A stretch of DNA of 64,000 nucleotides. It comes from Sphaerisporangium album (GTDB taxonomy: Bacteria > Actinomycetota > Actinomycetes > Streptosporangiales > Streptosporangiaceae). Below, in pieces: positions 1-64,000 of the stretch. The notes below the pieces were generated by a model that was not told the DNA's origin, ran no database searches, and saw nothing but the letters and a program-made list of their open reading frames with translations. Both the position numbers and the translations under genes were made by a program. The stretch is from NCBI RefSeq assembly GCF_003323745.1, contig NZ_QOIL01000026.1:62001-126000 (forward strand), given 5' to 3'. Each line of letters starts with the position of its first letter. Within the stretch, counting starts at the first letter, position 1.

Positions 1-1
1 G

Positions 2-223
2 GCCGCCGACATCCTGTACGCCCAGAATCTCCTGCGGCGTCCCATCGACGTCTCGGAGGCGGCGAACCCGGACCTCGCGCCCGTCGTGGCCGAAGCCCTC
101 ACCGCCGTCGCCGGGCGCGGGGAGACGCCCGCCGACAAGCGCCGCGTCAGGATCGGATCCGCCCGGAGCAGGTCCAGGCGGGGGATGAACGCGGCGGTCG
201 CGCATCGTTCTCAGCGGGCCTGA
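2..223 (+). CDS. 3' end of an unidentified gene (cut by the window edge)
   Basis: An open frame runs from the left edge to the TGA at 221-223, about 73 residues, with no start inside the window. The first 45 or so residues have normal composition (an Ala/Leu-rich helical stretch followed by ETPADKRRVR). The rest is Arg/Ser-rich and less protein-like. I do not recognise a family. It converges on the next gene and their 3' ends overlap by 13 bp. Confidence 0.35.
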   Translation, partial: AADILYAQNLLRRPIDVSEAANPDLAPVVAEALTAVAGRGETPADKRRVRIGSARSRSRRGMNAAVAHRSQRA

Positions 224-1026
224 GCCGCCTTGCCGGGCTCACGCTCGGGCAGGGTGCGGCCCGTCTCCAGCAGGGTCTTGAGATTGGCGAAGATGGACGG
301 CCAGCCCTGGGTGACGCCTTCCAGCACCAGGCTGCCGGGCTCGAAGCCGTCGTGGACGACGGTCAGCTTGACCACCCCGCCCTGCGGCTCGATGTCGAAG
401 GACACCTTGGAACGGGGCTCGGCGCTGAACCGGGCGAAGGTCTCGTCGTCGATGTCGTGGGCCTTGGCGAACTCCGGCGTGACGGTGTGCCAGGTGTAGG
501 CGAGACGCCGGTAGGGGTCGGACTCCAGCACGACCTGCTCGGGGTCGGCCATCGTCACGCCCGACTCCTGCCAGACCACCATCGACCCCGGCTTCCAGTC
601 GGACTCGAAGGCGACGCCCCAGTACTGCCGGGTGAACGTGGGATCGGTCAGCGCCTGCCAGAGGCGTTCGGGCGTGGTGTTGATGTAGGTCGTGTAGACG
701 AACTCGGGCTTGCTCATCGGTTCCTGCTCCAATGCTATCTTCAGGTCGGCGAGCGCGTGCACGCGGCGACGGTCGTACTGGCCGATCCATCGCTCGGCCA
801 CGGCGTTGATCGGCGCGGCGTTCAGGTAGTGCAGCTTCTCCCGTCCCCGCCACACCGTGGTCACCAGCGTGGCCGCCTCCAGCACCGCCAGATGCTTGCT
901 GACCGACTGCCTGCTCATCTCCAGCCCCGCGCACAACTCCCGCAGGGTCTGCCCGTTCCGCGCGTTCAAACTGTCCAGCAGCCGCCGCCGACTCCCGTCG
1001 GCCAACGCCTTGAACACCTCGTCCAT
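211..1026 (-). CDS. ArsR-family regulator fused to an SRPBCC (AHSA1-like) domain
   Basis: 271 residues from the ATG at 1026. The open frame continues upstream to 1092, but that extension runs through the promoter and operator, so the MDEVFKALAD start is preferred. Residues 1 to about 95 are an ArsR winged helix (DGSRRRLLDSL, then recognition-helix region MSRQSVSKHLAVLE). From about residue 103 (MSKPEFVYTTYINTTPERLW) there is a START/AHSA1-type hydrophobic-pocket domain with the usual PERLWQALTDP start and a late GWPSIFANLKTLLETG helix. ArsR and SRPBCC proteins are often separate overlapping genes, and here they are one chain. No metal-binding cysteine box is visible, so the ligand is probably a hydrophobic small molecule (inference). 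It sits behind an autoregulatory-looking palindrome. Confidence 0.88.
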   Translation of the reverse strand: MDEVFKALADGSRRRLLDSLNARNGQTLRELCAGLEMSRQSVSKHLAVLEAATLVTTVWRGREKLHYLNAAPINAVAERWIGQYDRRRVHALADLKIALEQEPMSKPEFVYTTYINTTPERLWQALTDPTFTRQYWGVAFESDWKPGSMVVWQESGVTMADPEQVVLESDPYRRLAYTWHTVTPEFAKAHDIDDETFARFSAEPRSKVSFDIEPQGGVVKLTVVHDGFEPGSLVLEGVTQGWPSIFANLKTLLETGRTLPEREPGKAAQAR

Positions 1027-1044
1027 CGCCCGCCACCTCGAATA

Positions 1045-1097
1045 TGCAACCGTCCGGCTGCCTGTCCACCATAGGCAGCCGGGCGGTTGCATGTCAA
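1045..1097 (-). promoter_or_regulatory. Promoter and operator palindrome of the ArsR/SRPBCC gene
   Basis: On the minus strand a consensus -35 TTGACA (1097-1092) and a -10 TATGGT (1073-1068) are separated by 18 nt. An inverted repeat with 19-nt arms (1045-1063 and 1073-1091, one mismatch, 9-nt centre) fills the spacer and reaches past the -10. Repressor binding there would block RNA polymerase. Its position 19 bp upstream of the start codon fits ArsR autoregulation; that the fused regulator is the binder is inference. Confidence 0.75.
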
Positions 1098-1149
1098 CGC
1101 GCCGAGTCTTGCGATCTCTAGGGCGGGGCAGGCGAGGACGAGGTCGCGT

Positions 1150-1887
1150 TCAGAAGTGCTCGGGGTAGGCGTGGGCGAGGTGGGCTGAGACGGCCTCGAC
1201 GGCGGCGGGGGCGTCGCCGGCGAGGATGGCCGCGTGGATGCGGCGGTGGTCCTCGCGGAGGGCCGTGGTGTCGCCGAGGCGTTCCACCGCGTCGATCGCG
1301 TGGCGGCGCATCGCGTCGCGCAGGGCGCGCATCACGGCCGCGACGAGCCGGTTCCCGGACGCCTCGGCGATGGCCACGTGGAACGCGATGTCGTGCCGGA
1401 CGAACTCGGCGGCGCTTTCGGCGGCGTCCATGCCGCGCGTCGCCGCCTCCATGGCCCGCGTCGCGGCGTCCAGGGCGTCCATCTCGATGGGTGTGACGGA
1501 CCCGGGACGCGCGGCCGCCCCGGTCCTGCGGGCGGCGGTCTCGGCGGACCAGCGCTCGATCATCAGCCGCGTGCCGATGACCTCGCGTGTCGAGAGGCTG
1601 GACATGCCGAGGCTGAGGCGCAGCAGGTCGCTGAGCGCGCTGTCGGGGCGGGAGGTGAGGATCGCGCCCGCGTCCGGCCCGCGTCCGGCCTGTGACGACA
1701 CCACGCCCAGGGTCTCCAGCACGCGCAGCGCCTCGCGTACGGAGGACCGGCTGACCTGGAGCTCCTCGGCCAGGTTGCGCTCGCCGGGGAGCCGGTCGCC
1801 GACCCTGAGCCCGTCGTCCTCGATGCGCCGCTCGATCTGGAGGAGTACTTCCTCGAAGGCGCGCGTGCGCCGCTCCTTGTCCGCCAC
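1150..1887 (-). CDS. FadR-subfamily GntR regulator, probable lactate-operon regulator (LutR/LldR-like)
   Basis: 245 residues, GTG start at 1887. The N-terminal winged helix shows the GntR signature (RVGDRLPGERNLAEELQVSRSSVREALRVLE in two adjacent pieces, about residues 25-60). From about residue 85 an FCD-type all-helical ligand domain follows, with RHDIAFHVAIAEASGN (metal/ligand-site D and H) and a late RHAIDAVERLGDTTALREDHRRI helix pair. FadR-type regulators of this shape control lactate, gluconate or acyl-CoA genes. The same palindrome lies in front of this gene and in front of lutA, so control of lutABC is the best guess. A truncated copy of the start of this gene lies at 2912-2948. Confidence 0.82.
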   Translation of the reverse strand: MADKERRTRAFEEVLLQIERRIEDDGLRVGDRLPGERNLAEELQVSRSSVREALRVLETLGVVSSQAGRGPDAGAILTSRPDSALSDLLRLSLGMSSLSTREVIGTRLMIERWSAETAARRTGAAARPGSVTPIEMDALDAATRAMEAATRGMDAAESAAEFVRHDIAFHVAIAEASGNRLVAAVMRALRDAMRRHAIDAVERLGDTTALREDHRRIHAAILAGDAPAAVEAVSAHLAHAYPEHF

Positions 1888-1985
1888 CCTGCCCCTCCTG
1901 CGCTCCTGGAGTGATGCGGGATCCAGTCACCAGAGTATGGTCTGACCATACTGAGGCACGCATGGATCGACACGATCATGGCGAG
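1853..1985. repeat. Duplicated regulator-start/operator segment, copy A
   Basis: About 130 bp covering the first codons of the FadR-type gene, its upstream region and its operator reappear at 2913-3045. Long blocks are identical: the first regulator codons, the 19-bp operator, and the ATGGATCGACACGATC block. Short mismatched stretches separate them, so the duplication is not very recent. Confidence 0.85.
1934..1952. promoter_or_regulatory. FadR/GntR-type operator, copy A
   Basis: AGTATGGTCTGACCATACT is a perfect 9+1+9 palindrome, 47 bp upstream of the regulator start codon. Its centre TGGTCTGACCA matches the TGGTnnnACCA style of FadR-subfamily sites. The identical 19-mer occurs at 2994-3012. 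A degenerate third half-site, GTATGGGCTGAC, follows at about 1995-2006 beside the toxin stop codon. Confidence 0.85.
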
Positions 1986-2006
1986 CTTCCCGCCGTATGG
2001 GCTGAC

Positions 2007-2447
2007 TCAGATCGTGAGGAAGCCGTAAGCGGAGGCGATTTCGGACTGGGTCTTGTCGCGCGACGCAAAGCCGTACGCCTCGCCGTCGGAGAGTTCGGGA
2101 ACGGTCAGCGACGCGATGGACACGTGCCATGCGTCCATGGCCCGAAGTCCGTGTTGGCGGACGATGCCGAGCGCCCGGGCCTCCACTTTCTCCTGCGGGG
2201 CGGTCAGCAGGGTGATCAGACCGCCCTCAGGGTCGGTATGGCTGTCCCAGGCGGCCAGAAGCTCCGGAAGGTCCCCTCGATGGCTGCGCGCAGCCCGCAC
2301 CAAGGCGCCGCTCACTTCGATGTCGGTCCATGATCCCGTGACGAGCACGACATCGGGATCTTCCAGGAGCGAGCGGGCCTCATCGTGGTACGGCTCATCG
2401 GCCAGGTATGCGCGGGCCAGCACTGAGGAGTCGGCGTAGACGATCAA
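2007..2447 (-). CDS. PIN-domain ribonuclease toxin (VapC-like)
   Basis: 146 residues from a TTG start at 2447, which overlaps the antitoxin stop codon by 3 nt (TTGA junction). MIVYADSSVLARAYL is a classical PIN opening with catalytic D6. The other acidic positions are E44 (TDIEVSGAL), D105 (LRAMDAWHVSIAS) and D131 (ASRDKTQ), giving the complete metal-binding quartet. VapC toxins are Mg2+-dependent endoribonucleases that cleave tRNA or rRNA and are held inactive by the co-transcribed antitoxin. The reading frame is also open upstream of the TTG, but that stretch belongs to the antitoxin gene. All motifs are intact, so the toxin is expected to be active. Confidence 0.87.
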   Translation of the reverse strand: MIVYADSSVLARAYLADEPYHDEARSLLEDPDVVLVTGSWTDIEVSGALVRAARSHRGDLPELLAAWDSHTDPEGGLITLLTAPQEKVEARALGIVRQHGLRAMDAWHVSIASLTVPELSDGEAYGFASRDKTQSEIASAYGFLTI

Positions 2448-2776
2448 GGGCGTTCCCGGTCTTCGCCGAGGATCTCGTCCAGTTGCGGTCCCCAGCCGGC
2501 GGTGAGCCGCGCGATGTGGTCCATGTCCACGGGCTTTCGCCCGGAAGGGGAGGCCGCTTCCGTGGCGGGGGCGCGTGGGCTGCGCACCGCCAGCATGCCG
2601 AGCGCTGCGGCCCGGGACCTGAGCCGATCGCGGGGTGACTCCGGGTCGACGGTGGCCGCGACTGCGAGGATGTCGTTGGCGATCGCGTTGATGGACCGGT
2701 TCTCCCGTTGCGCGCGCTCGCGAAGGCGCGCGTGAAGCTGATCGTCCACTCTGAGGAGAAGCTGCTTCATGAGCAT
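2444..2776 (-). CDS. Ribbon-helix-helix antitoxin of the PIN toxin
   Basis: 110 residues. The ATG at 2776 lies 9 nt after a strong GGAGGAG and is preferred; a second ATG is two codons later. Residues 3-45 (MKQLLLRVDDQLHARLRE, then RENRSINAIANDIL) form an Arc/FitA-like ribbon-helix-helix DNA-binding fold. The C-terminal half is Pro/Arg-rich, then carries a helix (MDHIARLTAGWGPQLDEIL) likely to fill the toxin groove. The gene precedes the toxin in one transcript and ends inside the toxin start codon, the usual vapBC layout. Two palindromes just upstream fit autoregulation. Confidence 0.82.
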   Translation of the reverse strand: MLMKQLLLRVDDQLHARLRERAQRENRSINAIANDILAVAATVDPESPRDRLRSRAAALGMLAVRSPRAPATEAASPSGRKPVDMDHIARLTAGWGPQLDEILGEDRERP

Positions 2777-2777
2777 A

Positions 2778-2804
2778 TGATATCACTCCTCCATTCTGAT
2801 ATCA
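2778..2804 (-). promoter_or_regulatory. Twin palindromes upstream of the toxin-antitoxin pair
   Basis: The perfect 8-bp palindrome TGATATCA occurs at 2778-2785 and again at 2797-2804, 19 bp apart, on both sides of the antitoxin ribosome-binding site. Paired palindromes about two helical turns apart are typical operators for ribbon-helix-helix antitoxin/toxin complexes. Confidence 0.6.
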
Positions 2805-2911
2805 GATAGCGCCGAGCCTCGGCCTCTGGCGCGAGCGTGAACTGAATGCTATGGGTGATCGATCGAACGCGAAGCGGAGTCGCGCGATCCTGTGGGTGCG
2901 GTCGGCGAAGT

Positions 2912-2948
2912 CTTCGAAGGCGCGCGTGCGCCGCTCCTTGTCCGCCAC
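2912..2948 (-). pseudogene. Truncated second start of the FadR-type regulator
   Basis: Reading from a GTG at 2948 on the minus strand gives MADKERRTRAFED, matching the first 12 residues of the regulator at 1150-1887. The homology then stops abruptly and the frame continues as unrelated sequence. The rest of this copy is missing, and the toxin-antitoxin pair begins about 110 bp further on. It is evidence of a rearranged or replaced regulator gene. Confidence 0.75.
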
Positions 2949-3045
2949 CTGCCCCTCCCTGGCTCCTGGAGTGATCCGGGACGCGGTCTCTAGAGTATGG
3001 TCTGACCATACTGGACATACATGGATCGACACGATCGTGGCGAGG
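2913..3045. repeat. Duplicated regulator-start/operator segment, copy B
   Basis: Second copy of the segment at 1853-1985. It includes the 5' end of a FadR-type gene, an intact 19-bp operator and the ATGGATCGACACGATC block. It lies directly upstream of lutA and so is the working promoter region of the lactate operon. Confidence 0.85.
2994..3012 (+). promoter_or_regulatory. FadR/GntR-type operator, copy B, in front of lutABC
   Basis: The same perfect palindrome as at 1934-1952 lies 100 bp upstream of the lutA start codon. The identical sequence at both sites supports one regulator acting on both itself and lutABC. Confidence 0.82.
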
Positions 3046-3111
3046 TTCGGGCCGGATGGCGTGGGCCGGTGCGCGGCGTGGTGACCGCGGGATTTCGAGG
3101 AAGGGGTGCCG

Positions 3112-3948
3112 ATGCGGGTCGCCCTGTTCGTCACGTGCTTGAACGACACGTTGTTCCCCGGCACGGGGAAGGCGGTCGTGACGCTGCTGCGGCGTCTCGG
3201 CTGTGAGGTGGAGTTCCCCGAGGGGCAGACGTGCTGCGGGCAGATGCACGTGAACACCGGCTACCGCGACGAGGGCGTGCGGCTCGCGCGCCACTTCCTG
3301 GACGTCTTCGCGGGGTACGACGCCGTGGTGGCGCCCTCGGGGTCGTGCGCGGCCATGGTCCGGGAGCAGTATCCGAAGCTCGCGGACGGCATGGGCGCGA
3401 CGCGGCCGGGGGCCTTCGCGAGCGTTCACGGCGGGCGCTCGGGGTTCGCGCGGGCCGTGGCCGAGGTGACGCCCCGGGTGTACGACCTGTCGGAGTTCCT
3501 GGTGGACGTCCTCGGCGTCACCGACGTAGGCGCATATTTCCCACACCGGGTGACATATCACCCCACCTGCCACTCCCTGCGCGGCCTCCGCGTCGGCGAC
3601 CGCCCGACCCGCCTCCTGCGGAACGTGCGCGGCCTGGAGCTCGTCCCCCTCCCCGGCGCCGACGAGTGCTGCGGCTTCGGCGGCACGTTCGCCGTCAAGA
3701 ACGCGGCCGTCTCCGCCGCCATGTGCGCCGACAAGGTCGCGAACATCGAGTCCACCGGCGCCGAGGTGCTGTGCGCCGCGGACAACTCCTGCCTCATGCA
3801 CATCGGCGGCACGCTGAGCCGCCAGCGCACGGGCGTCCGGGTGATGCACCTGGCCGAGATCCTCGCCGCGACGGAACGCGACGTGGGCGGCCCCATGAGC
3901 CGCGAGGTTCCCGCCGTGGACCCCGCCGTCAACGGGGAGGCCCGATGA
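3112..3948 (+). CDS. lutA: L-lactate oxidation subunit LutA/LldE (CCG-domain Fe-S protein)
   Basis: 278 residues. The ATG at 3112 lies 7 nt after GGAAGG and is preferred to the GTG two codons upstream. The protein carries two cysteine-rich CCG-type modules: TCCGQMHVNTGYRDEG at about residue 42 and ECCGFGGTFAVKN at about residue 184. These bind an iron-sulfur centre that accepts electrons during conversion of L-lactate to pyruvate. LutA works with LutB and LutC at the cytoplasmic face of the membrane. The gene is the first of three with 4-bp overlaps (ATGA at 3945-3948). Its stretch LAAMLxG-free C terminus is of normal family length (about 240-280 residues). Confidence 0.92.
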   Translation: MRVALFVTCLNDTLFPGTGKAVVTLLRRLGCEVEFPEGQTCCGQMHVNTGYRDEGVRLARHFLDVFAGYDAVVAPSGSCAAMVREQYPKLADGMGATRPGAFASVHGGRSGFARAVAEVTPRVYDLSEFLVDVLGVTDVGAYFPHRVTYHPTCHSLRGLRVGDRPTRLLRNVRGLELVPLPGADECCGFGGTFAVKNAAVSAAMCADKVANIESTGAEVLCAADNSCLMHIGGTLSRQRTGVRVMHLAEILAATERDVGGPMSREVPAVDPAVNGEAR

Positions 3949-5363
3949 GCGCCGGACCGGGCACGTTCCTCGGAATGCCCGCGTTCCCGAAGAACGCCGA
4001 GGAGGCCCTGGAGGACTCCCAGCTCCGCTTCAACCTGCGCAAGGCCACGCACACCATACGCGCCCGCCGCCAGGCCGTCGTCGACGAGCTGCCCGACTGG
4101 GCGGCGCTGCGCGCGGCGGGCAAGGCGATCAAGGACGAGACGCTGCGCAACCTCGACCGCTACCTGATCCAGGCGGAGGAGGCCGTCACCCGCGCGGGCG
4201 GTCACGTCCACTGGGCCGCGGACGCCGCCGAGGCCAACCGCATCGTCATCGACCTCGTCAGGGCCACCGGCGAGACCCAGGTCGTGAAGGTCAAGTCGAT
4301 GGCCACGCAGGAGATCGGCCTGAACGAGGCGCTGGAAAGCGAAGGCATCACCGCCAACGAGACCGACCTCGCCGAGCTGATCGTGCAGCTCGGCGACGAC
4401 TGGCCCTCGCACATCCTGGTGCCCGCGATCCACAGGAACCGCTCCGAGATCCGCGAGATCTTCCTGGAGCACATGGGCGAGTGGGGACGTCCCGCCCCCG
4501 CCGACCTGACCGACGACCCGAAGGCGCTGGCCGAGGCCGCGCGCCTGCACCTGCGCGAGCGGTTCCTGTCCGCCAAGGTCGGCGTCTCGGGGGCGAACTT
4601 CCTGATCGCCGAGACCGGCACGCTGGTCGTGCTGGAGTCCGAGGGCAACGGCCGCATGTGCCTCACCATGCCGCGGACGCTGATCAGCGTGGTGGGCATC
4701 GAGAAGGTCCTGCCGACGTGGCGCGACCTGGAGGTGTTCCTGCAGCTCCTGCCGAGAAGCTCCACGGGCGAGCGGATGAACCCCTACACCTCCACGTGGA
4801 CGGGCGCCGTCGAGGGCCAGGAGTTCCACCTCGTCCTGCTGGACAACGGCCGCACCAAGGTGCTGGCCGACGAGATCGGCCGCCAGGCGCTGCGGTGCAT
4901 CCGCTGCTCGGCGTGCCTGAACGTCTGCCCGGTGTACGAGCGGGTCGGCGGGCACGCGTACGGGTCGGTGTATCCGGGGCCGATCGGGGCGATCCTGACC
5001 CCGCAGCTGCGGGGGACGGCCTCGGAGCTGGACGCCTCGCTGCCCTACGCCTCCAGCCTCTGCGGCGCGTGCTACGACGTGTGCCCGGTGGCGATCGACA
5101 TCCCGGAGGTGCTCGTCCACCTGCGCGCCAAGACCCCGCACGCCCCGGCCGAGCGGCTCGGGCTGAAGGTGGCGGCCTGGACCCTGGACCGGCCGTCCCG
5201 CCTGCGCCGCGCCCAGCGCCTGGCCTCGCGCCTGCGCGGTCTCCTGCCCCGGCGCCGCCTGCCGGGCCCGGGGGCCGCCTGGACCGACACCCGTGACGTT
5301 CCCGCCGTTCCGGAGGAGTCCTTCCGCGACTGGTGGAACCGCACCGAGGGAGGTGCTCGGTGA
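3945..5363 (+). CDS. lutB: L-lactate oxidation subunit LutB/LldF (LUD domain plus ferredoxin-like clusters)
   Basis: 472 residues, ATG start overlapping the lutA stop. An N-terminal LUD domain carries VKVKSMATQEIGLNEALE (about residue 107) and NFLIAETGTLVVLESEGNG (about residue 217). Two [4Fe-4S] motifs follow, CIRCSACLNVCPVYERVGG (about residue 317) and CGACYDVCPVAIDIPEVLVHLR (in two blocks, about residue 372). Family knowledge: LutB passes electrons between LutA and the acceptor during lactate oxidation. The C terminus is Arg-rich and ends in a helical stretch. All eight cluster cysteines appear present. The 4-bp overlaps on both sides imply translational coupling and a fixed stoichiometry. 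Confidence 0.93.
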   Translation: MSAGPGTFLGMPAFPKNAEEALEDSQLRFNLRKATHTIRARRQAVVDELPDWAALRAAGKAIKDETLRNLDRYLIQAEEAVTRAGGHVHWAADAAEANRIVIDLVRATGETQVVKVKSMATQEIGLNEALESEGITANETDLAELIVQLGDDWPSHILVPAIHRNRSEIREIFLEHMGEWGRPAPADLTDDPKALAEAARLHLRERFLSAKVGVSGANFLIAETGTLVVLESEGNGRMCLTMPRTLISVVGIEKVLPTWRDLEVFLQLLPRSSTGERMNPYTSTWTGAVEGQEFHLVLLDNGRTKVLADEIGRQALRCIRCSACLNVCPVYERVGGHAYGSVYPGPIGAILTPQLRGTASELDASLPYASSLCGACYDVCPVAIDIPEVLVHLRAKTPHAPAERLGLKVAAWTLDRPSRLRRAQRLASRLRGLLPRRRLPGPGAAWTDTRDVPAVPEESFRDWWNRTEGGAR

Positions 5364-5974
5364 GCTCACGAGAGCAGATCCTGGCGCGGGTCCGCGCGGC
5401 GGTGGCCGGCGCGCCCGAGGTGCGGATCCCGCGCGACTACCGGACGACGGGGGCCGAGGCGGGGCGCGTCGAGCGGTTCGCCGAACGGGTGCGCGACTAC
5501 AAGGCCGTCGTGCACGTCGTCCCCGCCGCCGAGGTGGCCGCGACGGTCGCGGACGCGCTGTCGCGGCGCGGCGCGCGCCGGCTGGTCGTCCCGGACGGGC
5601 TCCCCGAGCGGTGGCTGAGCGCCGCGCCGTCCGTGGAGCGCCTGGTGGACGACCCTCCGCTGACCGCCGCCCTCCTGGACGCGGCGGACGGCGTGATCAC
5701 CGGCTGCGCGGTCGCCGTCGCCGAGACGGGCACGATCGTCCTGGGCACCGGCCCCGGCCAGGGACGCAGGGCGCTCACGCTGGTCCCGGACTACCACCTG
5801 TGCGTGGTCCTGGACGAGCAGATCGTGCCCTCCGTCCCCGAGGCGGTGGCCCGCCTGGACCCGGCCCGTCCCCTGACCTGGATCAGCGGTCCCTCGGCGA
5901 CCAGCGACATCGAGCTGAACCGCGTCGAGGGCGTCCACGGCCCCCGCACGCTGGAGGTCGTCATCGCTCTTTAG
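5360..5974 (+). CDS. lutC: L-lactate oxidation subunit LutC/LldG (LUD-domain protein)
   Basis: 204 residues from a GTG at 5360 that overlaps the lutB stop (GTGA), with GGGAGG just upstream. A longer frame from 5333 exists but begins inside lutB. The protein is a single LUD fold: an N-terminal helix (REQILARVRAAV), DAADGVITGCAVAVAETGTI in the centre, and the closing PLTWISGPSATSDIELNRVEGVHGP signature (in two parts, about residues 168-192). LutC is required with LutA and LutB for growth on lactate, and its exact chemistry is unsettled. A strong hairpin follows the stop codon, so the operon probably ends here. Confidence 0.92.
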   Translation: MSSREQILARVRAAVAGAPEVRIPRDYRTTGAEAGRVERFAERVRDYKAVVHVVPAAEVAATVADALSRRGARRLVVPDGLPERWLSAAPSVERLVDDPPLTAALLDAADGVITGCAVAVAETGTIVLGTGPGQGRRALTLVPDYHLCVVLDEQIVPSVPEAVARLDPARPLTWISGPSATSDIELNRVEGVHGPRTLEVVIAL

Positions 5975-5983
5975 CCTCCGCCT

Positions 5984-6034
5984 CGCGAGGAAACCCCGGT
6001 ACGGCTTCGCCCGCCGCGCCGGGGTTTCCTCGCG
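5984..6034 (+). terminator. Terminator of lutABC
   Basis: Perfect 16-bp inverted repeat (arms 5984-5999 and 6019-6034; left arm CGCGAGGAAACCCCGG) with a 19-nt loop, starting 10 bp after the lutC stop and followed by TTTGAA. Confidence 0.85.
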
Positions 6035-6054
6035 TTTGAAGGCCGGTAATGTAC

Positions 6055-6082
6055 TTGAACGGGAGTTGAATGCTGCTAGCGT
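6055..6082 (+). promoter_or_regulatory. Candidate promoter of the ABC-exporter operon
   Basis: TTGAAC (6055-6060) and TAGCGT (6077-6082) are separated by 16 nt, 42 bp upstream of the first start codon of the four-gene operon. Direct repeats ACTTGAA and AGTTGAA overlap the -35 and may be a regulator site. Confidence 0.45.
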
Positions 6083-6123
6083 CTTGAGTGCGTGAAGGAA
6101 GTGCGCGACGGAGGGGTGAGTAC

Positions 6124-6561
6124 GTGAACGCCGGTGATGATCTGAGCGCGGACGACGCGCTCGCCGAGATCGGCCGCATGCGCAGGAGCGTCGGGCGGTC
6201 CGCTACGTCCATGGGGTGGCTGTACCTCGCCTGGGGCGTCGCGGCGCTGCTCTACTGGCCTGCGATCTTCTTCGCCCCGTCGCCCGTTCCGCGCGTCGCG
6301 GCCTTGGCGTGGATGGCGCTGACAGTGCTCTCCTTGGTGTACGCCTGCCGGCTCGGCGTGTACGACCGCGCGCGCATGCACTCCCGGGTGGCCGCCGTAT
6401 GGGTGGCCGCGATGGTCGGCGTGGCCCTCTTCGGGCTGTACGTCATACCCGAGCACCCCTCCGGCTGGTGGGTCGCCGCCGGCCTGGCCGCTACGATCCT
6501 CGCGGCGCTGCCCGTGCTGTACGCGGCCTGGCGCCTGCGGCCCTGGGAAGGCGCGAGGTGA
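6124..6561 (+). CDS. Four-helix membrane protein, first gene of the ABC operon
   Basis: 145 residues from a GTG at 6124, with GGAGGGG 8 nt upstream. A cytosolic N terminus (ADDALAEIGRMRRSVGRSA) precedes four hydrophobic segments at about residues 35-53, 61-77, 91-108 and 117-135. I do not recognise a named domain. The next gene starts inside its stop codon (GTGA), and regulator, ATPase and permease genes follow. A role as sensor or accessory subunit of the exporter is plausible, but nothing in the sequence proves it. Confidence 0.75.
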   Translation: MNAGDDLSADDALAEIGRMRRSVGRSATSMGWLYLAWGVAALLYWPAIFFAPSPVPRVAALAWMALTVLSLVYACRLGVYDRARMHSRVAAVWVAAMVGVALFGLYVIPEHPSGWWVAAGLAATILAALPVLYAAWRLRPWEGAR

Positions 6562-6875
6562 CCGAGAGCGGCACGCATCCCCGGCACGACCTCGACCAAC
6601 TCATCCACGCGCCGGTCCGGCTGTCGATCATGGCCGCTCTGGCCGCCGCCGAGAAGGTCGAGTTCCGCTTCCTGCGCGACACGATCGAGGTCAGCGACTC
6701 CCTGCTGTCCAAGCACATGCTGACCCTCGAAGAGGCGGGTTACGTCAAGGTCGAGAAGGCCTTCATCAGCAAGAAGCCCGGCACCTGGCTCTCGCTGACC
6801 CCGGCGGGCCGCGCGGCCTTCCAGGACTACGTCGCGGTGCTCGAAAAGATCATGAAGGGATCCCCCCATGCTTGA
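6558..6875 (+). CDS. Winged-helix regulator of the ABC operon (MarR/PadR-like)
   Basis: 105 residues, GTG start overlapping the previous stop. It is a compact winged helix: HAPVRLSIMAALAAAEKVEF, recognition helix VSDSLLSKHMLTLEEAGYV, then a wing KKPGTWLSLTPAGRAAF. This shape is common for single-domain regulators encoded with NatA/NatB-type exporters, which usually repress their own operon. No ligand domain is present. The last 8 bp overlap the ATPase gene. Confidence 0.85.
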   Translation: MTESGTHPRHDLDQLIHAPVRLSIMAALAAAEKVEFRFLRDTIEVSDSLLSKHMLTLEEAGYVKVEKAFISKKPGTWLSLTPAGRAAFQDYVAVLEKIMKGSPHA

Positions 6876-7770
6876 GGTCGACGGCCTGAGAAAACGGTAT
6901 GGCGACACGGTGGCACTCGACGGCGTCAGCCTGACGGTGCGCTCCGGTGAGATGTTCGGCTTCGTCGGCGCCAACGGCGCGGGGAAGACGACGACGATGC
7001 GCATCGTGATGGGCGTGCTGAGCAGCGACGGCGGCGAGGTGCGCTGGAACGGCGACCGGGCCGGCCACGAGACCCGCCGCCGGTTCGGCTACATGCCGGA
7101 GGAGCGCGGGCTGTACGCGAAGATGCGCGTGGGCGAGCAGATCGAGTACTTCGGCAGGCTCGGCGGCATGAGCCCGCAGGCCGCCAAGAGGTCGGCGGAC
7201 GAGCTGATCGAGCGGCTGAGCCTGACCGAGCGGCGCGGCGACGACGTCGACAGCCTGTCGCTGGGCAACCAGCAGCGCGTGCAGCTCGCCGTGGCGCTCA
7301 TCCACGGCCCCGAGCTGCTGGTCCTGGACGAGCCGTTCTCCGGCCTCGACCCGATCGCGGTCGACGCGCTGGCCGGCGTCCTCGCCGAGCGCAAGGCGGC
7401 GGGGGTGCCGGTCGTCTTCTCCAGCCACCAGCTCGACCTGGTCGAGCGCCTGTGCGACTCGGTCGGCATCATCAAGGCGGGGCGCATGATCGCCGGGGGC
7501 ACGGTCGAGGAGCTGCGGGCACGGGAGTCCCGCAAGCGCCTGCGCATCGTCGTGACCGGCGCGCTGCCCGGCTGGGCCGACCGGCTGCCCGGCGAGATCG
7601 TCGCCAAGACCGACCGCACGTTCGGCGACGGCGCGCGGTACGACGAGGTGATCCTCACGCCCACCGACGACCAGGAGGCCCTGCGCGTCGCCGCCCAGGC
7701 CGGCCAGGTCCAGCACTTCGCCTGGCAGGAGCCTTCGCTGGCCGAGATCTTCCGTGAGGTGGTCGCGTGA
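6868..7770 (+). CDS. ABC exporter ATP-binding protein (NatA/YhaQ-like)
   Basis: 300 residues. Walker A GANGAGKTT is at about residue 37, signature LSLGNQQRVQLAVALIHGP at about residue 131, Walker B LLVLDEPFSGLDP at about residue 150, and the switch histidine is in VVFSSHQLDLVE. The signature reads LSLGNQQ rather than LSGGQ, which is typical of the NatA/YhaQ subgroup. The C-terminal 85 residues form the usual extra domain of this group. It energises the permease encoded next, with which it overlaps by 4 bp. Confidence 0.93.
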   Translation: MLEVDGLRKRYGDTVALDGVSLTVRSGEMFGFVGANGAGKTTTMRIVMGVLSSDGGEVRWNGDRAGHETRRRFGYMPEERGLYAKMRVGEQIEYFGRLGGMSPQAAKRSADELIERLSLTERRGDDVDSLSLGNQQRVQLAVALIHGPELLVLDEPFSGLDPIAVDALAGVLAERKAAGVPVVFSSHQLDLVERLCDSVGIIKAGRMIAGGTVEELRARESRKRLRIVVTGALPGWADRLPGEIVAKTDRTFGDGARYDEVILTPTDDQEALRVAAQAGQVQHFAWQEPSLAEIFREVVA

Positions 7771-8939
7771 ACGCCGTGACGCTCGTCGCCCGCCGCGAGA
7801 TCGACGTTCGGAGCCGGACGAAGGGCTTCCGCTACGGGCTGCTCGTGACGGCGGTGCTCGTGGCCGTGCTCGCCGCCCTTCCCAAGCTGATCGGCGGCGG
7901 CTCCGACTACACCGTGGGCCTGGCGGGGCAGCAGGCCGACCGGCTCCAGGCGGCGCTCGCCGCCCAGGCCGCGCAGGCGGGCGACGTCACCGTCACGGTC
8001 ACGCGGTACGCCGACGAGGCCGCGGCGCGCAAGGGCGTCGAGGACGGCGACGTCGAGGCGGCCGTCGTGGACAACGCCACCGTCATCGCCAAGACCGTGG
8101 TCGGCGACAGCCTGGCGGTGATGCTCGACACGGCCCACCGCGCGGTCGCCACCGAGGCGAACCTCACGGCCGCGGGCCTCGACCCGGCCAAGGTCGGGCA
8201 GGCCCAGCGGGTCGGGCCGATGAAGGCCGTGTCGCTCAACGGCACCGGCGAGGACGCCACGATCCGGCGCGTGCTCGCCATGGTCATCGTCGTCATCCTG
8301 TTCATGCTGCTGATCCAGGTCTGCACCTGGGTGGCGATGGGCGTGGTGGAGGAGAAGGGCAGCAGGATCGTCGAGATCCTGCTCACCGCGGTGCGCCCGT
8401 GGCAGCTGCTGGCGGGCAAGGTCATCGGCCTGGGCGTGCTCGGGCTGTCCCAGGTGATCGTCATCGCGGTGGTCGGCCTGGCGGCGGCGCAGATCACCGG
8501 CGCGGTTCCGGACCTGCCCGAGGGCACGTACGGGGTGGTGGCGGGCGCCGTCGTGTGGTTCCTGCTGGGCTACGTCTTCTACGCGGCGATGTTCGCGGCC
8601 ATCGCCTCGCTGGTGTCCAGGCAGGAGGAGCTCAGCGGAGTGCTGACCCCCGCGACGATGCTGCTGATGGCCAGCTACCTGGTCGGGTTCGTCGCGGCGG
8701 GCGCGCCCGACAGCACTCTGACGCACGTGCTGTCGATCGTCCCGCCGTTCTCCGCGATGGTCATGCCGGTACGCTCGGCGGTCGTCGACGTGCCGCTCTG
8801 GGAGACGGGCCTGGCCGCGGGGCTGATGATCGTCGCGGCGGTCGCCGTGCTGCTGCTCGGCGGGCGTATCTACCAGCGGGCGGTCCTGCGCACCGGCGCC
8901 CGGGTGAAGTGGCGCGAGGCACTCGCCTCGGCGTCCTGA
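7767..8939 (+). CDS. ABC-2 type permease (NatB/YhaP-like)
   Basis: 390 residues, GTG start overlapping the ATPase stop. One N-terminal membrane helix (about residues 22-38) precedes a large extracytoplasmic domain (about 45-165). Five further hydrophobic segments follow at about 172-195, 222-243, 257-283, 295-312 and 348-370. The motif VVEEKGSRIVEILLTAVRPWQLLAGK between helices 2 and 3 (quoted here in part) is the ABC-2 coupling region. It probably exports Na+ or a small toxic molecule; the substrate cannot be read from the sequence. Confidence 0.9.
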   Translation: MNAVTLVARREIDVRSRTKGFRYGLLVTAVLVAVLAALPKLIGGGSDYTVGLAGQQADRLQAALAAQAAQAGDVTVTVTRYADEAAARKGVEDGDVEAAVVDNATVIAKTVVGDSLAVMLDTAHRAVATEANLTAAGLDPAKVGQAQRVGPMKAVSLNGTGEDATIRRVLAMVIVVILFMLLIQVCTWVAMGVVEEKGSRIVEILLTAVRPWQLLAGKVIGLGVLGLSQVIVIAVVGLAAAQITGAVPDLPEGTYGVVAGAVVWFLLGYVFYAAMFAAIASLVSRQEELSGVLTPATMLLMASYLVGFVAAGAPDSTLTHVLSIVPPFSAMVMPVRSAVVDVPLWETGLAAGLMIVAAVAVLLLGGRIYQRAVLRTGARVKWREALASAS

Positions 8940-8948
8940 GTTGCGAAC

Positions 8949-8993
8949 CATCCCCCTTGTGCGGTGAGCTGATATGTCCGCACAGGGGGGATG
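8949..8993 (+). promoter_or_regulatory. Hairpin that covers the ribosome-binding site and start codon of the next gene
   Basis: Arms 8949-8964 and 8978-8993 (16 nt, one G-T pair, 13-nt loop). The right arm contains the AGGGGGG ribosome-binding site and the ATG of the acetyltransferase gene. It may terminate the ABC operon, or hide the translation start on read-through transcripts. Confidence 0.6.
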
Positions 8994-10106
8994 AAATTGT
9001 CCGGCTTTGAACAGCACTTGACGATCACGACCAAGCGGCTCGTGCTCCGGCCCTTCGGCCCGCACGACGCCGACAGGGTGAGGGTGATCGTCGAGTCCGG
9101 CGCACGGTTCCTCCCGCCGGGCGTCCCCGCTCACGTCTCCGGCGTGTCCCAGTGGCTCTCCTACGGCGTGCACGAGCTGTGGCGGTCCGGCCAGGGCGTC
9201 CACCTCGCGATGCTCGCCGACGGCGTCATCGTCGGCGCGATCAGCCTTTTCAAGGCCGTGTGGGCCGCCGGGACCGCCGAGGTCGGGTACGGCGTCCACC
9301 CCATGCACCGCGGCCGGGGGTACGCCACCGAAGCCCTCGCCGGGCTGACCGAGTGGGCGCTCACCGAGGGCGGCCTGCGCCGGGTGGAGCTGCGCGCCAA
9401 CCTGGACAACACCTCGTCGCTCCGCGTCGCCGAGAAGGCCGGGTTCACCCGCGAGGGGCTGTTGCGCGGCGGCGGCCACGAGGACGACGGGCCGCACGAC
9501 CTGGTGGTCTTCGGCATGATCTCCCGCGATCTCGCCATGGGGCCGCCGACGGTGAACGGCCGCGGCTTCGGCACCGGCGTCCGCCTGGAGAGCGAGCGGC
9601 TCCTGCTGCGTCCCTTCACCGGCACCGACGCCCGCGACGTCCACGCCGCGGTCGACGGCGACCCCGAGATCAACCGCTGGATGCCCTGGGCCGAGGGGTA
9701 CGACCTCCAGCGCGCGTACGACTGGTGCACCCGGTACGCCCACGCCGACTCGGTGAACGGCGTCCACTTCGCCATCGAGCCCAGGACCGGGGGCCGGCTG
9801 GCCGGCTCGGCCGGAGTGCAGCGGGCCGACTGGGAACGCGGGGACGCCGAGATCGGCTACTGGATCTCGCCCTGGGCGCGGCGTCAGGGCGTCGCGCTGG
9901 AGGCGACCCGGGCGCTGACCACGTTCCTCATGATGCGCGGGTTCCACCGGGTCACGCTGCTCATCGCGGTGGGCAACCACGCGAGCCAGGGGGTGGCCAG
10001 GAAGGCGGGCTTCACCGAGGAGGGAATCCTGCGGCGCGCCCTGCACGTCTCCGGCGGCCTCTCCGACGCCGTCCTGTTCAGCCTGCTCAAGGGCGAACCC
10101 TTCTAA
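8991..10106 (+). CDS. Two-domain GNAT N-acetyltransferase (RimJ/RimL-like)
   Basis: 371 residues with two consecutive GNAT domains (about 8-180 and 195-368). Each has the acetyl-CoA loop motif (GVHPMHRGRGYATEAL and ISPWARRQGVALEAT) and the downstream NxxSxxVAxKAGF element (NTSSLRVAEKAGF, NHASQGVARKAGF). The two halves are related, so the gene is an internal fusion or duplication. RimJ/RimL-type enzymes acetylate protein N-termini or small amines; the substrate is unknown here. The second domain keeps the strand-ending FSLLKGE. The start codon is buried in a hairpin. Confidence 0.88.
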   Translation: MKLSGFEQHLTITTKRLVLRPFGPHDADRVRVIVESGARFLPPGVPAHVSGVSQWLSYGVHELWRSGQGVHLAMLADGVIVGAISLFKAVWAAGTAEVGYGVHPMHRGRGYATEALAGLTEWALTEGGLRRVELRANLDNTSSLRVAEKAGFTREGLLRGGGHEDDGPHDLVVFGMISRDLAMGPPTVNGRGFGTGVRLESERLLLRPFTGTDARDVHAAVDGDPEINRWMPWAEGYDLQRAYDWCTRYAHADSVNGVHFAIEPRTGGRLAGSAGVQRADWERGDAEIGYWISPWARRQGVALEATRALTTFLMMRGFHRVTLLIAVGNHASQGVARKAGFTEEGILRRALHVSGGLSDAVLFSLLKGEPF

Positions 10107-10284
10107 GCGGCAGGTAACGGAGGCGGAGGGGTGTCTCCGCCGGTCGCTCCGTCCGCAAGATCACGATGAATCATCGGTCTTGACTTGGCCAAATAGGGCG
10201 CAAAGTCATGTCCATGGATTGGCAGATTCGTATATCCTCGCGACCCGGCCAACATAACCGCAGGTCAACGTATCGGAGATCCAT

Positions 10285-11316
10285 ATGAAGCCGTCGCTCT
10301 TGCTCATCGGGCACGGCGCCCACGACGACACGGGCGCGGCCGAGTTCGGCCGTTTCGTCCACCGCCTGCGGTGCCGCCTCGACGGGGTCGCCGCCGACGT
10401 GTCCGGCGGGTTCGCCGCCCGGGGACGCCCTTCGCTCGGCGATTCGGTCGCCTCCCTCGTGGCCCGCGGCCACCACCGCATGGTCGCCCTCCCCCTCACG
10501 CTGGGTGACGAGGCCGCCATCACCGCCGCGCTCGCGCGGGCGCGGGTGGCCCACCCGACCCTGACCTATGACTACGGTCAGTCGCTCGCCGCGTCCCCGG
10601 GGGCGCTGGCGCTGATGGGCGAGCGGCTCGCGGACGCGCTCGCCGAGATGCCGCGCCTCACCGCCGTCTCCCCGGCCGACGACCACGAGGCCCACCGGGA
10701 GCCGGTCACCCCGGCCGAGACCGCCGTGGTGCTGGTGGGGCACGGCTCCTCCGACGCCGCCGCCAACGCCGACGTCCACCGCGTGTCGCGGCTGTTCTGG
10801 GAGACCCACGCGCCCGGCCTGCTGACCGTCGAGACCGCCTACGTGTCCGACGCGCCGCCGAGCGTCGCCCAGGGCATCGAGCGCTGCCGCCGCCTCGGCG
10901 CCAAGCGCGTCGTCGTGCTTCCGTACCTGCTGTTCGCGGGCGCCGTCCTCGAACGCATCTGGGCCGAGGCCCTGGCGTACGCCGCCGGGCACATCGACCT
11001 GGACGTGCGCTGCGCCGAGGTCATCGGCGACTGCGAGGGCCTCGCCGACCTGATCATCGAGAGGTACGAGCGGACGCTGACCGCGGGCGAGCCCGAGGGG
11101 GACCGCCTGGAGGTGTCCTTCGGCGCGACCCTGGAGGGGCCGGTCGGAGCCGAGCCTGTGGAGGACGTCGAGACGCTGGAGGGCGTGCTGGAGGAGGTCG
11201 AGTCCCTGACGGACGCGCTGGACGGCGTCGAGCCCCTGGAGCCCGCCGGGCAGGACGTCCTGCGCGCGCGGCGGACACCTCGGGAGAGGCCCGCGATGGC
11301 GGAGGGGCGCGTCTGA
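10285..11316 (+). CDS. Sirohydrochlorin chelatase-like protein with two CbiX domains
   Basis: 343 residues. Two CbiX/SirB-like halves each begin with a metal-inserting HG motif (LLLIGHGAHDDTGAAEF at residue 5, VVLVGHGSSDAAANADVHR at about 151). The second half keeps VVLPYLLFAGAVLERI, a strongly conserved CbiX block. Family knowledge: such enzymes insert Co2+ or Fe2+ into sirohydrochlorin. The last 75 or so residues are an acidic, low-complexity tail rich in VE and LE repeats, not found in classical CbiX. Neighbours cobT and cysG place it in cobalamin/sirohaem synthesis. Start chosen at the ATG 15 bp after GTATCGGAG. Confidence 0.86.
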   Translation: MKPSLLLIGHGAHDDTGAAEFGRFVHRLRCRLDGVAADVSGGFAARGRPSLGDSVASLVARGHHRMVALPLTLGDEAAITAALARARVAHPTLTYDYGQSLAASPGALALMGERLADALAEMPRLTAVSPADDHEAHREPVTPAETAVVLVGHGSSDAAANADVHRVSRLFWETHAPGLLTVETAYVSDAPPSVAQGIERCRRLGAKRVVVLPYLLFAGAVLERIWAEALAYAAGHIDLDVRCAEVIGDCEGLADLIIERYERTLTAGEPEGDRLEVSFGATLEGPVGAEPVEDVETLEGVLEEVESLTDALDGVEPLEPAGQDVLRARRTPRERPAMAEGRV

Positions 11317-11318
11317 GC

Positions 11319-12467
11319 ATGAGCGCGCCCGAGCCCTGGACGGCGCCCTGGACGATGGAGGCCCTGGAGCGGACGCTGGCCGCGATCGGCCCGGCCGACG
11401 CCGGGGCGATGGCCAGGGCCCGCGCCCACCAGGACCGCCTGACCAAGCCGCGCGGGGCCCTCGGCGAGCTGGAGGACGTGGCCGTACGGCTGGCGGGCAT
11501 CGCGGGCGTCTGCCCGCCGCCGCTTCCCGTGCCCGCCGCCCTGGCGATCTTCGCCGCCGACCACGGGGTGCACGCCCACGGGGTGAGCCGCTGGCCGCAG
11601 GAGGTCACCGCGCAGATGGTGGCGAACTTCGTGGCGGGCGGCGCGGTGGCGAACGCCTTCGCGGCGCACGCGGGCGCGTCGGTGACGGTCGTGGACGTGG
11701 GCGTCGCCTCCGACCTGCCCGAGTCGCCCCGCCTGCTGGCGCGCAAGGTGGCGTACGGCACCGCCGACCTGTCCCGCGGACCGGCGATGTCGGCCGAGCA
11801 GGCGCTCGCGGCGGTCGGCGTCGGCGTGCGGGTCGCGCTCGACCTGGTGGACGCCGGCGCGGCCTGCCTGGTCGCCGGGGACATGGGCATCGCCAACACC
11901 ACCGCCTCCGCCGCGCTGATCTGCGCGTTCACCGGCCGGGACGCGGCCGAGGTGACCGGCGGAGGCGCGGGCGCCGACGCGGGCTCGCTCGCCCGCAAGA
12001 TCGAGATCGTCCGGCGCGGGCTGGAGGTCAACGGGGTCACGGCCCCTCCGCCCGCCCCGGAAGGGCCTGACCGGGGGCGGCGGGAGGCGCTGCGCAGGCT
12101 GGCGGCGGTCGGCGGCCTTGAGCACGCGGCCATCACGGGCTTCGTCCTCGCCGCCGCGGCGTCGCGCGTGCCGGTCATCCTGGACGGCGTGATCGCCGGG
12201 GCCGCCGCGCTGGCCGCCGCCGCGCTGGCCCCGGCGGCCGTCGACCACTGCGTGGCGGGGCACCGCTCGGCCGAGCCCGGGCACGCGATCACGCTCGGCC
12301 ATCTGGGCCTTCGTCCTCTGGTGGACCTGGAGCTCCGGCTGGGCGAGGGGACGGGGGCGCTGCTGGCGTATCCGCTGGTCGGCGCGGCCGTGCGCGTCAT
12401 GCACGAGGTCGCCACGTTCGACTCGGCGGGGGTGACCGGCAAGGACGGCGCCGGGCGTACGTCCTGA
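11319..12467 (+). CDS. cobT: Nicotinate-nucleotide:dimethylbenzimidazole phosphoribosyltransferase
   Basis: 382 residues. It transfers the phosphoribosyl group of nicotinate mononucleotide to 5,6-dimethylbenzimidazole, giving the lower ligand of cobalamin. Family blocks are clear: TKPRGALGELEDVAVRLAGI, FAADHGVHAHGVSRWPQEVT (with the conserved ADHG), GDMGIANTTASAAL at about residue 187, TGGGAGAD, and a C-terminal GHRSAEPGHAITLGHLGLRPL with the catalytic glutamate in SAEPGH. It starts 2 bp after the chelatase stop, so the two are probably co-transcribed. Confidence 0.94.
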   Translation: MSAPEPWTAPWTMEALERTLAAIGPADAGAMARARAHQDRLTKPRGALGELEDVAVRLAGIAGVCPPPLPVPAALAIFAADHGVHAHGVSRWPQEVTAQMVANFVAGGAVANAFAAHAGASVTVVDVGVASDLPESPRLLARKVAYGTADLSRGPAMSAEQALAAVGVGVRVALDLVDAGAACLVAGDMGIANTTASAALICAFTGRDAAEVTGGGAGADAGSLARKIEIVRRGLEVNGVTAPPPAPEGPDRGRREALRRLAAVGGLEHAAITGFVLAAAASRVPVILDGVIAGAAALAAAALAPAAVDHCVAGHRSAEPGHAITLGHLGLRPLVDLELRLGEGTGALLAYPLVGAAVRVMHEVATFDSAGVTGKDGAGRTS

Positions 12468-12609
12468 CAGGCGGCGTCCGTACGGCGGCAGAGGGGGCGT
12501 GCGTCCGTCGTGAGGGCAGGGCCGAGGCCGGATCTCGCGCTGGGGTGGGCACGTTCCGTTAATACGGTTAAATGGTGACATTCTGCTGCCAGAGCATGAT
12601 TGGACCCCG

Positions 12610-13674
12610 ATGCGTTACGGCCCCATGTTCGGCCCCGACATCACGTTCCTCGGCGTGGAGCGCTGCGATCTCGGCGACCCGGCGAGCTACGCGGGCGCGG
12701 ACGTCGTCATCCTCGGGGCACCGTTCGACGGCGGCACGAGCAACCGGCCCGGCGCGCGGTTCGGCCCGATGGCCCTGCGGCAGGCCTGCTACCTTCCCCA
12801 CGACGGGTCCCGGCCCAGCCTGGCCCTGCGCGTGGACCCGCTGCGCGACCTGAAGATCCTCGACGCCGGCGACGTCGAGTGCTACTCCGGCGACATCGAG
12901 ACCTCGATCGCGAACATCGAGGAGGCCGTCCACACGATCGCCGCGTCCGGCGCCCTGCCGCTCGTCCTCGGCGGCGACCACACCATCGCCCTGCCCGACG
13001 CCCGCGGCGTGGCCCGCCACCACGGCTTCGGGCGCGTCTCGATGATCCACTTCGACGCGCACGCCGACACCGGGAACATCGAGTTCGGCCACCTGTACGG
13101 CCACGGCCAGCCCATGCGCCGCCTCATCGAGTCCGAGGCGATCCGCGGCGACAGGTTCCTGCAGGTCGGGCTGCGCGGCTACTGGCCAGGCCCCGAGACG
13201 CTCACCTGGATGGCCGAGCAGGACATGCGCTCGTACGAGATGACCGAGATCGTGGAGCGCGGCCTCACCGAATGCCTCACCGAGGCGTTCGCCATCGCCA
13301 CCGACGACTGCGACGGCGTGTTCCTCTCCGTCGACATCGACGTCTGCGACCCCGGCCACGCGCCCGGCACCGGCACCCCCGAGCCCGGCGGGCTGTCCGC
13401 CCGGGAGTTGCTCGACGCGGTCCGGCGCATCTGCTACGAACTGCCCGTCGTCGGCATGGAGGTCGTCGAGGTCGCCCCGCCGTACGACCACGCCGAGATC
13501 ACCGCCTACCTGGGTAACCGCGTGATCTTGGAGGCGCTGTCCGCCCTCGCCCGCAGGCGCGAGGTGGAGGCGGGAGGCGAACCCTGGGATCCCCGCAGGC
13601 CGCTCCTGGAAGGCAGGCGCGCGGCGGGGGACGAACGCGGCGCAGCCGTGCCTCCGGCCGCGGACGGCCTGTAG
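12610..13674 (+). CDS. speB: Agmatinase/ureohydrolase family protein
   Basis: 354 residues. All metal-binding motifs of the arginase/agmatinase family are present: LGGDHTIALPD (about residue 122), FDAHADTGN (about 145) and SVDIDVCDPGHAPGTGTPEP (about 240). They bind two Mn2+ ions and hydrolyse a guanidino compound to urea plus an amine. Agmatine (giving putrescine) is the default guess, but guanidinobutyrase or other ureohydrolases share these motifs. The C-terminal 35 residues are an unconserved charged tail. It has no partner genes nearby. The ribosome-binding site is weak, so ATG 12610 is the best but not certain start; M6 is an alternative. Confidence 0.87.
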   Translation: MRYGPMFGPDITFLGVERCDLGDPASYAGADVVILGAPFDGGTSNRPGARFGPMALRQACYLPHDGSRPSLALRVDPLRDLKILDAGDVECYSGDIETSIANIEEAVHTIAASGALPLVLGGDHTIALPDARGVARHHGFGRVSMIHFDAHADTGNIEFGHLYGHGQPMRRLIESEAIRGDRFLQVGLRGYWPGPETLTWMAEQDMRSYEMTEIVERGLTECLTEAFAIATDDCDGVFLSVDIDVCDPGHAPGTGTPEPGGLSARELLDAVRRICYELPVVGMEVVEVAPPYDHAEITAYLGNRVILEALSALARRREVEAGGEPWDPRRPLLEGRRAAGDERGAAVPPAADGL

Positions 13675-13729
13675 GTTTACTCCACGCACAACGGTTTTGC
13701 CACTTCCCGGGAAAGGGAACACCGTCCCA

Positions 13730-14965
13730 ATGTCGTCGCCCTACCTGCTCGGTCTCCGCCTCGACGGCAGGCGTGTGCTCGTCGTCGGCGGCGGGCGCGT
13801 GGCCCAGCGCAGGGTGCCCACCCTGCTCGACGCGGGCGCCTCGATCACCCTGGTGTCCCCGAGCGTGACCCCGGCCCTGGACGATCTGATCGCCGACGGC
13901 GCGATCACCTGGGAGCGCCGCGCGTACCAGGTCGGCGACTGCGACGGCGCGTGGCTCGTCCAGGCCTGCACGTCCGACCGCGCCGTCAACGCCGCCGTCG
14001 CCGCCGAGGCCGAGGCCAAGCGCGTCTGGTGTGTGCGCGCCGACGACCGCGACGCCTCCGCCGCCTGGACTCCGGCGAGCGGCCGCGTCGACGAGATCAG
14101 CGTCGCCGTCACCGCCGGGGGAGACCCGCGCCGCGCGGCCGGCATCCGGGACGCCGTGGTGGACGCGCTGCGCGACGGAACGGTCGACGCCCGGCGCAAC
14201 CGCACCAAGCCCGTCGGCGTCGCGCTGGTCGGCGGCGGCCCCGGCGATCCGGCGCTGATCACCGTGCGCGGGCGTCAGCTGCTCGCCCAGGCCGACGTCG
14301 TCGTCGCCGACCGCCTCGCGCCACGCGCCCTGCTGGACGAGCTAGCGCCGGACGTCGAGCTGATCGACGCCGCCAAGATCCCCTACGGCCGCTACCTCGC
14401 CCAGGAGAAGATCAACGAGCTGCTGGTCGAGCACGCCAGACGCGGCAGGTTCGTCGTCCGGCTCAAGGGGGGCGACCCGTTCGTCTTCGGCCGCGGCGGC
14501 GAAGAGATGCTGGCCTGCGCGCGGGCCGGAATTCCCGTCGTGGTGGTCCCGGGCGTGACGAGCGCGGTCGCGGTGCCCGCGGCCGAGGGAGTGCCCGTCA
14601 CCCACCGCGGAGTCAGCCAGGAGTTCCACGTCATCTCCGTTCACGTGGCACCCGATGATCCGAAATCAACTGTTGACTGGCCGGGACTGGCGAGATCACC
14701 GGGAACCCTGGTACTTCTGATGGCTGTCGAGAGAATTGCCGCGATCGCTCACACACTGATACGAGAAGGACGTTCGCCGGAAACACCCGTGATGGTGGTA
14801 CAGGACGGTACTCTTCCCACCCAGCGAGCTCTTTATGCCGACCTCACCACGGTGGCGGAGCGCGTGATCGCCGCTGGGACGCGGCCTCCGGCGATCGTGG
14901 TCGTCGGTGACGTCGTCAGGGTCGGCCAGGAGATCAAGATGGTGCGAGCGGAGCGGGTTCCGTGA
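13730..14965 (+). CDS. cysG: Sirohaem synthase: precorrin-2 dehydrogenase plus uroporphyrinogen-III C-methyltransferase
   Basis: 411 residues from the ATG at 13730 (a TTG at 13697 would add 11 unconserved residues). The N-terminal Rossmann part (residues 4-150) has [15 protein letters not shown] and oxidises precorrin-2. From about residue 158 the SAM-dependent methylase follows, with [20 protein letters not shown], a [19 protein letters not shown] block, [15 protein letters not shown] and [12 protein letters not shown]. It converts uroporphyrinogen III to precorrin-2 and on to sirohydrochlorin, feeding the chelatase encoded upstream. The next gene begins inside its stop codon. Confidence 0.94.
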
Positions 14966-17289
14966 AATCGGCTGCGAAGAAGACGGAGTGCGCCGATGAG
15001 CACACCGAGCGGTCGGGTGACGAGGTGACCAAGGGGAAGGACTTCCCCGAGGCCCTGGAGGAACAGACCATAACGTTCCAGGCGATCGGGGTCGACGACG
15101 ACCTGGCCCCGGACGGCGCGTCCGGCGAAGACGCGCAGGCCCTCGCCGCCTCGGAGGGCGCGGACTCGGATGCGGTGGCCGGCGCTCCGGCTTCGCAGGC
15201 GCAGGACGAGCCGGAGAAGCCGGAAGAGCCCGCGACCACGGACGACGCCACGGCCGCGGAGGGCTCGGACGCCTCCGAGACGACATCGCCGGCCACGGAC
15301 GAAGCGGACGACACGGACGAACCGGACAGCGCCGAGGGGTCGGACGGCACGAAGGAATCGCAGGGCACGAAGGAATCGGACGCCACAGAGGGATCGGACG
15401 GCGCGGAGGGATCGGACGGCGCGGAGGGATCGGACGGCGCGGAGGGATCGGACGGCGCGGAGGGATCGGACGGCGCGGAGGGATCGGACGGCGCGGAGGG
15501 ATCGGACGGCGCGGAGCGAACGGCGTCGGCCGAGGACGTCCCGGAGGTCGTGGCCGAAACCCCGCCGGACCCGCCCGAGGAGTCCGCGCACGTCCGCGAG
15601 CTGCCGCTGCCCAAGCCCGTCTCCCGCGCCCTGACCGCCGCGCTCTCCAACCTCAAGAACAGCGTCACCGGCCTCCGGCTCGGCCTGGACGTGCCCGGGG
15701 TCGAGGACGCGCGCAAGGCCCAGGCCGAGATCCTCGCCCAGCTCGAGAACTACGTGATCCCGCGCGTGCACATGAGCGTCGCGCCCGCCCTGGTCGTCGT
15801 CGTCGGCTCCACGGGCGCGGGCAAGTCCACGCTGGTCAACACGCTCGCCGCGGCCAAGCTGAGCGCCACGGGAGTGCGCCGCCCCACCACCGGCACCCCC
15901 GTGCTGGCCTGCCACCCCGACGACCGCGACTGGTTCGCCAAGGGCGAGGTGCTCGGCGGCATGATCCGCGTCGACCGGCCCGGGACGGACGGCACGCTCG
16001 ACAGCCTCGTCCTGTCCTCCAGCGAGCGGCTGCCCCCGGGCGTGGCGCTGCTGGACACCCCGGACATCGACTCGGTGGTCGAGGCGCACCACGAGGTCGC
16101 CCACCGCATGCTCGACGCCGCCGACCTGTGGGTCTTCGTCACCACGGCCGCGCGGTACGCCGACGCCCCGTCCTGGAGCGTCTTACGCCGCGCCAAGGAA
16201 CGCGGCGCCCGCCTCGCCATCGTCCTGTCCCGCGTCCCCGTGAGGTCCCGGGACGTGATCGACAAGCACTTCGCCCGCATGCTGCAGGAGTACGGCCTCG
16301 GCGACGTCGAGCGCTTCGTGATCAACGAGTCGACGGTCACCGCCGGCCGCCTGCCCGAGGAGGAGGTCGCCGAGCTGCGCATGTGGCTGACCGAGCTCTC
16401 GGTGGACGGCCAGCGCCGCGAGCAGGCCATCCAGGCCACCCTCGACGGCGTGATGTCCAGCTTCCGCGCCCGCGTCCCCGCCCTCGCCCGGCACCTGGAG
16501 GCCCAGGTCGCCTTCCGCGCCGAGCTGCGGACGGACGTCGACGCCGCGTACATGGCCGCGCTCGCCGAGATCGACGAGGTCACCACCAACGGGTCGCTGC
16601 TGCGCGGGGAGGTCCTCGCCCGCTGGCAGGACTTCGCGGGCTCGGGCGACCTGATGCGCACCCTTCACATGCGCCGCCCCGGCCGCCTGGCCACCAAGGC
16701 GTCCCAGCAGGCCCCCGCCCGGTCGCGCGCCTTCAAGCACGCGCTGCGCGCGGCGCTGGAGTCCGTCATCGTCGCGGCCGGGCAGCGCGCGGCCGAGGAG
16801 GTCGTCACCCGGTGGCGGCAGCGCGACCGCGCCGGCGACCGCCTCGCCGCCACGCCGGGCCTCGGCCGGCCGTCGGAGGAGTTCGTCCGCAGGGTCGGCC
16901 GCATGGTCGGCGCCTGGCAGGAGCACGTGGTGGGCCTCGTCCGGACGGGCGGCGTGGCCAAGCGGTCGGTGGCCAAGCTGGTCTCCTTCGACGAGGAGTC
17001 ACTCTCGCTCGTCTTCATGATCGGCCTGCTGGGGTACGGGAGCTCGGAGGTCGCGGAGGCCTCGGGCACCGGCACGCTGCCCGAGCGGCTGCTGCGCGGC
17101 GTGCTCGGGGCCGACTCGCTGCGCACCATCGGCACCAGGGCGCGCAGCGACCTGCGCGCCCGCATCAGCCTCCTGTTCGACGAGGAGACCCTGAGATACG
17201 TGCAGGTGCTCGACGAGGCGGGAATCCCGGACGAAGCCGCCGCCAAGCGGCTCTACCAGGCAACGTACAACCTCGAGGTCGCCCGATGA
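14962..17289 (+). CDS. Dynamin/YfjP-like GTPase with an acidic repeat N terminus
   Basis: 775 residues, GTG start overlapping cysG (GTGA). Residues 1-205 are acidic and disordered, including seven exact GSDGAE repeats (residues 144-185). A GTPase domain follows, with Walker A GSTGAGKS at 282-289, switch-like threonines RRPTTGTP, and G3 LLDTPDID at about 361. The C-terminal 350 residues are mostly helical with a GLLGYGSSEVAEASG segment near the end. Bacterial dynamin-like pairs act in membrane remodelling and, in Streptomyces, sporulation septation; that role here is inference. The partner GTPase gene starts within its stop codon. Confidence 0.82.
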   Translation: MKSAAKKTECADEHTERSGDEVTKGKDFPEALEEQTITFQAIGVDDDLAPDGASGEDAQALAASEGADSDAVAGAPASQAQDEPEKPEEPATTDDATAAEGSDASETTSPATDEADDTDEPDSAEGSDGTKESQGTKESDATEGSDGAEGSDGAEGSDGAEGSDGAEGSDGAEGSDGAEGSDGAERTASAEDVPEVVAETPPDPPEESAHVRELPLPKPVSRALTAALSNLKNSVTGLRLGLDVPGVEDARKAQAEILAQLENYVIPRVHMSVAPALVVVVGSTGAGKSTLVNTLAAAKLSATGVRRPTTGTPVLACHPDDRDWFAKGEVLGGMIRVDRPGTDGTLDSLVLSSSERLPPGVALLDTPDIDSVVEAHHEVAHRMLDAADLWVFVTTAARYADAPSWSVLRRAKERGARLAIVLSRVPVRSRDVIDKHFARMLQEYGLGDVERFVINESTVTAGRLPEEEVAELRMWLTELSVDGQRREQAIQATLDGVMSSFRARVPALARHLEAQVAFRAELRTDVDAAYMAALAEIDEVTTNGSLLRGEVLARWQDFAGSGDLMRTLHMRRPGRLATKASQQAPARSRAFKHALRAALESVIVAAGQRAAEEVVTRWRQRDRAGDRLAATPGLGRPSEEFVRRVGRMVGAWQEHVVGLVRTGGVAKRSVAKLVSFDEESLSLVFMIGLLGYGSSEVAEASGTGTLPERLLRGVLGADSLRTIGTRARSDLRARISLLFDEETLRYVQVLDEAGIPDEAAAKRLYQATYNLEVAR
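15391..15516 (+). repeat. Seven perfect 18-bp tandem repeats inside the GTPase gene
   Basis: GGATCGGACGGCGCGGAG is repeated seven times without a mismatch (126 bp) and encodes GSDGAE each time. Degenerate units precede it (GSDGTKES, QGTKES, DATE). Perfect identity suggests recent slippage, and copy number is likely to vary between strains. Confidence 0.95.
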
Positions 17290-18935
17290 CGGTCAGCGGC
17301 GGACGTGCCGGGACGATGGAGACGAGAAGTGACCTGGGCCACCGCATGGCGGCCCTGGCGAAGGTCGTGGAGCTCGGCCCCGGCAGGGTCGACCCCGCGC
17401 TGATCGCCGAGGCGGGGCGGCTGCTGCTGCGCGCCGGCGATCGTCTCAAGCTGTCCGGCGAGCACACGGTGGTGGCGCTCGCGGGCGGCACGGGAAGCGG
17501 CAAGTCGTCGCTGTTCAACCGCGTCTCGGGGCTGGAGCTGTCCCCGACCGGGGTCCGCAGGCCGACCACCGCCCGGCCGCACGCCTGCGTGTGGGGCATC
17601 GACGGCGCCGGGCCGCTGCTCGACTGGCTGCAGATCCAGTGGCGCCACCGCTTCGCCCGCGCCAGCGCCCTTGACAGGGGCGAGAGCCAGCTCCACGGGC
17701 TGATCCTGCTCGACCTGCCCGACCACGATTCGATCCGCGCGATCACCGACCACGAGGCCGACCGGCTGATCCAGATCGCCGACGTCATCGTCTGGGTGCT
17801 CGACCCGCAGAAGTACGCCGACGCGGCGACTCACAGCAAGTACGTCGCCGAGCTCGCCGGGCACGAGGCGGTCACGGTGTTCGCGCTGAACCAGGCCGAC
17901 CGGCTGGCCCCCGAGGAGCTGGCCGAGTGCGTCGTGGACCTGTCCGACCTGCTCAAGCGGGAGGGCGTGCAGCACCCGCGCATCGTCCCGACCTCGGCGA
18001 CGACCGGCCGTGGGGTCAACAGCCTCAAGAGCGTGCTGGCCGAGTCGGTCGCCGGGCGCAGGGCCGCCGTCCAGCGCCTGGAGGCCGACCTCGACCGCGT
18101 CACGGCCCGGCTGACCAAGGTCATGCCCAAGGCCGAGGCCATGATGGTACAGCCCACGGTCGACCTCGCCCGTCAGGAGGGCCTGACCGACGCGCTGAGC
18201 GACGCGGTCGGCGTCCCGGCCGTCGGGGAGGCCATGGAGAACGTCTACGGGGTGCGGTCGCTCGACTGGGTCGGCTGGCCGTTCGCCCGCTGGGCCTCCC
18301 GCCTGCGTCCCGACCCCTTGAGTAGCCTGCGCATCGGCAATCTGCGTGACGAGATCAAGGCCGTGACGGCGGCCAAGGTCAGCGCCCAGCCCGCCGAGGT
18401 CGAGAACGCCGTGCACGCGCTGGCCGACGGGCTGACGTCCGGAATGCCCGAGGCTTGGCGCGACGGCGTCCGCGACGCCGCGCGCTCGCAGGTGAGCCGG
18501 CTGCCCGAGGTCCTGTCCGGAGAGCTGTCCGAGACCGCCCCGCGCCTGGACCGCGTGCCGGGGTGGTGGCGGCTGCTGAAGGTCTGGCAGTACCTGCTGG
18601 TGGCGCTGTTCGCCGCCGGGCTGGCCTGGGCCGCCGCCATCGTGGTGTACGGCGTGCTCAAGCTGGGGCAGCCCCCCGCCGACCTGCTCGGAGACGTCTC
18701 GGTGCTGCCCTGGCTCGGGGTGATGGTGGTCAGTGTGCTCGGGCTCGGCCTTCTGTCGGCCATCGCGAGCCGCAACTTCGTCGTGCTCGGCGCGGGCAAG
18801 GAGCGGGACCGGCTCGAACGCGACATGCGGCGGCGCATCTCGATCGTGTCGAAGGACATGGTGGTCAAGCCGGTGGAGCAGGAGCTCCAGCGGTACAACG
18901 AGTTCTTCGCCGCGCTCGCCGCCGCCCGGCGCTGA
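17286..18935 (+). CDS. Second dynamin/YfjP-like GTPase, membrane-anchored
   Basis: 549 residues, ATG overlapping the upstream stop (ATGA). Walker A GGTGSGKS is at 67-74, the switch region RRPTTARPHACVW at about 90, G3 LLDLPDHDS at about 140, and G4 ALNQADR at about 200. Two membrane helices lie close together at about residues 440-460 and 475-495, followed by a basic coiled tail (KERDRLERDMRRR). The soluble partner upstream and this membrane partner match the paired layout of bacterial dynamin-like systems such as Streptomyces DynA/DynB. Orthology is not proved here. Confidence 0.83.
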   Translation: MTVSGGRAGTMETRSDLGHRMAALAKVVELGPGRVDPALIAEAGRLLLRAGDRLKLSGEHTVVALAGGTGSGKSSLFNRVSGLELSPTGVRRPTTARPHACVWGIDGAGPLLDWLQIQWRHRFARASALDRGESQLHGLILLDLPDHDSIRAITDHEADRLIQIADVIVWVLDPQKYADAATHSKYVAELAGHEAVTVFALNQADRLAPEELAECVVDLSDLLKREGVQHPRIVPTSATTGRGVNSLKSVLAESVAGRRAAVQRLEADLDRVTARLTKVMPKAEAMMVQPTVDLARQEGLTDALSDAVGVPAVGEAMENVYGVRSLDWVGWPFARWASRLRPDPLSSLRIGNLRDEIKAVTAAKVSAQPAEVENAVHALADGLTSGMPEAWRDGVRDAARSQVSRLPEVLSGELSETAPRLDRVPGWWRLLKVWQYLLVALFAAGLAWAAAIVVYGVLKLGQPPADLLGDVSVLPWLGVMVVSVLGLGLLSAIASRNFVVLGAGKERDRLERDMRRRISIVSKDMVVKPVEQELQRYNEFFAALAAARR

Positions 18936-18986
18936 CGGTCTCCTCCGCGCGCGCCCGCGCGTGATCTCCCGCCGTCCCGCGGCCGG

Positions 18987-18995
18987 TTGTCCACA
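18987..18995 (+). promoter_or_regulatory. Single DnaA-box-like site upstream of the ssb paralogue
   Basis: TTGTCCACA matches the actinomycete DnaA-box consensus exactly. A half-match (ATCCACA) follows at 19020-19026. Two sites are far too few for an origin; regulation of the ssb paralogue or chance are both possible. Confidence 0.35.
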
Positions 18996-19120
18996 GCCGG
19001 GCGCGCGGCGTGGCGAACCATCCACAGAACGTGGTTCGGCAATCATGGAGGGTGACGGGCCGGGCCAAGCTGACTCCCATGCCGGTGGAGACGGTCCGCC
19101 GGCCCGCCATGGGAGGCACG

Positions 19121-19630
19121 ATGAACGACATCTACATCACGCTGAGCGGAAACGTCATCGCCGAACCCCGGCAGTTCGCCGGTGACAACGGCCTTCGCGC
19201 CACGTCGCTGCGGCTCGCCTCCACGCCGCGCCTCTACGACAGGTCCAGCCGGTCCTGGTACGACGGCGAGACCACTTACTACACCGTCCGCTGCTACCGG
19301 GTGCTGGCCGAGAACGTCGCCCGGTGCGTCAGGCCCGGTCAGCCCATCGTCGTGCACGGCAGGCTGCGCGTCCGCTCCTTCGAGCGCGACGGCAGGCGGG
19401 GGGCGGTGCCCGAGGTGGAGGCCATCTCCGTCGGCCACGATCTGCGCCGGGGCGTGAGCACCTTCGAGAAGTCGCAGCGGACGGCCGCCGGGGCCGGTGC
19501 GCCGGTCACGGCGGCGGCCGGTGTGCCGGAGACGACGGGCGGTGACCTCCAGGCGCCGCCGGCCTCCGGCCCCGCCGACGAGGCGCCGCCCGGCGAGGTG
19601 ATCGAGGCGGCCGGGCGTCTGGCCGCCTGA
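19121..19630 (+). CDS. Single-stranded DNA-binding protein paralogue
   Basis: 169 residues from the ATG at 19121, with GGGAGG 5 nt upstream; the longer frame from 19010 has no ribosome-binding site. Residues 4-105 are an OB fold of the SSB family (IYITLSGNVIAEPRQFAGDN, TTYYTVRCYRVLAENVARCV, GQPIVVHGRLRVRSFERDG). The tail is Ala/Pro/Glu-rich and ends in AAGRLAA. It therefore lacks the acidic DDDIPF-type tip that recruits partners in housekeeping SSB. This marks it as the secondary SSB seen in sporulating actinomycetes (inference). An 8-bp inverted repeat overlaps the stop codon. Confidence 0.86.
   Translation: MNDIYITLSGNVIAEPRQFAGDNGLRATSLRLASTPRLYDRSSRSWYDGETTYYTVRCYRVLAENVARCVRPGQPIVVHGRLRVRSFERDGRRGAVPEVEAISVGHDLRRGVSTFEKSQRTAAGAGAPVTAAAGVPETTGGDLQAPPASGPADEAPPGEVIEAAGRLAA
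19605..19628 (+). terminator. Hairpin overlapping the ssb stop codon
   Basis: Arms AGGCGGCC and GGCCGCCT (8 bp, 8-nt loop), ending one base before the last stop-codon base. No T-run follows; it is a modest terminator candidate. Confidence 0.4.
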
Positions 19631-20003
19631 GCTCCCTGGCAGCTCCGCTTCTTGACGGTTCCTTGCCAGAGTGCGCCGCCTGTGGTCAGGTCGGCGTGCC
19701 CAACGGGGCGGAGCTTGGGGCGGCGCGCCGGTCGAGGGGCCGCCGTGGGTCATGTGTGGGTGCGTCTGATCAGGTCCAGATGACGCCTCGCACCATGGCT
19801 GCTCCTTTCCCGCAGGGGAGCCGCTCGTCGTGGAGCGGTCGGTTCTCGGCCTGGGCCTCCAATCGGTGGAGGCGTGGCCGCAGTGCTCCAACGTAGCGGT
19901 TCTCGTCGCGGGCCGCACACTCTGCGACTATTGTGTTACACATCGTGAGACGTACAGTCGAGACTTCGAACCCGTCCGGACGGATGTGAGCTTGGGGGAT
20001 GCG
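19631..20003 (+). other. 373-bp gap upstream of the diguanylate cyclase gene
   Basis: The gap is less GC-rich near its right end, where TGTGTTACACA (TGTG-TTA-CACA) lies about 75 bp before the cyclase start and may be an operator. On the minus strand at 19770-19796 a nine-codon ORF (MVRGVIWT) has a perfect AAAGGAG spaced 6 nt from its ATG. I see no other gene here. Confidence 0.5.
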
Positions 20004-21308
20004 ATGACGGCGCTCGGTCATTCCTCGGACGAGTCACGCGGCGGCGTGCAATCGCTGGCCGACCGCTGGCCGTTGCTGGCTCAGCCGACCATGCTGGTCC
20101 TCTATCTCTGCGCGACCGTGGGCCTCGCCGCGGGCGCGGCGGGCTACCTCGCCGTGTCGACCGAGTTCCGCTGGTCGGAGTTCCTGACCTTCCTGGCCCT
20201 GGTGGCCTGCGGGGCCGTCTGCATCGAGGCGACCCGCCGGCTCGGCATGCCGGCCGGTGTCTCCCGCGACCTGCTCTCCGCGTGGTGGCTCCCGGTCGCG
20301 CTCCTGCTGCCCCCGGTGTACGCCCTGCTGGCGCCCCTGCCGCTGCAGTTCCTGCTGCAGATCCGGGTCAGGGCCACGGTGCTCTACCGCCGGGTGTTCA
20401 GCGCGGCGGCGATCGGCCTCGCGGCCGGCGTCGCGTCCATGGTCTTCCACGCCTTCGTGCGCGCCCCGACGGGGCCCTCGCTCGGCGCGGGCGGCCCGAT
20501 CGCGCTGGCCGTGGGCTGCGCGGTGCTGTTCACCGTGCTCAACACCGCCCTGATCGCCGTCGCCCTGCAGATCTCCGACCCCGACTCCCGGTGGCGCGAC
20601 GTCCTGTGGGACCGCGAGCGCGTGATCCTCGACGTCGTCGAGCTCTGCCTCGGCGTCCTGGTCGCCATCGCCTGCTGGGTCAGCCCTCTGCTGCTGGTGC
20701 TCACGCTCCCGCCGGTGGTGCTCCTGCAACGAAGCCTGCTGCACGCCCAGCTCAAGGCCGCCGCCCGCACCGACGCCAAGACCGGCCTGCTCAACGCGAC
20801 GGCCTGGCAGCGGGAGGCCGACACCGAGATCGTCCGCGCCCGGCGCACCGGCGAGACGCTCGCGCTCCTGATCGTCGACATCGACCACTTCAAACGGGTC
20901 AACGACACCTACGGCCACCTGGTCGGCGACCAGGTGCTCGCGGGCGTCGCCACGGCCCTGCGCAGCCAGCTCCGCGAATACGACGTCGTCGGAAGGTTCG
21001 GCGGCGAGGAGTTCGTGGTCCTGCTGCCCGGTGCGGACGTCACCGAGGCCCGCCGCGTGGCCGAGCGCCTGCGCTCCCGCGTCGGCAGGATGGCCATCCC
21101 GGTCGACGACGCGATGATCACCGTCACGGTGTCGGCGGGCGTGGCCATCATGAGCGTCCACGGCGACGATCTGATCGAGCTGCTCGCCGCGGCCGATCTC
21201 GCTCTCTACCGGGCCAAGGAGCTCGGCCGCGACCGCATCTGCCTGCCGGTCGCCCCCGTCCCGCCGCCTCGTGCGCGAGCGGACAACTCCGACGGTGGAA
21301 TCCCCTAG
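20004..21308 (+). CDS. Membrane-bound diguanylate cyclase (GGDEF)
   Basis: 434 residues from the ATG at 20004, 5 nt after GGGGGA; the frame is open further upstream without a ribosome-binding site. About seven hydrophobic segments fill residues 20-245. The GGDEF domain spans about 255-420 with LIVDIDHFKRVNDTYGHLVGD, the active-site loop GGEEF (333-337) and an inhibitory I-site REYD (324-327) at the correct 5-residue distance. It should make c-di-GMP from two GTP and be product-inhibited. In actinomycetes c-di-GMP acts through BldD to hold back sporulation. No EAL domain is present. Confidence 0.93.
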   Translation: MTALGHSSDESRGGVQSLADRWPLLAQPTMLVLYLCATVGLAAGAAGYLAVSTEFRWSEFLTFLALVACGAVCIEATRRLGMPAGVSRDLLSAWWLPVALLLPPVYALLAPLPLQFLLQIRVRATVLYRRVFSAAAIGLAAGVASMVFHAFVRAPTGPSLGAGGPIALAVGCAVLFTVLNTALIAVALQISDPDSRWRDVLWDRERVILDVVELCLGVLVAIACWVSPLLLVLTLPPVVLLQRSLLHAQLKAAARTDAKTGLLNATAWQREADTEIVRARRTGETLALLIVDIDHFKRVNDTYGHLVGDQVLAGVATALRSQLREYDVVGRFGGEEFVVLLPGADVTEARRVAERLRSRVGRMAIPVDDAMITVTVSAGVAIMSVHGDDLIELLAAADLALYRAKELGRDRICLPVAPVPPPRARADNSDGGIP

Positions 21309-21318
21309 TCTTAGGAGC

Positions 21319-22983
<1,665 letters not shown>

Positions 22984-23014
22984 GCTGTTCGGGGCGCGGC
23001 GGTGCTTCCGGAGT

Positions 23015-23055
23015 CGTCGCGCGGAAGGGTGAGAGACGATCCCTTCCGCGCGACG
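23015..23055 (+). terminator. Terminator of ettA
   Basis: Perfect 15-bp inverted repeat (arms 23015-23029 and 23041-23055) with an 11-nt loop, 31 bp after the ettA stop. It lies between the convergent ettA and globin genes and may serve both. Confidence 0.8.
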
Positions 23056-23127
23056 GTGTCGGGGCGGGCATGCGCACCACGTCGTGGTCGGACGGCCTGA
23101 GTTCGACCCTGAGCCGTGAAACGGCCG

Positions 23128-23155
23128 CGTGGTTCAGTGGGCGTGGTTCAGTGGG
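23128..23155. repeat. 14-bp tandem duplication at the 3' end of the globin gene
   Basis: CGTGGTTCAGTGGG occurs twice in tandem (23128-23141, 23142-23155). Each unit carries a TGA stop on the minus strand, so the coding end of the globin gene is unaffected. Confidence 0.8.
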
Positions 23156-23546
23156 CGTTGATGAGGCTCTGCGCGGCGTACTCCAGGTAGTTCCAGAGCT
23201 TGGCCTCCAGCTCGCCGGGGAGCTCCAGGGACTCGACGGCGTCGCGCATGTGGCGCAGCCAGGCGTCCCGTTCGGCATGGCCGATCACGAACGGCGCGTG
23301 CCGCATGCGCAGCCGGGGGTGCCCGCGGCGCTCGCCGTACGTGTTCGGGCCGCCCCAGTACTGGATGAGGAACAGGCGCAGGCGCTCCTCGGCCCCCTCG
23401 AGGTCCTCTTCGGGGTACAGCGGGCGCAGCAGCGGGTCGTCGGCGACGCCTTGGTAGAAGCGGTGCACGAGGCGTTCGAAAGCCTCTGAGCCGCCCACGG
23501 CGTCGTAGAAGGACATGGATTCCGGAGGAGTAGCGGACACGTTCAC
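23148..23546 (-). CDS. glbO: Group II truncated haemoglobin (GlbO-like)
   Basis: 132 residues if the GTG at 23546 is used; GTG 23540 and ATG 23516 (MSFYDAVGG, closest to the family start) are alternatives, and no option has a good ribosome-binding site. Motifs are diagnostic: [29 protein letters not shown], the heme-pocket [15 protein letters not shown], and the proximal histidine in [11 protein letters not shown]. GlbO-type globins bind O2 tightly and may handle O2 or NO chemistry at the membrane. The gene lies 8 bp downstream of the MscS stop and is probably co-transcribed with it. Confidence 0.9.
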
Positions 23547-23554
23547 CAGCCTAC

Positions 23555-24559
23555 TCAGACCCCGGCGAGGGGAATGCCCGCGCGGTCCAGCGTCATCTTG
23601 ACCCGCATGCGCATCTCGCGGGCGACCTCGGCCTGCTGCGACGGCACGGTCTTCACGCTGATCCTGAAGATCATCGCCTTGTCGGAGATCTGCTCCAGCC
23701 CGTACACCTGGGGCTCCTCGACGATCGCGATGTCGCGGAGGTTCGGGTCGTTCCAGACGTCCTCGGCGATGCCCTTGAGGACGTCCCGTATGCCAGAGAT
23801 GTCGGCCTCGTAGGCCACCGGCACGTCGACGACGGCCCGCGACCACCCCTGCGACTCGTTGCCGACCCGGGTGATCGTGCCGTTGCGGACGTACCAGACC
23901 CGGCCGTCGACGTCGCGCAGGCGGGTGATGCGCAGCGTCACGGCCTCAACGGTGCCGACCGCCATCCCGGTGTCGATCAGGTCGCCGACCCCGTACTGGT
24001 CCTCGACCAGCATGAACATGCCGGCGATGAAGTCCTTGACCAGCTCCTGGGCGCCGAAGCCGACCGCGACGCCGAGGATGCCGACGCTGGTCAGGATGGG
24101 GGCGAGGTCGAGGCCGAAGCGGCTGAGCACCATGAGCCCGGCGGTGCCGAAGACGATGGCGGTGATCAGGCTGTTGAGGACGGACCCAAGGGTCTCGGCC
24201 CGCTGCCGCCTCCGCTCGGTGATCACGGCCGTGGTGGCGTCCACGGGCTGCGCCCGGAAGCGCAGGCGCTCGGGCATGACGCCGTCGGCGGCGCGGCGGA
24301 TCACGCGGTCGACCACCCGGTGGAGCAGTTTCCGCACGATGAGGGCGATCGCCATGATCAGGACGATGCCGATGATCCAGGCCACCGGGGACGCCCAGTC
24401 GGCGGGTAGCACGCTCAGCAGCATGCCACAGAAGGGGTTGTCATTACTGCTACCTGCGCATGTCTTCATGAGTTGTTGCACGGTGTCGCCCACATCGGGG
24501 ATGACGTCATCGGGCGACGGAGAGGAAGACGGGGAGGGGCTAGGGTCCGGCAGGAACAC
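23555..24559 (-). CDS. mscS: MscS-family mechanosensitive channel
   Basis: 334 residues from a GTG at 24559 with AAGGGG upstream; the frame is open to 24856 but that stretch is Pro/Arg-rich, non-family sequence. A Pro/Ser-rich lead precedes three membrane helices at about residues 45-65, 105-125 and 130-155. The pore helix has the glycine/alanine pattern [20 protein letters not shown]. The cytosolic beta domain begins with [26 protein letters not shown]. It releases solutes under hypo-osmotic shock. Length fits the small MscS class. Confidence 0.9.
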
Positions 24560-25070
24560 GCGGTTTGATCCCCTTCGGATCGGGTCGGTCGGCGAAGACG
24601 ATGTCGGTCCTTGACCTAGAGAAAACGGTACTTGACCGAAGCGACTCCGCCGACCGGCCCGGCCGACGTCACACCGCGCCGGGGAAGACGGGAGTGCCCG
24701 GCCCGGGCCGCGGAGGGCGGGCCCGGACACCCCGGTGACGTACGGCCCGGGCGGGACACGCACCCGGAAGCGTGTCCCGCGCCGTTTCCGATCGGGGGAT
24801 CCCCGATCACCGCCGGCCGCGGAGGTCATCCGCGCCGGTGGCGGCTTTGCGATCATGAAGATGCGTCGGGTGACTGCTGTTCGATCAGGATCGTGCGTCC
24901 AGTGGCCGCTCTCCGATCATCGATATACGGAGCCGGCGGGGCGCCCAGCGCTCCGGTGGCTGTGTCGCCACAGGCCGGAGCGCTCCGCACCGGACGCCCC
25001 GCCGACCCGAAGAGCCGCGGTGTGACACAGGCGGACGCGATGACTGCGCTGCACCACGCCCGCCTCGTGC
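24560..25070. other. 511-bp gap with two hairpins between mscS and a small hypothetical gene
   Basis: The gap holds no convincing gene; its short open frames have Arg/Pro-rich, non-protein-like composition. One perfect 11-bp hairpin is at 24751-24780. A larger nested hairpin at 24938-25000 has outer arms GGGGCG/CGCCCC and a middle stem AGCGCTCCGG/CCGGAGCGCT. The two may terminate the flanking genes or mark a structured RNA. Confidence 0.5.
24751..24780. terminator. Perfect 11-bp hairpin
   Basis: Arms GCGGGACACGC (24751-24761) and GCGTGTCCCGC (24770-24780), 8-nt loop. It lies upstream of mscS and downstream of no gene on the plus strand, so its role is unclear; a terminator for read-through is the simplest view. 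Confidence 0.5.
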
Positions 25071-25340
25071 CTATTCGCTCACCGCGGCCAGCACTCGGGC
25101 GACCTTGGTCGCCGCGCCCGCCGGGTCGTCGGCCGTGTGCATGCGCTCGCCCCACGACCACCAGAAGTATGCGGGGGCCGCCTGCGCGCGGTAGGTGACG
25201 TTCTCGGCCAGGCTCGTGGCGTTCGGATTGATCACGCGGACGAACGCCCGTCCCGACTGTGTGCGCACCACCCTGGCGAGCAGCCCACGAGCGTCGAGCT
25301 CATCGGCCAGTCGTTCCAGGTGCTGGAAGCTGTCGTCCAC
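25071..25340 (-). CDS. Small actinobacterial protein of unknown function
   Basis: 89 residues from a GTG at 25340, with a strong GAGGGAAGG 6 nt upstream; a longer frame from the TTG at 25412 has no ribosome-binding site. The pattern is familiar from many actinomycete genomes: an amphipathic N-terminal helix (HLERLADELDARGL), VVRTQSGRAFVRVINPNA, an aromatic FWWSWGERM motif, and a closing AAGAATKVARVL helix. Such proteins often stand divergently beside XRE-type regulators, as here. No function is established to my knowledge. Confidence 0.72.
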   Translation of the reverse strand: MDDSFQHLERLADELDARGLLARVVRTQSGRAFVRVINPNATSLAENVTYRAQAAPAYFWWSWGERMHTADDPAGAATKVARVLAAVSE

Positions 25341-25674
25341 TGGGAGCCTTCCCTCGTCCTGTGCGATTTCCCCGGCGTTAATCTCCCAGGTGAATCGCGG
25401 TCGGTTGGCCAAATCTGACTCACGTCGGCCGATGGGTCAACGAAGGTTCACGGCTTGTCGGGTGGGCGGTTATTTCAAGTGGGTTGAAAGAACACGTCCG
25501 GCGGGGGACGATCCTATGCCAGTAGCTTCTATCGTCCTTTCACAGCGGGTCATAACTGGTCCATCATTCTCAATAGACGCAGCGTAACCCGGGCGTGATG
25601 CTGCGTCATCGCAGGTGATGAACCGGTCGGCGATGTGGCCAGCATGAGCGGCTGGCCGCAAGGGAGGGGCCGGG
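25341..25674 (+). other. 334-bp divergent promoter region of the XRE-TPR gene
   Basis: This gap between the small minus-strand gene and the XRE-TPR gene is relatively AT-rich. It holds the inverted repeat GGACGAT/ATCGTCC (about 25506-25537) and the GCTGCGTCATCGC/GGTGATG region closer to the XRE start. These are candidate operators; no gene is visible. Confidence 0.4.
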
Positions 25675-27237
25675 ATGTCCGGCAGACAGCACAAGGAAAC
25701 GGAGTTGGCCCGGCGAACCCGGGCGCGAGGTCTGGCGACCGGGCGCAGTTCCGCCCGAATCGCCGAGGAGATTTATGAAGAGTGCTCCCCTCATTTCGGG
25801 ACAACTCGAATCAAATCACACCGCCTCGCCCATGGGGTCGCCCTTGCCGATGTGATCGAACAGGTACGCGCTCTGTTCGAACGCGACGGCAAACCGGTAC
25901 CCGGCATAGGGGAAACGCTTCTCAGCGCATACGAAAGCGGGTTGAAACGCCCCGGGCCCGAGTACCTCCACTATCTGTGTTCCGTCTACCGGGTCGAACC
26001 GGCCGCCCTCGGCTACGACGGCCCGTGCATCTGTGGCCACGGCCACCGCATGCCCGGCGTCGTGCGGGGCGGCCTCCAGGAGGTCAAACCCGAGAGTTCC
26101 CCCGAATCGCGCGAGCTGTGGGTCAAGCCGCTCAGCGACTCGACCGCGGACGGGGGTGAGGAGGACGAGAACGTGTTACGTAGGACGCTGCTGGCGATGA
26201 TCGCGGGTACCGCGGTGCCGCTGAACGACTCCGTACTCGGTGCGGCCGACAACATCCGCAGGCGCATGGACGAGACACTGGTGTCGACCACCGTGTCCCC
26301 GGCCATGCTCGATCACTGGGAAGAGGCCGCGGCCTCTTTCGGCCGGCAGTACATGAACACCCCGCCGTTGCGGCAGCTCTGCGACGTGCTCCTGGAGTTC
26401 AGCACGGTCCGGCAGGCGATGGAGCGCCACCAGCCGATCGACCTCCAGGAGCGCCTCTGCGCGCTGGCCGCCCGCCTCTCGGGCCTGGCCGGCATCATCA
26501 TGATCGACCTCGGCGACCAGCGCCTCGCCCGGTCGTTCTTCCGCACCTCGCGCACCGCCGCGGACGAGACCGGGGACCGCGCGCTGCGGGCCTGGGTCAC
26601 CGCGCGCGAGGCACTGGTGCCCCTGTTCTACGGAGATCCGCGCGAGGCCCTCAACCTCGCCAAGAAGAGCCGCGACCTCGCCGGGCAGACACCGTGCGCG
26701 GCCAAGGCCATGGCCCCCGTCGTGGAGGCCAGGGCGCTGTCGATGCTCGCCAACGCGGGAGGCAAGAAGGACGTCGTCGACCAGGCCAAGCGGGCGCTGG
26801 CCCGTGCCAGGGCCGCGTTCGCCCAGATGAACCCGGCTCAGCAGGAGGACACCGTCTTCGGCTACACCGAGCGCCAGCTCTACTTCCACCAGGGCGACGC
26901 CCTGACCCGGCTCGGGCAGACGGTCGAGGCCGACCTGATCCTGGAGCAGGCGCTGGAGAAGTACGAGGGCGACCTGCTCGACCAGACGCTCATCAGATTC
27001 GACCAGGCGCAGTGCAGGCTGCTCGAAGGCGACGGGCGCGAGGCGCTGCGGCTCGGCGAGGAGGCGGTGAACCGGGTGGGCGACGGCTTCCGGACGGACA
27101 TCATCGTGCGCCGGGCCGCCGATCTTGCCAAGGCGATTCAGGTCAAATGTGGTGACATCGACGGGCTCAGGGACTTCATCGAGCGTCTCGCGACGATGAG
27201 CCCGCCCCCTCAGGCACCGGCGGAGGCCGATGTATGA
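25675..27237 (+). CDS. XRE-type regulator with TPR-like sensor domain
   Basis: 520 residues. A divergent helix-turn-helix lies at about residues 42-108 (IKSHRLAHGVALADVIEQVRA, then LLSAYESGLKRPGPEYLHYLC), followed by a CICGHGH motif. From about residue 200 the chain is helical repeats of TPR type (LARSFFRTSRTAADETGDRALRAWV, REALNLAKKSRDLAG, QTVEADLILEQALEKYEGD). This architecture is common in actinomycetes, where such regulators sense peptides or partner proteins. GNAT start and XRE stop overlap by 4 bp, so the pair is one operon. Confidence 0.85.
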   Translation: MSGRQHKETELARRTRARGLATGRSSARIAEEIYEECSPHFGTTRIKSHRLAHGVALADVIEQVRALFERDGKPVPGIGETLLSAYESGLKRPGPEYLHYLCSVYRVEPAALGYDGPCICGHGHRMPGVVRGGLQEVKPESSPESRELWVKPLSDSTADGGEEDENVLRRTLLAMIAGTAVPLNDSVLGAADNIRRRMDETLVSTTVSPAMLDHWEEAAASFGRQYMNTPPLRQLCDVLLEFSTVRQAMERHQPIDLQERLCALAARLSGLAGIIMIDLGDQRLARSFFRTSRTAADETGDRALRAWVTAREALVPLFYGDPREALNLAKKSRDLAGQTPCAAKAMAPVVEARALSMLANAGGKKDVVDQAKRALARARAAFAQMNPAQQEDTVFGYTERQLYFHQGDALTRLGQTVEADLILEQALEKYEGDLLDQTLIRFDQAQCRLLEGDGREALRLGEEAVNRVGDGFRTDIIVRRAADLAKAIQVKCGDIDGLRDFIERLATMSPPPQAPAEADV

Positions 27238-27731
27238 CGCTTGCGCTCAGGCGGTATCGCTGGTCGGATCGGGAAGCCGTCTGGGACCTGCACCGCACCT
27301 GTCTCGCCCAGGTCGGGATCACCCTGGGAGACGGGGTCTACTACGACGATGACATCCCGCGCATCAACGAGGTCTACCTGGCCGACCGGGGCGAGTTCCT
27401 GGTCGGCGAGGTAGAGGGCGCCGGCATCGTGGCCATGGGCGGCCTGCGGCGCGTCGACGACGCGTGCGCGGAGCTGTGCCGGCTGCGGGTCCGTCCCGAC
27501 TTCCAGCGGCGCGGGTTCGGCACGCTGATCATCGACGCGCTGGAGGAGTCCGCGCGGAGGCTCGGCTACAGCACGCTGCGTGGTGACACGACGCTGGCGC
27601 AGGGTGCGGCGCTGGAGCTCTACCGGAAGTACGGCTGGCGGGAAGTCCGCCGGGAGCAGAGGGGCGGACTTGTGGTTGTTTACGGGGAGAAGCCCCTGAC
27701 GTCGCAGCCTTCATCGCAACTTACCCGCTAG
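27234..27731 (+). CDS. GNAT acetyltransferase coupled to the XRE-TPR regulator
   Basis: 165 residues, ATG overlapping the XRE stop (ATGA). A single GNAT fold: LRRYRWSDREAVWDLHRTCL, EFLVGEVEGAGIVAMGGL, acetyl-CoA motif RVRPDFQRRGFGTLIIDALEE, and YRKYGWREVRRE near the end. The substrate is unknown. Tight coupling to a regulator hints that it modifies the regulator's target or ligand; the peptide gene 110 bp downstream is a conceivable substrate because it is Lys-rich (speculation). Confidence 0.88.
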   Translation: MTLALRRYRWSDREAVWDLHRTCLAQVGITLGDGVYYDDDIPRINEVYLADRGEFLVGEVEGAGIVAMGGLRRVDDACAELCRLRVRPDFQRRGFGTLIIDALEESARRLGYSTLRGDTTLAQGAALELYRKYGWREVRREQRGGLVVVYGEKPLTSQPSSQLTR

Positions 27732-27773
27732 GCGGCAAAATATATCTTATTTCGATCCAGACGCTGCCTATGC

Positions 27774-27801
27774 TTGCGGATTTATCGATTTGTCCGATAA
27801 T
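27774..27801 (+). promoter_or_regulatory. Promoter overlapped by an inverted repeat, upstream of the peptide gene
   Basis: TTGCGG (27774-27779) and GATAAT (27796-27801) are 16 nt apart. The inverted repeat TTTATCG (27781-27787) / CGATAAT (27795-27801), with a 7-nt centre, occupies the spacer and the -10. A similar pair of half-sites recurs inside the downstream gene at 28440-28459. Confidence 0.55.
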
Positions 27802-27802
27802 T

Positions 27803-27823
27803 AGGTCTTTGTAGTGAAGACCT
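27803..27823 (+). promoter_or_regulatory. 5' UTR hairpin before the peptide gene
   Basis: AGGTCTT and AAGACCT (7 bp, 7-nt loop) lie just downstream of the predicted -10 and end 2 nt before the GAGGAGAGGG ribosome-binding site. It may stabilise the transcript or control translation. Confidence 0.5.
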
Positions 27824-27839
27824 GAGGAGAGGGCACCCG

Positions 27840-27914
27840 ATGAAGAAGATCGTCGTCCGCAAGCCTGGCATGGTCCATCTCACCGGCAGCGCGAGTGCGA
27901 TCCACAAGGGGTGA
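27840..27914 (+). CDS. 24-residue basic peptide (possible precursor or signal peptide)
   Basis: ATG at 27840, 6 nt after a strong GAGGAGAGGG, and TGA at 27912-27914. The peptide begins MKKIVVRKPGMV and ends IHKG, with Thr and three Ser in between and no Cys. It has five Lys/Arg in the first eleven residues. The stop codon overlaps the GTG of the next gene by 3 nt, so the two are translationally coupled. The short length, fixed coupling and dedicated promoter suggest a genuine peptide gene. RiPP-like precursor, signal peptide and leader peptide are all possible; I do not recognise a family. Confidence 0.6.
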   Translation: MKKIVVRKPGMVHLTGSASAIHKG

Positions 27915-29938
27915 CCGGCCGTCCCGGCCACCTCTGGATCCACGGGGGGCGCTCGCGCGACCGCCTGACCGTGCTCGACGGGCTCGGCCTGCCGTGGTGG
28001 CCGATCCCGGTCGTCGACGCCCACCGGCGCCTTCGAGGGCCGTACACCTTCGGGGGAGCGCTGCTCCATGCCTTGGTGCCGGCCGCGCTTGAGCGCGCCC
28101 CCGGTGTCGTGGCGGACCACGACATCGAGATCCGAGCGGCGGCACCCGATCTTCGGGACCGGGTGCCCGCCCGCCGGGATCCCCTGTACGTCCGCCTGCC
28201 CGACGAGGAGCGCATCCTCGTGCCGGCCCCGCGCCGCACGCTGCGGATCGCGAATGGAATCGCCGAATTCGTCCGGGACTGCGGGGTGAAGCTCCCGGCC
28301 ATCGTGGCCGAGAACGTCGACGAGGCGGACGAGACCGACCGCGAACTTCTCCACACGCTGTCGCGCCGTTTCGACTCCGCTCGATTGACAATTGTCGTGT
28401 GTTCGAGTAAAGCGCCCCAAGATTGGTTTAGCGGGCAGGCGATAAAAGCGGATTTATCGGCTACGGAAGATCCACGGGATCTTGCCGACCGTTATGTCGC
28501 CTTCGATGGCACCCTGGACGACCCCCGGGCGCCCGCCGCCTACCACGCCCTGCCCCCCGCAGAGCGTGCCCGCCTGCACGACCGGCGCGCCGACGCGCTC
28601 GCCGCCACCGGGGAGCGGTCCCACGCCCTGGGCGCCATCCCCTACCACCGCGAGCACGGGAGCGACCCGTCCGGCGCGGGGGTGGAGGCGCTGTGGGACG
28701 CACTGGACCACTGCCTGGGCGAGGGCTTCCTGCACGCCGCCGCCGACTTCGGGCTGCGCGGCCTGGCCCTGGCCGAGCCGGCGACGGGCCGGTGGTGGAA
28801 CCTGCTCCAGGGTACGGCGACCGCGCTGGCCGGCCTCGGACGCCGGGACGAGGCGCGCGAGCTGTACGAGCGGGCCCGCCGCGCCAGCCTGGATCCGGAG
28901 GTGCACTCGGCGGCGGCCTACGGCGCCGCCATGCTGGACGCGCGCCACCCCGACCCCGCCCGGCGCGACCTCGGCCGCGCCCAGGGCTGGGTCAACGAGG
29001 CCATCGCGATCTCCACGCTGCTGCCCGACCGCGCCGTCCGCGCCTTCAAGCTGGGCTTCGACCTCAACGGCAAGGCCCTCATCGAGATGCGCGCGGGCCG
29101 CGTCGAGGCGGCGCTCACGCTGGTCGAATCCGCCATCAAGCTCGCCGAGACCGATCTTCCCCCCGAGCGCCACCTGGTCCACCGCATGATCCTGCGCGCC
29201 AACCGGGCGCAGCTCCTCGGCGTGATGGGTCACCCCGAGGAGGCCCTGGCCGACCTGGACGCCGCCGTGGCGATGGACCCCGACTACCCCGACTATCACC
29301 TGGACCGCGGCAACCTGCTCTTCCAGATGGGCCGCACGGAGGCGGCGCTGGCCGACTACGACGCCGCCGCCCGGCTGAGCCCGCCCCTGCCCGAGGCGCA
29401 CTACAACCGCGCCCAGCTCCTGCTCGCCGAGGGCGACCTCCCGGCGGCCAGGGCCGACCTCGACCGCGTGATCGAGCTCGACCCCGGCTACCTCGACGCC
29501 TACATCAACCGCGCCGGGCTGCTGGCCCAGCTCGGCCTCGACGGGGCCGCGCGGGCCGACGTGGACGCCGGGCTGGCGCTCGCCCCGCGCAACCCCCACC
29601 TGTTGTGCGTCCTCGGGCAGCTCGAAACCGTGGCCGGGCGGTACGCGCGGGCGCGCGAGGCGTTCGACGGGGCGCTCGCGGCCGCGCCCGGCCTCGTCCC
29701 GGCGTGGGCCGGACGGGCGAGCCTGCGGTACGAGACGGCCGACCTGGAGGGCGCGGTGGCCGACCTGACGCGCGCCCTCGGCCTGGGCGAGGACGCGGCG
29801 CTCTACTTCAACCGCGCCGTCGCCCTCGGAGACCTCGGCCGCCGGGCCGCCGCCCTGGCCGACCTGCGCCGGGCCCAGGAACTGGCCCCGGACGACGAGG
29901 ACATCCTCACCGCCCTCCGCGAGCACCCGTCCGGCTGA
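27911..29938 (+). CDS. Degenerate STAND-like protein with C-terminal TPR array
   Basis: 675 residues, GTG start inside the peptide stop codon. The N-terminal 180 residues resemble a STAND/AAA module but lack a Walker A: the expected P-loop position reads LWIHGGRSRDRLTVLDGLGL. A Walker-B-like strand survives (PAIVAENVDEADETDRELLH, then LTIVVCSS). A winged-helix-like linker (about 200-245) and helical repeats follow, with about seven clear TPRs between residues 425 and 670 (for example HLDRGNLLFQMGRTEAALAD and HYNRAQLLLAEGDLPAARAD). It should bind protein or peptide partners and not hydrolyse ATP. The coupled 24-residue peptide is the obvious candidate ligand (inference). Confidence 0.75.
   Translation: MTGRPGHLWIHGGRSRDRLTVLDGLGLPWWPIPVVDAHRRLRGPYTFGGALLHALVPAALERAPGVVADHDIEIRAAAPDLRDRVPARRDPLYVRLPDEERILVPAPRRTLRIANGIAEFVRDCGVKLPAIVAENVDEADETDRELLHTLSRRFDSARLTIVVCSSKAPQDWFSGQAIKADLSATEDPRDLADRYVAFDGTLDDPRAPAAYHALPPAERARLHDRRADALAATGERSHALGAIPYHREHGSDPSGAGVEALWDALDHCLGEGFLHAAADFGLRGLALAEPATGRWWNLLQGTATALAGLGRRDEARELYERARRASLDPEVHSAAAYGAAMLDARHPDPARRDLGRAQGWVNEAIAISTLLPDRAVRAFKLGFDLNGKALIEMRAGRVEAALTLVESAIKLAETDLPPERHLVHRMILRANRAQLLGVMGHPEEALADLDAAVAMDPDYPDYHLDRGNLLFQMGRTEAALADYDAAARLSPPLPEAHYNRAQLLLAEGDLPAARADLDRVIELDPGYLDAYINRAGLLAQLGLDGAARADVDAGLALAPRNPHLLCVLGQLETVAGRYARAREAFDGALAAAPGLVPAWAGRASLRYETADLEGAVADLTRALGLGEDAALYFNRAVALGDLGRRAAALADLRRAQELAPDDEDILTALREHPSG
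28385..28413 (+). promoter_or_regulatory. Promoter-like sequence inside the STAND/TPR gene
   Basis: TTGACA (28385-28390) and TAAAGC (28408-28413) with a 17-nt spacer lie in an AT-rich patch (about 28380-28470) of an otherwise GC-rich gene. The -35 overlaps the perfect palindrome GACAATTGTC, and CGATAAA/TTTATCG half-sites follow at 28440-28459. A transcript from here could make the TPR part alone. Confidence 0.45.
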
Positions 29939-29963
29939 CCGGAGGACGAGGACGCCGCCAGTG

Positions 29964-30470
29964 TCACTCGCGACGCCGGCCGGGTAGTTCCTCACGAGGC
30001 GGGCTGGGTTCCTCGCGAGGCCGGCAGGTCTCCTCCAGCAGGCCGACGATCCGCGCCATGGCGGGCGGCTCGACCGGCTCGGGCAGGGCCGCGATCTCCT
30101 CCGGGGTGAACCAGCCGTGCCCGAGGAAGGTCTCCTGCTCCTCGCCGGTCAGCGTGGCGGGCGCCACCCGCGGGGATCCGGGGAAGCGCGCGAGGTAGAA
30201 GGGCTCCACCTTGACGTAGTGGACGCCGAGCCAGTGGTAGTCGCGCTCCACCGGCACCGACACGTCGGCCACCGCGTCACCGGGCAGCCCGGTCTCCTCG
30301 GCGAGCTCCCGGCGCGCCGCCTCCAGCGGCGTCTCCCCGGGATCGATGCCACCCCCCGGCGGCTCCCAGAACACCACCCCGCTGACGGTGTCCCGCCAGC
30401 GCAACAACAACACCCGTCCCTGGCCGTCGACACAGACCACCCGCGCGGCCGGCCGGTCACTGCTCGCCAT
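29964..30470 (-). CDS. Nudix hydrolase
   Basis: 168 residues from the ATG at 30470 (GAGGG 5 nt upstream; a GTG two codons earlier is possible). The Nudix box is complete: GGGIDPGETPLEAARRELAEETGL fits Gx5Ex7REUxEExGU (quoted as a pattern, about residues 42-64). The enzyme hydrolyses a nucleoside diphosphate linked to another moiety; the substrate is not readable. The C terminus is a Pro/Arg/Glu-rich tail. Confidence 0.9.
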   Translation of the reverse strand: MASSDRPAARVVCVDGQGRVLLLRWRDTVSGVVFWEPPGGGIDPGETPLEAARRELAEETGLPGDAVADVSVPVERDYHWLGVHYVKVEPFYLARFPGSPRVAPATLTGEEQETFLGHGWFTPEEIAALPEPVEPPAMARIVGLLEETCRPREEPSPPREELPGRRRE

Positions 30471-30577
30471 CGACACCCTCGCCCGTCATCCGATCCCCGG
30501 ACGGTACCGCACCGATCCACCGACGTGAACGGAGCCCTCGCCGGTGCGTGGGCGTTCGGTCGGTCGGTCGTGCGGTC

Positions 30578-30982
30578 CTAGGGCTGGGGTTCACCGGGGA
30601 TGTCCGGCCAGGTGTTGGCGTTGACGATCTTCCAGAACTCGTCGGGGGACTCCTTGGGGCGGTTGGAGTGGGCCTCCAGTTCGGCGGCGATGGCACGCTG
30701 CTCCTCGTAGGCGTCCTTCATCGCGTCGAGCCACTCGACCGGGTCGATGCCGGCCGCCTGGGCGGATCTGAGCGCCATGTCGGCGTACTGCTCCGGCGTC
30801 GCGTTGAACTTCCAGCCGGTGCGGGCGAGCAGCTGCTCGTCGGTGAGCTCGCCGCGCCGCCACGCGATCGTCTCGGCGAGATGCTCGGCCACGAACACCG
30901 CGTTGACGTACCCAGGAAGCATCGCCGCCAGCGCGACGGCCGCCCTCTTCTCTCCCGGTGACAAGGTGTCCCACTTCAGCAC
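30578..30982 (-). CDS. Hypothetical protein, small actinobacterial family
   Basis: 134 residues from a GTG at 30982 with GGAGAGGAG 8 nt upstream; the frame is open to 31237 but without a good start. A helical N terminus (TLSPGEKRAAVALAAML) and a long central helix (AETIAWRRGELTDEQLLARTGW) precede a conserved-looking C terminus (DEFWKIVNANTWPDIPGE). No known domain is evident. Gene composition (GC-rich third positions) supports coding. Confidence 0.62.
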   Translation of the reverse strand: MLKWDTLSPGEKRAAVALAAMLPGYVNAVFVAEHLAETIAWRRGELTDEQLLARTGWKFNATPEQYADMALRSAQAAGIDPVEWLDAMKDAYEEQRAIAAELEAHSNRPKESPDEFWKIVNANTWPDIPGEPQP

Positions 30983-31071
30983 CCGCCGGCTCCTCTCCGC
31001 TCCCTCGGGCGCCACTGTAACTCTCGTCCGGGCCCGCCGCGAGGAACATGTCCGGCCGGCCCCGGCGAGGC

Positions 31072-31233
31072 TCAGTCGGTCACGACGAGGTCGGCCAGGT
31101 CGAGGTGCCGGGACAGCTCGGCCACGTCCGTGTAGTAGGCCACGTAATCCCGGCCTCGGCGCACGCGCAACAAGGGCTGGTTGCCGAGGACCAGGGCCTC
31201 GACCTCGAATCCTCTGCTGTCGACCCATTTCAC
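31072..31233 (-). CDS. 53-residue hypothetical protein
   Basis: GTG at 31233 to TGA at 31074. The sequence opens MKWVDSRGFEVEALVLGNQP, continues LLRVRRGRDYVAYYTDVAEL, and closes SRHLDLADLVVTD. Small proteins of this pattern (KWV start, LRV-R-G-YVA core, VAEL-RH-DLA end) recur in actinomycetes, and codon use is normal for this genome. No ribosome-binding site is obvious. The function is unknown to me. Confidence 0.6.
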   Translation of the reverse strand: MKWVDSRGFEVEALVLGNQPLLRVRRGRDYVAYYTDVAELSRHLDLADLVVTD

Positions 31234-31444
31234 GCATTAGAGGCTATGAAGCCGCAGGTCAACGGGGGGCAAGAGATGCTGTGGATTTGCGCCTCAGTAC
31301 CGTTGGGCGAGTGCAATGCACCTTTTGCCCGCGTCTGCCGGGGGCGTCCGTCCGGCCCGGCGCACTGCGTTCGGCCGTGGACGGCGCCCCGGCCCTCGCC
31401 GAGCGGTAATCTGCCTCAGGCGCAGAGGAAAGGGTGAGACGTCG

Positions 31445-32293
31445 GTGGGCTCCGAGTATGTACTGACCTTGTCCTGTCCGGACAAGCCGGGCGTGGTGGC
31501 GGCGGTCTCCGGGCTGCTGGCCGCGCGCCGGTGCAACATCACCGAGAGTCAGCAGTTCGGCGACCCGGTGGCCGGGCGCTTCTTCATGCGGGTCCAGTTC
31601 ACCTCCTCGCTGATCGAGGACGAGCTGCGCACGGCCTTCGCGGCGCTCGTCCCCGAGCTCGCCATGGAGTTCCGCCTGCACGACCTCGCGGTCAAGCCCC
31701 GGGTGCTGGTGATGGTCAGCAAGCTCGGCCACTGCCTGAACGACCTGCTGTACCGCACGCGCTCGGGCCTGCTGGACATCGAGATCGTCGCCGTCGTCTC
31801 CAACCACCCCGACATGCGGCCGCTCACCCAGTCCTACGGCATCGACTACCACCACCTGCCGGTGACGCCCGAGACCAAGCCGCGCCAGGAGGCCGAGGTC
31901 CTCACGCTGGTCGAGCACTACCGCGCCGACCTGGTCGTGCTCGCCCGCTACATGCAGGTGCTCTCGGCGGACCTGTGCGCCAAGCTCAGCGGCAGGGTGA
32001 TCAACATCCACCACTCGTTCCTGCCGTCGTTCAAGGGCGCCAAGCCCTACCACCAGGCGTACTCACGCGGGGTGAAGCTGATCGGCGCGACCGCGCACTA
32101 CGTGACCGCCGACCTGGACGAGGGGCCGATCATCGAGCAGGAGGTCGCGCGGGTGGACCACACCCACTCGCCCGACGACCTGGCCGCGATGGGCCGGGAC
32201 GTCGAGCGGCTCGCGCTCGCCCGGGCCGTCCGCTGGCACGCGGAACAGCGCGTGCTGCTGGACGGCCACAAGACGATCGTCTTCCCGCGCTGA
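31445..32293 (+). CDS. purU: Formyltetrahydrofolate deformylase
   Basis: 282 residues from the GTG at 31445 with GAAAGGGTGAG upstream. The N-terminal ACT domain (YVLTLSCPDKPGVVAAVSGLL, quoted in part) is followed by a formyltransferase fold with the catalytic block INIHHSFLPSFKGAKPYHQA and IGATAHYVTADLDEGPIIEQ. It hydrolyses 10-formyl-THF to formate and THF, balancing one-carbon units and supplying formate to purine synthesis. Length is standard for PurU. Confidence 0.95.
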   Translation: MGSEYVLTLSCPDKPGVVAAVSGLLAARRCNITESQQFGDPVAGRFFMRVQFTSSLIEDELRTAFAALVPELAMEFRLHDLAVKPRVLVMVSKLGHCLNDLLYRTRSGLLDIEIVAVVSNHPDMRPLTQSYGIDYHHLPVTPETKPRQEAEVLTLVEHYRADLVVLARYMQVLSADLCAKLSGRVINIHHSFLPSFKGAKPYHQAYSRGVKLIGATAHYVTADLDEGPIIEQEVARVDHTHSPDDLAAMGRDVERLALARAVRWHAEQRVLLDGHKTIVFPR

Positions 32294-32302
32294 GGTCGCC
32301 CC

Positions 32303-34375
<2,073 letters not shown>

Positions 34376-34742
34376 GTAGCGAGCTTATGGCACCCCCCTT
34401 ACCGGTCGTGAGACATGGTTTTGACAATCCCCGCCCCGGTGGCGGATCTGGTGGATCGTCACCGATCCAGAGTGATCTTTACCCAATAGGTTTGCTTACC
34501 AGGGCCAACCGGACATAAAACGGAAGGCGGGGTCTTGGAGACACGACCGTTAATTGGGGTGGCGGGAGAGTCGACGGAAAGGCCACACTTGCTGAAGGGC
34601 GGTGCCGTGGAACCCATCCGCTGGGCCGTCCGGCGGAGGTCCACGTGACGGAATCATCCGGGGCCCAAGACGACGGGCCGCAAGACGGGGTGCGCTGCGG
34701 CGCATCCCTTTCGACGACCTACATGGCAAGAAGGGCCGGCTG
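34376..34742 (+). other. 367-bp region upstream of the HNH gene
   Basis: Lower GC than its flanks. It contains GGATC-type half sites in both orientations (about 34446-34470) and a candidate promoter TTGCTT-17-ATAAAA (about 34491-34520). It also holds a 32-codon ORF (GTG at 34645, GGAGGT 4 nt upstream) that ends in the TGATG overlap with the HNH start codon. That ORF may be a leader peptide or chance. Confidence 0.4.
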
Positions 34743-35252
34743 ATGCGCCAGGTCCTGCTGCTGAACGCCACCTTCGAGCCGCTGACCACGCTCAACCTGC
34801 ACCGGGCCGTCGTGCTCGTGATCAGGGAGAAGGCGGACGTCGTCCATCGTGACGGCCGGGGTGCGGTGCTGCGCTCCGCGTCGCGGACGGTGGACGTCCC
34901 CTCGGTCATCCGGTTGAGGAGATATGTCCGCATTCCTTACCGCTCGCGCATCCCGCTGACCCGGGCCGCGCTCATGCGCAGGGACGACTACCGGTGCGCG
35001 TACTGCGGCCAGCGCGCGGAGACCATCGACCACGTGCTGCCCCGCTCGCGGGGCGGTCTCCACACGTGGGAGAACTGCGTCGCCTCGTGCATGCAGTGCA
35101 ACCACCGCAAGGCCGACCGTCTGCTGGAAGAGATCGGCTGGTCGCTGCGCGTGGCGCCGATCGTCCCGAGAGGCGTCCACTGGCGGCTCATCGGGGCCCA
35201 GTTCGACGGCGACCCGCAGTGGGCGCCCTACCTCGCCGAGACGGCGGCCTGA
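34743..35252 (+). CDS. HNH endonuclease
   Basis: 169 residues from the ATG at 34743 (MRQVLLLNATFEPLTTLN, the usual family start). The HNH fold is complete: CAYCGQRAETIDHVLPRSRGG (quoted across the CxxC and H parts), then HTWENCVASCMQCNHRKAD. Four cysteines (CxxC twice) bind zinc, and the H-N-H residues are the nuclease site. Proteins of this class are widespread in actinobacteria as stand-alone genes; a restriction or repair role is not proven. The stretch before the ATG could also be read as coding but lacks family sequence. Confidence 0.9.
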   Translation: MRQVLLLNATFEPLTTLNLHRAVVLVIREKADVVHRDGRGAVLRSASRTVDVPSVIRLRRYVRIPYRSRIPLTRAALMRRDDYRCAYCGQRAETIDHVLPRSRGGLHTWENCVASCMQCNHRKADRLLEEIGWSLRVAPIVPRGVHWRLIGAQFDGDPQWAPYLAETAA

Positions 35253-35368
35253 CGCGCGTCCTCGGGGGCCGGAACGCCATCCAGGCTCCGGCCCCGAGGG
35301 GTCGTACGGCGAGGCCGGTGTGCCCTGGCGGGTGCCGCCGGCCGCCCTGTTCGTCGTACCCTGAGGGC

Positions 35369-35575
35369 ATGCCGCGTTACGACTACCGCTGCCGCGCCTG
35401 CGGATCGACCTTCGAGCTCTCGCGCCCCATGTCCGCCGCGAGCGACGCCGCCGTCTGCCCCGAGGGGCACGACGACACGGTGAAGCTGCTGTCGACGGTC
35501 GCCGTCACGGGCGGCGCCCAGGCCCCCCGCCCCAGCGGGGGAGGCGGCTGCTGCGGCGGAGGCTGCTGCGGCTGA
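35369..35575 (+). CDS. FmdB-family zinc-ribbon protein
   Basis: 68 residues. MPRYDYRCRACGSTFELSRPM is the FmdB zinc ribbon (in the sequence the CxxC at 8-11), with a second Cys/His pair at PEGHD near residue 32. The C terminus is a Gly-rich, Cys-rich tail (GGGCC, GGGCCG). Proteins of this group are proposed regulators or redox/metal-binding adaptors. Function is not known in detail. The gene is short and well-formed, with no partners. Confidence 0.82.
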   Translation: MPRYDYRCRACGSTFELSRPMSAASDAAVCPEGHDDTVKLLSTVAVTGGAQAPRPSGGGGCCGGGCCG

Positions 35576-35620
35576 CGCCCTTCGCTCCCCGGGTCACCCC
35601 ACCCCGGTCCACACCGCCCG

Positions 35621-35654
35621 CGGGACGTGACCGCGTCCCTGCGCTCACGTCCCG
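35621..35654. terminator. Terminator between the zinc-ribbon and WYL genes
   Basis: CGGGACGTGA (35621-35630) and TCACGTCCCG (35645-35654), a perfect 10-bp stem with a 14-nt loop, lie between two convergent genes. Confidence 0.65.
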
Positions 35655-35714
35655 GCACGCGTGCAGGAGAGCCACCGGCCGGGATCAGGGCCCGGCCGGG
35701 GCCGAAGGTGTCTG

Positions 35715-36191
35715 TCAGGCGGCCTTTCTGCGCTGGAACGGCAGGTACCGCTCGGCGCGGTGGGGGCGCGCGGGGACCAGCGTCGGCTCCACCGCGACGA
35801 TGCGGTCGAACCGGAACGCCCGGATGCCCGCCGCCGTGCGGCACCAGCCCACGAGATACCAGTGGTCGCGGTGGACCAGGCAGGTGACCGGCTCGACGTC
35901 ACGCGACGTGACGCGGCCGCCGGCGTCGCGATAGTGGAGCCGCACGACCTGACGGCCGGTCACCGCGCCGGCGATCGTGCGTGCGCGCCTCGCGACATCG
36001 GGAGGCAGGGGTGTGGTCAGCGTGTCCAGCGTCTCGGTGATCACCTCGTCGTCGAGGTCGAGCTGTTCGAAAACCGAGCGCAGGCCCCGGCGGGCGGTCA
36101 CCGCTTGGGGACCTTCTCCGAGATGGGCCAAAGACAAGGCTAGAGCGGCGATTTCGGCGGTCGTCAGAAGGGGCGTGGTGACGTTTGCCAT
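35715..36191 (-). CDS. WYL-domain protein without a helix-turn-helix
   Basis: 158 residues from the ATG at 36191 (MANVTTPLLTTAEIAALALS); the frame is open to 36326 but upstream sequence is not family-like. The C-terminal WYL domain shows VVRLHYRDAGGRVTSRDVEP, then CLVHRDHWYLVGWCRTAAGIRAFRFDRI (in two parts). Typical WYL regulators are about 320 residues with a DNA-binding N-terminal domain; this one has only a short helical lead. It may act as a ligand-sensing or partner protein, or be a decayed regulator. Confidence 0.8.
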   Translation of the reverse strand: MANVTTPLLTTAEIAALALSLAHLGEGPQAVTARRGLRSVFEQLDLDDEVITETLDTLTTPLPPDVARRARTIAGAVTGRQVVRLHYRDAGGRVTSRDVEPVTCLVHRDHWYLVGWCRTAAGIRAFRFDRIVAVEPTLVPARPHRAERYLPFQRRKAA

Positions 36192-36302
36192 ACGCCAACA
36201 GTACCGCCGGGCACCGACATTTTTCGAACACCCGACCCCGGAACGGCCATCTGCGGGGCGACTCTTCGTGACCTGCGGGTGACGGTCACCTAACCCCCGC
36301 GA

Positions 36303-36328
36303 GGGTGCGGCCCGCGCGGGCCGCACCC
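36303..36328 (-). terminator. Terminator of ilvD
   Basis: GGGTGCGGCCC (36303-36313) and GGGCCGCACCC (36318-36328), an 11-bp perfect stem with a 4-nt loop, sits 11 bp downstream of the ilvD stop. Confidence 0.8.
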
Positions 36329-36339
36329 GGGTCCGAAGA

Positions 36340-38178
36340 TCAGCGGGAGAGCTGGGACAGGTCGCGCGAGGCGCCCGTCGAGGCCGAGGTCGTGAGCGCG
36401 GCGTACGCCTGCAGCGCCGCGCTGACCGGGCGGGTGCGCTCGCGCGGGCGGTAGGAGCCGAGCTCGGCCAGCACGCGCTCGCGGCGCGCCGCCAGCTCGG
36501 CCTCGGCGACCTTGAGCTCGATGCTCCGCCCGGGGATGTCGATCTCGATCAGGTCGCCGTCCTCGACCAGGGCGATGATGCCGCCCTCGGCGGCCTCGGG
36601 CGAGGCGTGGCCGATGGACAGACCGGACGTCCCGCCGGAGAACCGCCCGTCGGTGACGAGCGCGCACGCCTTTCCGAGGCCCCTGCCCTTCAGGAAGCTC
36701 GTCGGGTAGAGCATCTCCTGCATGCCGGGACCGCCCTTGGGCCCCTCGTAGCGGATCACCACGACGTCGCCGGCCGACACGCGCTTGCCGAGGATGCCCT
36801 CGACCGCGTCCTCCTGCGACTCGAACACCACCGCCGGGCCGCTGAACTTCCAGATCGACTCGTCGACGCCCGCCGTCTTGACGATCGCGCCGTCGGGCGC
36901 GAGGTTGCCGTACAGCACCGCCAGGCCGCCGTCACGGGTGTAGGCGTGGTCGAGGTCGCGGATGCAGCCCTCGGCGCGGTCCACGTCCAGCGAGTCCCAC
37001 CGGGCGTCCTGCGAGTAGGCCTTGACCGTGCGGACGTTGCCCGGCGCGGCGTGCCACAGCTCCAGCGCCTCGTCGGTGACGGTGGGGGACTGAGGATCCC
37101 AGGCGGCGAGGTACTCGGTCAGGGAGGACGCGTGGATGCTGTGCGCGTCGCGGTGCAGCAGCCCCGCGCGGTCCAGCTCGCCCAGGATGCCCGGGATGCC
37201 GCCCGCCCGGTGGACGTCCTCGACGTGGTACTTCGCCGTCGCGGGCGCGACCTTGCACAGGCACGGCACCCGCAGCGAGAGCTCGTTGATCTCCTTCAGG
37301 CCGAAGTCGACGCCCGCCTCGCGGGCCGCGGCCAGCAGGTGGAGGATCGTGTTCGTCGAGCCGCCCATCGCGACGTCCAGCGCCATGGCGTTCTCGAACG
37401 CGTCACGGGTGGCGATGCCGCGCGGCAGCACCGACGCGTCGTCCTGCTCGTAGTAACGCCGGGTGATCTCGACGACCTGGCGCCCGGCCCGCTCGAACAG
37501 GGCCTTGCGGGCCTTGTGGGTGGCGAGCGTGGTGCCGTTGCCCGGCAGGGCCAGGCCGATCGCCTCGGTGAGGCAGTTCATCGAGTTGGCGGTGAACATG
37601 CCGCTACAGGACCCGCAGGTCGGGCAGGCGTTCTCCTCCATCTCCAGCAGCTCGGCGTCCGACACGCTGTCGTCCGCCGCGGCGATCATGGGGTCGATCA
37701 GGTCGAGCTTGCGGCCCGAGGTCTTGCCGGCCTCCATGGGTCCGCCGGAGACGAAGACCGTCGGGATGTTGAGCCGGAACGCGGCCAGCAGCATGCCGGG
37801 CGTGATCTTGTCGCAGTTGGAGACGCAGACCAGCGCGTCGGCGCAGTGGGCGTTGACCATGTACTCGACCGCGTCGGCGATCAGCTCGCGGGAGGGCAGG
37901 GAGTAGAGCATGCCCCCGTGGCCCATGGCGATGCCGTCGTCGACCGCGATGGTGTTGAACTCGCGGGGGATGGCCCCGGCCTCGCGCACGCCGCTCGCCA
38001 CCACGTCGGCCACCTCGCGCAGGTGCACGTGGCCGGGGACGAACTGGGTGAAGCTGTTGGCCACCGCGACGATCGGCTTGCCGAGGTCGCCGCCGGCTAC
38101 GCCCGTGGCCCGGAGCAGGGCGCGGGCCCCCGCCATGTTCCTGCCATGAGTGACCGTACGAGACCTGAGGGCCGGCAT
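36340..38178 (-). CDS. ilvD: Dihydroxy-acid dehydratase
   Basis: 612 residues. It dehydrates 2,3-dihydroxy-isovalerate and -methylvalerate to the keto acids of valine and isoleucine. The iron-sulfur cysteines are in [15 protein letters not shown] (about residue 122) and [20 protein letters not shown] (about 192). Other family blocks are [33 protein letters not shown] and the late [17 protein letters not shown]. Length matches the 610-620 residue class. The gene stands alone; ilvB/ilvC are not nearby. Confidence 0.96.
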
Positions 38179-38312
38179 GACCGTTCTCCCATCCGACGAC
38201 TACCGCTGAGCCTTCCAGGCGGAAGGTTCCACGCTGAGTCTTCAAATGGTACGGCCAACGCCCGCCTGACGAGACCCGCGGTCCACGGGCCGGACACCGT
38301 GGGTGCGGAGAC

Positions 38313-38364
38313 CCTTCGGGGTTCCCGGGGGCAGTGGTGGATCAGGTGACGGGAACCCCGAAGG
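38313..38364 (-). terminator. Terminator after the NERD gene
   Basis: Perfect 15-bp inverted repeat (38313-38327 and 38350-38364, left arm CCTTCGGGGTTCCCG) with a 22-nt loop, between the NERD gene stop and ilvD. Confidence 0.72.
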
Positions 38365-38376
38365 ACCTTTGGACGG

Positions 38377-39204
38377 TCAGCTCTCGGGATAGCGCGCCGG
38401 GAGGACCTGCTCGGCGGCGGCGTAGATGGCCTCGACCTCGTCCTCGGTCAGGGAACGTTCCCGGTTGGTGATCCACTTGCGCACGCGCGAGCCGTCGAAG
38501 ACGTCCACCTCGCGGATGTTGAGGATCTTCCACGGGATCGCCGGGCCGTAGATCGCCAGGGACGGCACCACGGTGATCTCGCGCCCCAGCGCCTTGCCGA
38601 TCAGCTCGCTCGCCTGGGACGCCTCCCAGCGGGCCTCGTCGAGACGAGGCTTCTGGTTGAACGGGCCGTGGAACAGCTTGCGGTGGGACTGGACCCGGAC
38701 CGGAAGCCGTTTGTCCCAGTTCTCGGAGTCGACCGCGTAAACCCCGGTGGGCCCGACGACCAGGTGGTCGACCTGGGCGTCGCTGTCCGGGAAGCCGCGG
38801 GCGTGCAGCGTGAGGTAGCCGTTGCGTTCGAGCTTCTTCAGCTGCGCCTCGGTGCGGCGCTCGGCCGCCGAGGCGCGCCGCCAGGGCCCGATCGTCGAGC
38901 TCGTGCGCGCACGGTAGACGGTATGGGCGATCGCGGCGAGGATCGCGGCGACCAGCCCGAGGCGCCAGCTCCACATGGGGATGCCCACGAGGAGCGCCGC
39001 GCCGGCGGAGATGAGGGCGCGCACCCGCAGATGCCGGTATTTGGGTTGCTGAAGCAGCGCGACGAGAGAGACGCGCTCGATGGGCGCGTACGTCGCCTCG
39101 GGGGCCGGGGGCCGTGATTTCGGCTCCGAGGGGCGGTCACTCACCCAAATTGGTGACGTATTGTGACCGTCGTCAGGTTCTAGACCGGAATCCACGTAAC
39201 TCAC
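38377..39204 (-). CDS. Membrane-attached NERD (nuclease-related) domain protein
   Basis: 275 residues. A Pro/Ser-rich N terminus, two adjacent membrane helices (about residues 60-95), and a NERD domain from about 112 to 230 (ERRTEAQLKKLERNGYLTLH, DSDAQVDHLVVGPTGVYAVDSE, NWDKRLPVRVQ). The D and E of the VDHLVVGPTGVYAVDSE motif fit the nuclease-like active site. A C-terminal basic segment (VRKWITNRERSLTEDEVE) follows. NERD proteins are suspected DNA-processing or defence-related factors; no partner gene supports a specific role here. Confidence 0.83.
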   Translation of the reverse strand: MSYVDSGLEPDDGHNTSPIWVSDRPSEPKSRPPAPEATYAPIERVSLVALLQQPKYRHLRVRALISAGAALLVGIPMWSWRLGLVAAILAAIAHTVYRARTSSTIGPWRRASAAERRTEAQLKKLERNGYLTLHARGFPDSDAQVDHLVVGPTGVYAVDSENWDKRLPVRVQSHRKLFHGPFNQKPRLDEARWEASQASELIGKALGREITVVPSLAIYGPAIPWKILNIREVDVFDGSRVRKWITNRERSLTEDEVEAIYAAAEQVLPARYPES

Positions 39205-39349
39205 GGTAGTTGAGACTCAAGGGTGTGCCTAGTGTTGTCTAGTTCACATTTTTGTGGCCGCACGTTCCCGCATCGTAGGGCGAAAAGCCGGGTATCTAGC
39301 TCTTTTCTCTCTAGATAACTCGTGGTCACAGGCCCTACTGTGCGAAAGC

Positions 39350-40768
39350 GTGGCGCACATACATGATCTCACAGTCCTGGAGCAGGCCGCGGCCGTGCGA
39401 TCCAGGGAGCTGTCGCCGGTCGAGATCACCAAGCACTATCTGGAGCGCGTCGAGCGGCTCGACTCCGAGGTCGGGGCCTTCGTCACGCTGACCCGCGAGC
39501 GCGCGCTGGAGCAGGCGCGCGAGGCCGAGGAACTGGCGATGCGCGGCGGCGACCTTCCGCCGCTGCTCGGCGTCCCCGTCCCGATCAAGGACCTCAACCT
39601 CGTCAAGGACGTCCCCGTCCGGTTCGGCTCGGCGACCTACGACGGCTTCGTCTCGCCCGTGAGCGACAGCGTCGTCGACCGCCTGCGGGACGCCGGCACG
39701 ATCATGCTGGGCAAGACCGCCACGCCGGAGTTCGGCCTCCCCTGCTACACCGAGACCGATGTCTCGCCCCCGTCCCGCACGCCGTGGGACCTGACCCGGT
39801 CGGCGGGCGGTTCCAGTGGCGGCGCGGCGGCGGCGGTCGCGGCGGGCCTCGCCCCCGCCGCGCACGGCAGCGACGGCGCCGGGTCGATCCGCATCCCCGC
39901 CTCGGTGTGCGGCCTGTTCGGCCTGAAGCCCACGCGCGGGCGCATCTCGTTCGCGCCCGTGGTCCCCGACCTGGCGGGGCTGTCCACCAACGGCCCGATC
40001 ACCCGCACGGTCGCCGACGCCGCCGCGCTGCTCGAGATCATGGCGCACAACCAGCCGGGCGACCTGTACTTCGCCCCGCCGTCCCCGGTCGGCTTCACCG
40101 AGGCGGTCACGCGCCCGCCCGGCCGGCTCAGGATCGGCCGGTACGCCACCGCCGTCGTGCCCGGCACCGAGGTCCACCCCGACGTGCTCGCCGCCTACGA
40201 GAGCGCCTCGGAGCTGCTGGCCTCGCTCGGCCACGAGATCGTCGACATGCCCTCGCCCTTCGACGCCTCCATCGTGGGCGAGTTCGAGAAGCTGTGGTTC
40301 TGCTTCGCGTGCATGCACCCGGTGGACCCCTCGCTGGAGCCGAAGCTGCGGCCCCTCACGCGGTGGCTGCGCGAGCGCGGCTTCGCCACCAGCGCCCCGG
40401 CCTTCCTGCAGGCCCAGGCCGCCCTGCAGACCGCGACGCGGTTCGCGTTCCTCGTGATGAACGAGTTCGACGCGGTGCTCACGCCCACCGTCACCCAGCC
40501 TCCCGTGCCCGTGGGCTGGTTCGAGGACGTCGAGGACCCGAAGGAGACGTTCGACCGCATGGAGCGCTTCGCGCCCTTCGCGGCGACGTACAACGTCAGC
40601 GGCCAGCCCGCAGTCAACCTGCCCCTGTACTGGACGGACGCCGGGCTGCCCATCGGTGTGATGCTCGCGGGCCGTTTCGGCGACGAGGCCACGCTGATCT
40701 CGCTGTCGGCGCAGGTCGAGGCGGCCGTCGGCGGGTTCTGGGGGGAGCGGCGCCCGGCGATCTGGTGA
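39350..40768 (+). CDS. Amidase (AS family)
   Basis: 472 residues from the GTG at 39350 (a longer frame from 39254 adds 32 non-family residues). The Ser-Ser-Lys catalytic triad is present: Lys in GVPVPIKDLNLVKDV, and the serines in TRSAGGSSGGAAAAVAAGLAP and SDGAGSIRIPASVCGLFGLKP (each in the AS signature). It hydrolyses a carboxamide; the closest relatives by motif are amidase/GatA-like hydrolases, but GatB and GatC are absent. There is no clear ribosome-binding site, so the mRNA may be leaderless. Confidence 0.9.
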   Translation: MAHIHDLTVLEQAAAVRSRELSPVEITKHYLERVERLDSEVGAFVTLTRERALEQAREAEELAMRGGDLPPLLGVPVPIKDLNLVKDVPVRFGSATYDGFVSPVSDSVVDRLRDAGTIMLGKTATPEFGLPCYTETDVSPPSRTPWDLTRSAGGSSGGAAAAVAAGLAPAAHGSDGAGSIRIPASVCGLFGLKPTRGRISFAPVVPDLAGLSTNGPITRTVADAAALLEIMAHNQPGDLYFAPPSPVGFTEAVTRPPGRLRIGRYATAVVPGTEVHPDVLAAYESASELLASLGHEIVDMPSPFDASIVGEFEKLWFCFACMHPVDPSLEPKLRPLTRWLRERGFATSAPAFLQAQAALQTATRFAFLVMNEFDAVLTPTVTQPPVPVGWFEDVEDPKETFDRMERFAPFAATYNVSGQPAVNLPLYWTDAGLPIGVMLAGRFGDEATLISLSAQVEAAVGGFWGERRPAIW

Positions 40769-40792
40769 GATCGCGGGGCGCCTTCGTGACGC

Positions 40793-41785
40793 TCACAGGT
40801 GGCGGCCGTGCGTCACCGGCACGCCGAGCAGCCTGACCAGCTCGCCCGCGACGTCCGCGAGCAGCGTCGCGGGCGGGATCGGCGCGCCCGCCACCGCGCC
40901 GAACAGGCTCGGCAGGCCCGGCAGCGGGAAGCCGTCGTCCCGGGTCGCGCGGTTGCCCACGCCGTTCTTGTCCAGGTGGGCACGGCTGCGCGTCCAGGCG
41001 TCCAGCACCTCCTCCGGCGAGGGCACCCCGAAGCCGTGGCCCACGGGGGCGGCGTGGCGCAGGCGCACCAGCGGGGTGTCGGCGAACGTCAGCGCCACCT
41101 TGCATCGCACGGCGAGGGTCTCGCGCTCCCCCTCGGGGATCCAGTCCATCGCCGTGCACGGCCTGCGGCACCGGGCCACGCACGTCGCGAGCGCCCCCGC
41201 GAGCTGGCTGTGCTGGCGGTCGAAGTACGCCCGCCAGCCCTCCGGCGGCTCGTGGGCGACCCGCAGCGTGCGCTCGGCGGCCGATTTCTCCGACTTCGTG
41301 TGGTCGCAGTCGCGGTCGCCGATCACGCCGAACCGGCTTCCCTCGGCGCGCAGCCCCTCCGGCCAGCGCGCCGGGTCGCCCGAGTGGCCGAGCACCGGCT
41401 CGAACGCCAGCAGGGGCAGGTACTCCCCGGCGATGTGCAGCGCGGCCATCATCGAGCTCAGCTCGCGCCGCTCCCAGCGGATCCTGATGACCTCCAGCAG
41501 CAGGCCGTAGGCGGGTCTGAGCGAGGCCAGGGCTCCGCGCGGCTGCTCGCGGGGCGTCTGCGGCATGTGGCAGTCACGCGCCCGCCGCCGCAGGTCCCCG
41601 CGTACGGCCTTGTGGTCGACCTCGGCGGCGAAATCCTCGGCGTCCAGCGTCAGCAGGCGCTGCCCGAACTCGCACAGCGCGGGGATCAGCACGGCCTCCG
41701 GCACCACCTGGGGGGCCAGGGCGCCGAGGTCGGCGAACGCGTACCTGCGTGCGAGCTCGGTGAGAAGGTCGAGGGGCGAGTTCAC
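40793..41785 (-). CDS. Orphan protein of unknown function
   Basis: 330 residues from the GTG at 41785, with GAGAGGG 7 nt upstream (TTG 41788 is one codon earlier). No known domain is evident. Visible features are an N-terminal helical region (LDLLTELARRYAFADL, VLIPALCEFGQRLLTLDAEDF), a GDRDCDHTKSEKSAAERTLR stretch rich in charged residues, and a Cys cluster (CVARCRRPC). The C-terminal part alternates Pro/Gly loops with helices. Composition and length indicate a real gene. It converges on the amidase and sits upstream in the same strand as nothing known. Confidence 0.7.
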   Translation of the reverse strand: MNSPLDLLTELARRYAFADLGALAPQVVPEAVLIPALCEFGQRLLTLDAEDFAAEVDHKAVRGDLRRRARDCHMPQTPREQPRGALASLRPAYGLLLEVIRIRWERRELSSMMAALHIAGEYLPLLAFEPVLGHSGDPARWPEGLRAEGSRFGVIGDRDCDHTKSEKSAAERTLRVAHEPPEGWRAYFDRQHSQLAGALATCVARCRRPCTAMDWIPEGERETLAVRCKVALTFADTPLVRLRHAAPVGHGFGVPSPEEVLDAWTRSRAHLDKNGVGNRATRDDGFPLPGLPSLFGAVAGAPIPPATLLADVAGELVRLLGVPVTHGRHL

Positions 41786-41797
41786 CAAGCCACCCTC

Positions 41798-43672
41798 TCA
41801 CGCAACCGGCGATCTCCCCTCAGAACGCCCGGCCGCGGTCCGGGCCAGGCTCACAAGCGCGTCGGGGTGCGGCGGGCCCGCGGGCGAGTGGACGTGGACG
41901 GCGAAGGCGCCGTTGCCGGTCCGGGCCGAGATCACGCCCGGGTAGAGCATCGCGCCCTGGCCCAGCCCGGGGACCTGGCTGCCCTGGACCCGGCTGATCA
42001 GGCCGCCGAGGGCCATCAGGTAGCCGCCGCGCGCGCCCTCGGCGGTGTGCACGTCGACGGTGACGGGCGTCGGCCCGGTGGCCTCGAAGCGCCGCGAGCG
42101 CACCCGCAGCCAGGGCGGCATGGGCAGCTCGCCCTCGGGGAAGGGGCCGCCGGGCCCGAAGTCCACGCCGAGCGCCCGCCGCAGGTCGGCGGGCGTGAGG
42201 AGCGAGGACGGGCCTCCCGGCGCGTCGCCCTCCGCCTCCTGCCCCTGGCCGGCCGGGGAACGGCCGAGCAGGGGGATCTCGCCGAGGTTCTCCGGCGCCT
42301 CCAGCACGTGCTCGCCGGTGTCGTCGTACGACGCGGACTCCCGGTGCCGCGACCGGCCGACGACCTCGATGGCGTCGACCCAGCCGAGCCTGCGGAACAC
42401 GCGCGCCTTCACCAGGTCCCCCTCGGTGAGCGGCTGCCACAGCGCCGCGGTGATGCCGTACGCCCGCACGTCGCGCGCGCGGCCGTCGTCCAGCGCGACC
42501 CAGTAGGCGTACTTGGGGTCGTCGTTGCCGTTGCCGCCGGTCTGGAAGGCGCGCAGCCGGACGATCCGCCCCTCCACTTCGGCCTTGCCGGCGAGGTCGG
42601 CGAGGGCGAAGACGATCGGCGCGCCGGCCACGAGGCCCGCGCCGAGGAGGGCCACCGGCACGACCAGCGCCTCCGGCCAGCCGATCAGGGCGTGGACGGC
42701 GATGCCGATGAACCAGAGCCAGAACCCGGTGAAGAACGCCGCCGCCAGACCGCGCAGGACGGCCTGCCCCGGCGGGCGTCCCCGGATGATCCGCCGAGGA
42801 TAGGTGACGTTGACGACGTGCCACATGCCGCCGTAGTCGGACCAGGCCCGCCGGTCGTCGGCGGGACGGCTGACCGGCAGGCTGTTCACGGCCCGTCCCG
42901 CCAGCCCGAGGGCGGCGGCGTACGCGAGGTGCCGCCCCCAGATCGTGATGGCGGCGGCGGGCCGCTCGGCGAACCCGCCGCCCGCGGCCAGGTGCTCGCG
43001 CACGCCCATCCAGTACCCGGCCACCCGGGCGCCCTCGGCCGTGCCGCGCTCGCCGTTGAGCCGGCCCATCAGCGTGGTCAGCAGGCCGAACGACACGAGC
43101 GCCGCGCCGAGGCCCGCCCCGAAGCCGTCCTTGTCGGCGGTCCCGGCCACGGCACCGCCGCAGACGAGCGCGGGCAGCGCCGCGGCGGCGGTCAGCACCG
43201 TCACCTGGAACCGGTTCCAGCGCGGCCGCGACAGCCCCTGCTCGCGCGCCTCCGCGATCACCTTCCTGCGGAAGCTCTTCCACCACCGGCCGAGGTTGCG
43301 CGCGCCCTCGGCCAGGGCCCCGGTCGCCACCACGCCGTCGGTGGCCAGCGACCGCACGTGGTCGTGGACGAGCTTCTCGTACGGCCGAAGCGGGGTCTTC
43401 GGCTCGCGCAGCCGCACGAGGGACAGCTCAGGGCCGACCTCTTCGATCTGGACCGCGCCCCGCGCCGCGAGGTCGAGCAGCGTGGCCGCGACGGCCTCGT
43501 CGCAGAGCCGCCAGTTGCCGGTGACCAGGTCGACCAGCGCGGGGGACTCCTCGCGAAGCTCACCGGTAGGGGGCCCGGGCGTGATGTCCGGATTACGGGT
43601 GGCGATCGCGAACATCGCCACGAGCAGCAGCCAGAGCCCCGCGGCGACGGCCGCGGCGAGGAAGTAGATCAT
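41798..43672 (-). CDS. DUF2207-like multi-helix membrane protein
   Basis: 624 residues. A membrane helix at the very N terminus (YFLAAAVAAGLWLLLVAMFAI), a cytosolic winged-helix-like region (ALVDLVTGNWRLCDEAVAATLLDLAARGAVQIEE), two central helices (about 155-205), another pair (about 305-360), and a soluble C-terminal half. DUF2207 proteins usually begin with an extracellular beta-rich domain; that part is absent, so this is a shortened form. It lies next to LemA, the usual genomic partner. The C-terminal 260 residues lack a recognisable domain. Confidence 0.72.
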   Translation of the reverse strand: MIYFLAAAVAAGLWLLLVAMFAIATRNPDITPGPPTGELREESPALVDLVTGNWRLCDEAVAATLLDLAARGAVQIEEVGPELSLVRLREPKTPLRPYEKLVHDHVRSLATDGVVATGALAEGARNLGRWWKSFRRKVIAEAREQGLSRPRWNRFQVTVLTAAAALPALVCGGAVAGTADKDGFGAGLGAALVSFGLLTTLMGRLNGERGTAEGARVAGYWMGVREHLAAGGGFAERPAAAITIWGRHLAYAAALGLAGRAVNSLPVSRPADDRRAWSDYGGMWHVVNVTYPRRIIRGRPPGQAVLRGLAAAFFTGFWLWFIGIAVHALIGWPEALVVPVALLGAGLVAGAPIVFALADLAGKAEVEGRIVRLRAFQTGGNGNDDPKYAYWVALDDGRARDVRAYGITAALWQPLTEGDLVKARVFRRLGWVDAIEVVGRSRHRESASYDDTGEHVLEAPENLGEIPLLGRSPAGQGQEAEGDAPGGPSSLLTPADLRRALGVDFGPGGPFPEGELPMPPWLRVRSRRFEATGPTPVTVDVHTAEGARGGYLMALGGLISRVQGSQVPGLGQGAMLYPGVISARTGNGAFAVHVHSPAGPPHPDALVSLARTAAGRSEGRSPVA

Positions 43673-43682
43673 GGCCGGGGTG

Positions 43683-44234
43683 CTAGAAGCGGACCTGGAC
43701 CGGGCCGCGCTCCTCGCCCGGGGCCTGGAAGTACTCGCGGGCCTGGAACCCCGTCATGCCCGCCACCACGTTCGCCGGCACCGTCTGGATGCCGTTGTTG
43801 TAGGCGAGGACGGCGTCGTTGTAGTACTGCCGGGAGTAGGCGATGCGGTTCTCGCTGGTCGCCAGCTCCTCCTGCAGGGCGGCGAAGTTCGCGTTGGCCT
43901 TCAGGTCGGGGTAGGCCTCGGAGACCGCGAACAGGTTCTTCAGCGCTCCGGTGAGCATGTTCTCGGCGGAGGCCTGGTCATGCGGGCCCTGGGCCGTGAC
44001 GGCCTGCTGCCGGGCGGCGACCACGGCCTCGAGCGTCTGGCGCTCGTGGGCGGCGTATCCCTTGACGGTCTCGACCAGGTTCGGGATCAGGTCGTGGCGA
44101 CGCTTGAGCTGGACGTCGATCTGCGCCCAGGCGTTGTCCACCGCGCCGCGCCTCCTGACGAGGCCGTTGTAGGTGGTGACGAGAAGGAAGGCGAGGAGGA
44201 GGACAAGGACGCCGAAGACGATTAGAGCGATCAA
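43683..44234 (-). CDS. lemA: LemA-family protein
   Basis: 183 residues. One N-terminal membrane helix (residues 1-20) leads into a coiled helical bundle with the LemA hallmark NGLVRRRGAVDNAWAQIDVQLKRR and DLIPNLVETVKGYAAHE, then the SRQYYNDAVLAYNNGIQTVPAN block. LemA is anchored with a short extracytoplasmic N terminus. Function is not settled. It starts 10 bp upstream of the DUF2207-like gene in the same direction, so they are probably co-transcribed. Confidence 0.93.
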   Translation of the reverse strand: MIALIVFGVLVLLLAFLLVTTYNGLVRRRGAVDNAWAQIDVQLKRRHDLIPNLVETVKGYAAHERQTLEAVVAARQQAVTAQGPHDQASAENMLTGALKNLFAVSEAYPDLKANANFAALQEELATSENRIAYSRQYYNDAVLAYNNGIQTVPANVVAGMTGFQAREYFQAPGEERGPVQVRF

Positions 44235-44504
44235 GGGGGGCCTCCCGGACGTACGGTGACAGCGCGCACAGTAGACCCGCGGTGGTCCGCTGTAAACGGC
44301 CGCTGTCGCGCTCAGGGTCCCATGTCACCCCCAGGTGGTTGCAGCGCGCTTACAGAGCACTGAAGCCACACCCCGGCCGCGAGGCCGACCGGCCCGCCCG
44401 ACGCTCAACCGGACTTGGGCGCCGGGCGGCCCGGGCTCGGAGAAGGACGCGTCCCGGACGGGCGTGCCCGCCCGCCCGGGGATGGGGCTTTCCGTGGAGG
44501 AGGG

Positions 44505-47072
44505 TCAGCCGGCCGCGGCGTCCTTGGCGCGGGCGCGCAGGGCCCGGCTGATGCTGTCGGCCCCCTCCAGCAGGAGGCGGCGCAGCGCGTGCGGCGGCTC
44601 CTCGGCGGAGATGTAGTCCTGCGTGCGGGCGACCGTGGCGGGGTCGATCAGCAGCACGGGGTAGCACCCGATCGCGAAGCGCTGCGCGGTGTCGAACGTC
44701 CACTCCTTGTAGATGCGGCCGACCTCCTCGAAGAACCGCTCGCCGTACGGCTGGAGCAGGTCGACGTGGTGCGGGTCCATGAAGCCGACGACCGTCGAGC
44801 GCAGCACCGCGCCGCTCAGCGTGCCGCCGGTGATGGACGCCCACGCGTCGGCCTTGGCCTCGGCGGTCGGGATCGACGCCTGGCACAGGGCCGCGGACCG
44901 CTCGCCGGTGGCCGTGGGGTCGCGCCGCAGCTCCTCGGCGATGTCCTCGGCCGAGTAGACCCCGCCGGACACCAGGGCGTGGATCAACGTCCAGCGCAGA
45001 TCGGCGTCGACGGTGAGGCCGGCGGGCACGTCGGTGCCGTCGAGGATCGCCTTGACGAAGGCCAGGTCGCCGGGCGTGGTGGCGCCGGCGGTGAACGCGT
45101 TGACGTAGGAGAGCTGGTGGTCGGAGCCGGGCTCGGCCGAGGCGATCAGGCCGCGCAGCGCCGCCGACAGCTCGGCCATGCCGGTCTCGCGCCAGGCCGG
45201 GTCGGCGAACTGCTGGGCGGCGAGGCGCGCCTGGCGCAGCACGGTCTGCAGCACCGTGATGTCGCTGATCGAGTGCACCCCGGCGGCGACCAGCCGGACG
45301 TAGTCGCGCGTCGCCATCTCGGCGTCGCGCGTCATGTCCCAGGCCGCCGACCAGCACAGGGCGCGGGGCAGGGACTCGGTGAAGGCCGCGATGCCGCCGT
45401 CGACCAGCGTGCGCAGCGACCGCTCGTCCAGGCGGATCTTGGCGTACGTCAGGTCGTCGTCGTTGATCAGGACGAGGTCGGGCTGGACCTCGCCGATGAG
45501 CTCCTTCACCGGAGTGCGGGCGCCGACCACGTCGAGCTCGACCCGCTTGACGCGCACGAGCGCGCCGCCGTCACGGGAGTAGAGGCCGATGGCCACGCGG
45601 TGGGAGCGCAGCGTCGGGTAGTCGGCCGGGGCTTCCTGGAGCACCTCGAAGTTGAGGAACCGGCCCTCGGGGTCGACCGTGAAGGACGGGCGCAGCGTGT
45701 TCACCCATGCCGTCTCCAGCCATTCCTTGGACCAGGAGGAGAGGTCGCGGCCGGAGGTGCGCTCCAGGGCGGACAGCAGGTCCTTCAGCTCGGTGTTGCC
45801 CCAGGCGTGCTCGCCGAAGTAGTCGCGCACGCCCGCCAGGAAGTTGTCCAGCCCGACGTAGGCGACGAGCTGCTTGAGCACCGCGGCGCCCTTGGCGTAG
45901 GTGATGCCGTCGAAGTTGACCTCGACGGCCTGCATGTCGGGGATGTCGGCGGCGATGGGGTGGGTGGAGGGGAGCTGGTCCTGCCGGTAGGCCCAGGACT
46001 TCTCGACGTTGGCGAAGCTCGTCCAGGACGCCTGGCCCCAGCGGGTGGCCTCGGCCTGGCACAGCACCGACATGTAGGTGGCGAAGGACTCGTTCAGCCA
46101 CAGGTCGTCCCACCAGCGCATGGTGACCAGGTCGCCGAACCACATGTGCGCCATCTCGTGCAGGATCGTCTCGGCGCGGCGCTCCACCATCGCGTCGGTG
46201 ACGCGGGAGCGGAAGATGTAGTCCTCCAGGAACGTGACCGCGCCGGCGTTCTCCATCGCGCCCGCGTTGAACTCGGGCACGAAGATCTGGTCGTACTTGC
46301 CGAAGGCGTAGCGCAGGCCGAACACGCGGTGGAAGAAGTCGAAGCCCTGCTTGGTGACCTCCAGCACGTTGCCGGCGTCGAGGTGCTCGGCGAGGGAGGC
46401 GCGGCAGAAGACGCCGAGCGGGATGCCGTCGTGCTCGTCGCGGACCGCGGTGTACGGCCCGGCGATCAGGGCCGTGATGTAGGTCGACATCACCGGGGTC
46501 GGCGGGAAGTGCCAGCGCTTGGCCGTCCGCAGCGTGCCGTGGCGGCCGTGGTGCTCCTCGAGATCCTCGACGGAGTCGGGGGCGGCGTTGGAGATGACCT
46601 CCCAGTCGGCCGGGGCGAGCGCCGCGAGCTCGAACGTCGCCTTCAGGTCGGGCTGGTCGAAGCAGGCGTACATGCGGTGGGCGTCGGCCGTCTCGAACTG
46701 CGAGTGCAGGTAGACCTTCTGGTCGACGGGGTCGACGAAGCGGTGGAGGCCCTCGCCGGTGCGCATGTAGGTGCAGTCGGCGTCGACGCGCAGCTCGTTG
46801 TCGGCCGCGAGCGCGGGCAGGGGGAGACGGCCCGTCTCGGCGTCGTAGGCGGAGATGTCGAGGTCGGCGCCGTTCAGGACGGCCGAGCGGAGCTTGGCCC
46901 CCGCCAGCTCGATGAAGGAGGCCGCGCCGGGGTCGGTGCAGGAGAAGCGGACCGTTGTGATGCTTTCGAACCGCTCGTCACCTTCGGTGAGGTCCAGTTC
47001 GACCGAGTAGGACTCGACCTTCAGCAGTCGGGCCCGCTCCCGGGCTTCGTCGCGGGTCAGGTTGCCTGCCAC
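44505..47072 (-). CDS. pepN: Aminopeptidase N (M1 family)
   Basis: 855 residues. The exopeptidase motif GAMENAG (about residue 272) and the zinc site HEMAHMWFGDLVTMRWWDDLWLNE (His, His, Glu; about residue 306, quoted as the family pattern) are complete. It removes N-terminal residues from peptides. The C-terminal ERAP1-like domain is helical, ending in LRARAKDAAAG. Length matches actinobacterial PepN (about 850). No signal peptide, so it is intracellular. Confidence 0.95.
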   Translation of the reverse strand: MAGNLTRDEARERARLLKVESYSVELDLTEGDERFESITTVRFSCTDPGAASFIELAGAKLRSAVLNGADLDISAYDAETGRLPLPALAADNELRVDADCTYMRTGEGLHRFVDPVDQKVYLHSQFETADAHRMYACFDQPDLKATFELAALAPADWEVISNAAPDSVEDLEEHHGRHGTLRTAKRWHFPPTPVMSTYITALIAGPYTAVRDEHDGIPLGVFCRASLAEHLDAGNVLEVTKQGFDFFHRVFGLRYAFGKYDQIFVPEFNAGAMENAGAVTFLEDYIFRSRVTDAMVERRAETILHEMAHMWFGDLVTMRWWDDLWLNESFATYMSVLCQAEATRWGQASWTSFANVEKSWAYRQDQLPSTHPIAADIPDMQAVEVNFDGITYAKGAAVLKQLVAYVGLDNFLAGVRDYFGEHAWGNTELKDLLSALERTSGRDLSSWSKEWLETAWVNTLRPSFTVDPEGRFLNFEVLQEAPADYPTLRSHRVAIGLYSRDGGALVRVKRVELDVVGARTPVKELIGEVQPDLVLINDDDLTYAKIRLDERSLRTLVDGGIAAFTESLPRALCWSAAWDMTRDAEMATRDYVRLVAAGVHSISDITVLQTVLRQARLAAQQFADPAWRETGMAELSAALRGLIASAEPGSDHQLSYVNAFTAGATTPGDLAFVKAILDGTDVPAGLTVDADLRWTLIHALVSGGVYSAEDIAEELRRDPTATGERSAALCQASIPTAEAKADAWASITGGTLSGAVLRSTVVGFMDPHHVDLLQPYGERFFEEVGRIYKEWTFDTAQRFAIGCYPVLLIDPATVARTQDYISAEEPPHALRRLLLEGADSISRALRARAKDAAAG

Positions 47073-47225
47073 ATCCGCTCCTCGTCACGAATCTCCCCCG
47101 CCCCTTCGCGAGAGGAATGCATGAATCCTGCCACGTCGGTGGGCGGAATGCCGCACCGGAAGCGTTCCTTCCCCCGCCGGTGAGGGGCTTACGCTGCGCG
47201 CGAAGCGCCGGGGAGGAAGGTCCTC

Positions 47226-47429
47226 GTGAAGGGCGATAGCGAGAAAAGTCATGATTCAGTCAAGGACGCCCGGCCCGTGGAGATCCTGCCCGTGACGCGG
47301 GTTACGAATGTGCCTATGGTGATCGTCTTCTTTGCCGGACAATTACCTACCGAGTTCACCGGAATAGGAGGCGCGGCGGCGGAGGTTGTGGCTGTGCTAC
47401 TGGAATCACGAGCAGGAAGACGGCCATGA
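47226..47429 (+). CDS. Possible 67-residue ORF coupled to the DsbA-like gene
   Basis: GTG at 47226 with GGAGGAAGG close upstream; TGA overlaps the ATG of the next gene by 3 nt (47427-47429). Third-position GC is low compared with the neighbours and the sequence (opening MKGDSEKSHDS) is not family-like. It is therefore either a fast-evolving leader-like peptide or chance. The stretch also carries the promoter region of the next gene. Confidence 0.28.
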   Translation: MKGDSEKSHDSVKDARPVEILPVTRVTNVPMVIVFFAGQLPTEFTGIGGAAAEVVAVLLESRAGRRP

Positions 47430-48076
47430 CTGAACGAACCGCGGTGGACTTCTGGTTCGACCCCCTCTGCCCATGGGCCTGGATGACGTCACGCTGGCTG
47501 CACGAGGTCGCCGCGGTGCGGCCCGTCGAGCCGCGGTGGCACATCATGAGCCTCGCCGTGCTCAACGAGGACAAGGACATCCCCGAGGAGTACCGCCGGG
47601 CCCTCGAGCACGCGATCAAGCCGGTCCGCGTGCTCCAGGCCGCCGCCGAGAAGTACGGCGAGGGCGTCCTCGGCACGCTCTACACCGAGCTCGGCACCCG
47701 CATCCACAACGAGGGCCGCCTCAGGAGCTCGCAGATCGGCGGCGACGAGGGCGACGCCTCCACGCTGTTCCGCGAGGTGGTGGGGGAGGCGCTGGAGGCC
47801 GCGGGCCTCGACCCGGGCCTCGTCGAGGCCGCCGACTCGACCGACCACGACGAGGCCGTTCGCGCGTCGCACGCCAAGGGCATCGGGCTCGTCGGCCAGG
47901 AGGTCGGCACCCCGGTCATCGCCGTCGGCGACGTGGCCTTCTTCGGCCCCGTCGTCTCCCCGGCCCCGAAGGGAGAGGACGCGGCCAAGCTCTGGGACGG
48001 CGTGCTCCTGGTCGCCGGCACCGACGGCTTCTTCGAGCTGAAGCGCTCGCGCACCCGCTCCCCGATCTTCGACTGA
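47426..48076 (+). CDS. DsbA-fold protein, Rv2466c-like (mycothiol-dependent nitroreductase family)
   Basis: 216 residues. The thioredoxin-type active site is [15 protein letters not shown] (Cys at residue 15). The second cysteine of the mycobacterial CPWC motif is replaced by alanine (CPWA). A helical insertion follows, then the cis-Pro region [19 protein letters not shown]. Rv2466c uses mycothiol to reduce nitro-compounds and oxidised targets. A single-cysteine site suggests mycothiol-mixed-disulfide or a glutaredoxin-like monothiol mechanism (inference). Confidence 0.85.
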
Positions 48077-48170
48077 TCACGGCCCGCGCTCGGGGCGCCG
48101 CCGAGGGTTGCGGCGCCCTCGAGGCCGTGGTCGACTCAAGGGTGTTAGCCCGCGCGAGGGGTGGAGGGGC

Positions 48171-49574
48171 ATGCGGCAGATCTACGTGCGAGGATCCTGG
48201 ACCGGCGCGGCGTCGGGCGAGGCCGTGGACGTGGTCGACCCGGCGACCGAGAAGGTCGTCGACCAGGTGCCCGCCGGGGCGGCCGCCGACGTCGACAGTG
48301 CCGTCGCCGCCGCGCGCGAGGCGTTCCCCGGCTGGGCGTCCACCGCGCCGGCCGAGCGCGGCAAGCTGCTGAGGTCGGCGGCCGACCTGCTGCAGGCCCG
48401 CGCCGAGCAGGTCGCGCGGACGATCGCGACCGACATGGGAGCGCCCTACGGCCTGGCGCTCAAGGTACAGACGCTCATGCCCGCCGGGGTGCTGGCCGAC
48501 CACGCCCGCCTGGCCGAGGAGCACGGCGAGGCCGAGACACGCGTCGGCAACTCGCTGGTCCTGCGCGAGCCCGCCGGCGTCGTCGGGGCCATCACCCCCT
48601 GGAACTATCCGCTGCACCAGGTCGTGTGCAAGGTCGCCCCCGCGCTCGCGGCCGGGTGCACCGTCGTGCTCAAGCCGAGCGAGGTGGCCCCTCTGGCCGC
48701 GTACGCGCTCGCCGAGATCTTCCACGAGGTGGGCCTGCCCGCCGGGGTGTTCAACATGGTCAGCGGCCGCGGCCCGGTCGTCGGCGAGGCCATCGCCGCT
48801 CACCCGGACGTCGACATGGTCTCCTTCACCGGCTCCACGCGGGCGGGCAGGCGCGTCGCGGCGCTGGCCTCCGAGACGGTCAAGCGGGTGGCGCTGGAGC
48901 TCGGGGGCAAGTCGGCGAACATCATCCTGCCGGGCGCCGACCTCGGCACGGCCGTCAAGGCGGGCGTCGCCAACGCCTTCGTGAACTCCGGCCAGACCTG
49001 CTCGGCGTGGACGCGCATGCTCGTCCACCGCGACCTGTACGACGAGGCCGTCGAGCGCGCCGTGGACGCCGCCTCCGCCTACACCGTCGGCGACCCCTTC
49101 GACCCGGAGACCCGCCTCGGCCCGCTGGTGTCGGCCGCCCAGCGCGACCGCGTGGCCGGCTACATCACCCGGGGCCAGGAGGAGGGCGCTCGGCTCGTCG
49201 CCGGCGGCGGCCTGCCCCCGGGGCCGGGCTACTACGTCGAGCCCACCGTCTTCGCCGGGGTCGAGCCCGGCATGGTGATCGAGCAGGAGGAGATCTTCGG
49301 CCCGGTGCTGTCGATCATCCCCTACACCACGGCCGACCAGGCCGTCGAGATCGCCAACGGCACGCCGTACGGCCTGGCGGGGGCGGTCTGGGCGCACACC
49401 CAGGACGAGGCGGTCGCCGTGGCCAGGCGGTTGCGCACCGGCCAGGTGGCGATCAACGGCGGCCGGTTCAACCCCGCGGCGCCGTTCGGGGGCTACAAGC
49501 AGTCCGGCATCGGCCGCGAGCTCGGCGAGTTCGGGCTGCAGGAGTACTTCGAGCTCAAGTCCCTGCAGTTGTGA
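48171..49574 (+). CDS. Aldehyde dehydrogenase family protein
   Basis: 467 residues from the ATG at 48171 (GAGGGG upstream; an earlier ATG at 48108 is not family-like). Substrate and cofactor signatures are complete: catalytic Glu in [14 protein letters not shown], catalytic Cys in [16 protein letters not shown] site [13 protein letters not shown]-type (here [13 protein letters not shown]), and [20 protein letters not shown]. It oxidises an aldehyde to an acid with NAD(P)+; the substrate is unknown. A small membrane protein gene overlaps its stop. Confidence 0.94.
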
Positions 49575-50119
49575 GCGCCGTGGCCGGGGACGGCGCGACG
49601 GCCGGGCAGAGCGCGACGGCCGGGCAGGGCGCGGGCACGCGGTCGGCCCGCCGGATCGGCGCGTTCGACGTCGCGCTGGCGCTCGGCGGCCTGCTGCTGG
49701 TCGTGCTCGCCCTCCAGAACGCCGGCCCCGCGCTGGCGGCACTGCGGGGCGAGGGCACGCAGGGCACCTTCACCGCGCGGCGGCTGGAATGCGTGGAGCA
49801 CCCCGGTCACGAGCAGTGCTCGTGGCTCGGCACCTTCCGGTCCGGGGACGCCAGGGTGGCGCGGGACGGAATCGCCTTCTACGGCAGCGAGCGTGGCACC
49901 TTCACCCCGGGGGCGACCTCGCCCGCCTTCGACACCGGCAGGCGCGGCCACGTGTACGGCCCCGGGGGCTCGAACGAGTGGACGGTCGTCGCCGGGCTGC
50001 TGCTCGCGGGCCTTGCGCTGGTGCTCAGGCCCGTTCTGCGGCTGCGGCGGCCTCGTCCCCGCCCCCGCCGGGAGCAGATCACTGCGGACGCTGAGGCGGC
50101 GCGTGGTCAGGGGGCCTGA
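49571..50119 (+). CDS. Small two-helix membrane protein
   Basis: 182 residues, GTG overlapping the dehydrogenase stop (GTGA). Ala/Gly-rich N terminus, helix 1 at about 35-54, a central extracytoplasmic domain with two cysteines ([18 protein letters not shown]) that could form a disulfide, and helix 2 at about 137-155. The C terminus is Arg/Pro-rich. No family recognised. The last 13 bp overlap the convergent def gene. Confidence 0.7.
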
Positions 50120-50595
50120 AGAAGGATCTTGCGCGCGGCGTCCTTGGCCAGGCGGTCGACGTACAGGACGCCCTCCAGGTGGTCGTACTCGTGCTGGAAA
50201 CAGCGGGCCAGCAGGCCCCGCGCCTTCAGCCGGACCGGCCGGCCCAGCCGGTCGAACCCGCGCACGGTGACGCCCGCCGCGCGGGGCGTGCGCGCGTACA
50301 GGGGCTTTCCGGTCTCGCGGCCGGGCACCGACAGGCAGCCCTCCTCGTCCAGGACCTCTTCGGCGTCGTCGACGGTCAGCTCGGGGTTGATCACGTGCCC
50401 CTTCCGCCCGGCGGCGTCGTAGACGAACAGCCTCCTGGACACGCCGATCTGCGGCGCCGCCAGCCCGACGCCGTCGGCGGCGTACATCGCCTCCATCATC
50501 TCGTCGACGAGCCTGCGAAGATCCCTGTCGAAGTCCGTGACCGGCTCGGTGGGGGTGCGCAGGACGGGGTCACCGATCACGCGGATCTCGCGCAT
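50107..50595 (-). CDS. def: Peptide deformylase
   Basis: 162 residues from the ATG at 50595, AGGAG 7 nt upstream; a longer frame exists but is not family-like. All three motifs are intact: [10 protein letters not shown] (about residue 43), EGCLSVPG (about 86, the Fe2+-binding Cys) and QHEYDHLEG (about 134). It removes the N-formyl group from nascent proteins. Length is short but normal for actinobacterial deformylase. Confidence 0.95.
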
Positions 50596-50726
50596 GAAGC
50601 TCTCCTGTAAGAGGTCACCTGGCGTAGTGCCCATTACTGTAACGGAATCGGCACCGGTGGCGCGCCCGCCGGCCTTACGGCGCGGCCTGATGGACCCGCG
50701 CCAGGCGCGACTGCGACAATGGGAAA

Positions 50727-51194
50727 GTGCGCGTCTACATCGCCGCCGACCACGCCGGCTACGAACTCAAGAACCACCTGGTCTCGACGCTGAAGGAGCG
50801 GGGTCACGAGGCCGTGGACGAAGGTCCCTTCGTCTACGACGCCGAGGACGACTACCCGATCTTCATACTCCGCGCCGCCGAGGCCGTGGTCCACGACCCG
50901 GGCAGCTTCGGCGTGGTGATCGGCGGCTCGGGCAACGGCGAGCAGATCGCGGCCAACAAGGTGCGCGGCGTCCGTGCGGCCCTCGCCTGGAGCGAGGAGA
51001 CCGCCGAGCTGGCGCGCCGCCACAACGACGCCAACGTCATCAGCCTGGGCGCGCGCATGCACTCGGCCGAGGAGGCCGCGCGCTTCGTCGAGGTCTTCCT
51101 GGCGACGCCGTTCTCCGGCGACGAGAGGCACAGGCGCCGCATCGCCCAGATCGAGGCCTACGAGGCCACCGGAGTGATCCCACCCCTGCCGTAG
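50727..51194 (+). CDS. rpiB: Ribose-5-phosphate isomerase B
   Basis: 155 residues. MRVYIAADHAGYELKNHL is the RpiB opening. The site VIGGSGNGEQIAANKVRGVRAAL has Glu (GSGNGEQ) in place of the E. coli catalytic cysteine, as in mycobacterial RpiB. The C-terminal IAQIEAYEATG helix is also family-like. It interconverts ribose-5-P and ribulose-5-P. Confidence 0.94.
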   Translation: MRVYIAADHAGYELKNHLVSTLKERGHEAVDEGPFVYDAEDDYPIFILRAAEAVVHDPGSFGVVIGGSGNGEQIAANKVRGVRAALAWSEETAELARRHNDANVISLGARMHSAEEAARFVEVFLATPFSGDERHRRRIAQIEAYEATGVIPPLP

Positions 51195-51439
51195 AGCCGG
51201 TGTCTACGGCCGCGCCTCCGGCGCGGCGGTTCGGGGCGCCTGAGAGTCGGCGTTCTTCCACCGTTGGGGCAAGGGATCGTTCCCCACCCTTGCCCCAACG
51301 GCTCCAGAACACCGCCGCCCCCCGAACTTTGTTCATGGCCGCGCCTCCGGCACGACGGAAGATCACCGCTGCGCGCCGAACGTGCCTGTGGTCTTGCTCC
51401 GTTCGACGGGTCGGGGGCTTTGGAGGGCCGGACTACAGG
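51195..51439 (+). other. 245-bp intergenic repeat region downstream of rpiB
   Basis: Two direct copies of GGCCGCGCCTCCGGC (51207-51221, 51338-51352) flank the perfect hairpin at 51261-51301. The pattern looks like a small repeat-rich spacer, not a gene. Confidence 0.5.
51261..51301 (+). terminator. Hairpin downstream of rpiB
   Basis: Perfect 15-bp inverted repeat CCGTTGGGGCAAGGG / CCCTTGCCCCAACGG with an 11-nt loop, 66 bp after the rpiB stop. Confidence 0.7.
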
Positions 51440-51649
51440 TCAGGAGTCGCGGCGGCGTGATTCGGGTCTGCGGTGCGGTTCGGTGCCGCGAATCTGGTCG
51501 GTCTTCCTGGCCGGGGGTTCGGCCTTGCGCGGGGCCTCGTCGCGCAGGGGGCGCCGGTCCGCGGCGTCCTGCTGCTCGCCGGTCGGGCGCGAGACGTCCC
51601 GCGCCCGCATCGCCGTGATCGGGGTGATCTGCAAGCTCTGGAGTGCCAT
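51440..51649 (-). CDS. 69-residue hypothetical protein
   Basis: ATG at 51649, TGA at 51440-51442. The opening MALQSLQITPITAMRARDVSRP resembles short actinomycete proteins sharing an AMRARDVSRP segment (from memory, not a search; quoted over 20 residues plus RP). The remainder is charged and probably disordered. There is no clear ribosome-binding site, and it starts 38 bp downstream of the Eis-like gene on the same strand. Confidence 0.42.
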   Translation of the reverse strand: MALQSLQITPITAMRARDVSRPTGEQQDAADRRPLRDEAPRKAEPPARKTDQIRGTEPHRRPESRRRDS

Positions 51650-51687
51650 GTCCAGATGGTAGGCCGCCGCGCCGGAAACGTCCCGAC

Positions 51688-52941
51688 TCAGAACATGAGA
51701 CCTCCCCACGGGAGGGTGTCCCACGACATCGCGGCCGACAGCGCGCGGATCGCCCCCGGGCGCGACTCGCGGATGACCCCCGCGGCCTCGTAGGCGCCGA
51801 GCGTCCGCCCACCCAGGTACGCCGCCCCCAGGACGTTCACCGGTAGCTCGATGTCGGCCGGGTCGTTCGTGCGGTGGCAGGTGGCCCCCGAGGTGTCGGC
51901 GGACAGCCTCCACCGCCCGGCGTTCCACGGGCAGACCGTGTCGGTGACGTCGAGGACGACGTCCACGGGAGAGGAGTAGGCGCGGTACGGCATCGCGCGG
52001 TCGACGTCCACCACGCGCGCCCACATGTCGTCCAGCCAGCCGGCGTTCAGCAGCCGGGGCTCGGCGAGCAGGTGCATGATCGGGTCGTCCGCCGGGCGGT
52101 TCGGGGCGAACACCCGCGCGATCAGGTCGCGGTCGAGCACGTGCCGCCACAACAGCGCGTAAGCCGCGGGGTCGAGGCCGAACAGGTCGGACAGCCGCAG
52201 CTCGGCGTCGGGCAGGTCGTGGTCGGTCACGCCGGCCTTCGTGCGGAACAGGACGTACCCCCGCACGCCGCCGTCGTCCTCGGCCACCACGCAGCGCAAC
52301 GAGGACCTGCCTCTGCGGGCCTCCTCGTCGTCGGCCAGCACCGCGTCCCACACCGCCGGGCCGCGCGCGTACAGGCCGGGGCGGCTCGCCATGACGGACT
52401 CGAACACCTTCTCCAGTTCGTCGCGCGCCGCGGCCGGGCGCACCACGCGCAGCCGCAGTGAGGGGTCCGACGGCGCGTGGTCCGCGAGCCGCGCGCCGCG
52501 GGTGGGGATGCGGAAGAACAAGCTGTCCGTGGCCCTGCCGTAGCCGAACCGGCCGTAGATGGCCCCCTCGGAGGCGTACAGCAGCGCCAGGGGCTCGCCA
52601 CCCTCGTGCAGGCTTTCGAGCTGGGTGCGCATGAGCCGGGACAGGATGCCCCTGCGCCGGTGCGAGGGCAGGACGCACACGGCCGACACGCCGCACACGG
52701 GACGTGGCCCGCCGGGCAGGGTCATGGTCAAGCTCAGGCCCGCGGTGGCGCCCACCAGCCGGTCGCCTTCGTACGCGCCGAGCGTGCGGTCGAACTCCAG
52801 GATCGCCTTGAACCGGTCGGTCCGCGCGGGGCTGTAGTCGTCGACGAAGGCCTCTTGGTCGACCTCCACCCATTGCGGCCAATCCGAGTCTTCCATGGGG
52901 CGGATGACCGTCTCTGGCCTGGGGTTTGCTTCGGTGTTCAT
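51688..52941 (-). CDS. eis: Eis-like GNAT acetyltransferase with C-terminal sterol-carrier-type domain
   Basis: 417 residues from the ATG at 52941 (a TTG start 8 codons earlier is possible). N-terminal GNAT with VCVLPSHRRRGILSRLMRTQ (acetyl-CoA loop), a second GNAT-like domain from about residue 150, and a C-terminal domain (about 290-417). The chain ends WGGLMF, so the terminal carboxylate sits on Phe as in Eis, where it is the catalytic base. Eis acetylates aminoglycosides and protein lysines in mycobacteria; the substrate here is unknown. Confidence 0.87.
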   Translation of the reverse strand: MNTEANPRPETVIRPMEDSDWPQWVEVDQEAFVDDYSPARTDRFKAILEFDRTLGAYEGDRLVGATAGLSLTMTLPGGPRPVCGVSAVCVLPSHRRRGILSRLMRTQLESLHEGGEPLALLYASEGAIYGRFGYGRATDSLFFRIPTRGARLADHAPSDPSLRLRVVRPAAARDELEKVFESVMASRPGLYARGPAVWDAVLADDEEARRGRSSLRCVVAEDDGGVRGYVLFRTKAGVTDHDLPDAELRLSDLFGLDPAAYALLWRHVLDRDLIARVFAPNRPADDPIMHLLAEPRLLNAGWLDDMWARVVDVDRAMPYRAYSSPVDVVLDVTDTVCPWNAGRWRLSADTSGATCHRTNDPADIELPVNVLGAAYLGGRTLGAYEAAGVIRESRPGAIRALSAAMSWDTLPWGGLMF

Positions 52942-53060
52942 CCGATTAACGTTAGGACCGGGCAAACCGGATCGGCCACCTAATATCCCCGTTTAATGAT
53001 CAAGGTCTTGGTCAAGTCGGCTGCCCAAAGGGCCTGCAGGCAGATAGAGTCGAGGCCATC

Positions 53061-54176
53061 ATGAGTTCCCGTCCGGCGCCGCTGATCCCCCCACGGCTCC
53101 GCGCGATCTTGGTTCGCGTCCCGTTCCTCGTGCGGATCGTGCGATTTCTCCGCAGGGGGCCGCTGGCGCGCGACCGGAACCTTCTCATCACCCTCAGCGT
53201 CCTCACGCTCACGCTCGGCGCGCTCGCCGCACGGGTCTCGGCCGAGTGGTTCTCGCCGAGCCTGCTCATCCTCGTCACACTGGTCGGCGGGCTCCAGCTC
53301 CGGCTGCGCAGCCTGGTCGTGCTCATCGGCGCGGTGGGCGTCGCGCTGGCCTACATCGCCGCCATGCTGGGCTTCCGGTCGGTCGGCCCCGGCTTGCTGG
53401 TCACCATCGGCTTCACGACCGTGCTCGCCTTCCTCATGGCCCGTACGCGCGGCAAGCTCGGCGTCCAGGGCCTGCGCGGCGACGCGATGCTGCTGGAACT
53501 GCGCGACCGGCTCAAGCGGCAGGGCGACCTGCCCGCCCTTCCCAAGGACTGGGGCCGGCGCGTCGTGCTCAAGCAGGCGGGCGGCTCCTCCTTCGGCGGC
53601 GACTTCCTGGTCTCCACGCGCCACGGGTCGATCCTGGAGATCGCGCTGGTCGACGTGTCCGGCAAGGGCGTGGACGCGGGCACCCGCGCGCTCATGCTGT
53701 CGGGCACCTTCGGCGGGCTGCTGGGCTCGGTCGAGTCGTTCCTGCCCGCCTGCAACGCCTACCTCCACCGCCAGCCCGAGGGGGAGGGGTTCGTCACGGC
53801 CGTCCACCTTCGTCTCGACCTGGCCACCGGGGCCTACGAGATCACCTCGGCCGGTCATCCCCCCGTGGTCAAGTTCGACGCGGGTACGGGCACCTGGCAG
53901 GTGTCGGCGGCCAAGGGCGTGGTGCTGGGCGTCGTGCCCGACCTGCACTGTGAGCCCGACAGCGGCGTGCTGCACAAGGGCGACGCGCTCATGCTCTACA
54001 CCGACGGGCTGATCGAGCAGCCGGGGCGCGACATCGACTCGGGCCTAGACCGGCTGCTCGGCGAGGCCGAGCGCCTGGTGCCCTCAGGGTTCTACGACGG
54101 CGCGCGTCCCCTGGTGAACTCGATGTCCGCCGGGCACAACGACGACTGCGCCCTCATCCTCATCTGGCGCCCCTGA
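53061..54176 (+). CDS. Membrane PP2C/SpoIIE-type serine phosphatase
   Basis: 371 residues. Three membrane helices at about residues 41-58, 68-88 and 95-130, then a SpoIIE/PP2C domain (about 170-370). Metal-binding residues are in GGSSFGGDFLVS and ALVDVSGKGVDAGTRA, then ITSAGHPPVVKF, YTDGLIEQPGRD and NDDCALILIWRP. Such phosphatases dephosphorylate anti-sigma-factor antagonists in stress or development. No anti-sigma partner gene is adjacent. Confidence 0.88.
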   Translation: MSSRPAPLIPPRLRAILVRVPFLVRIVRFLRRGPLARDRNLLITLSVLTLTLGALAARVSAEWFSPSLLILVTLVGGLQLRLRSLVVLIGAVGVALAYIAAMLGFRSVGPGLLVTIGFTTVLAFLMARTRGKLGVQGLRGDAMLLELRDRLKRQGDLPALPKDWGRRVVLKQAGGSSFGGDFLVSTRHGSILEIALVDVSGKGVDAGTRALMLSGTFGGLLGSVESFLPACNAYLHRQPEGEGFVTAVHLRLDLATGAYEITSAGHPPVVKFDAGTGTWQVSAAKGVVLGVVPDLHCEPDSGVLHKGDALMLYTDGLIEQPGRDIDSGLDRLLGEAERLVPSGFYDGARPLVNSMSAGHNDDCALILIWRP

Positions 54177-54199
54177 CCGGACGCCCTGCGCTGGGGTTT

Positions 54200-54805
54200 C
54201 TAGAGCCAGCCGGCTTCGGCGGCGATCCTCGCGGCGTCGAGGCGGTTGCGCGCCCCGGTCTTGCAGATGATGCGGGATAAGTGATTTCGGACCGTTCCCA
54301 CGGATAAATACAGCTTCGCCGCGATCTCCTTGGAGGCGGCCCCCTGCGCCGCGATGCGCAGCACGTCGAGCTCGCGGGGCGTCAGCGGGTTGTCGGGGGA
54401 GGTCAGCGCGGCGATGGCCAGGTCGGAGTCCACGGCCTTGCGCCCGGCGGCGACGCGGCGGATGCCGTCCGTGAGGTGTTCCGGCGCCACGTCGATGCTC
54501 AGGAACCCGAGCGCGTGGGCCGCGAAGGCGCGCCGGACCTGGCCCGGATTGGGCTGGCTCGACAGGAGCAGCACCCGGCAGCGCGGCGCCTTCTCGTGCA
54601 GGCGCGCGGCGGCGGTGAACCCGTCCACGTCGGGGAGGTCCACGTCGATGACCGCCGCGTCCGGGTCGAGTTCGAGGGCCGCCGGGAGAATGTATTCGCC
54701 GGACGCGACATCCGCGACCACCATGAGACCCTTCTCCGCGTTCAGCGACGCCACCAGACCCCGGCGTACCAGCGGGAGATGTTCGGCGACCAGGATGCGT
54801 ATCAA
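54200..54805 (-). CDS. Atypical response regulator with LuxR output
   Basis: 201 residues from a TTG at 54805, AAGGGAG 5 nt upstream; the frame is open to 54862 without a start signal. The receiver keeps a phospho-acceptor-like Asp (AAVIDVDLPDVDGF) but the acidic pair is AEH instead of DD, and the conserved Lys is absent (GFLSID). The LuxR helix-turn-helix is intact: LTPRELDVLRIAAQGAASKEIAAKLYLSVGTVRNHL (two parts). It is probably phosphorylation-independent. No histidine kinase lies nearby. Confidence 0.86.
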   Translation of the reverse strand: MIRILVAEHLPLVRRGLVASLNAEKGLMVVADVASGEYILPAALELDPDAAVIDVDLPDVDGFTAAARLHEKAPRCRVLLLSSQPNPGQVRRAFAAHALGFLSIDVAPEHLTDGIRRVAAGRKAVDSDLAIAALTSPDNPLTPRELDVLRIAAQGAASKEIAAKLYLSVGTVRNHLSRIICKTGARNRLDAARIAAEAGWL

Positions 54806-55055
54806 GGTGCTCCCTTGAGTGGCCCTGGAACAGATCCGGCAAATGCCGCTTCGCCGGTTCATATCCCACGGTGTCTGGATGATTGCTTACCGTCAATGCA
54901 GTCTCCCGATTAGCTCCACGACGCGCAAGTCACTCCTACGACTGGTCGTTGATGCGGTCTTCGGGCACACGGCGGGGCGCGGCGGCGAGTTCGGTTAGGC
55001 TCGGAGGGGGCAATGTAAACAGAAGGCATCTTCTCCGCAGGCGGGGGTAACACCT

Positions 55056-56360
55056 ATGAGCTGGCTCATCGTGGCCGGGTTTCTCACCTTCTTCCTCGGG
55101 TTGGCCTTGTCCATCGCCCTGCACGAGCTGGGGCACCTGATCCCCGCCAAGCTCTTCGGGGTCAGGGTCACGCAGTACATGGTCGGTTTCGGGCCGACGC
55201 TCTGGTCCCGGCGCCGTGGTGAAACCGAGTACGGCCTGAAGTGGATTCCGTTCGGCGGTTACATCCGCATGGTCGGCCCGTTCCCACCGCGGCCCGACGA
55301 CGGGGGCAAATTGCGCTCCATGCCCACCGGCCCCTGGCAGGGGCTCATCGAGAGCGCCAGGCAGGCGTCCCTGGAGGATGTCCGCCCCGGCGACGAGGAC
55401 CGCGTGCTGTACCGCAAGCCGTGGTGGCAGCGCTTCATCATCTTCATCGGCGGCCCGCTGATGAACTTCGTGCTGGCCTTCGCCCTGTTCTCCCTCGTCT
55501 TCATGGGCTTCGGCATCGAGGTCACCAAGCCCACCGTCGCCAAGGTCTCCGAGTGCGTCATGACGCTCGCGCAGGAGGCCCAGGGGCAGAAGTGCGGGCC
55601 GTCGTTCAAGCCCACCCCCGCCGCGCAGGCGGGCCTGCGGACGAACGACACGATCGTCTCCTTCGCCGGCAGGCCGGTGCGCACCTGGGAGGACGCGACC
55701 AGGCTGATCCGCTCGCACGGCGCCGGTCCCGTCGCCATCGGCATCGTCCGCGACGGCAAGTCGACGACGCTCAACGCCACCCTCATCGCCCAGGACCGCC
55801 CCTCGCTCGCCGACCCGACCAAGATGGACAAGAACGTCGGTTTCCTGGGCATCACACCCCTCATCGTCGTCGAGAAGCAGGGGCCGGGGTACGCCGTCGG
55901 CAGGATGTGGGACATGACGGCCCGCACGGCGCAGGCCCTGGTGCAGTTCCCGCAGAAGATCGTCGGTGTGTACGAGGCGGCCTTCGGCGGGGCCGAGCGG
56001 GCGCTCGACAGCCCGCAGAGCGTCGTCGGCGCGGGCAGGCTCGGCGGTGAGATCGCCGCCTCCAAGCTCCCGCTGGAGGGGAAGATCGCCATGTTCCTCA
56101 CGTTGCTCGGCGGCATGAACCTCGCGGTCGGCATGTTCAACCTGGTCCCGCTGCTGCCCCTGGACGGAGGCCAGATCGCGGGCGCGCTGTGGGAGGGGCT
56201 CAAGCGCGGGTACGCCCGGGTGCGCCGCCGCGCGATGCCGGGACACGTCGACATCGCCAAGGCCCTGCCGCTGACCTACGGCGTGGTCGCGGTGCTGTTC
56301 GTGGTCTTCGGCCTGCTGATCTACGCCGACATCGTCAACCCGATCCGCCTGACGGGCTGA
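55056..56360 (+). CDS. rseP: Site-2 protease RseP/Rip1 type
   Basis: 434 residues. The zinc site HELGH is at 23-27 in the first membrane helix, and the second metal motif LLPLDGGQIAG is near residue 370. A PDZ domain lies between (about residues 180-265, AAQAGLRTNDTIVSFAGRPV). Four hydrophobic segments are visible. The enzyme cleaves anti-sigma factors or other membrane substrates inside the bilayer. Length matches Rip1-like proteins (about 400-430). Confidence 0.93.
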   Translation: MSWLIVAGFLTFFLGLALSIALHELGHLIPAKLFGVRVTQYMVGFGPTLWSRRRGETEYGLKWIPFGGYIRMVGPFPPRPDDGGKLRSMPTGPWQGLIESARQASLEDVRPGDEDRVLYRKPWWQRFIIFIGGPLMNFVLAFALFSLVFMGFGIEVTKPTVAKVSECVMTLAQEAQGQKCGPSFKPTPAAQAGLRTNDTIVSFAGRPVRTWEDATRLIRSHGAGPVAIGIVRDGKSTTLNATLIAQDRPSLADPTKMDKNVGFLGITPLIVVEKQGPGYAVGRMWDMTARTAQALVQFPQKIVGVYEAAFGGAERALDSPQSVVGAGRLGGEIAASKLPLEGKIAMFLTLLGGMNLAVGMFNLVPLLPLDGGQIAGALWEGLKRGYARVRRRAMPGHVDIAKALPLTYGVVAVLFVVFGLLIYADIVNPIRLTG

Positions 56361-56414
56361 CTCTGATCCGCCACAGGTGAGGCGCCGCCCGGCAGGCGGC
56401 GCCCCGCCCGGGCG

Positions 56415-57362
56415 TCAGTACATCGAGATGTGCACGTGGTCGAAGTGGTTGGCCGTGACGCCGCCGCGGTCCTCCATCGCGCGCCAGCCCGGGAAGCCCA
56501 GGTTGTAGATGCGCTGCCGGTAGATCACGTACTTCACGCCGAGCTTGCCGCCGTTCTTGATCGCCCACGCGGCGATCTCGTCCCCCAGCGCCACCTGTCC
56601 CGCGGACGGCATCGCGCCGCCCGAGCTGAGCATGAAGTCGCAGGCCCGTCCCAGCGGATGCTCGCCGGAGTCCTCGGGGCGGTAGCAGCCGACGGGGAAG
56701 CTCAGGCTGAAGTGGCTCTGCACCTCCGCCCGCATCAGGCGCGTCCGCGGGGTGATGTTGTCGCTACCGGTGGGCAGTTCGGGGGCCCACGCCCCGTTGG
56801 CCCGCTTGCCGGGCGCGGTGGGGACGAGCGCGTCGAGCTTGTCCTTGATCTGGCCGATCAGCCGCTCGGCGTCCTTGCGCCGAGCGGTCACCTCGGCCAC
56901 GTCGCCGCGCAGGCGCACGGTCAGCCGCCGGGCGTCGTCGGACGCCTTCCTGCGCTCGTCCCGCACCGTCGCGAACTGCGCGATCTTGGCGTTCTGCTCT
57001 TCCTGGAGTTGCAGCAGCAGGGCGGCGCCGCCGTAGCCGGGGGACATGAGCTGGCCCGCGACCCCGAGGTCGCCCGCCTGGTACTGGAGCTGGGCGATGT
57101 CGCCCACCTGCGCCTGAGCCGCCTCAAGGCCCTGCTTCGCGTCCTTCAGGCGCGAGCGCGCCGCCTTCTCGGCGGCCTTGGCCTCGGCCACGGCGACGCG
57201 CTTGGCGTTGTACTGCTCGATCAGCCGGTCGACCTGTTTGCCGAGCGATTCCAGTTGCGCCCTGAGCTGCTTCTCCGTCGGTTTGGGCGCGGCGTTTCCG
57301 GCCGCGGCCGGGCCGAGCACGAGCCCGGCCATGGTGAGAACGGTCATGACGCCTGCGGTCAC
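56415..57362 (-). CDS. Secreted coiled-coil cell-wall protein with a C-terminal peptidase-like domain
   Basis: 315 residues from the GTG at 57362. A signal peptide (MTVLTMAGLVLGPAAAGNA) is followed by a long coiled coil (about residues 25-190) and a C-terminal domain with HFSLSFPVGCYRPEDSGEHPLGRACDFMLSS, then NHFDHVHISMY (H and D residues as in D-Ala-D-Ala/LD-peptidase-like folds). The upstream 112-nt sequence is a c-di-AMP riboswitch. Longer reading to 57509 is thus non-coding. A CTG at 57392 after GGAGAGGAGAGG is an alternative start that would give a better signal-peptide n-region. Confidence 0.83.
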   Translation of the reverse strand: MTAGVMTVLTMAGLVLGPAAAGNAAPKPTEKQLRAQLESLGKQVDRLIEQYNAKRVAVAEAKAAEKAARSRLKDAKQGLEAAQAQVGDIAQLQYQAGDLGVAGQLMSPGYGGAALLLQLQEEQNAKIAQFATVRDERRKASDDARRLTVRLRGDVAEVTARRKDAERLIGQIKDKLDALVPTAPGKRANGAWAPELPTGSDNITPRTRLMRAEVQSHFSLSFPVGCYRPEDSGEHPLGRACDFMLSSGGAMPSAGQVALGDEIAAWAIKNGGKLGVKYVIYRQRIYNLGFPGWRAMEDRGGVTANHFDHVHISMY

Positions 57363-57410
57363 GGTGGCGTAGCGGCCCGTAGTCGGGGGCAGAGCCCTCT
57401 CCTCTCCATC

Positions 57411-57522
57411 CGCCGACCGGGTTAGCTGACGGGTTCGGGCCGGAGCAGCCCTACCACGACGTGGATTCACCCCAAGAACCGTTGGGTCCCCGGCTCCCGG
57501 GCGGGGCACCCGGGATTAGGCG
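57411..57522 (-). promoter_or_regulatory. c-di-AMP riboswitch (ydaO/yuaA class)
   Basis: On the minus strand the segments GGGACCCAACGGTTCTTGGG, GGTGAATCC, TAGGGCTGCTC, CCGAACCCGTCAGCTAACCC and GGTCGGCGG are in the order and spacing of the ydaO class. A closing stem pairs CGCC (57522-57519) plus CCGGGT with ACCCGG plus GGCG (57414-57411). In Streptomyces the same riboswitch controls resuscitation-promoting and other cell-wall hydrolases. Confidence 0.93.
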
Positions 57523-57523
57523 T

Positions 57524-57542
57524 ACCGGCCGTTACGGCCGGT
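57524..57542 (-). terminator. Terminator of galT, just upstream of the riboswitch
   Basis: ACCGGCCG and CGGCCGGT (8 bp, 3-nt loop) lie between the galT stop and the riboswitch start. It could separate the galT transcript from that of the hydrolase. Confidence 0.6.
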
Positions 57543-57598
57543 GTTCGATGGATGTTAGTGCTTAGCCGTAGCCCGCGATAGCTTTGTGGCGAAATGTC

Positions 57599-58678
57599 CT
57601 AAAAGTTGTCCTGTGTCCGAAGTTGCCGGGCCGCCTCCTCGGGCAGCACGTCGTTCACGAACGCGCCCATGGCCGACTCCGACCCCGCCAGGTACTTCAG
57701 CTTCTGCGGCGCCCTGCGGATGCTGAAGAGCTGCAGATGCAGGTAGGCGAGGTCGCGCCCCTCGCGCACCGGCGCCTGGTGCCAGGCCGCGACGTAGGGC
57801 ATGGGCACGCCGAACAGGCCGTCCAGCCGCCGAAGCACCCCGGTGTACAGCGGGCCGAATGCCGCGCGCTCCTCCGCGTCCAGCGACCCCAGGTCGGGAA
57901 CCCGCCGGTTCAGGTACACGTGCACCTCGAACGGCCAGCGCGCCGCCGCGGGGACGAACGCCGTCCAGTGCTCGTTCGCCGCCACCACGCGGGTCTCGGC
58001 CTTGCGCTCGGCGGCCAGCACGTCGGCGAACAGGTCGCCCCCCGTGCGCTCGCGGTAGCGCGCGGCGGAGGCGAGCATCTGCCGCGTCCGCGGGGTCACG
58101 TACGGGTACGCGTAGATCTGCCCGTGCGGATGGGACAGCGTGATGCCGATCTCCGCGCCGCGGTTCTCGAAGCAGAACACCTGCTCCACGCCCGCAAGGG
58201 TGGACAGCTCCGCCGTGCGGTCGGCCCAGGCTGTCAGGACGAGGTCGACCTGCTCGGGGGAGAGCGCGGCGAACGAGGAGTCGTGCTCGGAGGTGAAGCA
58301 CACCACCTCGCACCGTCCCATGCCCGGCCGCACCTCGCTCAGCCCGCCGGGCTCATCGTAGGCGCCCTCCCGCTGGCTGAAGGACGGGAAGCGGTTCTCG
58401 AACACCGCCACGTCGTACTCGGGGGAGGGGATCTCGGTCTGCCTGCCCGGCGCCGAGGGGCACAGCGGGCACTGGTCCGCCGGCGGCAGGAACGTACGGT
58501 CCTGGCGGTGCCCGGCGACGGCGATCCACTCGTCCATGATCGGGTCGTGGCGCAGCTCGGAGGCCGGGGGCCGCGCGGGCAGCTCGCGCGTGTCGGGCGC
58601 GCCGCGGTCGGCGTCGTCGCGCCGGTCGAAGTAGATCAGCTCGCGTCCGTCGGCCAGGCGGGTGACGGTGCGCTTCAC
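57599..58678 (-). CDS. galT: Galactose-1-phosphate uridylyltransferase
   Basis: 359 residues from a GTG at 58678 overlapping the DeoR stop. The nucleophile motif SHPHGQIYAYPY (about residue 183) and the zinc-type CPLCPS (about 70) are present, with the late HLQLFSIRRAPQKLKYLAG block. It transfers UMP from UDP-glucose to galactose-1-phosphate in the Leloir pathway. galK and galE are not in the window. Confidence 0.94.
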   Translation of the reverse strand: MKRTVTRLADGRELIYFDRRDDADRGAPDTRELPARPPASELRHDPIMDEWIAVAGHRQDRTFLPPADQCPLCPSAPGRQTEIPSPEYDVAVFENRFPSFSQREGAYDEPGGLSEVRPGMGRCEVVCFTSEHDSSFAALSPEQVDLVLTAWADRTAELSTLAGVEQVFCFENRGAEIGITLSHPHGQIYAYPYVTPRTRQMLASAARYRERTGGDLFADVLAAERKAETRVVAANEHWTAFVPAAARWPFEVHVYLNRRVPDLGSLDAEERAAFGPLYTGVLRRLDGLFGVPMPYVAAWHQAPVREGRDLAYLHLQLFSIRRAPQKLKYLAGSESAMGAFVNDVLPEEAARQLRTQDNF

Positions 58679-59487
58679 TGTGCCGCCACCTGTGCCGCCA
58701 CCTGCGCCGTCTCGCCCGGCTCCGCCAGCACCAGCGTGCCCACCTGGTCGGCCAGCAGGGGCCTGGCCTCCTCGGGCAGGCCCGTGTCGCTGATCAGCAC
58801 ATGGGCCTCGTCCAGCTTGGCGATCGTGCTGATGCCGACGGTGCCCCACTTGGTGTGGTCGGCCAGCACGACGAGCTGCTGGGCGGCGGCGACCAGCGCC
58901 CTGTTCGTCTCCGCCTCCAGCAGGTTGGGCGTCGTGAAGCCCGCCCTGACGTTCATGCCGTGCACGCCCAGCATCAGGGTGTCGACGTTCAGCTCGCGGA
59001 TCGCGGCCACCGCGACCGGGCCGACCAGTGCGTCCGACGGCGTGCGCACCCCCCCGGTGAGCACCACGGTCTGGTCGGGACGGCCCGCCCGATGGAAGAC
59101 GTCGGCCACCTGCAGGGAGTTGGTGATGACGGTCAGCTCGGGGACGTCGACCAGGTGGTGGGCGAGCGTCCAGATCGTCGTGCCCGCCGACAGCGCGACG
59201 GCCGTGCCGGGCCGCACGAGCTCGGCGGCCCTGCGTGCGATGGCCTCCTTCTCGGCCTGCTGGCGCACGGACTTCGCGGCGAACCCGGGCTCCTCGGTCG
59301 AGCCCGATCCCGTGGCGGTGGCGCCGCCGTGGACCTTCTCGATCAGTCCTCGTTCCGCCAGGACCTCCAGGTCGCGGCGGATGGTCATGTCGGACACCCC
59401 GAGCTCGCGCACCAGATCGGCGACCCGCGCCGCGCCGTTCCTGCGTACGCGCTCGAGGATCGCCTGCTGCCGTTGCTGGGCCAGCAT
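58675..59487 (-). CDS. DeoR-family repressor of the galT operon
   Basis: 270 residues. N-terminal winged helix (RQQAILERVRRNGAARVADL, VRELGVSDMTIRRDLEVLAE) and a DeoR sugar-phosphate sensor domain (GTAVALSAGTTIWTLAHHL, then DTLMLGVHGMNVRAGFTTPN, LADHTKWGTVGIS). Family knowledge: a phosphorylated sugar releases the repressor. The 4-bp overlap with galT makes galactose metabolism the likely target. GAAGAGGAG precedes the ATG. Confidence 0.93.
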   Translation of the reverse strand: MLAQQRQQAILERVRRNGAARVADLVRELGVSDMTIRRDLEVLAERGLIEKVHGGATATGSGSTEEPGFAAKSVRQQAEKEAIARRAAELVRPGTAVALSAGTTIWTLAHHLVDVPELTVITNSLQVADVFHRAGRPDQTVVLTGGVRTPSDALVGPVAVAAIRELNVDTLMLGVHGMNVRAGFTTPNLLEAETNRALVAAAQQLVVLADHTKWGTVGISTIAKLDEAHVLISDTGLPEEARPLLADQVGTLVLAEPGETAQVAAQVAAQ

Positions 59488-59519
59488 CGTCGCTCCTCTT
59501 CAACAGATTTCCCCAAATT

Positions 59520-59550
59520 ATCACATATTACTACCGGTCCAATGTTGGAA
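59520..59550 (-). promoter_or_regulatory. Candidate promoter of deoR-galT
   Basis: TTGGAC, 16-nt spacer, TAATTT on the minus strand in an AT-rich stretch about 30-60 bp upstream of the DeoR start. CCAACATTGG overlaps the -35 and may be a repressor half-site. Confidence 0.45.
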
Positions 59551-59705
59551 TGTGATGGCGGAACGCTCACTTCGACGGACCGGCCGGTGTGACGACCTGA
59601 GGGGCGCCCGGCCCGCGCCTGCGGTGTCTTTGAGGTTTGGGCCTTGCGCGGCTCTGTCAACGGGAACAGGTTGAGAACACGAATCGAACACGAAGGGACG
59701 CCGAG

Positions 59706-59783
59706 ATGGCCAGACGTGCGCGCAAGAGCCGGGCCCGCAAGAAGAAGAAGGCCAACCACGGCAAGCGGCCGACCTCGCGCTGA
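59706..59783 (+). CDS. Small basic ribosomal protein bL37
   Basis: 25 residues: begins MARRARKSRARKKKK and ends NHGKRPTSR. The very basic composition and the NHGKRP ending match actinobacterial bL37, a tiny protein of the large ribosomal subunit. AAGGGA lies 7 nt upstream of the ATG. A 9-bp hairpin follows the stop. It is easily missed by gene finders because of its length. Confidence 0.85.
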   Translation: MARRARKSRARKKKKANHGKRPTSR

Positions 59784-59789
59784 CCCTCC

Positions 59790-59820
59790 CAGGGGCCCGA
59801 AGCCGCGCTCAGGGCCCCTG
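59790..59820. terminator. Terminator of bL37
   Basis: CAGGGGCCC (59790-59798) and GGGCCCCTG (59812-59820), 9-bp perfect stem, 13-nt loop. The right arm overlaps the 3' end of the convergent TIGR03086-like gene. Confidence 0.65.
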
Positions 59821-60432
59821 TGGGGCCTGCTCAGGGCCCTCCGGGGCTCCTTCGTCCTCTGGACGCCCGCCCCGGCCCCAGGCCACCAGCAGGCGCGTCT
59901 GCGCGTCGGCGTGGTCCGGTAAGGGCGGGCGATCTCCTATCACCCCCGCCTGCCGGTAGGAGTCCTCCGCTCCGGCGAACCACACCGTGCACACCTCCAC
60001 CAGCTCCGGGTCGAGGTGGCCGTCGCCGCCGATCGCCGTCGCGAGGTCCCACGTGTGGATCAGCGTGTCCGCGAACAGCTCGCTGATGTACTCCTCACCC
60101 GGCACGTCCCCGAAGGACAGGTGGACCGTGCGCGCGAGCACGTCGTCGGGCTCCATGGCGCGCACCGCGGCAGCGGCGGCGACGTCGAACGCCTTCACCG
60201 GGTCGTCCCCGAGCAGGTCCCCGTCCAGCCGGTCGCCGACCTCCCCGACCGACCTGCCCGCCAGCAGCTCCGGCGCCCACAGGCTCTCGCCCACCAGATG
60301 CTCGACCAGGGTGCGGACGTCCCAGTCCGCGCACGCCGTGGGTAACCGCCACTGGTCGGCCCTGACCTGGTGCACGTACATGCCGAATTGGTCGAGAGCC
60401 CGGCGGTACGCCTCGCGGATGTCCATCGTCAT
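59809..60432 (-). CDS. TIGR03086-like metal-binding protein (mycothiol maleylpyruvate isomerase fold)
   Basis: 207 residues from the ATG at 60432, 5 nt after GGAGGGG (ATGs at 60435 and 60426 are alternatives). DinB-like helical bundle: LPTACADWDVRTLVEHLVGE (metal-binding His of the family), RAMEPDDVLARTVHLSFGDV, and FADTLIHTWDLATAIG with the closing metal His. Some relatives use mycothiol; the substrate here is unknown. The tail after residue 185 is acidic and Pro-rich. Confidence 0.85.
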   Translation of the reverse strand: MTMDIREAYRRALDQFGMYVHQVRADQWRLPTACADWDVRTLVEHLVGESLWAPELLAGRSVGEVGDRLDGDLLGDDPVKAFDVAAAAAVRAMEPDDVLARTVHLSFGDVPGEEYISELFADTLIHTWDLATAIGGDGHLDPELVEVCTVWFAGAEDSYRQAGVIGDRPPLPDHADAQTRLLVAWGRGGRPEDEGAPEGPEQAPQGP

Positions 60433-60553
60433 CATGCCCCTCCCGCGTCCTCGCCCCGACGTTAACCCGCCGCGCAAGATCCCGTCAGGGGCCGCCGGCC
60501 ACGCCGTGTCACACCAGCGCGAGAAGCGCGGCCCGAGGTCCTGAACCCGCCAC

Positions 60554-61903
60554 TCACCCGAGCCCGGCGAGGGCCTCCTCGATCGCCCGGTGGAACGTCG
60601 GGTACGCGTAGATCATGCTCCTGAGCCGCTCGATCGGGATCCGCGCGTGCACCGCGAGCGTCAGCAGGCCGAGCACCTCCCCGCCGGACGGCCCCGCGCT
60701 CGTCGCGCCGGCCAGGACGTTGCCGTCCGCGACGAGCTTCACGAAGCCGTCGGACCGCGCGATCCAGCCGCGGGCGGACAGCGGCGCGACGGCGGCGCGC
60801 ACGTCCAGGCCCTTCTCCCGGGCCTGCCGCTCGGTCAGCCCGACCGCGCCCACCTCCGGGTCGGTGAAGGTGACACGCGGCACGGCGTGGTAGGCCGCCG
60901 TGGGGCCCGGCTTGCCGAGGATGTCGGCCAGTGCGATCTTCGCCTGGTACGTCGCCATGTGGGTGAAGTTGCCCTTGCCGGTCACGTCGCCGACCGCCCA
61001 TAGGCCGTCGCCGGCCCGCATGTGGTCGTCCACGTCGATCGCCCGCGCCGACTCGTCCAGCCCGGCCGCGCCCACCCCGAGCGCCGCGAGGTCGGATCGG
61101 CGTCCCGTGGCGACCAGCAGCCGCTCGGCGCGGTGGCTGCCGCCCTCGGTCATGACCGTGAACGCCGACCCGTGGTGGTCCACGCGGGTGGCCGTGGTGC
61201 CCGTGCGGACGGTGACGCCCTCGTCGGCGAAGACCTTGGCGATCAGCTCGCCCGCCTCCGGTTCCTCCTGGGGCAGCAGGCTCGCGGCGGCCTCGATGAC
61301 GGTGACCCGTGCGCCGAAGCGGGCGTACACCTGGGCCAGTTCGGCCCCCACCGCGCCGCCGCCGAGGACGATCAGCGACTCGGGCACCCGGTCGGCCTCG
61401 ATCGCCTCGTGGTTGGTCCAGTACGGGGTGCCGTGCAGCCCGGGGATCGGCGGTATGGCCGCCTGCGAGCCGATCGCGACGACCACGCCCCGGCGGGCGC
61501 GCAGCACGCGGGCGCCGTCCACGAGGACCTCTCGAGGGCCGGTGAGCTTTCCGCGGCCGCGCACGAGGGTGCCGCCCTTGCCGGTGAACCGCTCGGCGGC
61601 GACCTTGTCGTCCCAGTCGTCGGTCGCCTCCTCCCGGATCCGGCGGGCCACGGGCGCCCAGTCGGGGACGACGGACGCCTCGCCCGACATGCCCGGGATC
61701 CTCCGGGCCTCGGCGAGCAGATCGGCCGCCCGGATCATCATTTTGGACGGGACGCATCCCCAGTAGGGGCACTCGCCTCCCACGAGGGCGGCTTCCACTC
61801 CGGCGACGGCGAGCCCGGCCTCGGCGAGGCTCTCCGCGACCTCCTCGCCACCCGGTCCGAGGCCCAGGACGATGACGTCGAACTCTTCCGTTTCCGCATC
61901 CAT
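60554..61903 (-). CDS. Flavin-dependent disulfide reductase (dihydrolipoyl dehydrogenase/mercuric reductase family)
   Basis: 449 residues from the ATG at 61903 (AGAGGATGG upstream; an ATG two codons earlier is too close). FAD site FDVIVLGLGPGGEEVAESLA, redox-active disulfide GGECPYWGCVPSKMMIRAADL, NAD(P) site SLIVLGGGAVGAELAQVYARFG, and GDGLWAVGDVTGKGNFTHMA. The C-terminal dimer motif is YPTFHRAIEE, where the classical HPTxxE histidine is replaced by Tyr. The PYWGC disulfide spacing is the CxxxxC of this group. The substrate is uncertain. Confidence 0.92.
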   Translation of the reverse strand: MDAETEEFDVIVLGLGPGGEEVAESLAEAGLAVAGVEAALVGGECPYWGCVPSKMMIRAADLLAEARRIPGMSGEASVVPDWAPVARRIREEATDDWDDKVAAERFTGKGGTLVRGRGKLTGPREVLVDGARVLRARRGVVVAIGSQAAIPPIPGLHGTPYWTNHEAIEADRVPESLIVLGGGAVGAELAQVYARFGARVTVIEAAASLLPQEEPEAGELIAKVFADEGVTVRTGTTATRVDHHGSAFTVMTEGGSHRAERLLVATGRRSDLAALGVGAAGLDESARAIDVDDHMRAGDGLWAVGDVTGKGNFTHMATYQAKIALADILGKPGPTAAYHAVPRVTFTDPEVGAVGLTERQAREKGLDVRAAVAPLSARGWIARSDGFVKLVADGNVLAGATSAGPSGGEVLGLLTLAVHARIPIERLRSMIYAYPTFHRAIEEALAGLG

Positions 61904-61992
61904 GGCCATCCTCTGCCCCGGCCGATATCCGTCGAACGCCAGCCCTATTTAAGGATGTCCGAAAAGTCGAAACCCGACGGAGTGCGCGGTAC

Positions 61993-62241
61993 CTATGGCC
62001 CGCCATTCGGCGCGGAGTGCTGGAAAGGCCCCGGACCGTCAGGTCCACGAGCTGCCACAGGCGGGTGCGCAGGGACGGCCGGCGTCTCCTTCTCGTGGGT
62101 GATCCCGGCGAGGGCGTCGACCAGGATGGTCGCGGCGTCGCGCGGGGAGATCACGTCGCCGAGCAGGTCGAGCTCGCCGGCGGACGAGGCCAGGATCGCC
62201 TCCACCACCGCGAGGTGGCGCTCCTTGAAGGCGCGCACCAT
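61993..62241 (-). pseudogene. C-terminal remnant of a TetR-type regulator
   Basis: 82 codons; residues 5-50 (FKERHLAVVEAILASSAGEL, DLLGDVISPRDAATILVDALAG) look like the last helices of a TetR ligand domain. There is no DNA-binding part. The 5' portion is missing next to the tRNA-Gly half at 62318-62358, so the gene was probably cut when that region was rearranged. Confidence 0.5.
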
Positions 62242-62266
62242 GGGACCAGAAGCGGGCCGGGAAAGA

Positions 62267-62308
62267 AGTAAGGCCCGGGCCGAGGAGTACGTCCTCTACC
62301 TGGGCCTT
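62267..62308 (-). terminator. Terminator-like hairpin beside the tRNA-Gly half
   Basis: AAGGCCC and GGGCCTT arms with an inner GAGGA/TCCTC stem. On the minus strand it follows the tRNA-Gly 3' end by about 10 nt, as a native tRNA terminator would. Confidence 0.55.
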
Positions 62309-62317
62309 CGTAGTGAG

Positions 62318-62358
62318 AGCGGACGACGGGAATCGAACCCGCGTAGCCAGTTTGGAAG
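62318..62358 (-). pseudogene. 3' half of tRNA-Gly (anticodon TCC), probable att scar
   Basis: On the minus strand the anticodon loop CTTCCAA (62358-62352) is followed by stem ACTGG, variable CTAC, a complete T-arm GCGGGTTCGATTCCCGT, the acceptor half CGTCCGC and discriminator T (62318). No 5' half precedes it: the pairing partner CCAGT of the anticodon stem is absent. The break falls exactly at the anticodon loop, the usual crossover of tRNA-targeting tyrosine recombinases. Confidence 0.85.
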
Positions 62359-62709
62359 ATTTCGGTTCACGATCGCCTGGCCTGCCGCGCCGCTGGCCAA
62401 AGCCCGTACGGGCCTGCCCATGACTCCCCGCGATTCCCCCTTGATCACCGCCACATCGGGCACGCAACGGGCACGGTGCCTCGACCTTCCGCTTTCAGGA
62501 GTAGGCACCATGATCGCCCACCTCGGCGTCATGGCCTGACCTCGACTTCAAGCGGTCGCTGACGTGTGGGTGCATGAGCCGGTGTGAGCCCGGGTTGATG
62601 TAGCGGTTGATGTACCAGAAGCATCAGCAACAGGCAGGCCCCAGTTCGCCGGGGCTGAGGAAGCAAGGCCGTAGGTGACGAGGCCGGGGGATGCTGCGAC
62701 ACTCGGCTC
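62359..62709. other. 350-bp spacer beyond the tRNA-Gly half
   Basis: No convincing gene. Short direct repeat GGTTGATGTA occurs twice (about 62583-62606). Short open frames exist on both strands but look like translations of spacer. It is the outer part of the segment enclosed by the two tRNA halves. Confidence 0.45.
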
Positions 62710-62952
62710 ATGAATTCAGCCGTCGGGCGTGCTCTTGCGTTCGTGGGAACGAGCTTGGGACTTCTCTGGGGTCTCGGCGCGATGATACGGGCAGTGTCCG
62801 GTGACGACCCACTCTGGGGGCGCGTCGTAATCTTCGCTTTGGGGGCGCTGCTCTTCCAGCACTTGGCCCGCGGCTTAATCCGGGAGTGGCGGCGGCCGAG
62901 GTCGGTGAGCCGCACTTCAGGAGAGGCAAGTGAAGGGCAAGGACATCTGTAA
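62710..62952 (+). CDS. Small membrane protein inside the tRNA-bounded segment
   Basis: 80 residues: two hydrophobic segments (about residues 8-28, 37-53) and a basic tail (RGLIREWRRPRS). The stop codon (TAA at 62950-62952) lies within the anticodon loop of the tRNA-Tyr half, so the natural C terminus may have been cut. Codon use is less GC-extreme than its neighbours, consistent with a mobile origin. No family recognised. Confidence 0.5.
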   Translation: MNSAVGRALAFVGTSLGLLWGLGAMIRAVSGDDPLWGRVVIFALGALLFQHLARGLIREWRRPRSVSRTSGEASEGQGHL

Positions 62953-62999
62953 AACCGTCGGCTCAGCCTACCCAGGTTCGAACCCCGGACCTGCCACCA
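62947..62999 (+). pseudogene. 3' half of tRNA-Tyr (anticodon GTA), probable att scar
   Basis: CTGTAAA (62947-62953, anticodon GTA) is followed by the anticodon-stem half, a long variable arm with GGCTCAGCC as in class II tRNA-Tyr, T-arm CCAGGTTCGAACCCCGG (one A-C mismatch), acceptor half ACCTGCC, A73 and an encoded CCA (62997-62999). The 5' half is missing. The break is at the anticodon loop, as for the tRNA-Gly half. Confidence 0.85.
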
Positions 63000-63006
63000 C
63001 CAGCGA

Positions 63007-63053
63007 AAAGAGCCCCTGACCAGCAGAAATGCCGGTCGAGGGCTTCTTCGTTT
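63007..63053 (+). terminator. Terminator of the former tRNA-Tyr gene
   Basis: Imperfect stem AAGAGCCCCTGACC / GGTCGAGGGCTTCTT, about 8 bp after the CCA end, followed by TTCG; it looks like the native tRNA terminator. Confidence 0.6.
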
Positions 63054-63159
63054 CGCGCCCCTGAGTGACTGCGAATCCCCCTCGTTTCCCGTGTGATCTG
63101 GCACGTGTGTGGCACGCGATCAAGCCCCATATCTTGCGCGAACGCGCACGCCTCGCCCT

Positions 63160-63314
63160 GCCTGATCGTCCCGTCTGCCGTCGTCCCACCCGTCAGGGGA
63201 GCGGGCCAGGGCCAGGGGGTCAAGGTGGAGCGCCCCACTGGACGAACGACCTTGACCCCCTGGCCCTGGTCTGCTCGGCTCGTCCTGGGTCGATGGCAGG
63301 CGGGACGATCAGGC
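63160..63314. repeat. Long imperfect inverted repeat
   Basis: Outer arms 63160-63183 and 63291-63314 (22 of 24 matching) and inner arms 63206-63226 and 63249-63269 (21 of 21, left arm CCAGGGCCAGGGGGTCAAGG plus T). The middle parts are less alike. A single folded transcript would give a hairpin over 150 nt long. It may be a MITE-like element or an IS remnant. Confidence 0.85.
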
Positions 63315-63432
63315 TTTCACCTCAGCCAACTACGGGCCTCGCCCCTGGTCCGGTGGTCATCCCGGAGCCGAGGCCCCCGCCGGAGGCCGTTTTTTCACTT
63401 CGTCGGTAGGGCCAGTGCTAGCGTCCGAGTCT

Positions 63433-63810
63433 GTGAAAGAGAACGTCTACGTGGGGAACGCTCATCTCGATTCGGTCGCTGACCGTGGTTGGCTGCTTGG
63501 GCATTTCAAGCCTGCGGGTGACGTGACGCATAGTGAGGATGTTGAGGTCAAGTGGTACGTACATCCTCGTGGTGATCAGCGTGCGCAATGGGTCACAGGG
63601 GAGAAGCGTACGGCGCTCCTCATATTGATCAGCGGTCGCTTTCGGGTTGAACTGCCTGGCCGTAGTGTGCTTCTGGAGAAGCAGGGTGATTACGTGGTGT
63701 GGGGGCGTGACGTCGATCACTCCTGGTTCGCCGAAGAGGAGTCAGTCGTGCTGACTGTCCGGTGGCCGTCGATTGCGGGTTATGCGGTTCCCGAGGCGGG
63801 CTTTGAGTAG
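63433..63810 (+). CDS. Cupin-like protein of accessory origin
   Basis: 125 residues from a GTG at 63433 (a TTG/ATG-type start six codons earlier is possible). Beta-rich small-barrel pattern: VEVKWYVHPRGDQRAQW, ALLILISGRFRVELPGRSVLL, GDYVVWGRDVDHSWFAEEES. The HxxxxxR and H residues fit a cupin-like metal/ligand barrel, but I cannot assign a family. Codon use is clearly less GC-rich than the chromosome. No ribosome-binding site is visible, so translation may be leaderless. Confidence 0.65.
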   Translation: MKENVYVGNAHLDSVADRGWLLGHFKPAGDVTHSEDVEVKWYVHPRGDQRAQWVTGEKRTALLILISGRFRVELPGRSVLLEKQGDYVVWGRDVDHSWFAEEESVVLTVRWPSIAGYAVPEAGFE

Positions 63811-64000
63811 TTGTCCAGGTGAAGGAAGTTGGCCAGGGGTGCCATGCCGGATGGTCCCGCGGGCGGCGGCGTGGCGCTAGATGCGGCGCGTTCGCTTTGG
63901 TACGGCGCGGGCAGTGTGCGGCGCGCGGCCCAGAGTCCCGGCGCCGGTCGGGACCGGCCCCCAGGCCGCACGCCCAGCCGGCGAGGCGGGCGGCGGGCCG

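Follow-up and report, generated by a model that had tools for sequence, protein, structure and literature searches.

The locus of interest in the window (the 64,000-nucleotide stretch of Sphaerisporangium album DNA analysed here) consists of a 24-codon peptide gene and a gene for a 675-residue TPR protein, joined by a 4-bp overlap (Table 1); both genes, the ribosome-binding site and the junction were confirmed where a preliminary description of the sequence had placed them. The peptide is notable for its N-terminal MKKIxVRKPGxVxL segment, for Arg7 and for His22. The promoter and 5′ hairpin proposed in the same description are conserved in the genus. Among 10 genus members the CTTGCGGAT...ATAAT of the promoter-like site is nearly invariant and the bases around it drift; the hairpin sequence is kept in most genus members, being weak in L047, and by energy alone it is only mildly unusual. 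A search of the region against Rfam gave no match.

Table 1. Features of the peptide/TPR locus, with positions numbered along the window.
Feature	Positions	Strand	Basis or remark
Promoter-like TTGCGG (27774-27779), 16 nt, GATAAT (27796-27801)	27774..27801	+	Conservation within genus
5′ stem-loop at expected transcript start	27801..27825	+	Predicted 10-bp stem, -12.1 kcal/mol, z -1.8
Shine-Dalgarno-like GAGGAGAGGG	27824..27833	+	Sequence; strong site ahead of peptide ATG
24-residue peptide gene, type IIa, MKKIVVRKPGMVHLTGSASAIHKG	27840..27914	+	ATG 27840, stop TGA 27912-27914, 24 codons
GTGA overlap of peptide stop and TPR-protein start	27911..27914	+	AAG/AAA GGG TGA in 47/48 type IIa loci
Degenerate-STAND/TPR protein, 675 aa, proposed dedicated peptide partner	27911..29938	+	GTG start 27911; Pfam, AlphaFold of homologue
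STAND-like N-terminal module, AHRRLRGPYT at the P-loop place, Walker-B-like VAENVDEADETDRELL kept	27911..28510	+	hhalign, homologue fold
TPR superhelix	28778..29905	+	Pfam TPR models up to E 2.9e-29; PDB fold matches

The peptide gene is real and under purifying selection, because its frame has a pN/pS of 0.24 across 48 type IIa orthologues (type IIa being the form found in the window), where the other two forward frames reach 1.66 and 1.61, and because its length is 24 codons in 48/48 loci. Lys2, Ile4, Lys8, Leu14, Gly16, Ser19, Ile21, His22, Lys23 and Gly24 are invariant in type IIa peptides. When the peptide profile was compared with the 9.3-Mb genome of the organism, a single strong copy was found (E 2.7e-13; next best 0.34); both this match and the pN/pS contrast are better than chance. 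The peptide matches no known family in Pfam, NCBIfam or PHROGs and a literature search with its motif found nothing, in keeping with the preliminary description; PADLOC defence models gave no meaningful match. In one related locus (L057:7911-8050) the stop codon of the peptide and the TPR gene share a frame, and the probable cause is an assembly error or an indel where GTGA would join them.

Only TPRs are recognised in the large protein by Pfam and NCBIfam. With hhalign, its N-terminal 200 residues match AAA_16/STAND (94%, E 1.1e-7) over the Walker-B part; Walker A (the P-loop) is absent, and a conserved RxxRGPY replaces it in the aligned family members. A STAND-like module lacking the P-loop and followed by TPRs had been proposed from the sequence, and that assignment holds. 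In an AlphaFold model of the homologue from L112, the TPR part is confident (pLDDT > 90), and strands and helices alternate at 180-262, as in a STAND/AAA core. The closest PDB folds of this model are TPR superhelices, including O-GlcNAc transferase; as that fold search returned only TPR superhelices, it shed no light on the N-domain. The modelled chain was the L112 TPR protein read through its own peptide stop, with peptides added as extra rows, and in it the peptide is disordered (pLDDT ~27) and undocked, an outcome that neither supports nor refutes binding.

The preliminary description had suggested that the peptide and the TPR protein form one unit, and proposed looking for the peptide upstream of TPR homologues and for a conserved GTGA. 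A peptide relative lies upstream in 80/80 loci of the best 80 of 310 TPR homologues found, and GTGA is kept in 47/48 close orthologues. Order-wide, among 299 genomes, the TPR gene is present in 143, the peptide in 142 and both in 141, as judged by comparing two genome lists with peptide calls made at a profile E of at most 1e-3. One divergent peptide, in G565, is missed by the profile, so that co-occurrence is 141-142/143; the doubtful exceptions are G577, with a weak TPR match, and G459, with a weak peptide match. To some degree this co-occurrence follows the tree. The window pair also sits within a syntenic chromosomal stretch, and type IIa loci have an NsdA-family regulator (47/47) and a GNAT gene (46/47) as neighbours. 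In the window the two lie at 25675-27731, the regulator gene first and the GNAT gene after it with a 4-bp overlap (ATGA). Membership of the GNAT and NsdA-like genes in the system was considered and rejected: their proximity reflects synteny alone, and the other types do not have them. Beside the window pair there is no protease, transporter or modifying enzyme, nor do its flanks hold a pair-specific third gene.

The wider family takes four forms. Type IIa peptides end in xIHKG and overlap the TPR gene almost universally through GTGA, and type IIb peptides are of the MKxVIVHKPGTVxLSGAASPKHVG type and mostly do not overlap it. In type I, found in Streptomyces, Streptacidiphilus and also Sphaerisporangium, the order is a peptide with a longer Cys-bearing tail, a strong hairpin, a protein of about 400 residues and the TPR gene. 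A strong hairpin after the peptide is found in 10/10 type I and 8/23 type IIb loci, in some of the latter between the peptide and TPR genes, and is not a type IIa feature. Type III is a TPR subfamily, 41% identical, in 8 Streptosporangium-genus genomes. It was considered as a subfamily without a peptide, a reading that was rejected on finding a conserved small peptide of its own, MRKMTVRRKSALRLLSGARRLWIEWCW, in 8/8 genomes with a pN/pS of 0.25; homologues that consistently lack the peptide gene, which would have spoken against a unit, were thus not found even in this divergent fourth subfamily. Peptide and TPR gene are tens of nt to ~1500 nt apart in type I and most IIb loci. In L203, L250 and L251 a peptide of the MKKVIIHKPGTVRLTGAATPKHADPTC type lies on the opposite strand, ~2.5 kb from the TPR gene, and L201 has two tandem type I peptides that differ in their tails alone (QPLYVCYQ and QPLYFCYE). 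Since GTGA coupling is one of several arrangements, it is not the essence of the system.

The type I middle protein is a membrane protein with an N-terminal RRE and an invariant HExxH. Its N-terminus matches PqqD domains with hhalign (95.5%), a match that is partly circular, as two rows of the PqqD set are distant relatives of the middle protein. Independently of this, the confident part of its AlphaFold (AF2) model, an N-domain in bbb-aaa order, matches lasso, cyanobactin and microcin RREs (Foldseek prob 0.97-1.00), with weak E-values because the RRE is one fifth of the model. The HExxH protein scores under the Pfam cut-off for M50, and its membrane part is modelled poorly. Because the type I middle protein carries an RRE, the conserved N-terminus of the type I peptide looks like a RiPP leader. 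The peptide tail changes with the presence of this protein: among 20 distinct peptides beside an RRE protein, Tyr22 is found in 19 (Tyr21 in the remaining one) and Cys in all 20, and 59/62 peptides without an RRE protein have His22, with Cys rare; the three misfits are matches outside types IIa and IIb. In a TPR tree rooted at the midpoint, the forms that lack the RRE protein all fall into a single group (support 100/98) lying among three-gene lineages, so that a single loss of the RRE protein would be the simplest reading under that root. The window pair, with its clear RiPP-like ancestry, would be a stripped offshoot of a larger, older cassette.

The window locus itself has no RRE or other leader-binding domain, and the genome has no close type I copy; the only RRE-HExxH relative found in it is a distant one, partnered by a ThiF protein of its own. 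This relative (L150, own genome G000:C9:229000-244895, at 7292-10131) directly follows a PqqD/ThiF protein and belongs to a second, different peptide-maturation cluster. In other loci (L153 and L154, and also L128 and L142), the cousin peptides MKKLIVRRLESVKTSAATSCSVVVA and MKKLVVRKLEPIKTSANADCVPAAA lie beside distant RRE-HExxH proteins and the TPR gene is absent. Small ORFs ending in KVKIRKLEKIETTINRGGQSG or KITIRLLDKIETTNASNSVGN adjoin ThiF and HExxH proteins in L152 and L159, and are candidate precursors of another cluster type.

The peptide can also be separated from its partner. In 11 genomes the type IIa site (MscS, NsdA-like, GNAT, peptide, PurU) lacks the TPR gene and a remnant of it was sought there without success, yet the peptide is intact and its pN/pS is 0.33, compared with 0.87 when the frame is shifted. 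All 11 of these orphan peptides have His7, and Arg7 is found in 47/49 type IIa peptides with a TPR gene, including those of the same-genus loci L285-L287 (Fisher p 2e-10, uncorrected for kinship). On a tree of the neighbouring NsdA-like gene at least 4 changes of state are needed, so the association of TPR loss with His7 is not one event. The type IIb TPR gene is kept in 11/11 orphan genomes and its peptide carries His7, which suggests that the left-over peptide may have been re-keyed to the remaining IIb TPR protein. On the TPR side, positions 271 (E/A/variable), 274 (L/H/Y) and 343 (D/K/Y) separate types IIa, IIb and I cleanly and are candidates for the peptide-binding site, bearing in mind that both these and the residue-7 differences double as clade markers.

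Taken together, we consider it rather probable that the two genes in the window encode a peptide and its receptor, descended from a cassette for RiPP-like peptide processing. The genes, the selection on the peptide, the co-occurrence and the switches in arrangement and residues are observed; what we infer in the following scheme is binding, processing and a downstream role, if any. The TPR protein would have the 24-residue peptide as its ligand or substrate. Recognition would lie in the N-terminal half of the peptide (MKKIxV-R/H-KPGxVxL), where residue 7 sets the fitting TPR paralogue, and the C-terminal tip, in which position 22 is invariably His or Tyr, would be the working end. In the three-gene form, the N-terminal half is most likely bound by the RRE ahead of the HExxH membrane protein (the candidate sequence in type I of Streptacidiphilus is MKKITVRKAGTVRLT), and the tip with its Tyr and Cys is most likely cut or exported by the membrane protein. 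The window lineage would have lost the RRE-HExxH protein once, exchanged Tyr22/Cys for His22, and kept the peptide and the TPR protein. Translational coupling would ensure that these two are made together, and the TPR protein, with an ATPase core that lacks the usual ATP-binding loop, may work inside the cell as a scaffold or chaperone gated by the peptide. The preliminary reading of a single unit survives in this scheme, but it had missed the RiPP-like RRE-HExxH ancestry, the wider family and the separability of the genes seen in the orphan peptides.

Several other explanations deserve consideration. The GTGA overlap in 47/48 type IIa loci and the presence of a promoter and hairpin just upstream would suit a translated leader (uORF) only, one that sets TPR translation by coupling or ribosome stalling and whose product is inert. 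However, type I and most IIb peptides lie farther off, often behind a strong hairpin and in type I with an intervening gene, and opposite-strand placement (L203, L250, L251) and tandem copies (L201) do not fit such a role. Since the orphan peptides stay selected after TPR loss and switch to His7, they argue against a mere upstream leader and point to a lock-and-key interaction of peptide and TPR protein; a pure leader is quite unlikely. It is unlikely, too, that the peptide is the precursor of a RiPP, with the genes for its modifying enzymes at another place and the pair yielding a modified and possibly secreted product. Relatives do adjoin an RRE-HExxH protein and have Cys-bearing tails, tandem precursors and post-precursor hairpins, and distant RRE-HExxH relatives accompany ThiF/PaaA-like proteins and small peptides, but the tail in the window lineage is nearly invariant and Cys-free, no enzyme is linked to it, and the one RRE-HExxH relative of this genome has a ThiF partner of its own.

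A secreted pheromone, read in RRNPP style by the TPR protein or by the adjoining NsdA-like regulator, is very unlikely. The regulator and the GNAT gene do accompany nearly all type IIa pairs, yet such neighbours are expected where the whole region is syntenic, and the regulator is absent from other types; moreover, the peptide has no evident signal peptide and the TPR protein no DNA-binding domain. A small basic peptide adjoining a larger partner also brings to mind a toxin-antitoxin or immunity pair, but the genes are vertically inherited and syntenic, the peptide outlives its partner and the defence models gave no match, making this highly improbable.

The nearest described arrangement to the peptide/receptor pair is that of the FxSxx-COOH peptide-processing systems of actinobacteria, which have a small peptide gene, a metallopeptidase and a STAND-type ATPase partner with C-terminal TPRs (PMC7159879). 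The likeness lies in the peptide gene with its STAND/TPR partner and, in type I, in an HExxH protein that recalls the metallopeptidase, but the pair is no member: it has no FxSxx tail, radical SAM enzyme or vWA/MoxR core, the conserved part of its peptide is the N-terminus, its TPR protein is P-loop-less and the window form has no peptidase. None of the peptides ends in FxSxx (they end in SxIHKG, ASPKHVG, a Cys/Tyr tail or WIEWCW), and the TPR protein model of those systems is absent from the NCBIfam matches of the large protein. Type I resembles RRE-dependent RiPP clusters (RRE-Finder, PMC7470986, PMC12710340) in its leader-type conserved N-terminus, variable Cys-bearing tail and RRE fused to a presumed processing enzyme. 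It differs in having no known modifying enzyme, and the window form is RRE-free with an invariant tail; a literature search for RiPPs with M50 or TPR proteins found nothing matching. STAND NTPases with TPR sensors share the AAA_16-like core followed by TPRs, but the conserved RxxRGPY replaces the P-loop throughout this family. In the RRNPP receptors (Rap-Phr, Rgg, PlcR), a short peptide is encoded beside a TPR receptor. The gene layout is alike, but the present pair has no HTH or phosphatase output in Pfam or NCBIfam and no secretion signal, and its STAND module is degenerate.

In summary, this is a widespread peptide/TPR pair that is undescribed as far as we have searched. More tentatively, it could represent a new class of intracellular bacterial pairs, in which unmodified 24-residue ligands with lock-and-key residues are read by P-loop-less STAND/TPR proteins. 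Such ligands would descend from RiPP precursors that had lost their processing enzyme, and one cell could house several pairs insulated from each other. The peptide gene is too short for usual annotation, yet it is conserved in more than 100 genomes with a single partner. The presence of several paralogous pairs per cell, together with a residue that flips upon partner loss, makes specificity testable by a one-residue swap. The pair would also provide a case of a RiPP-type precursor outliving its processing enzyme, which bears on how such peptides may become ordinary components of the cell.
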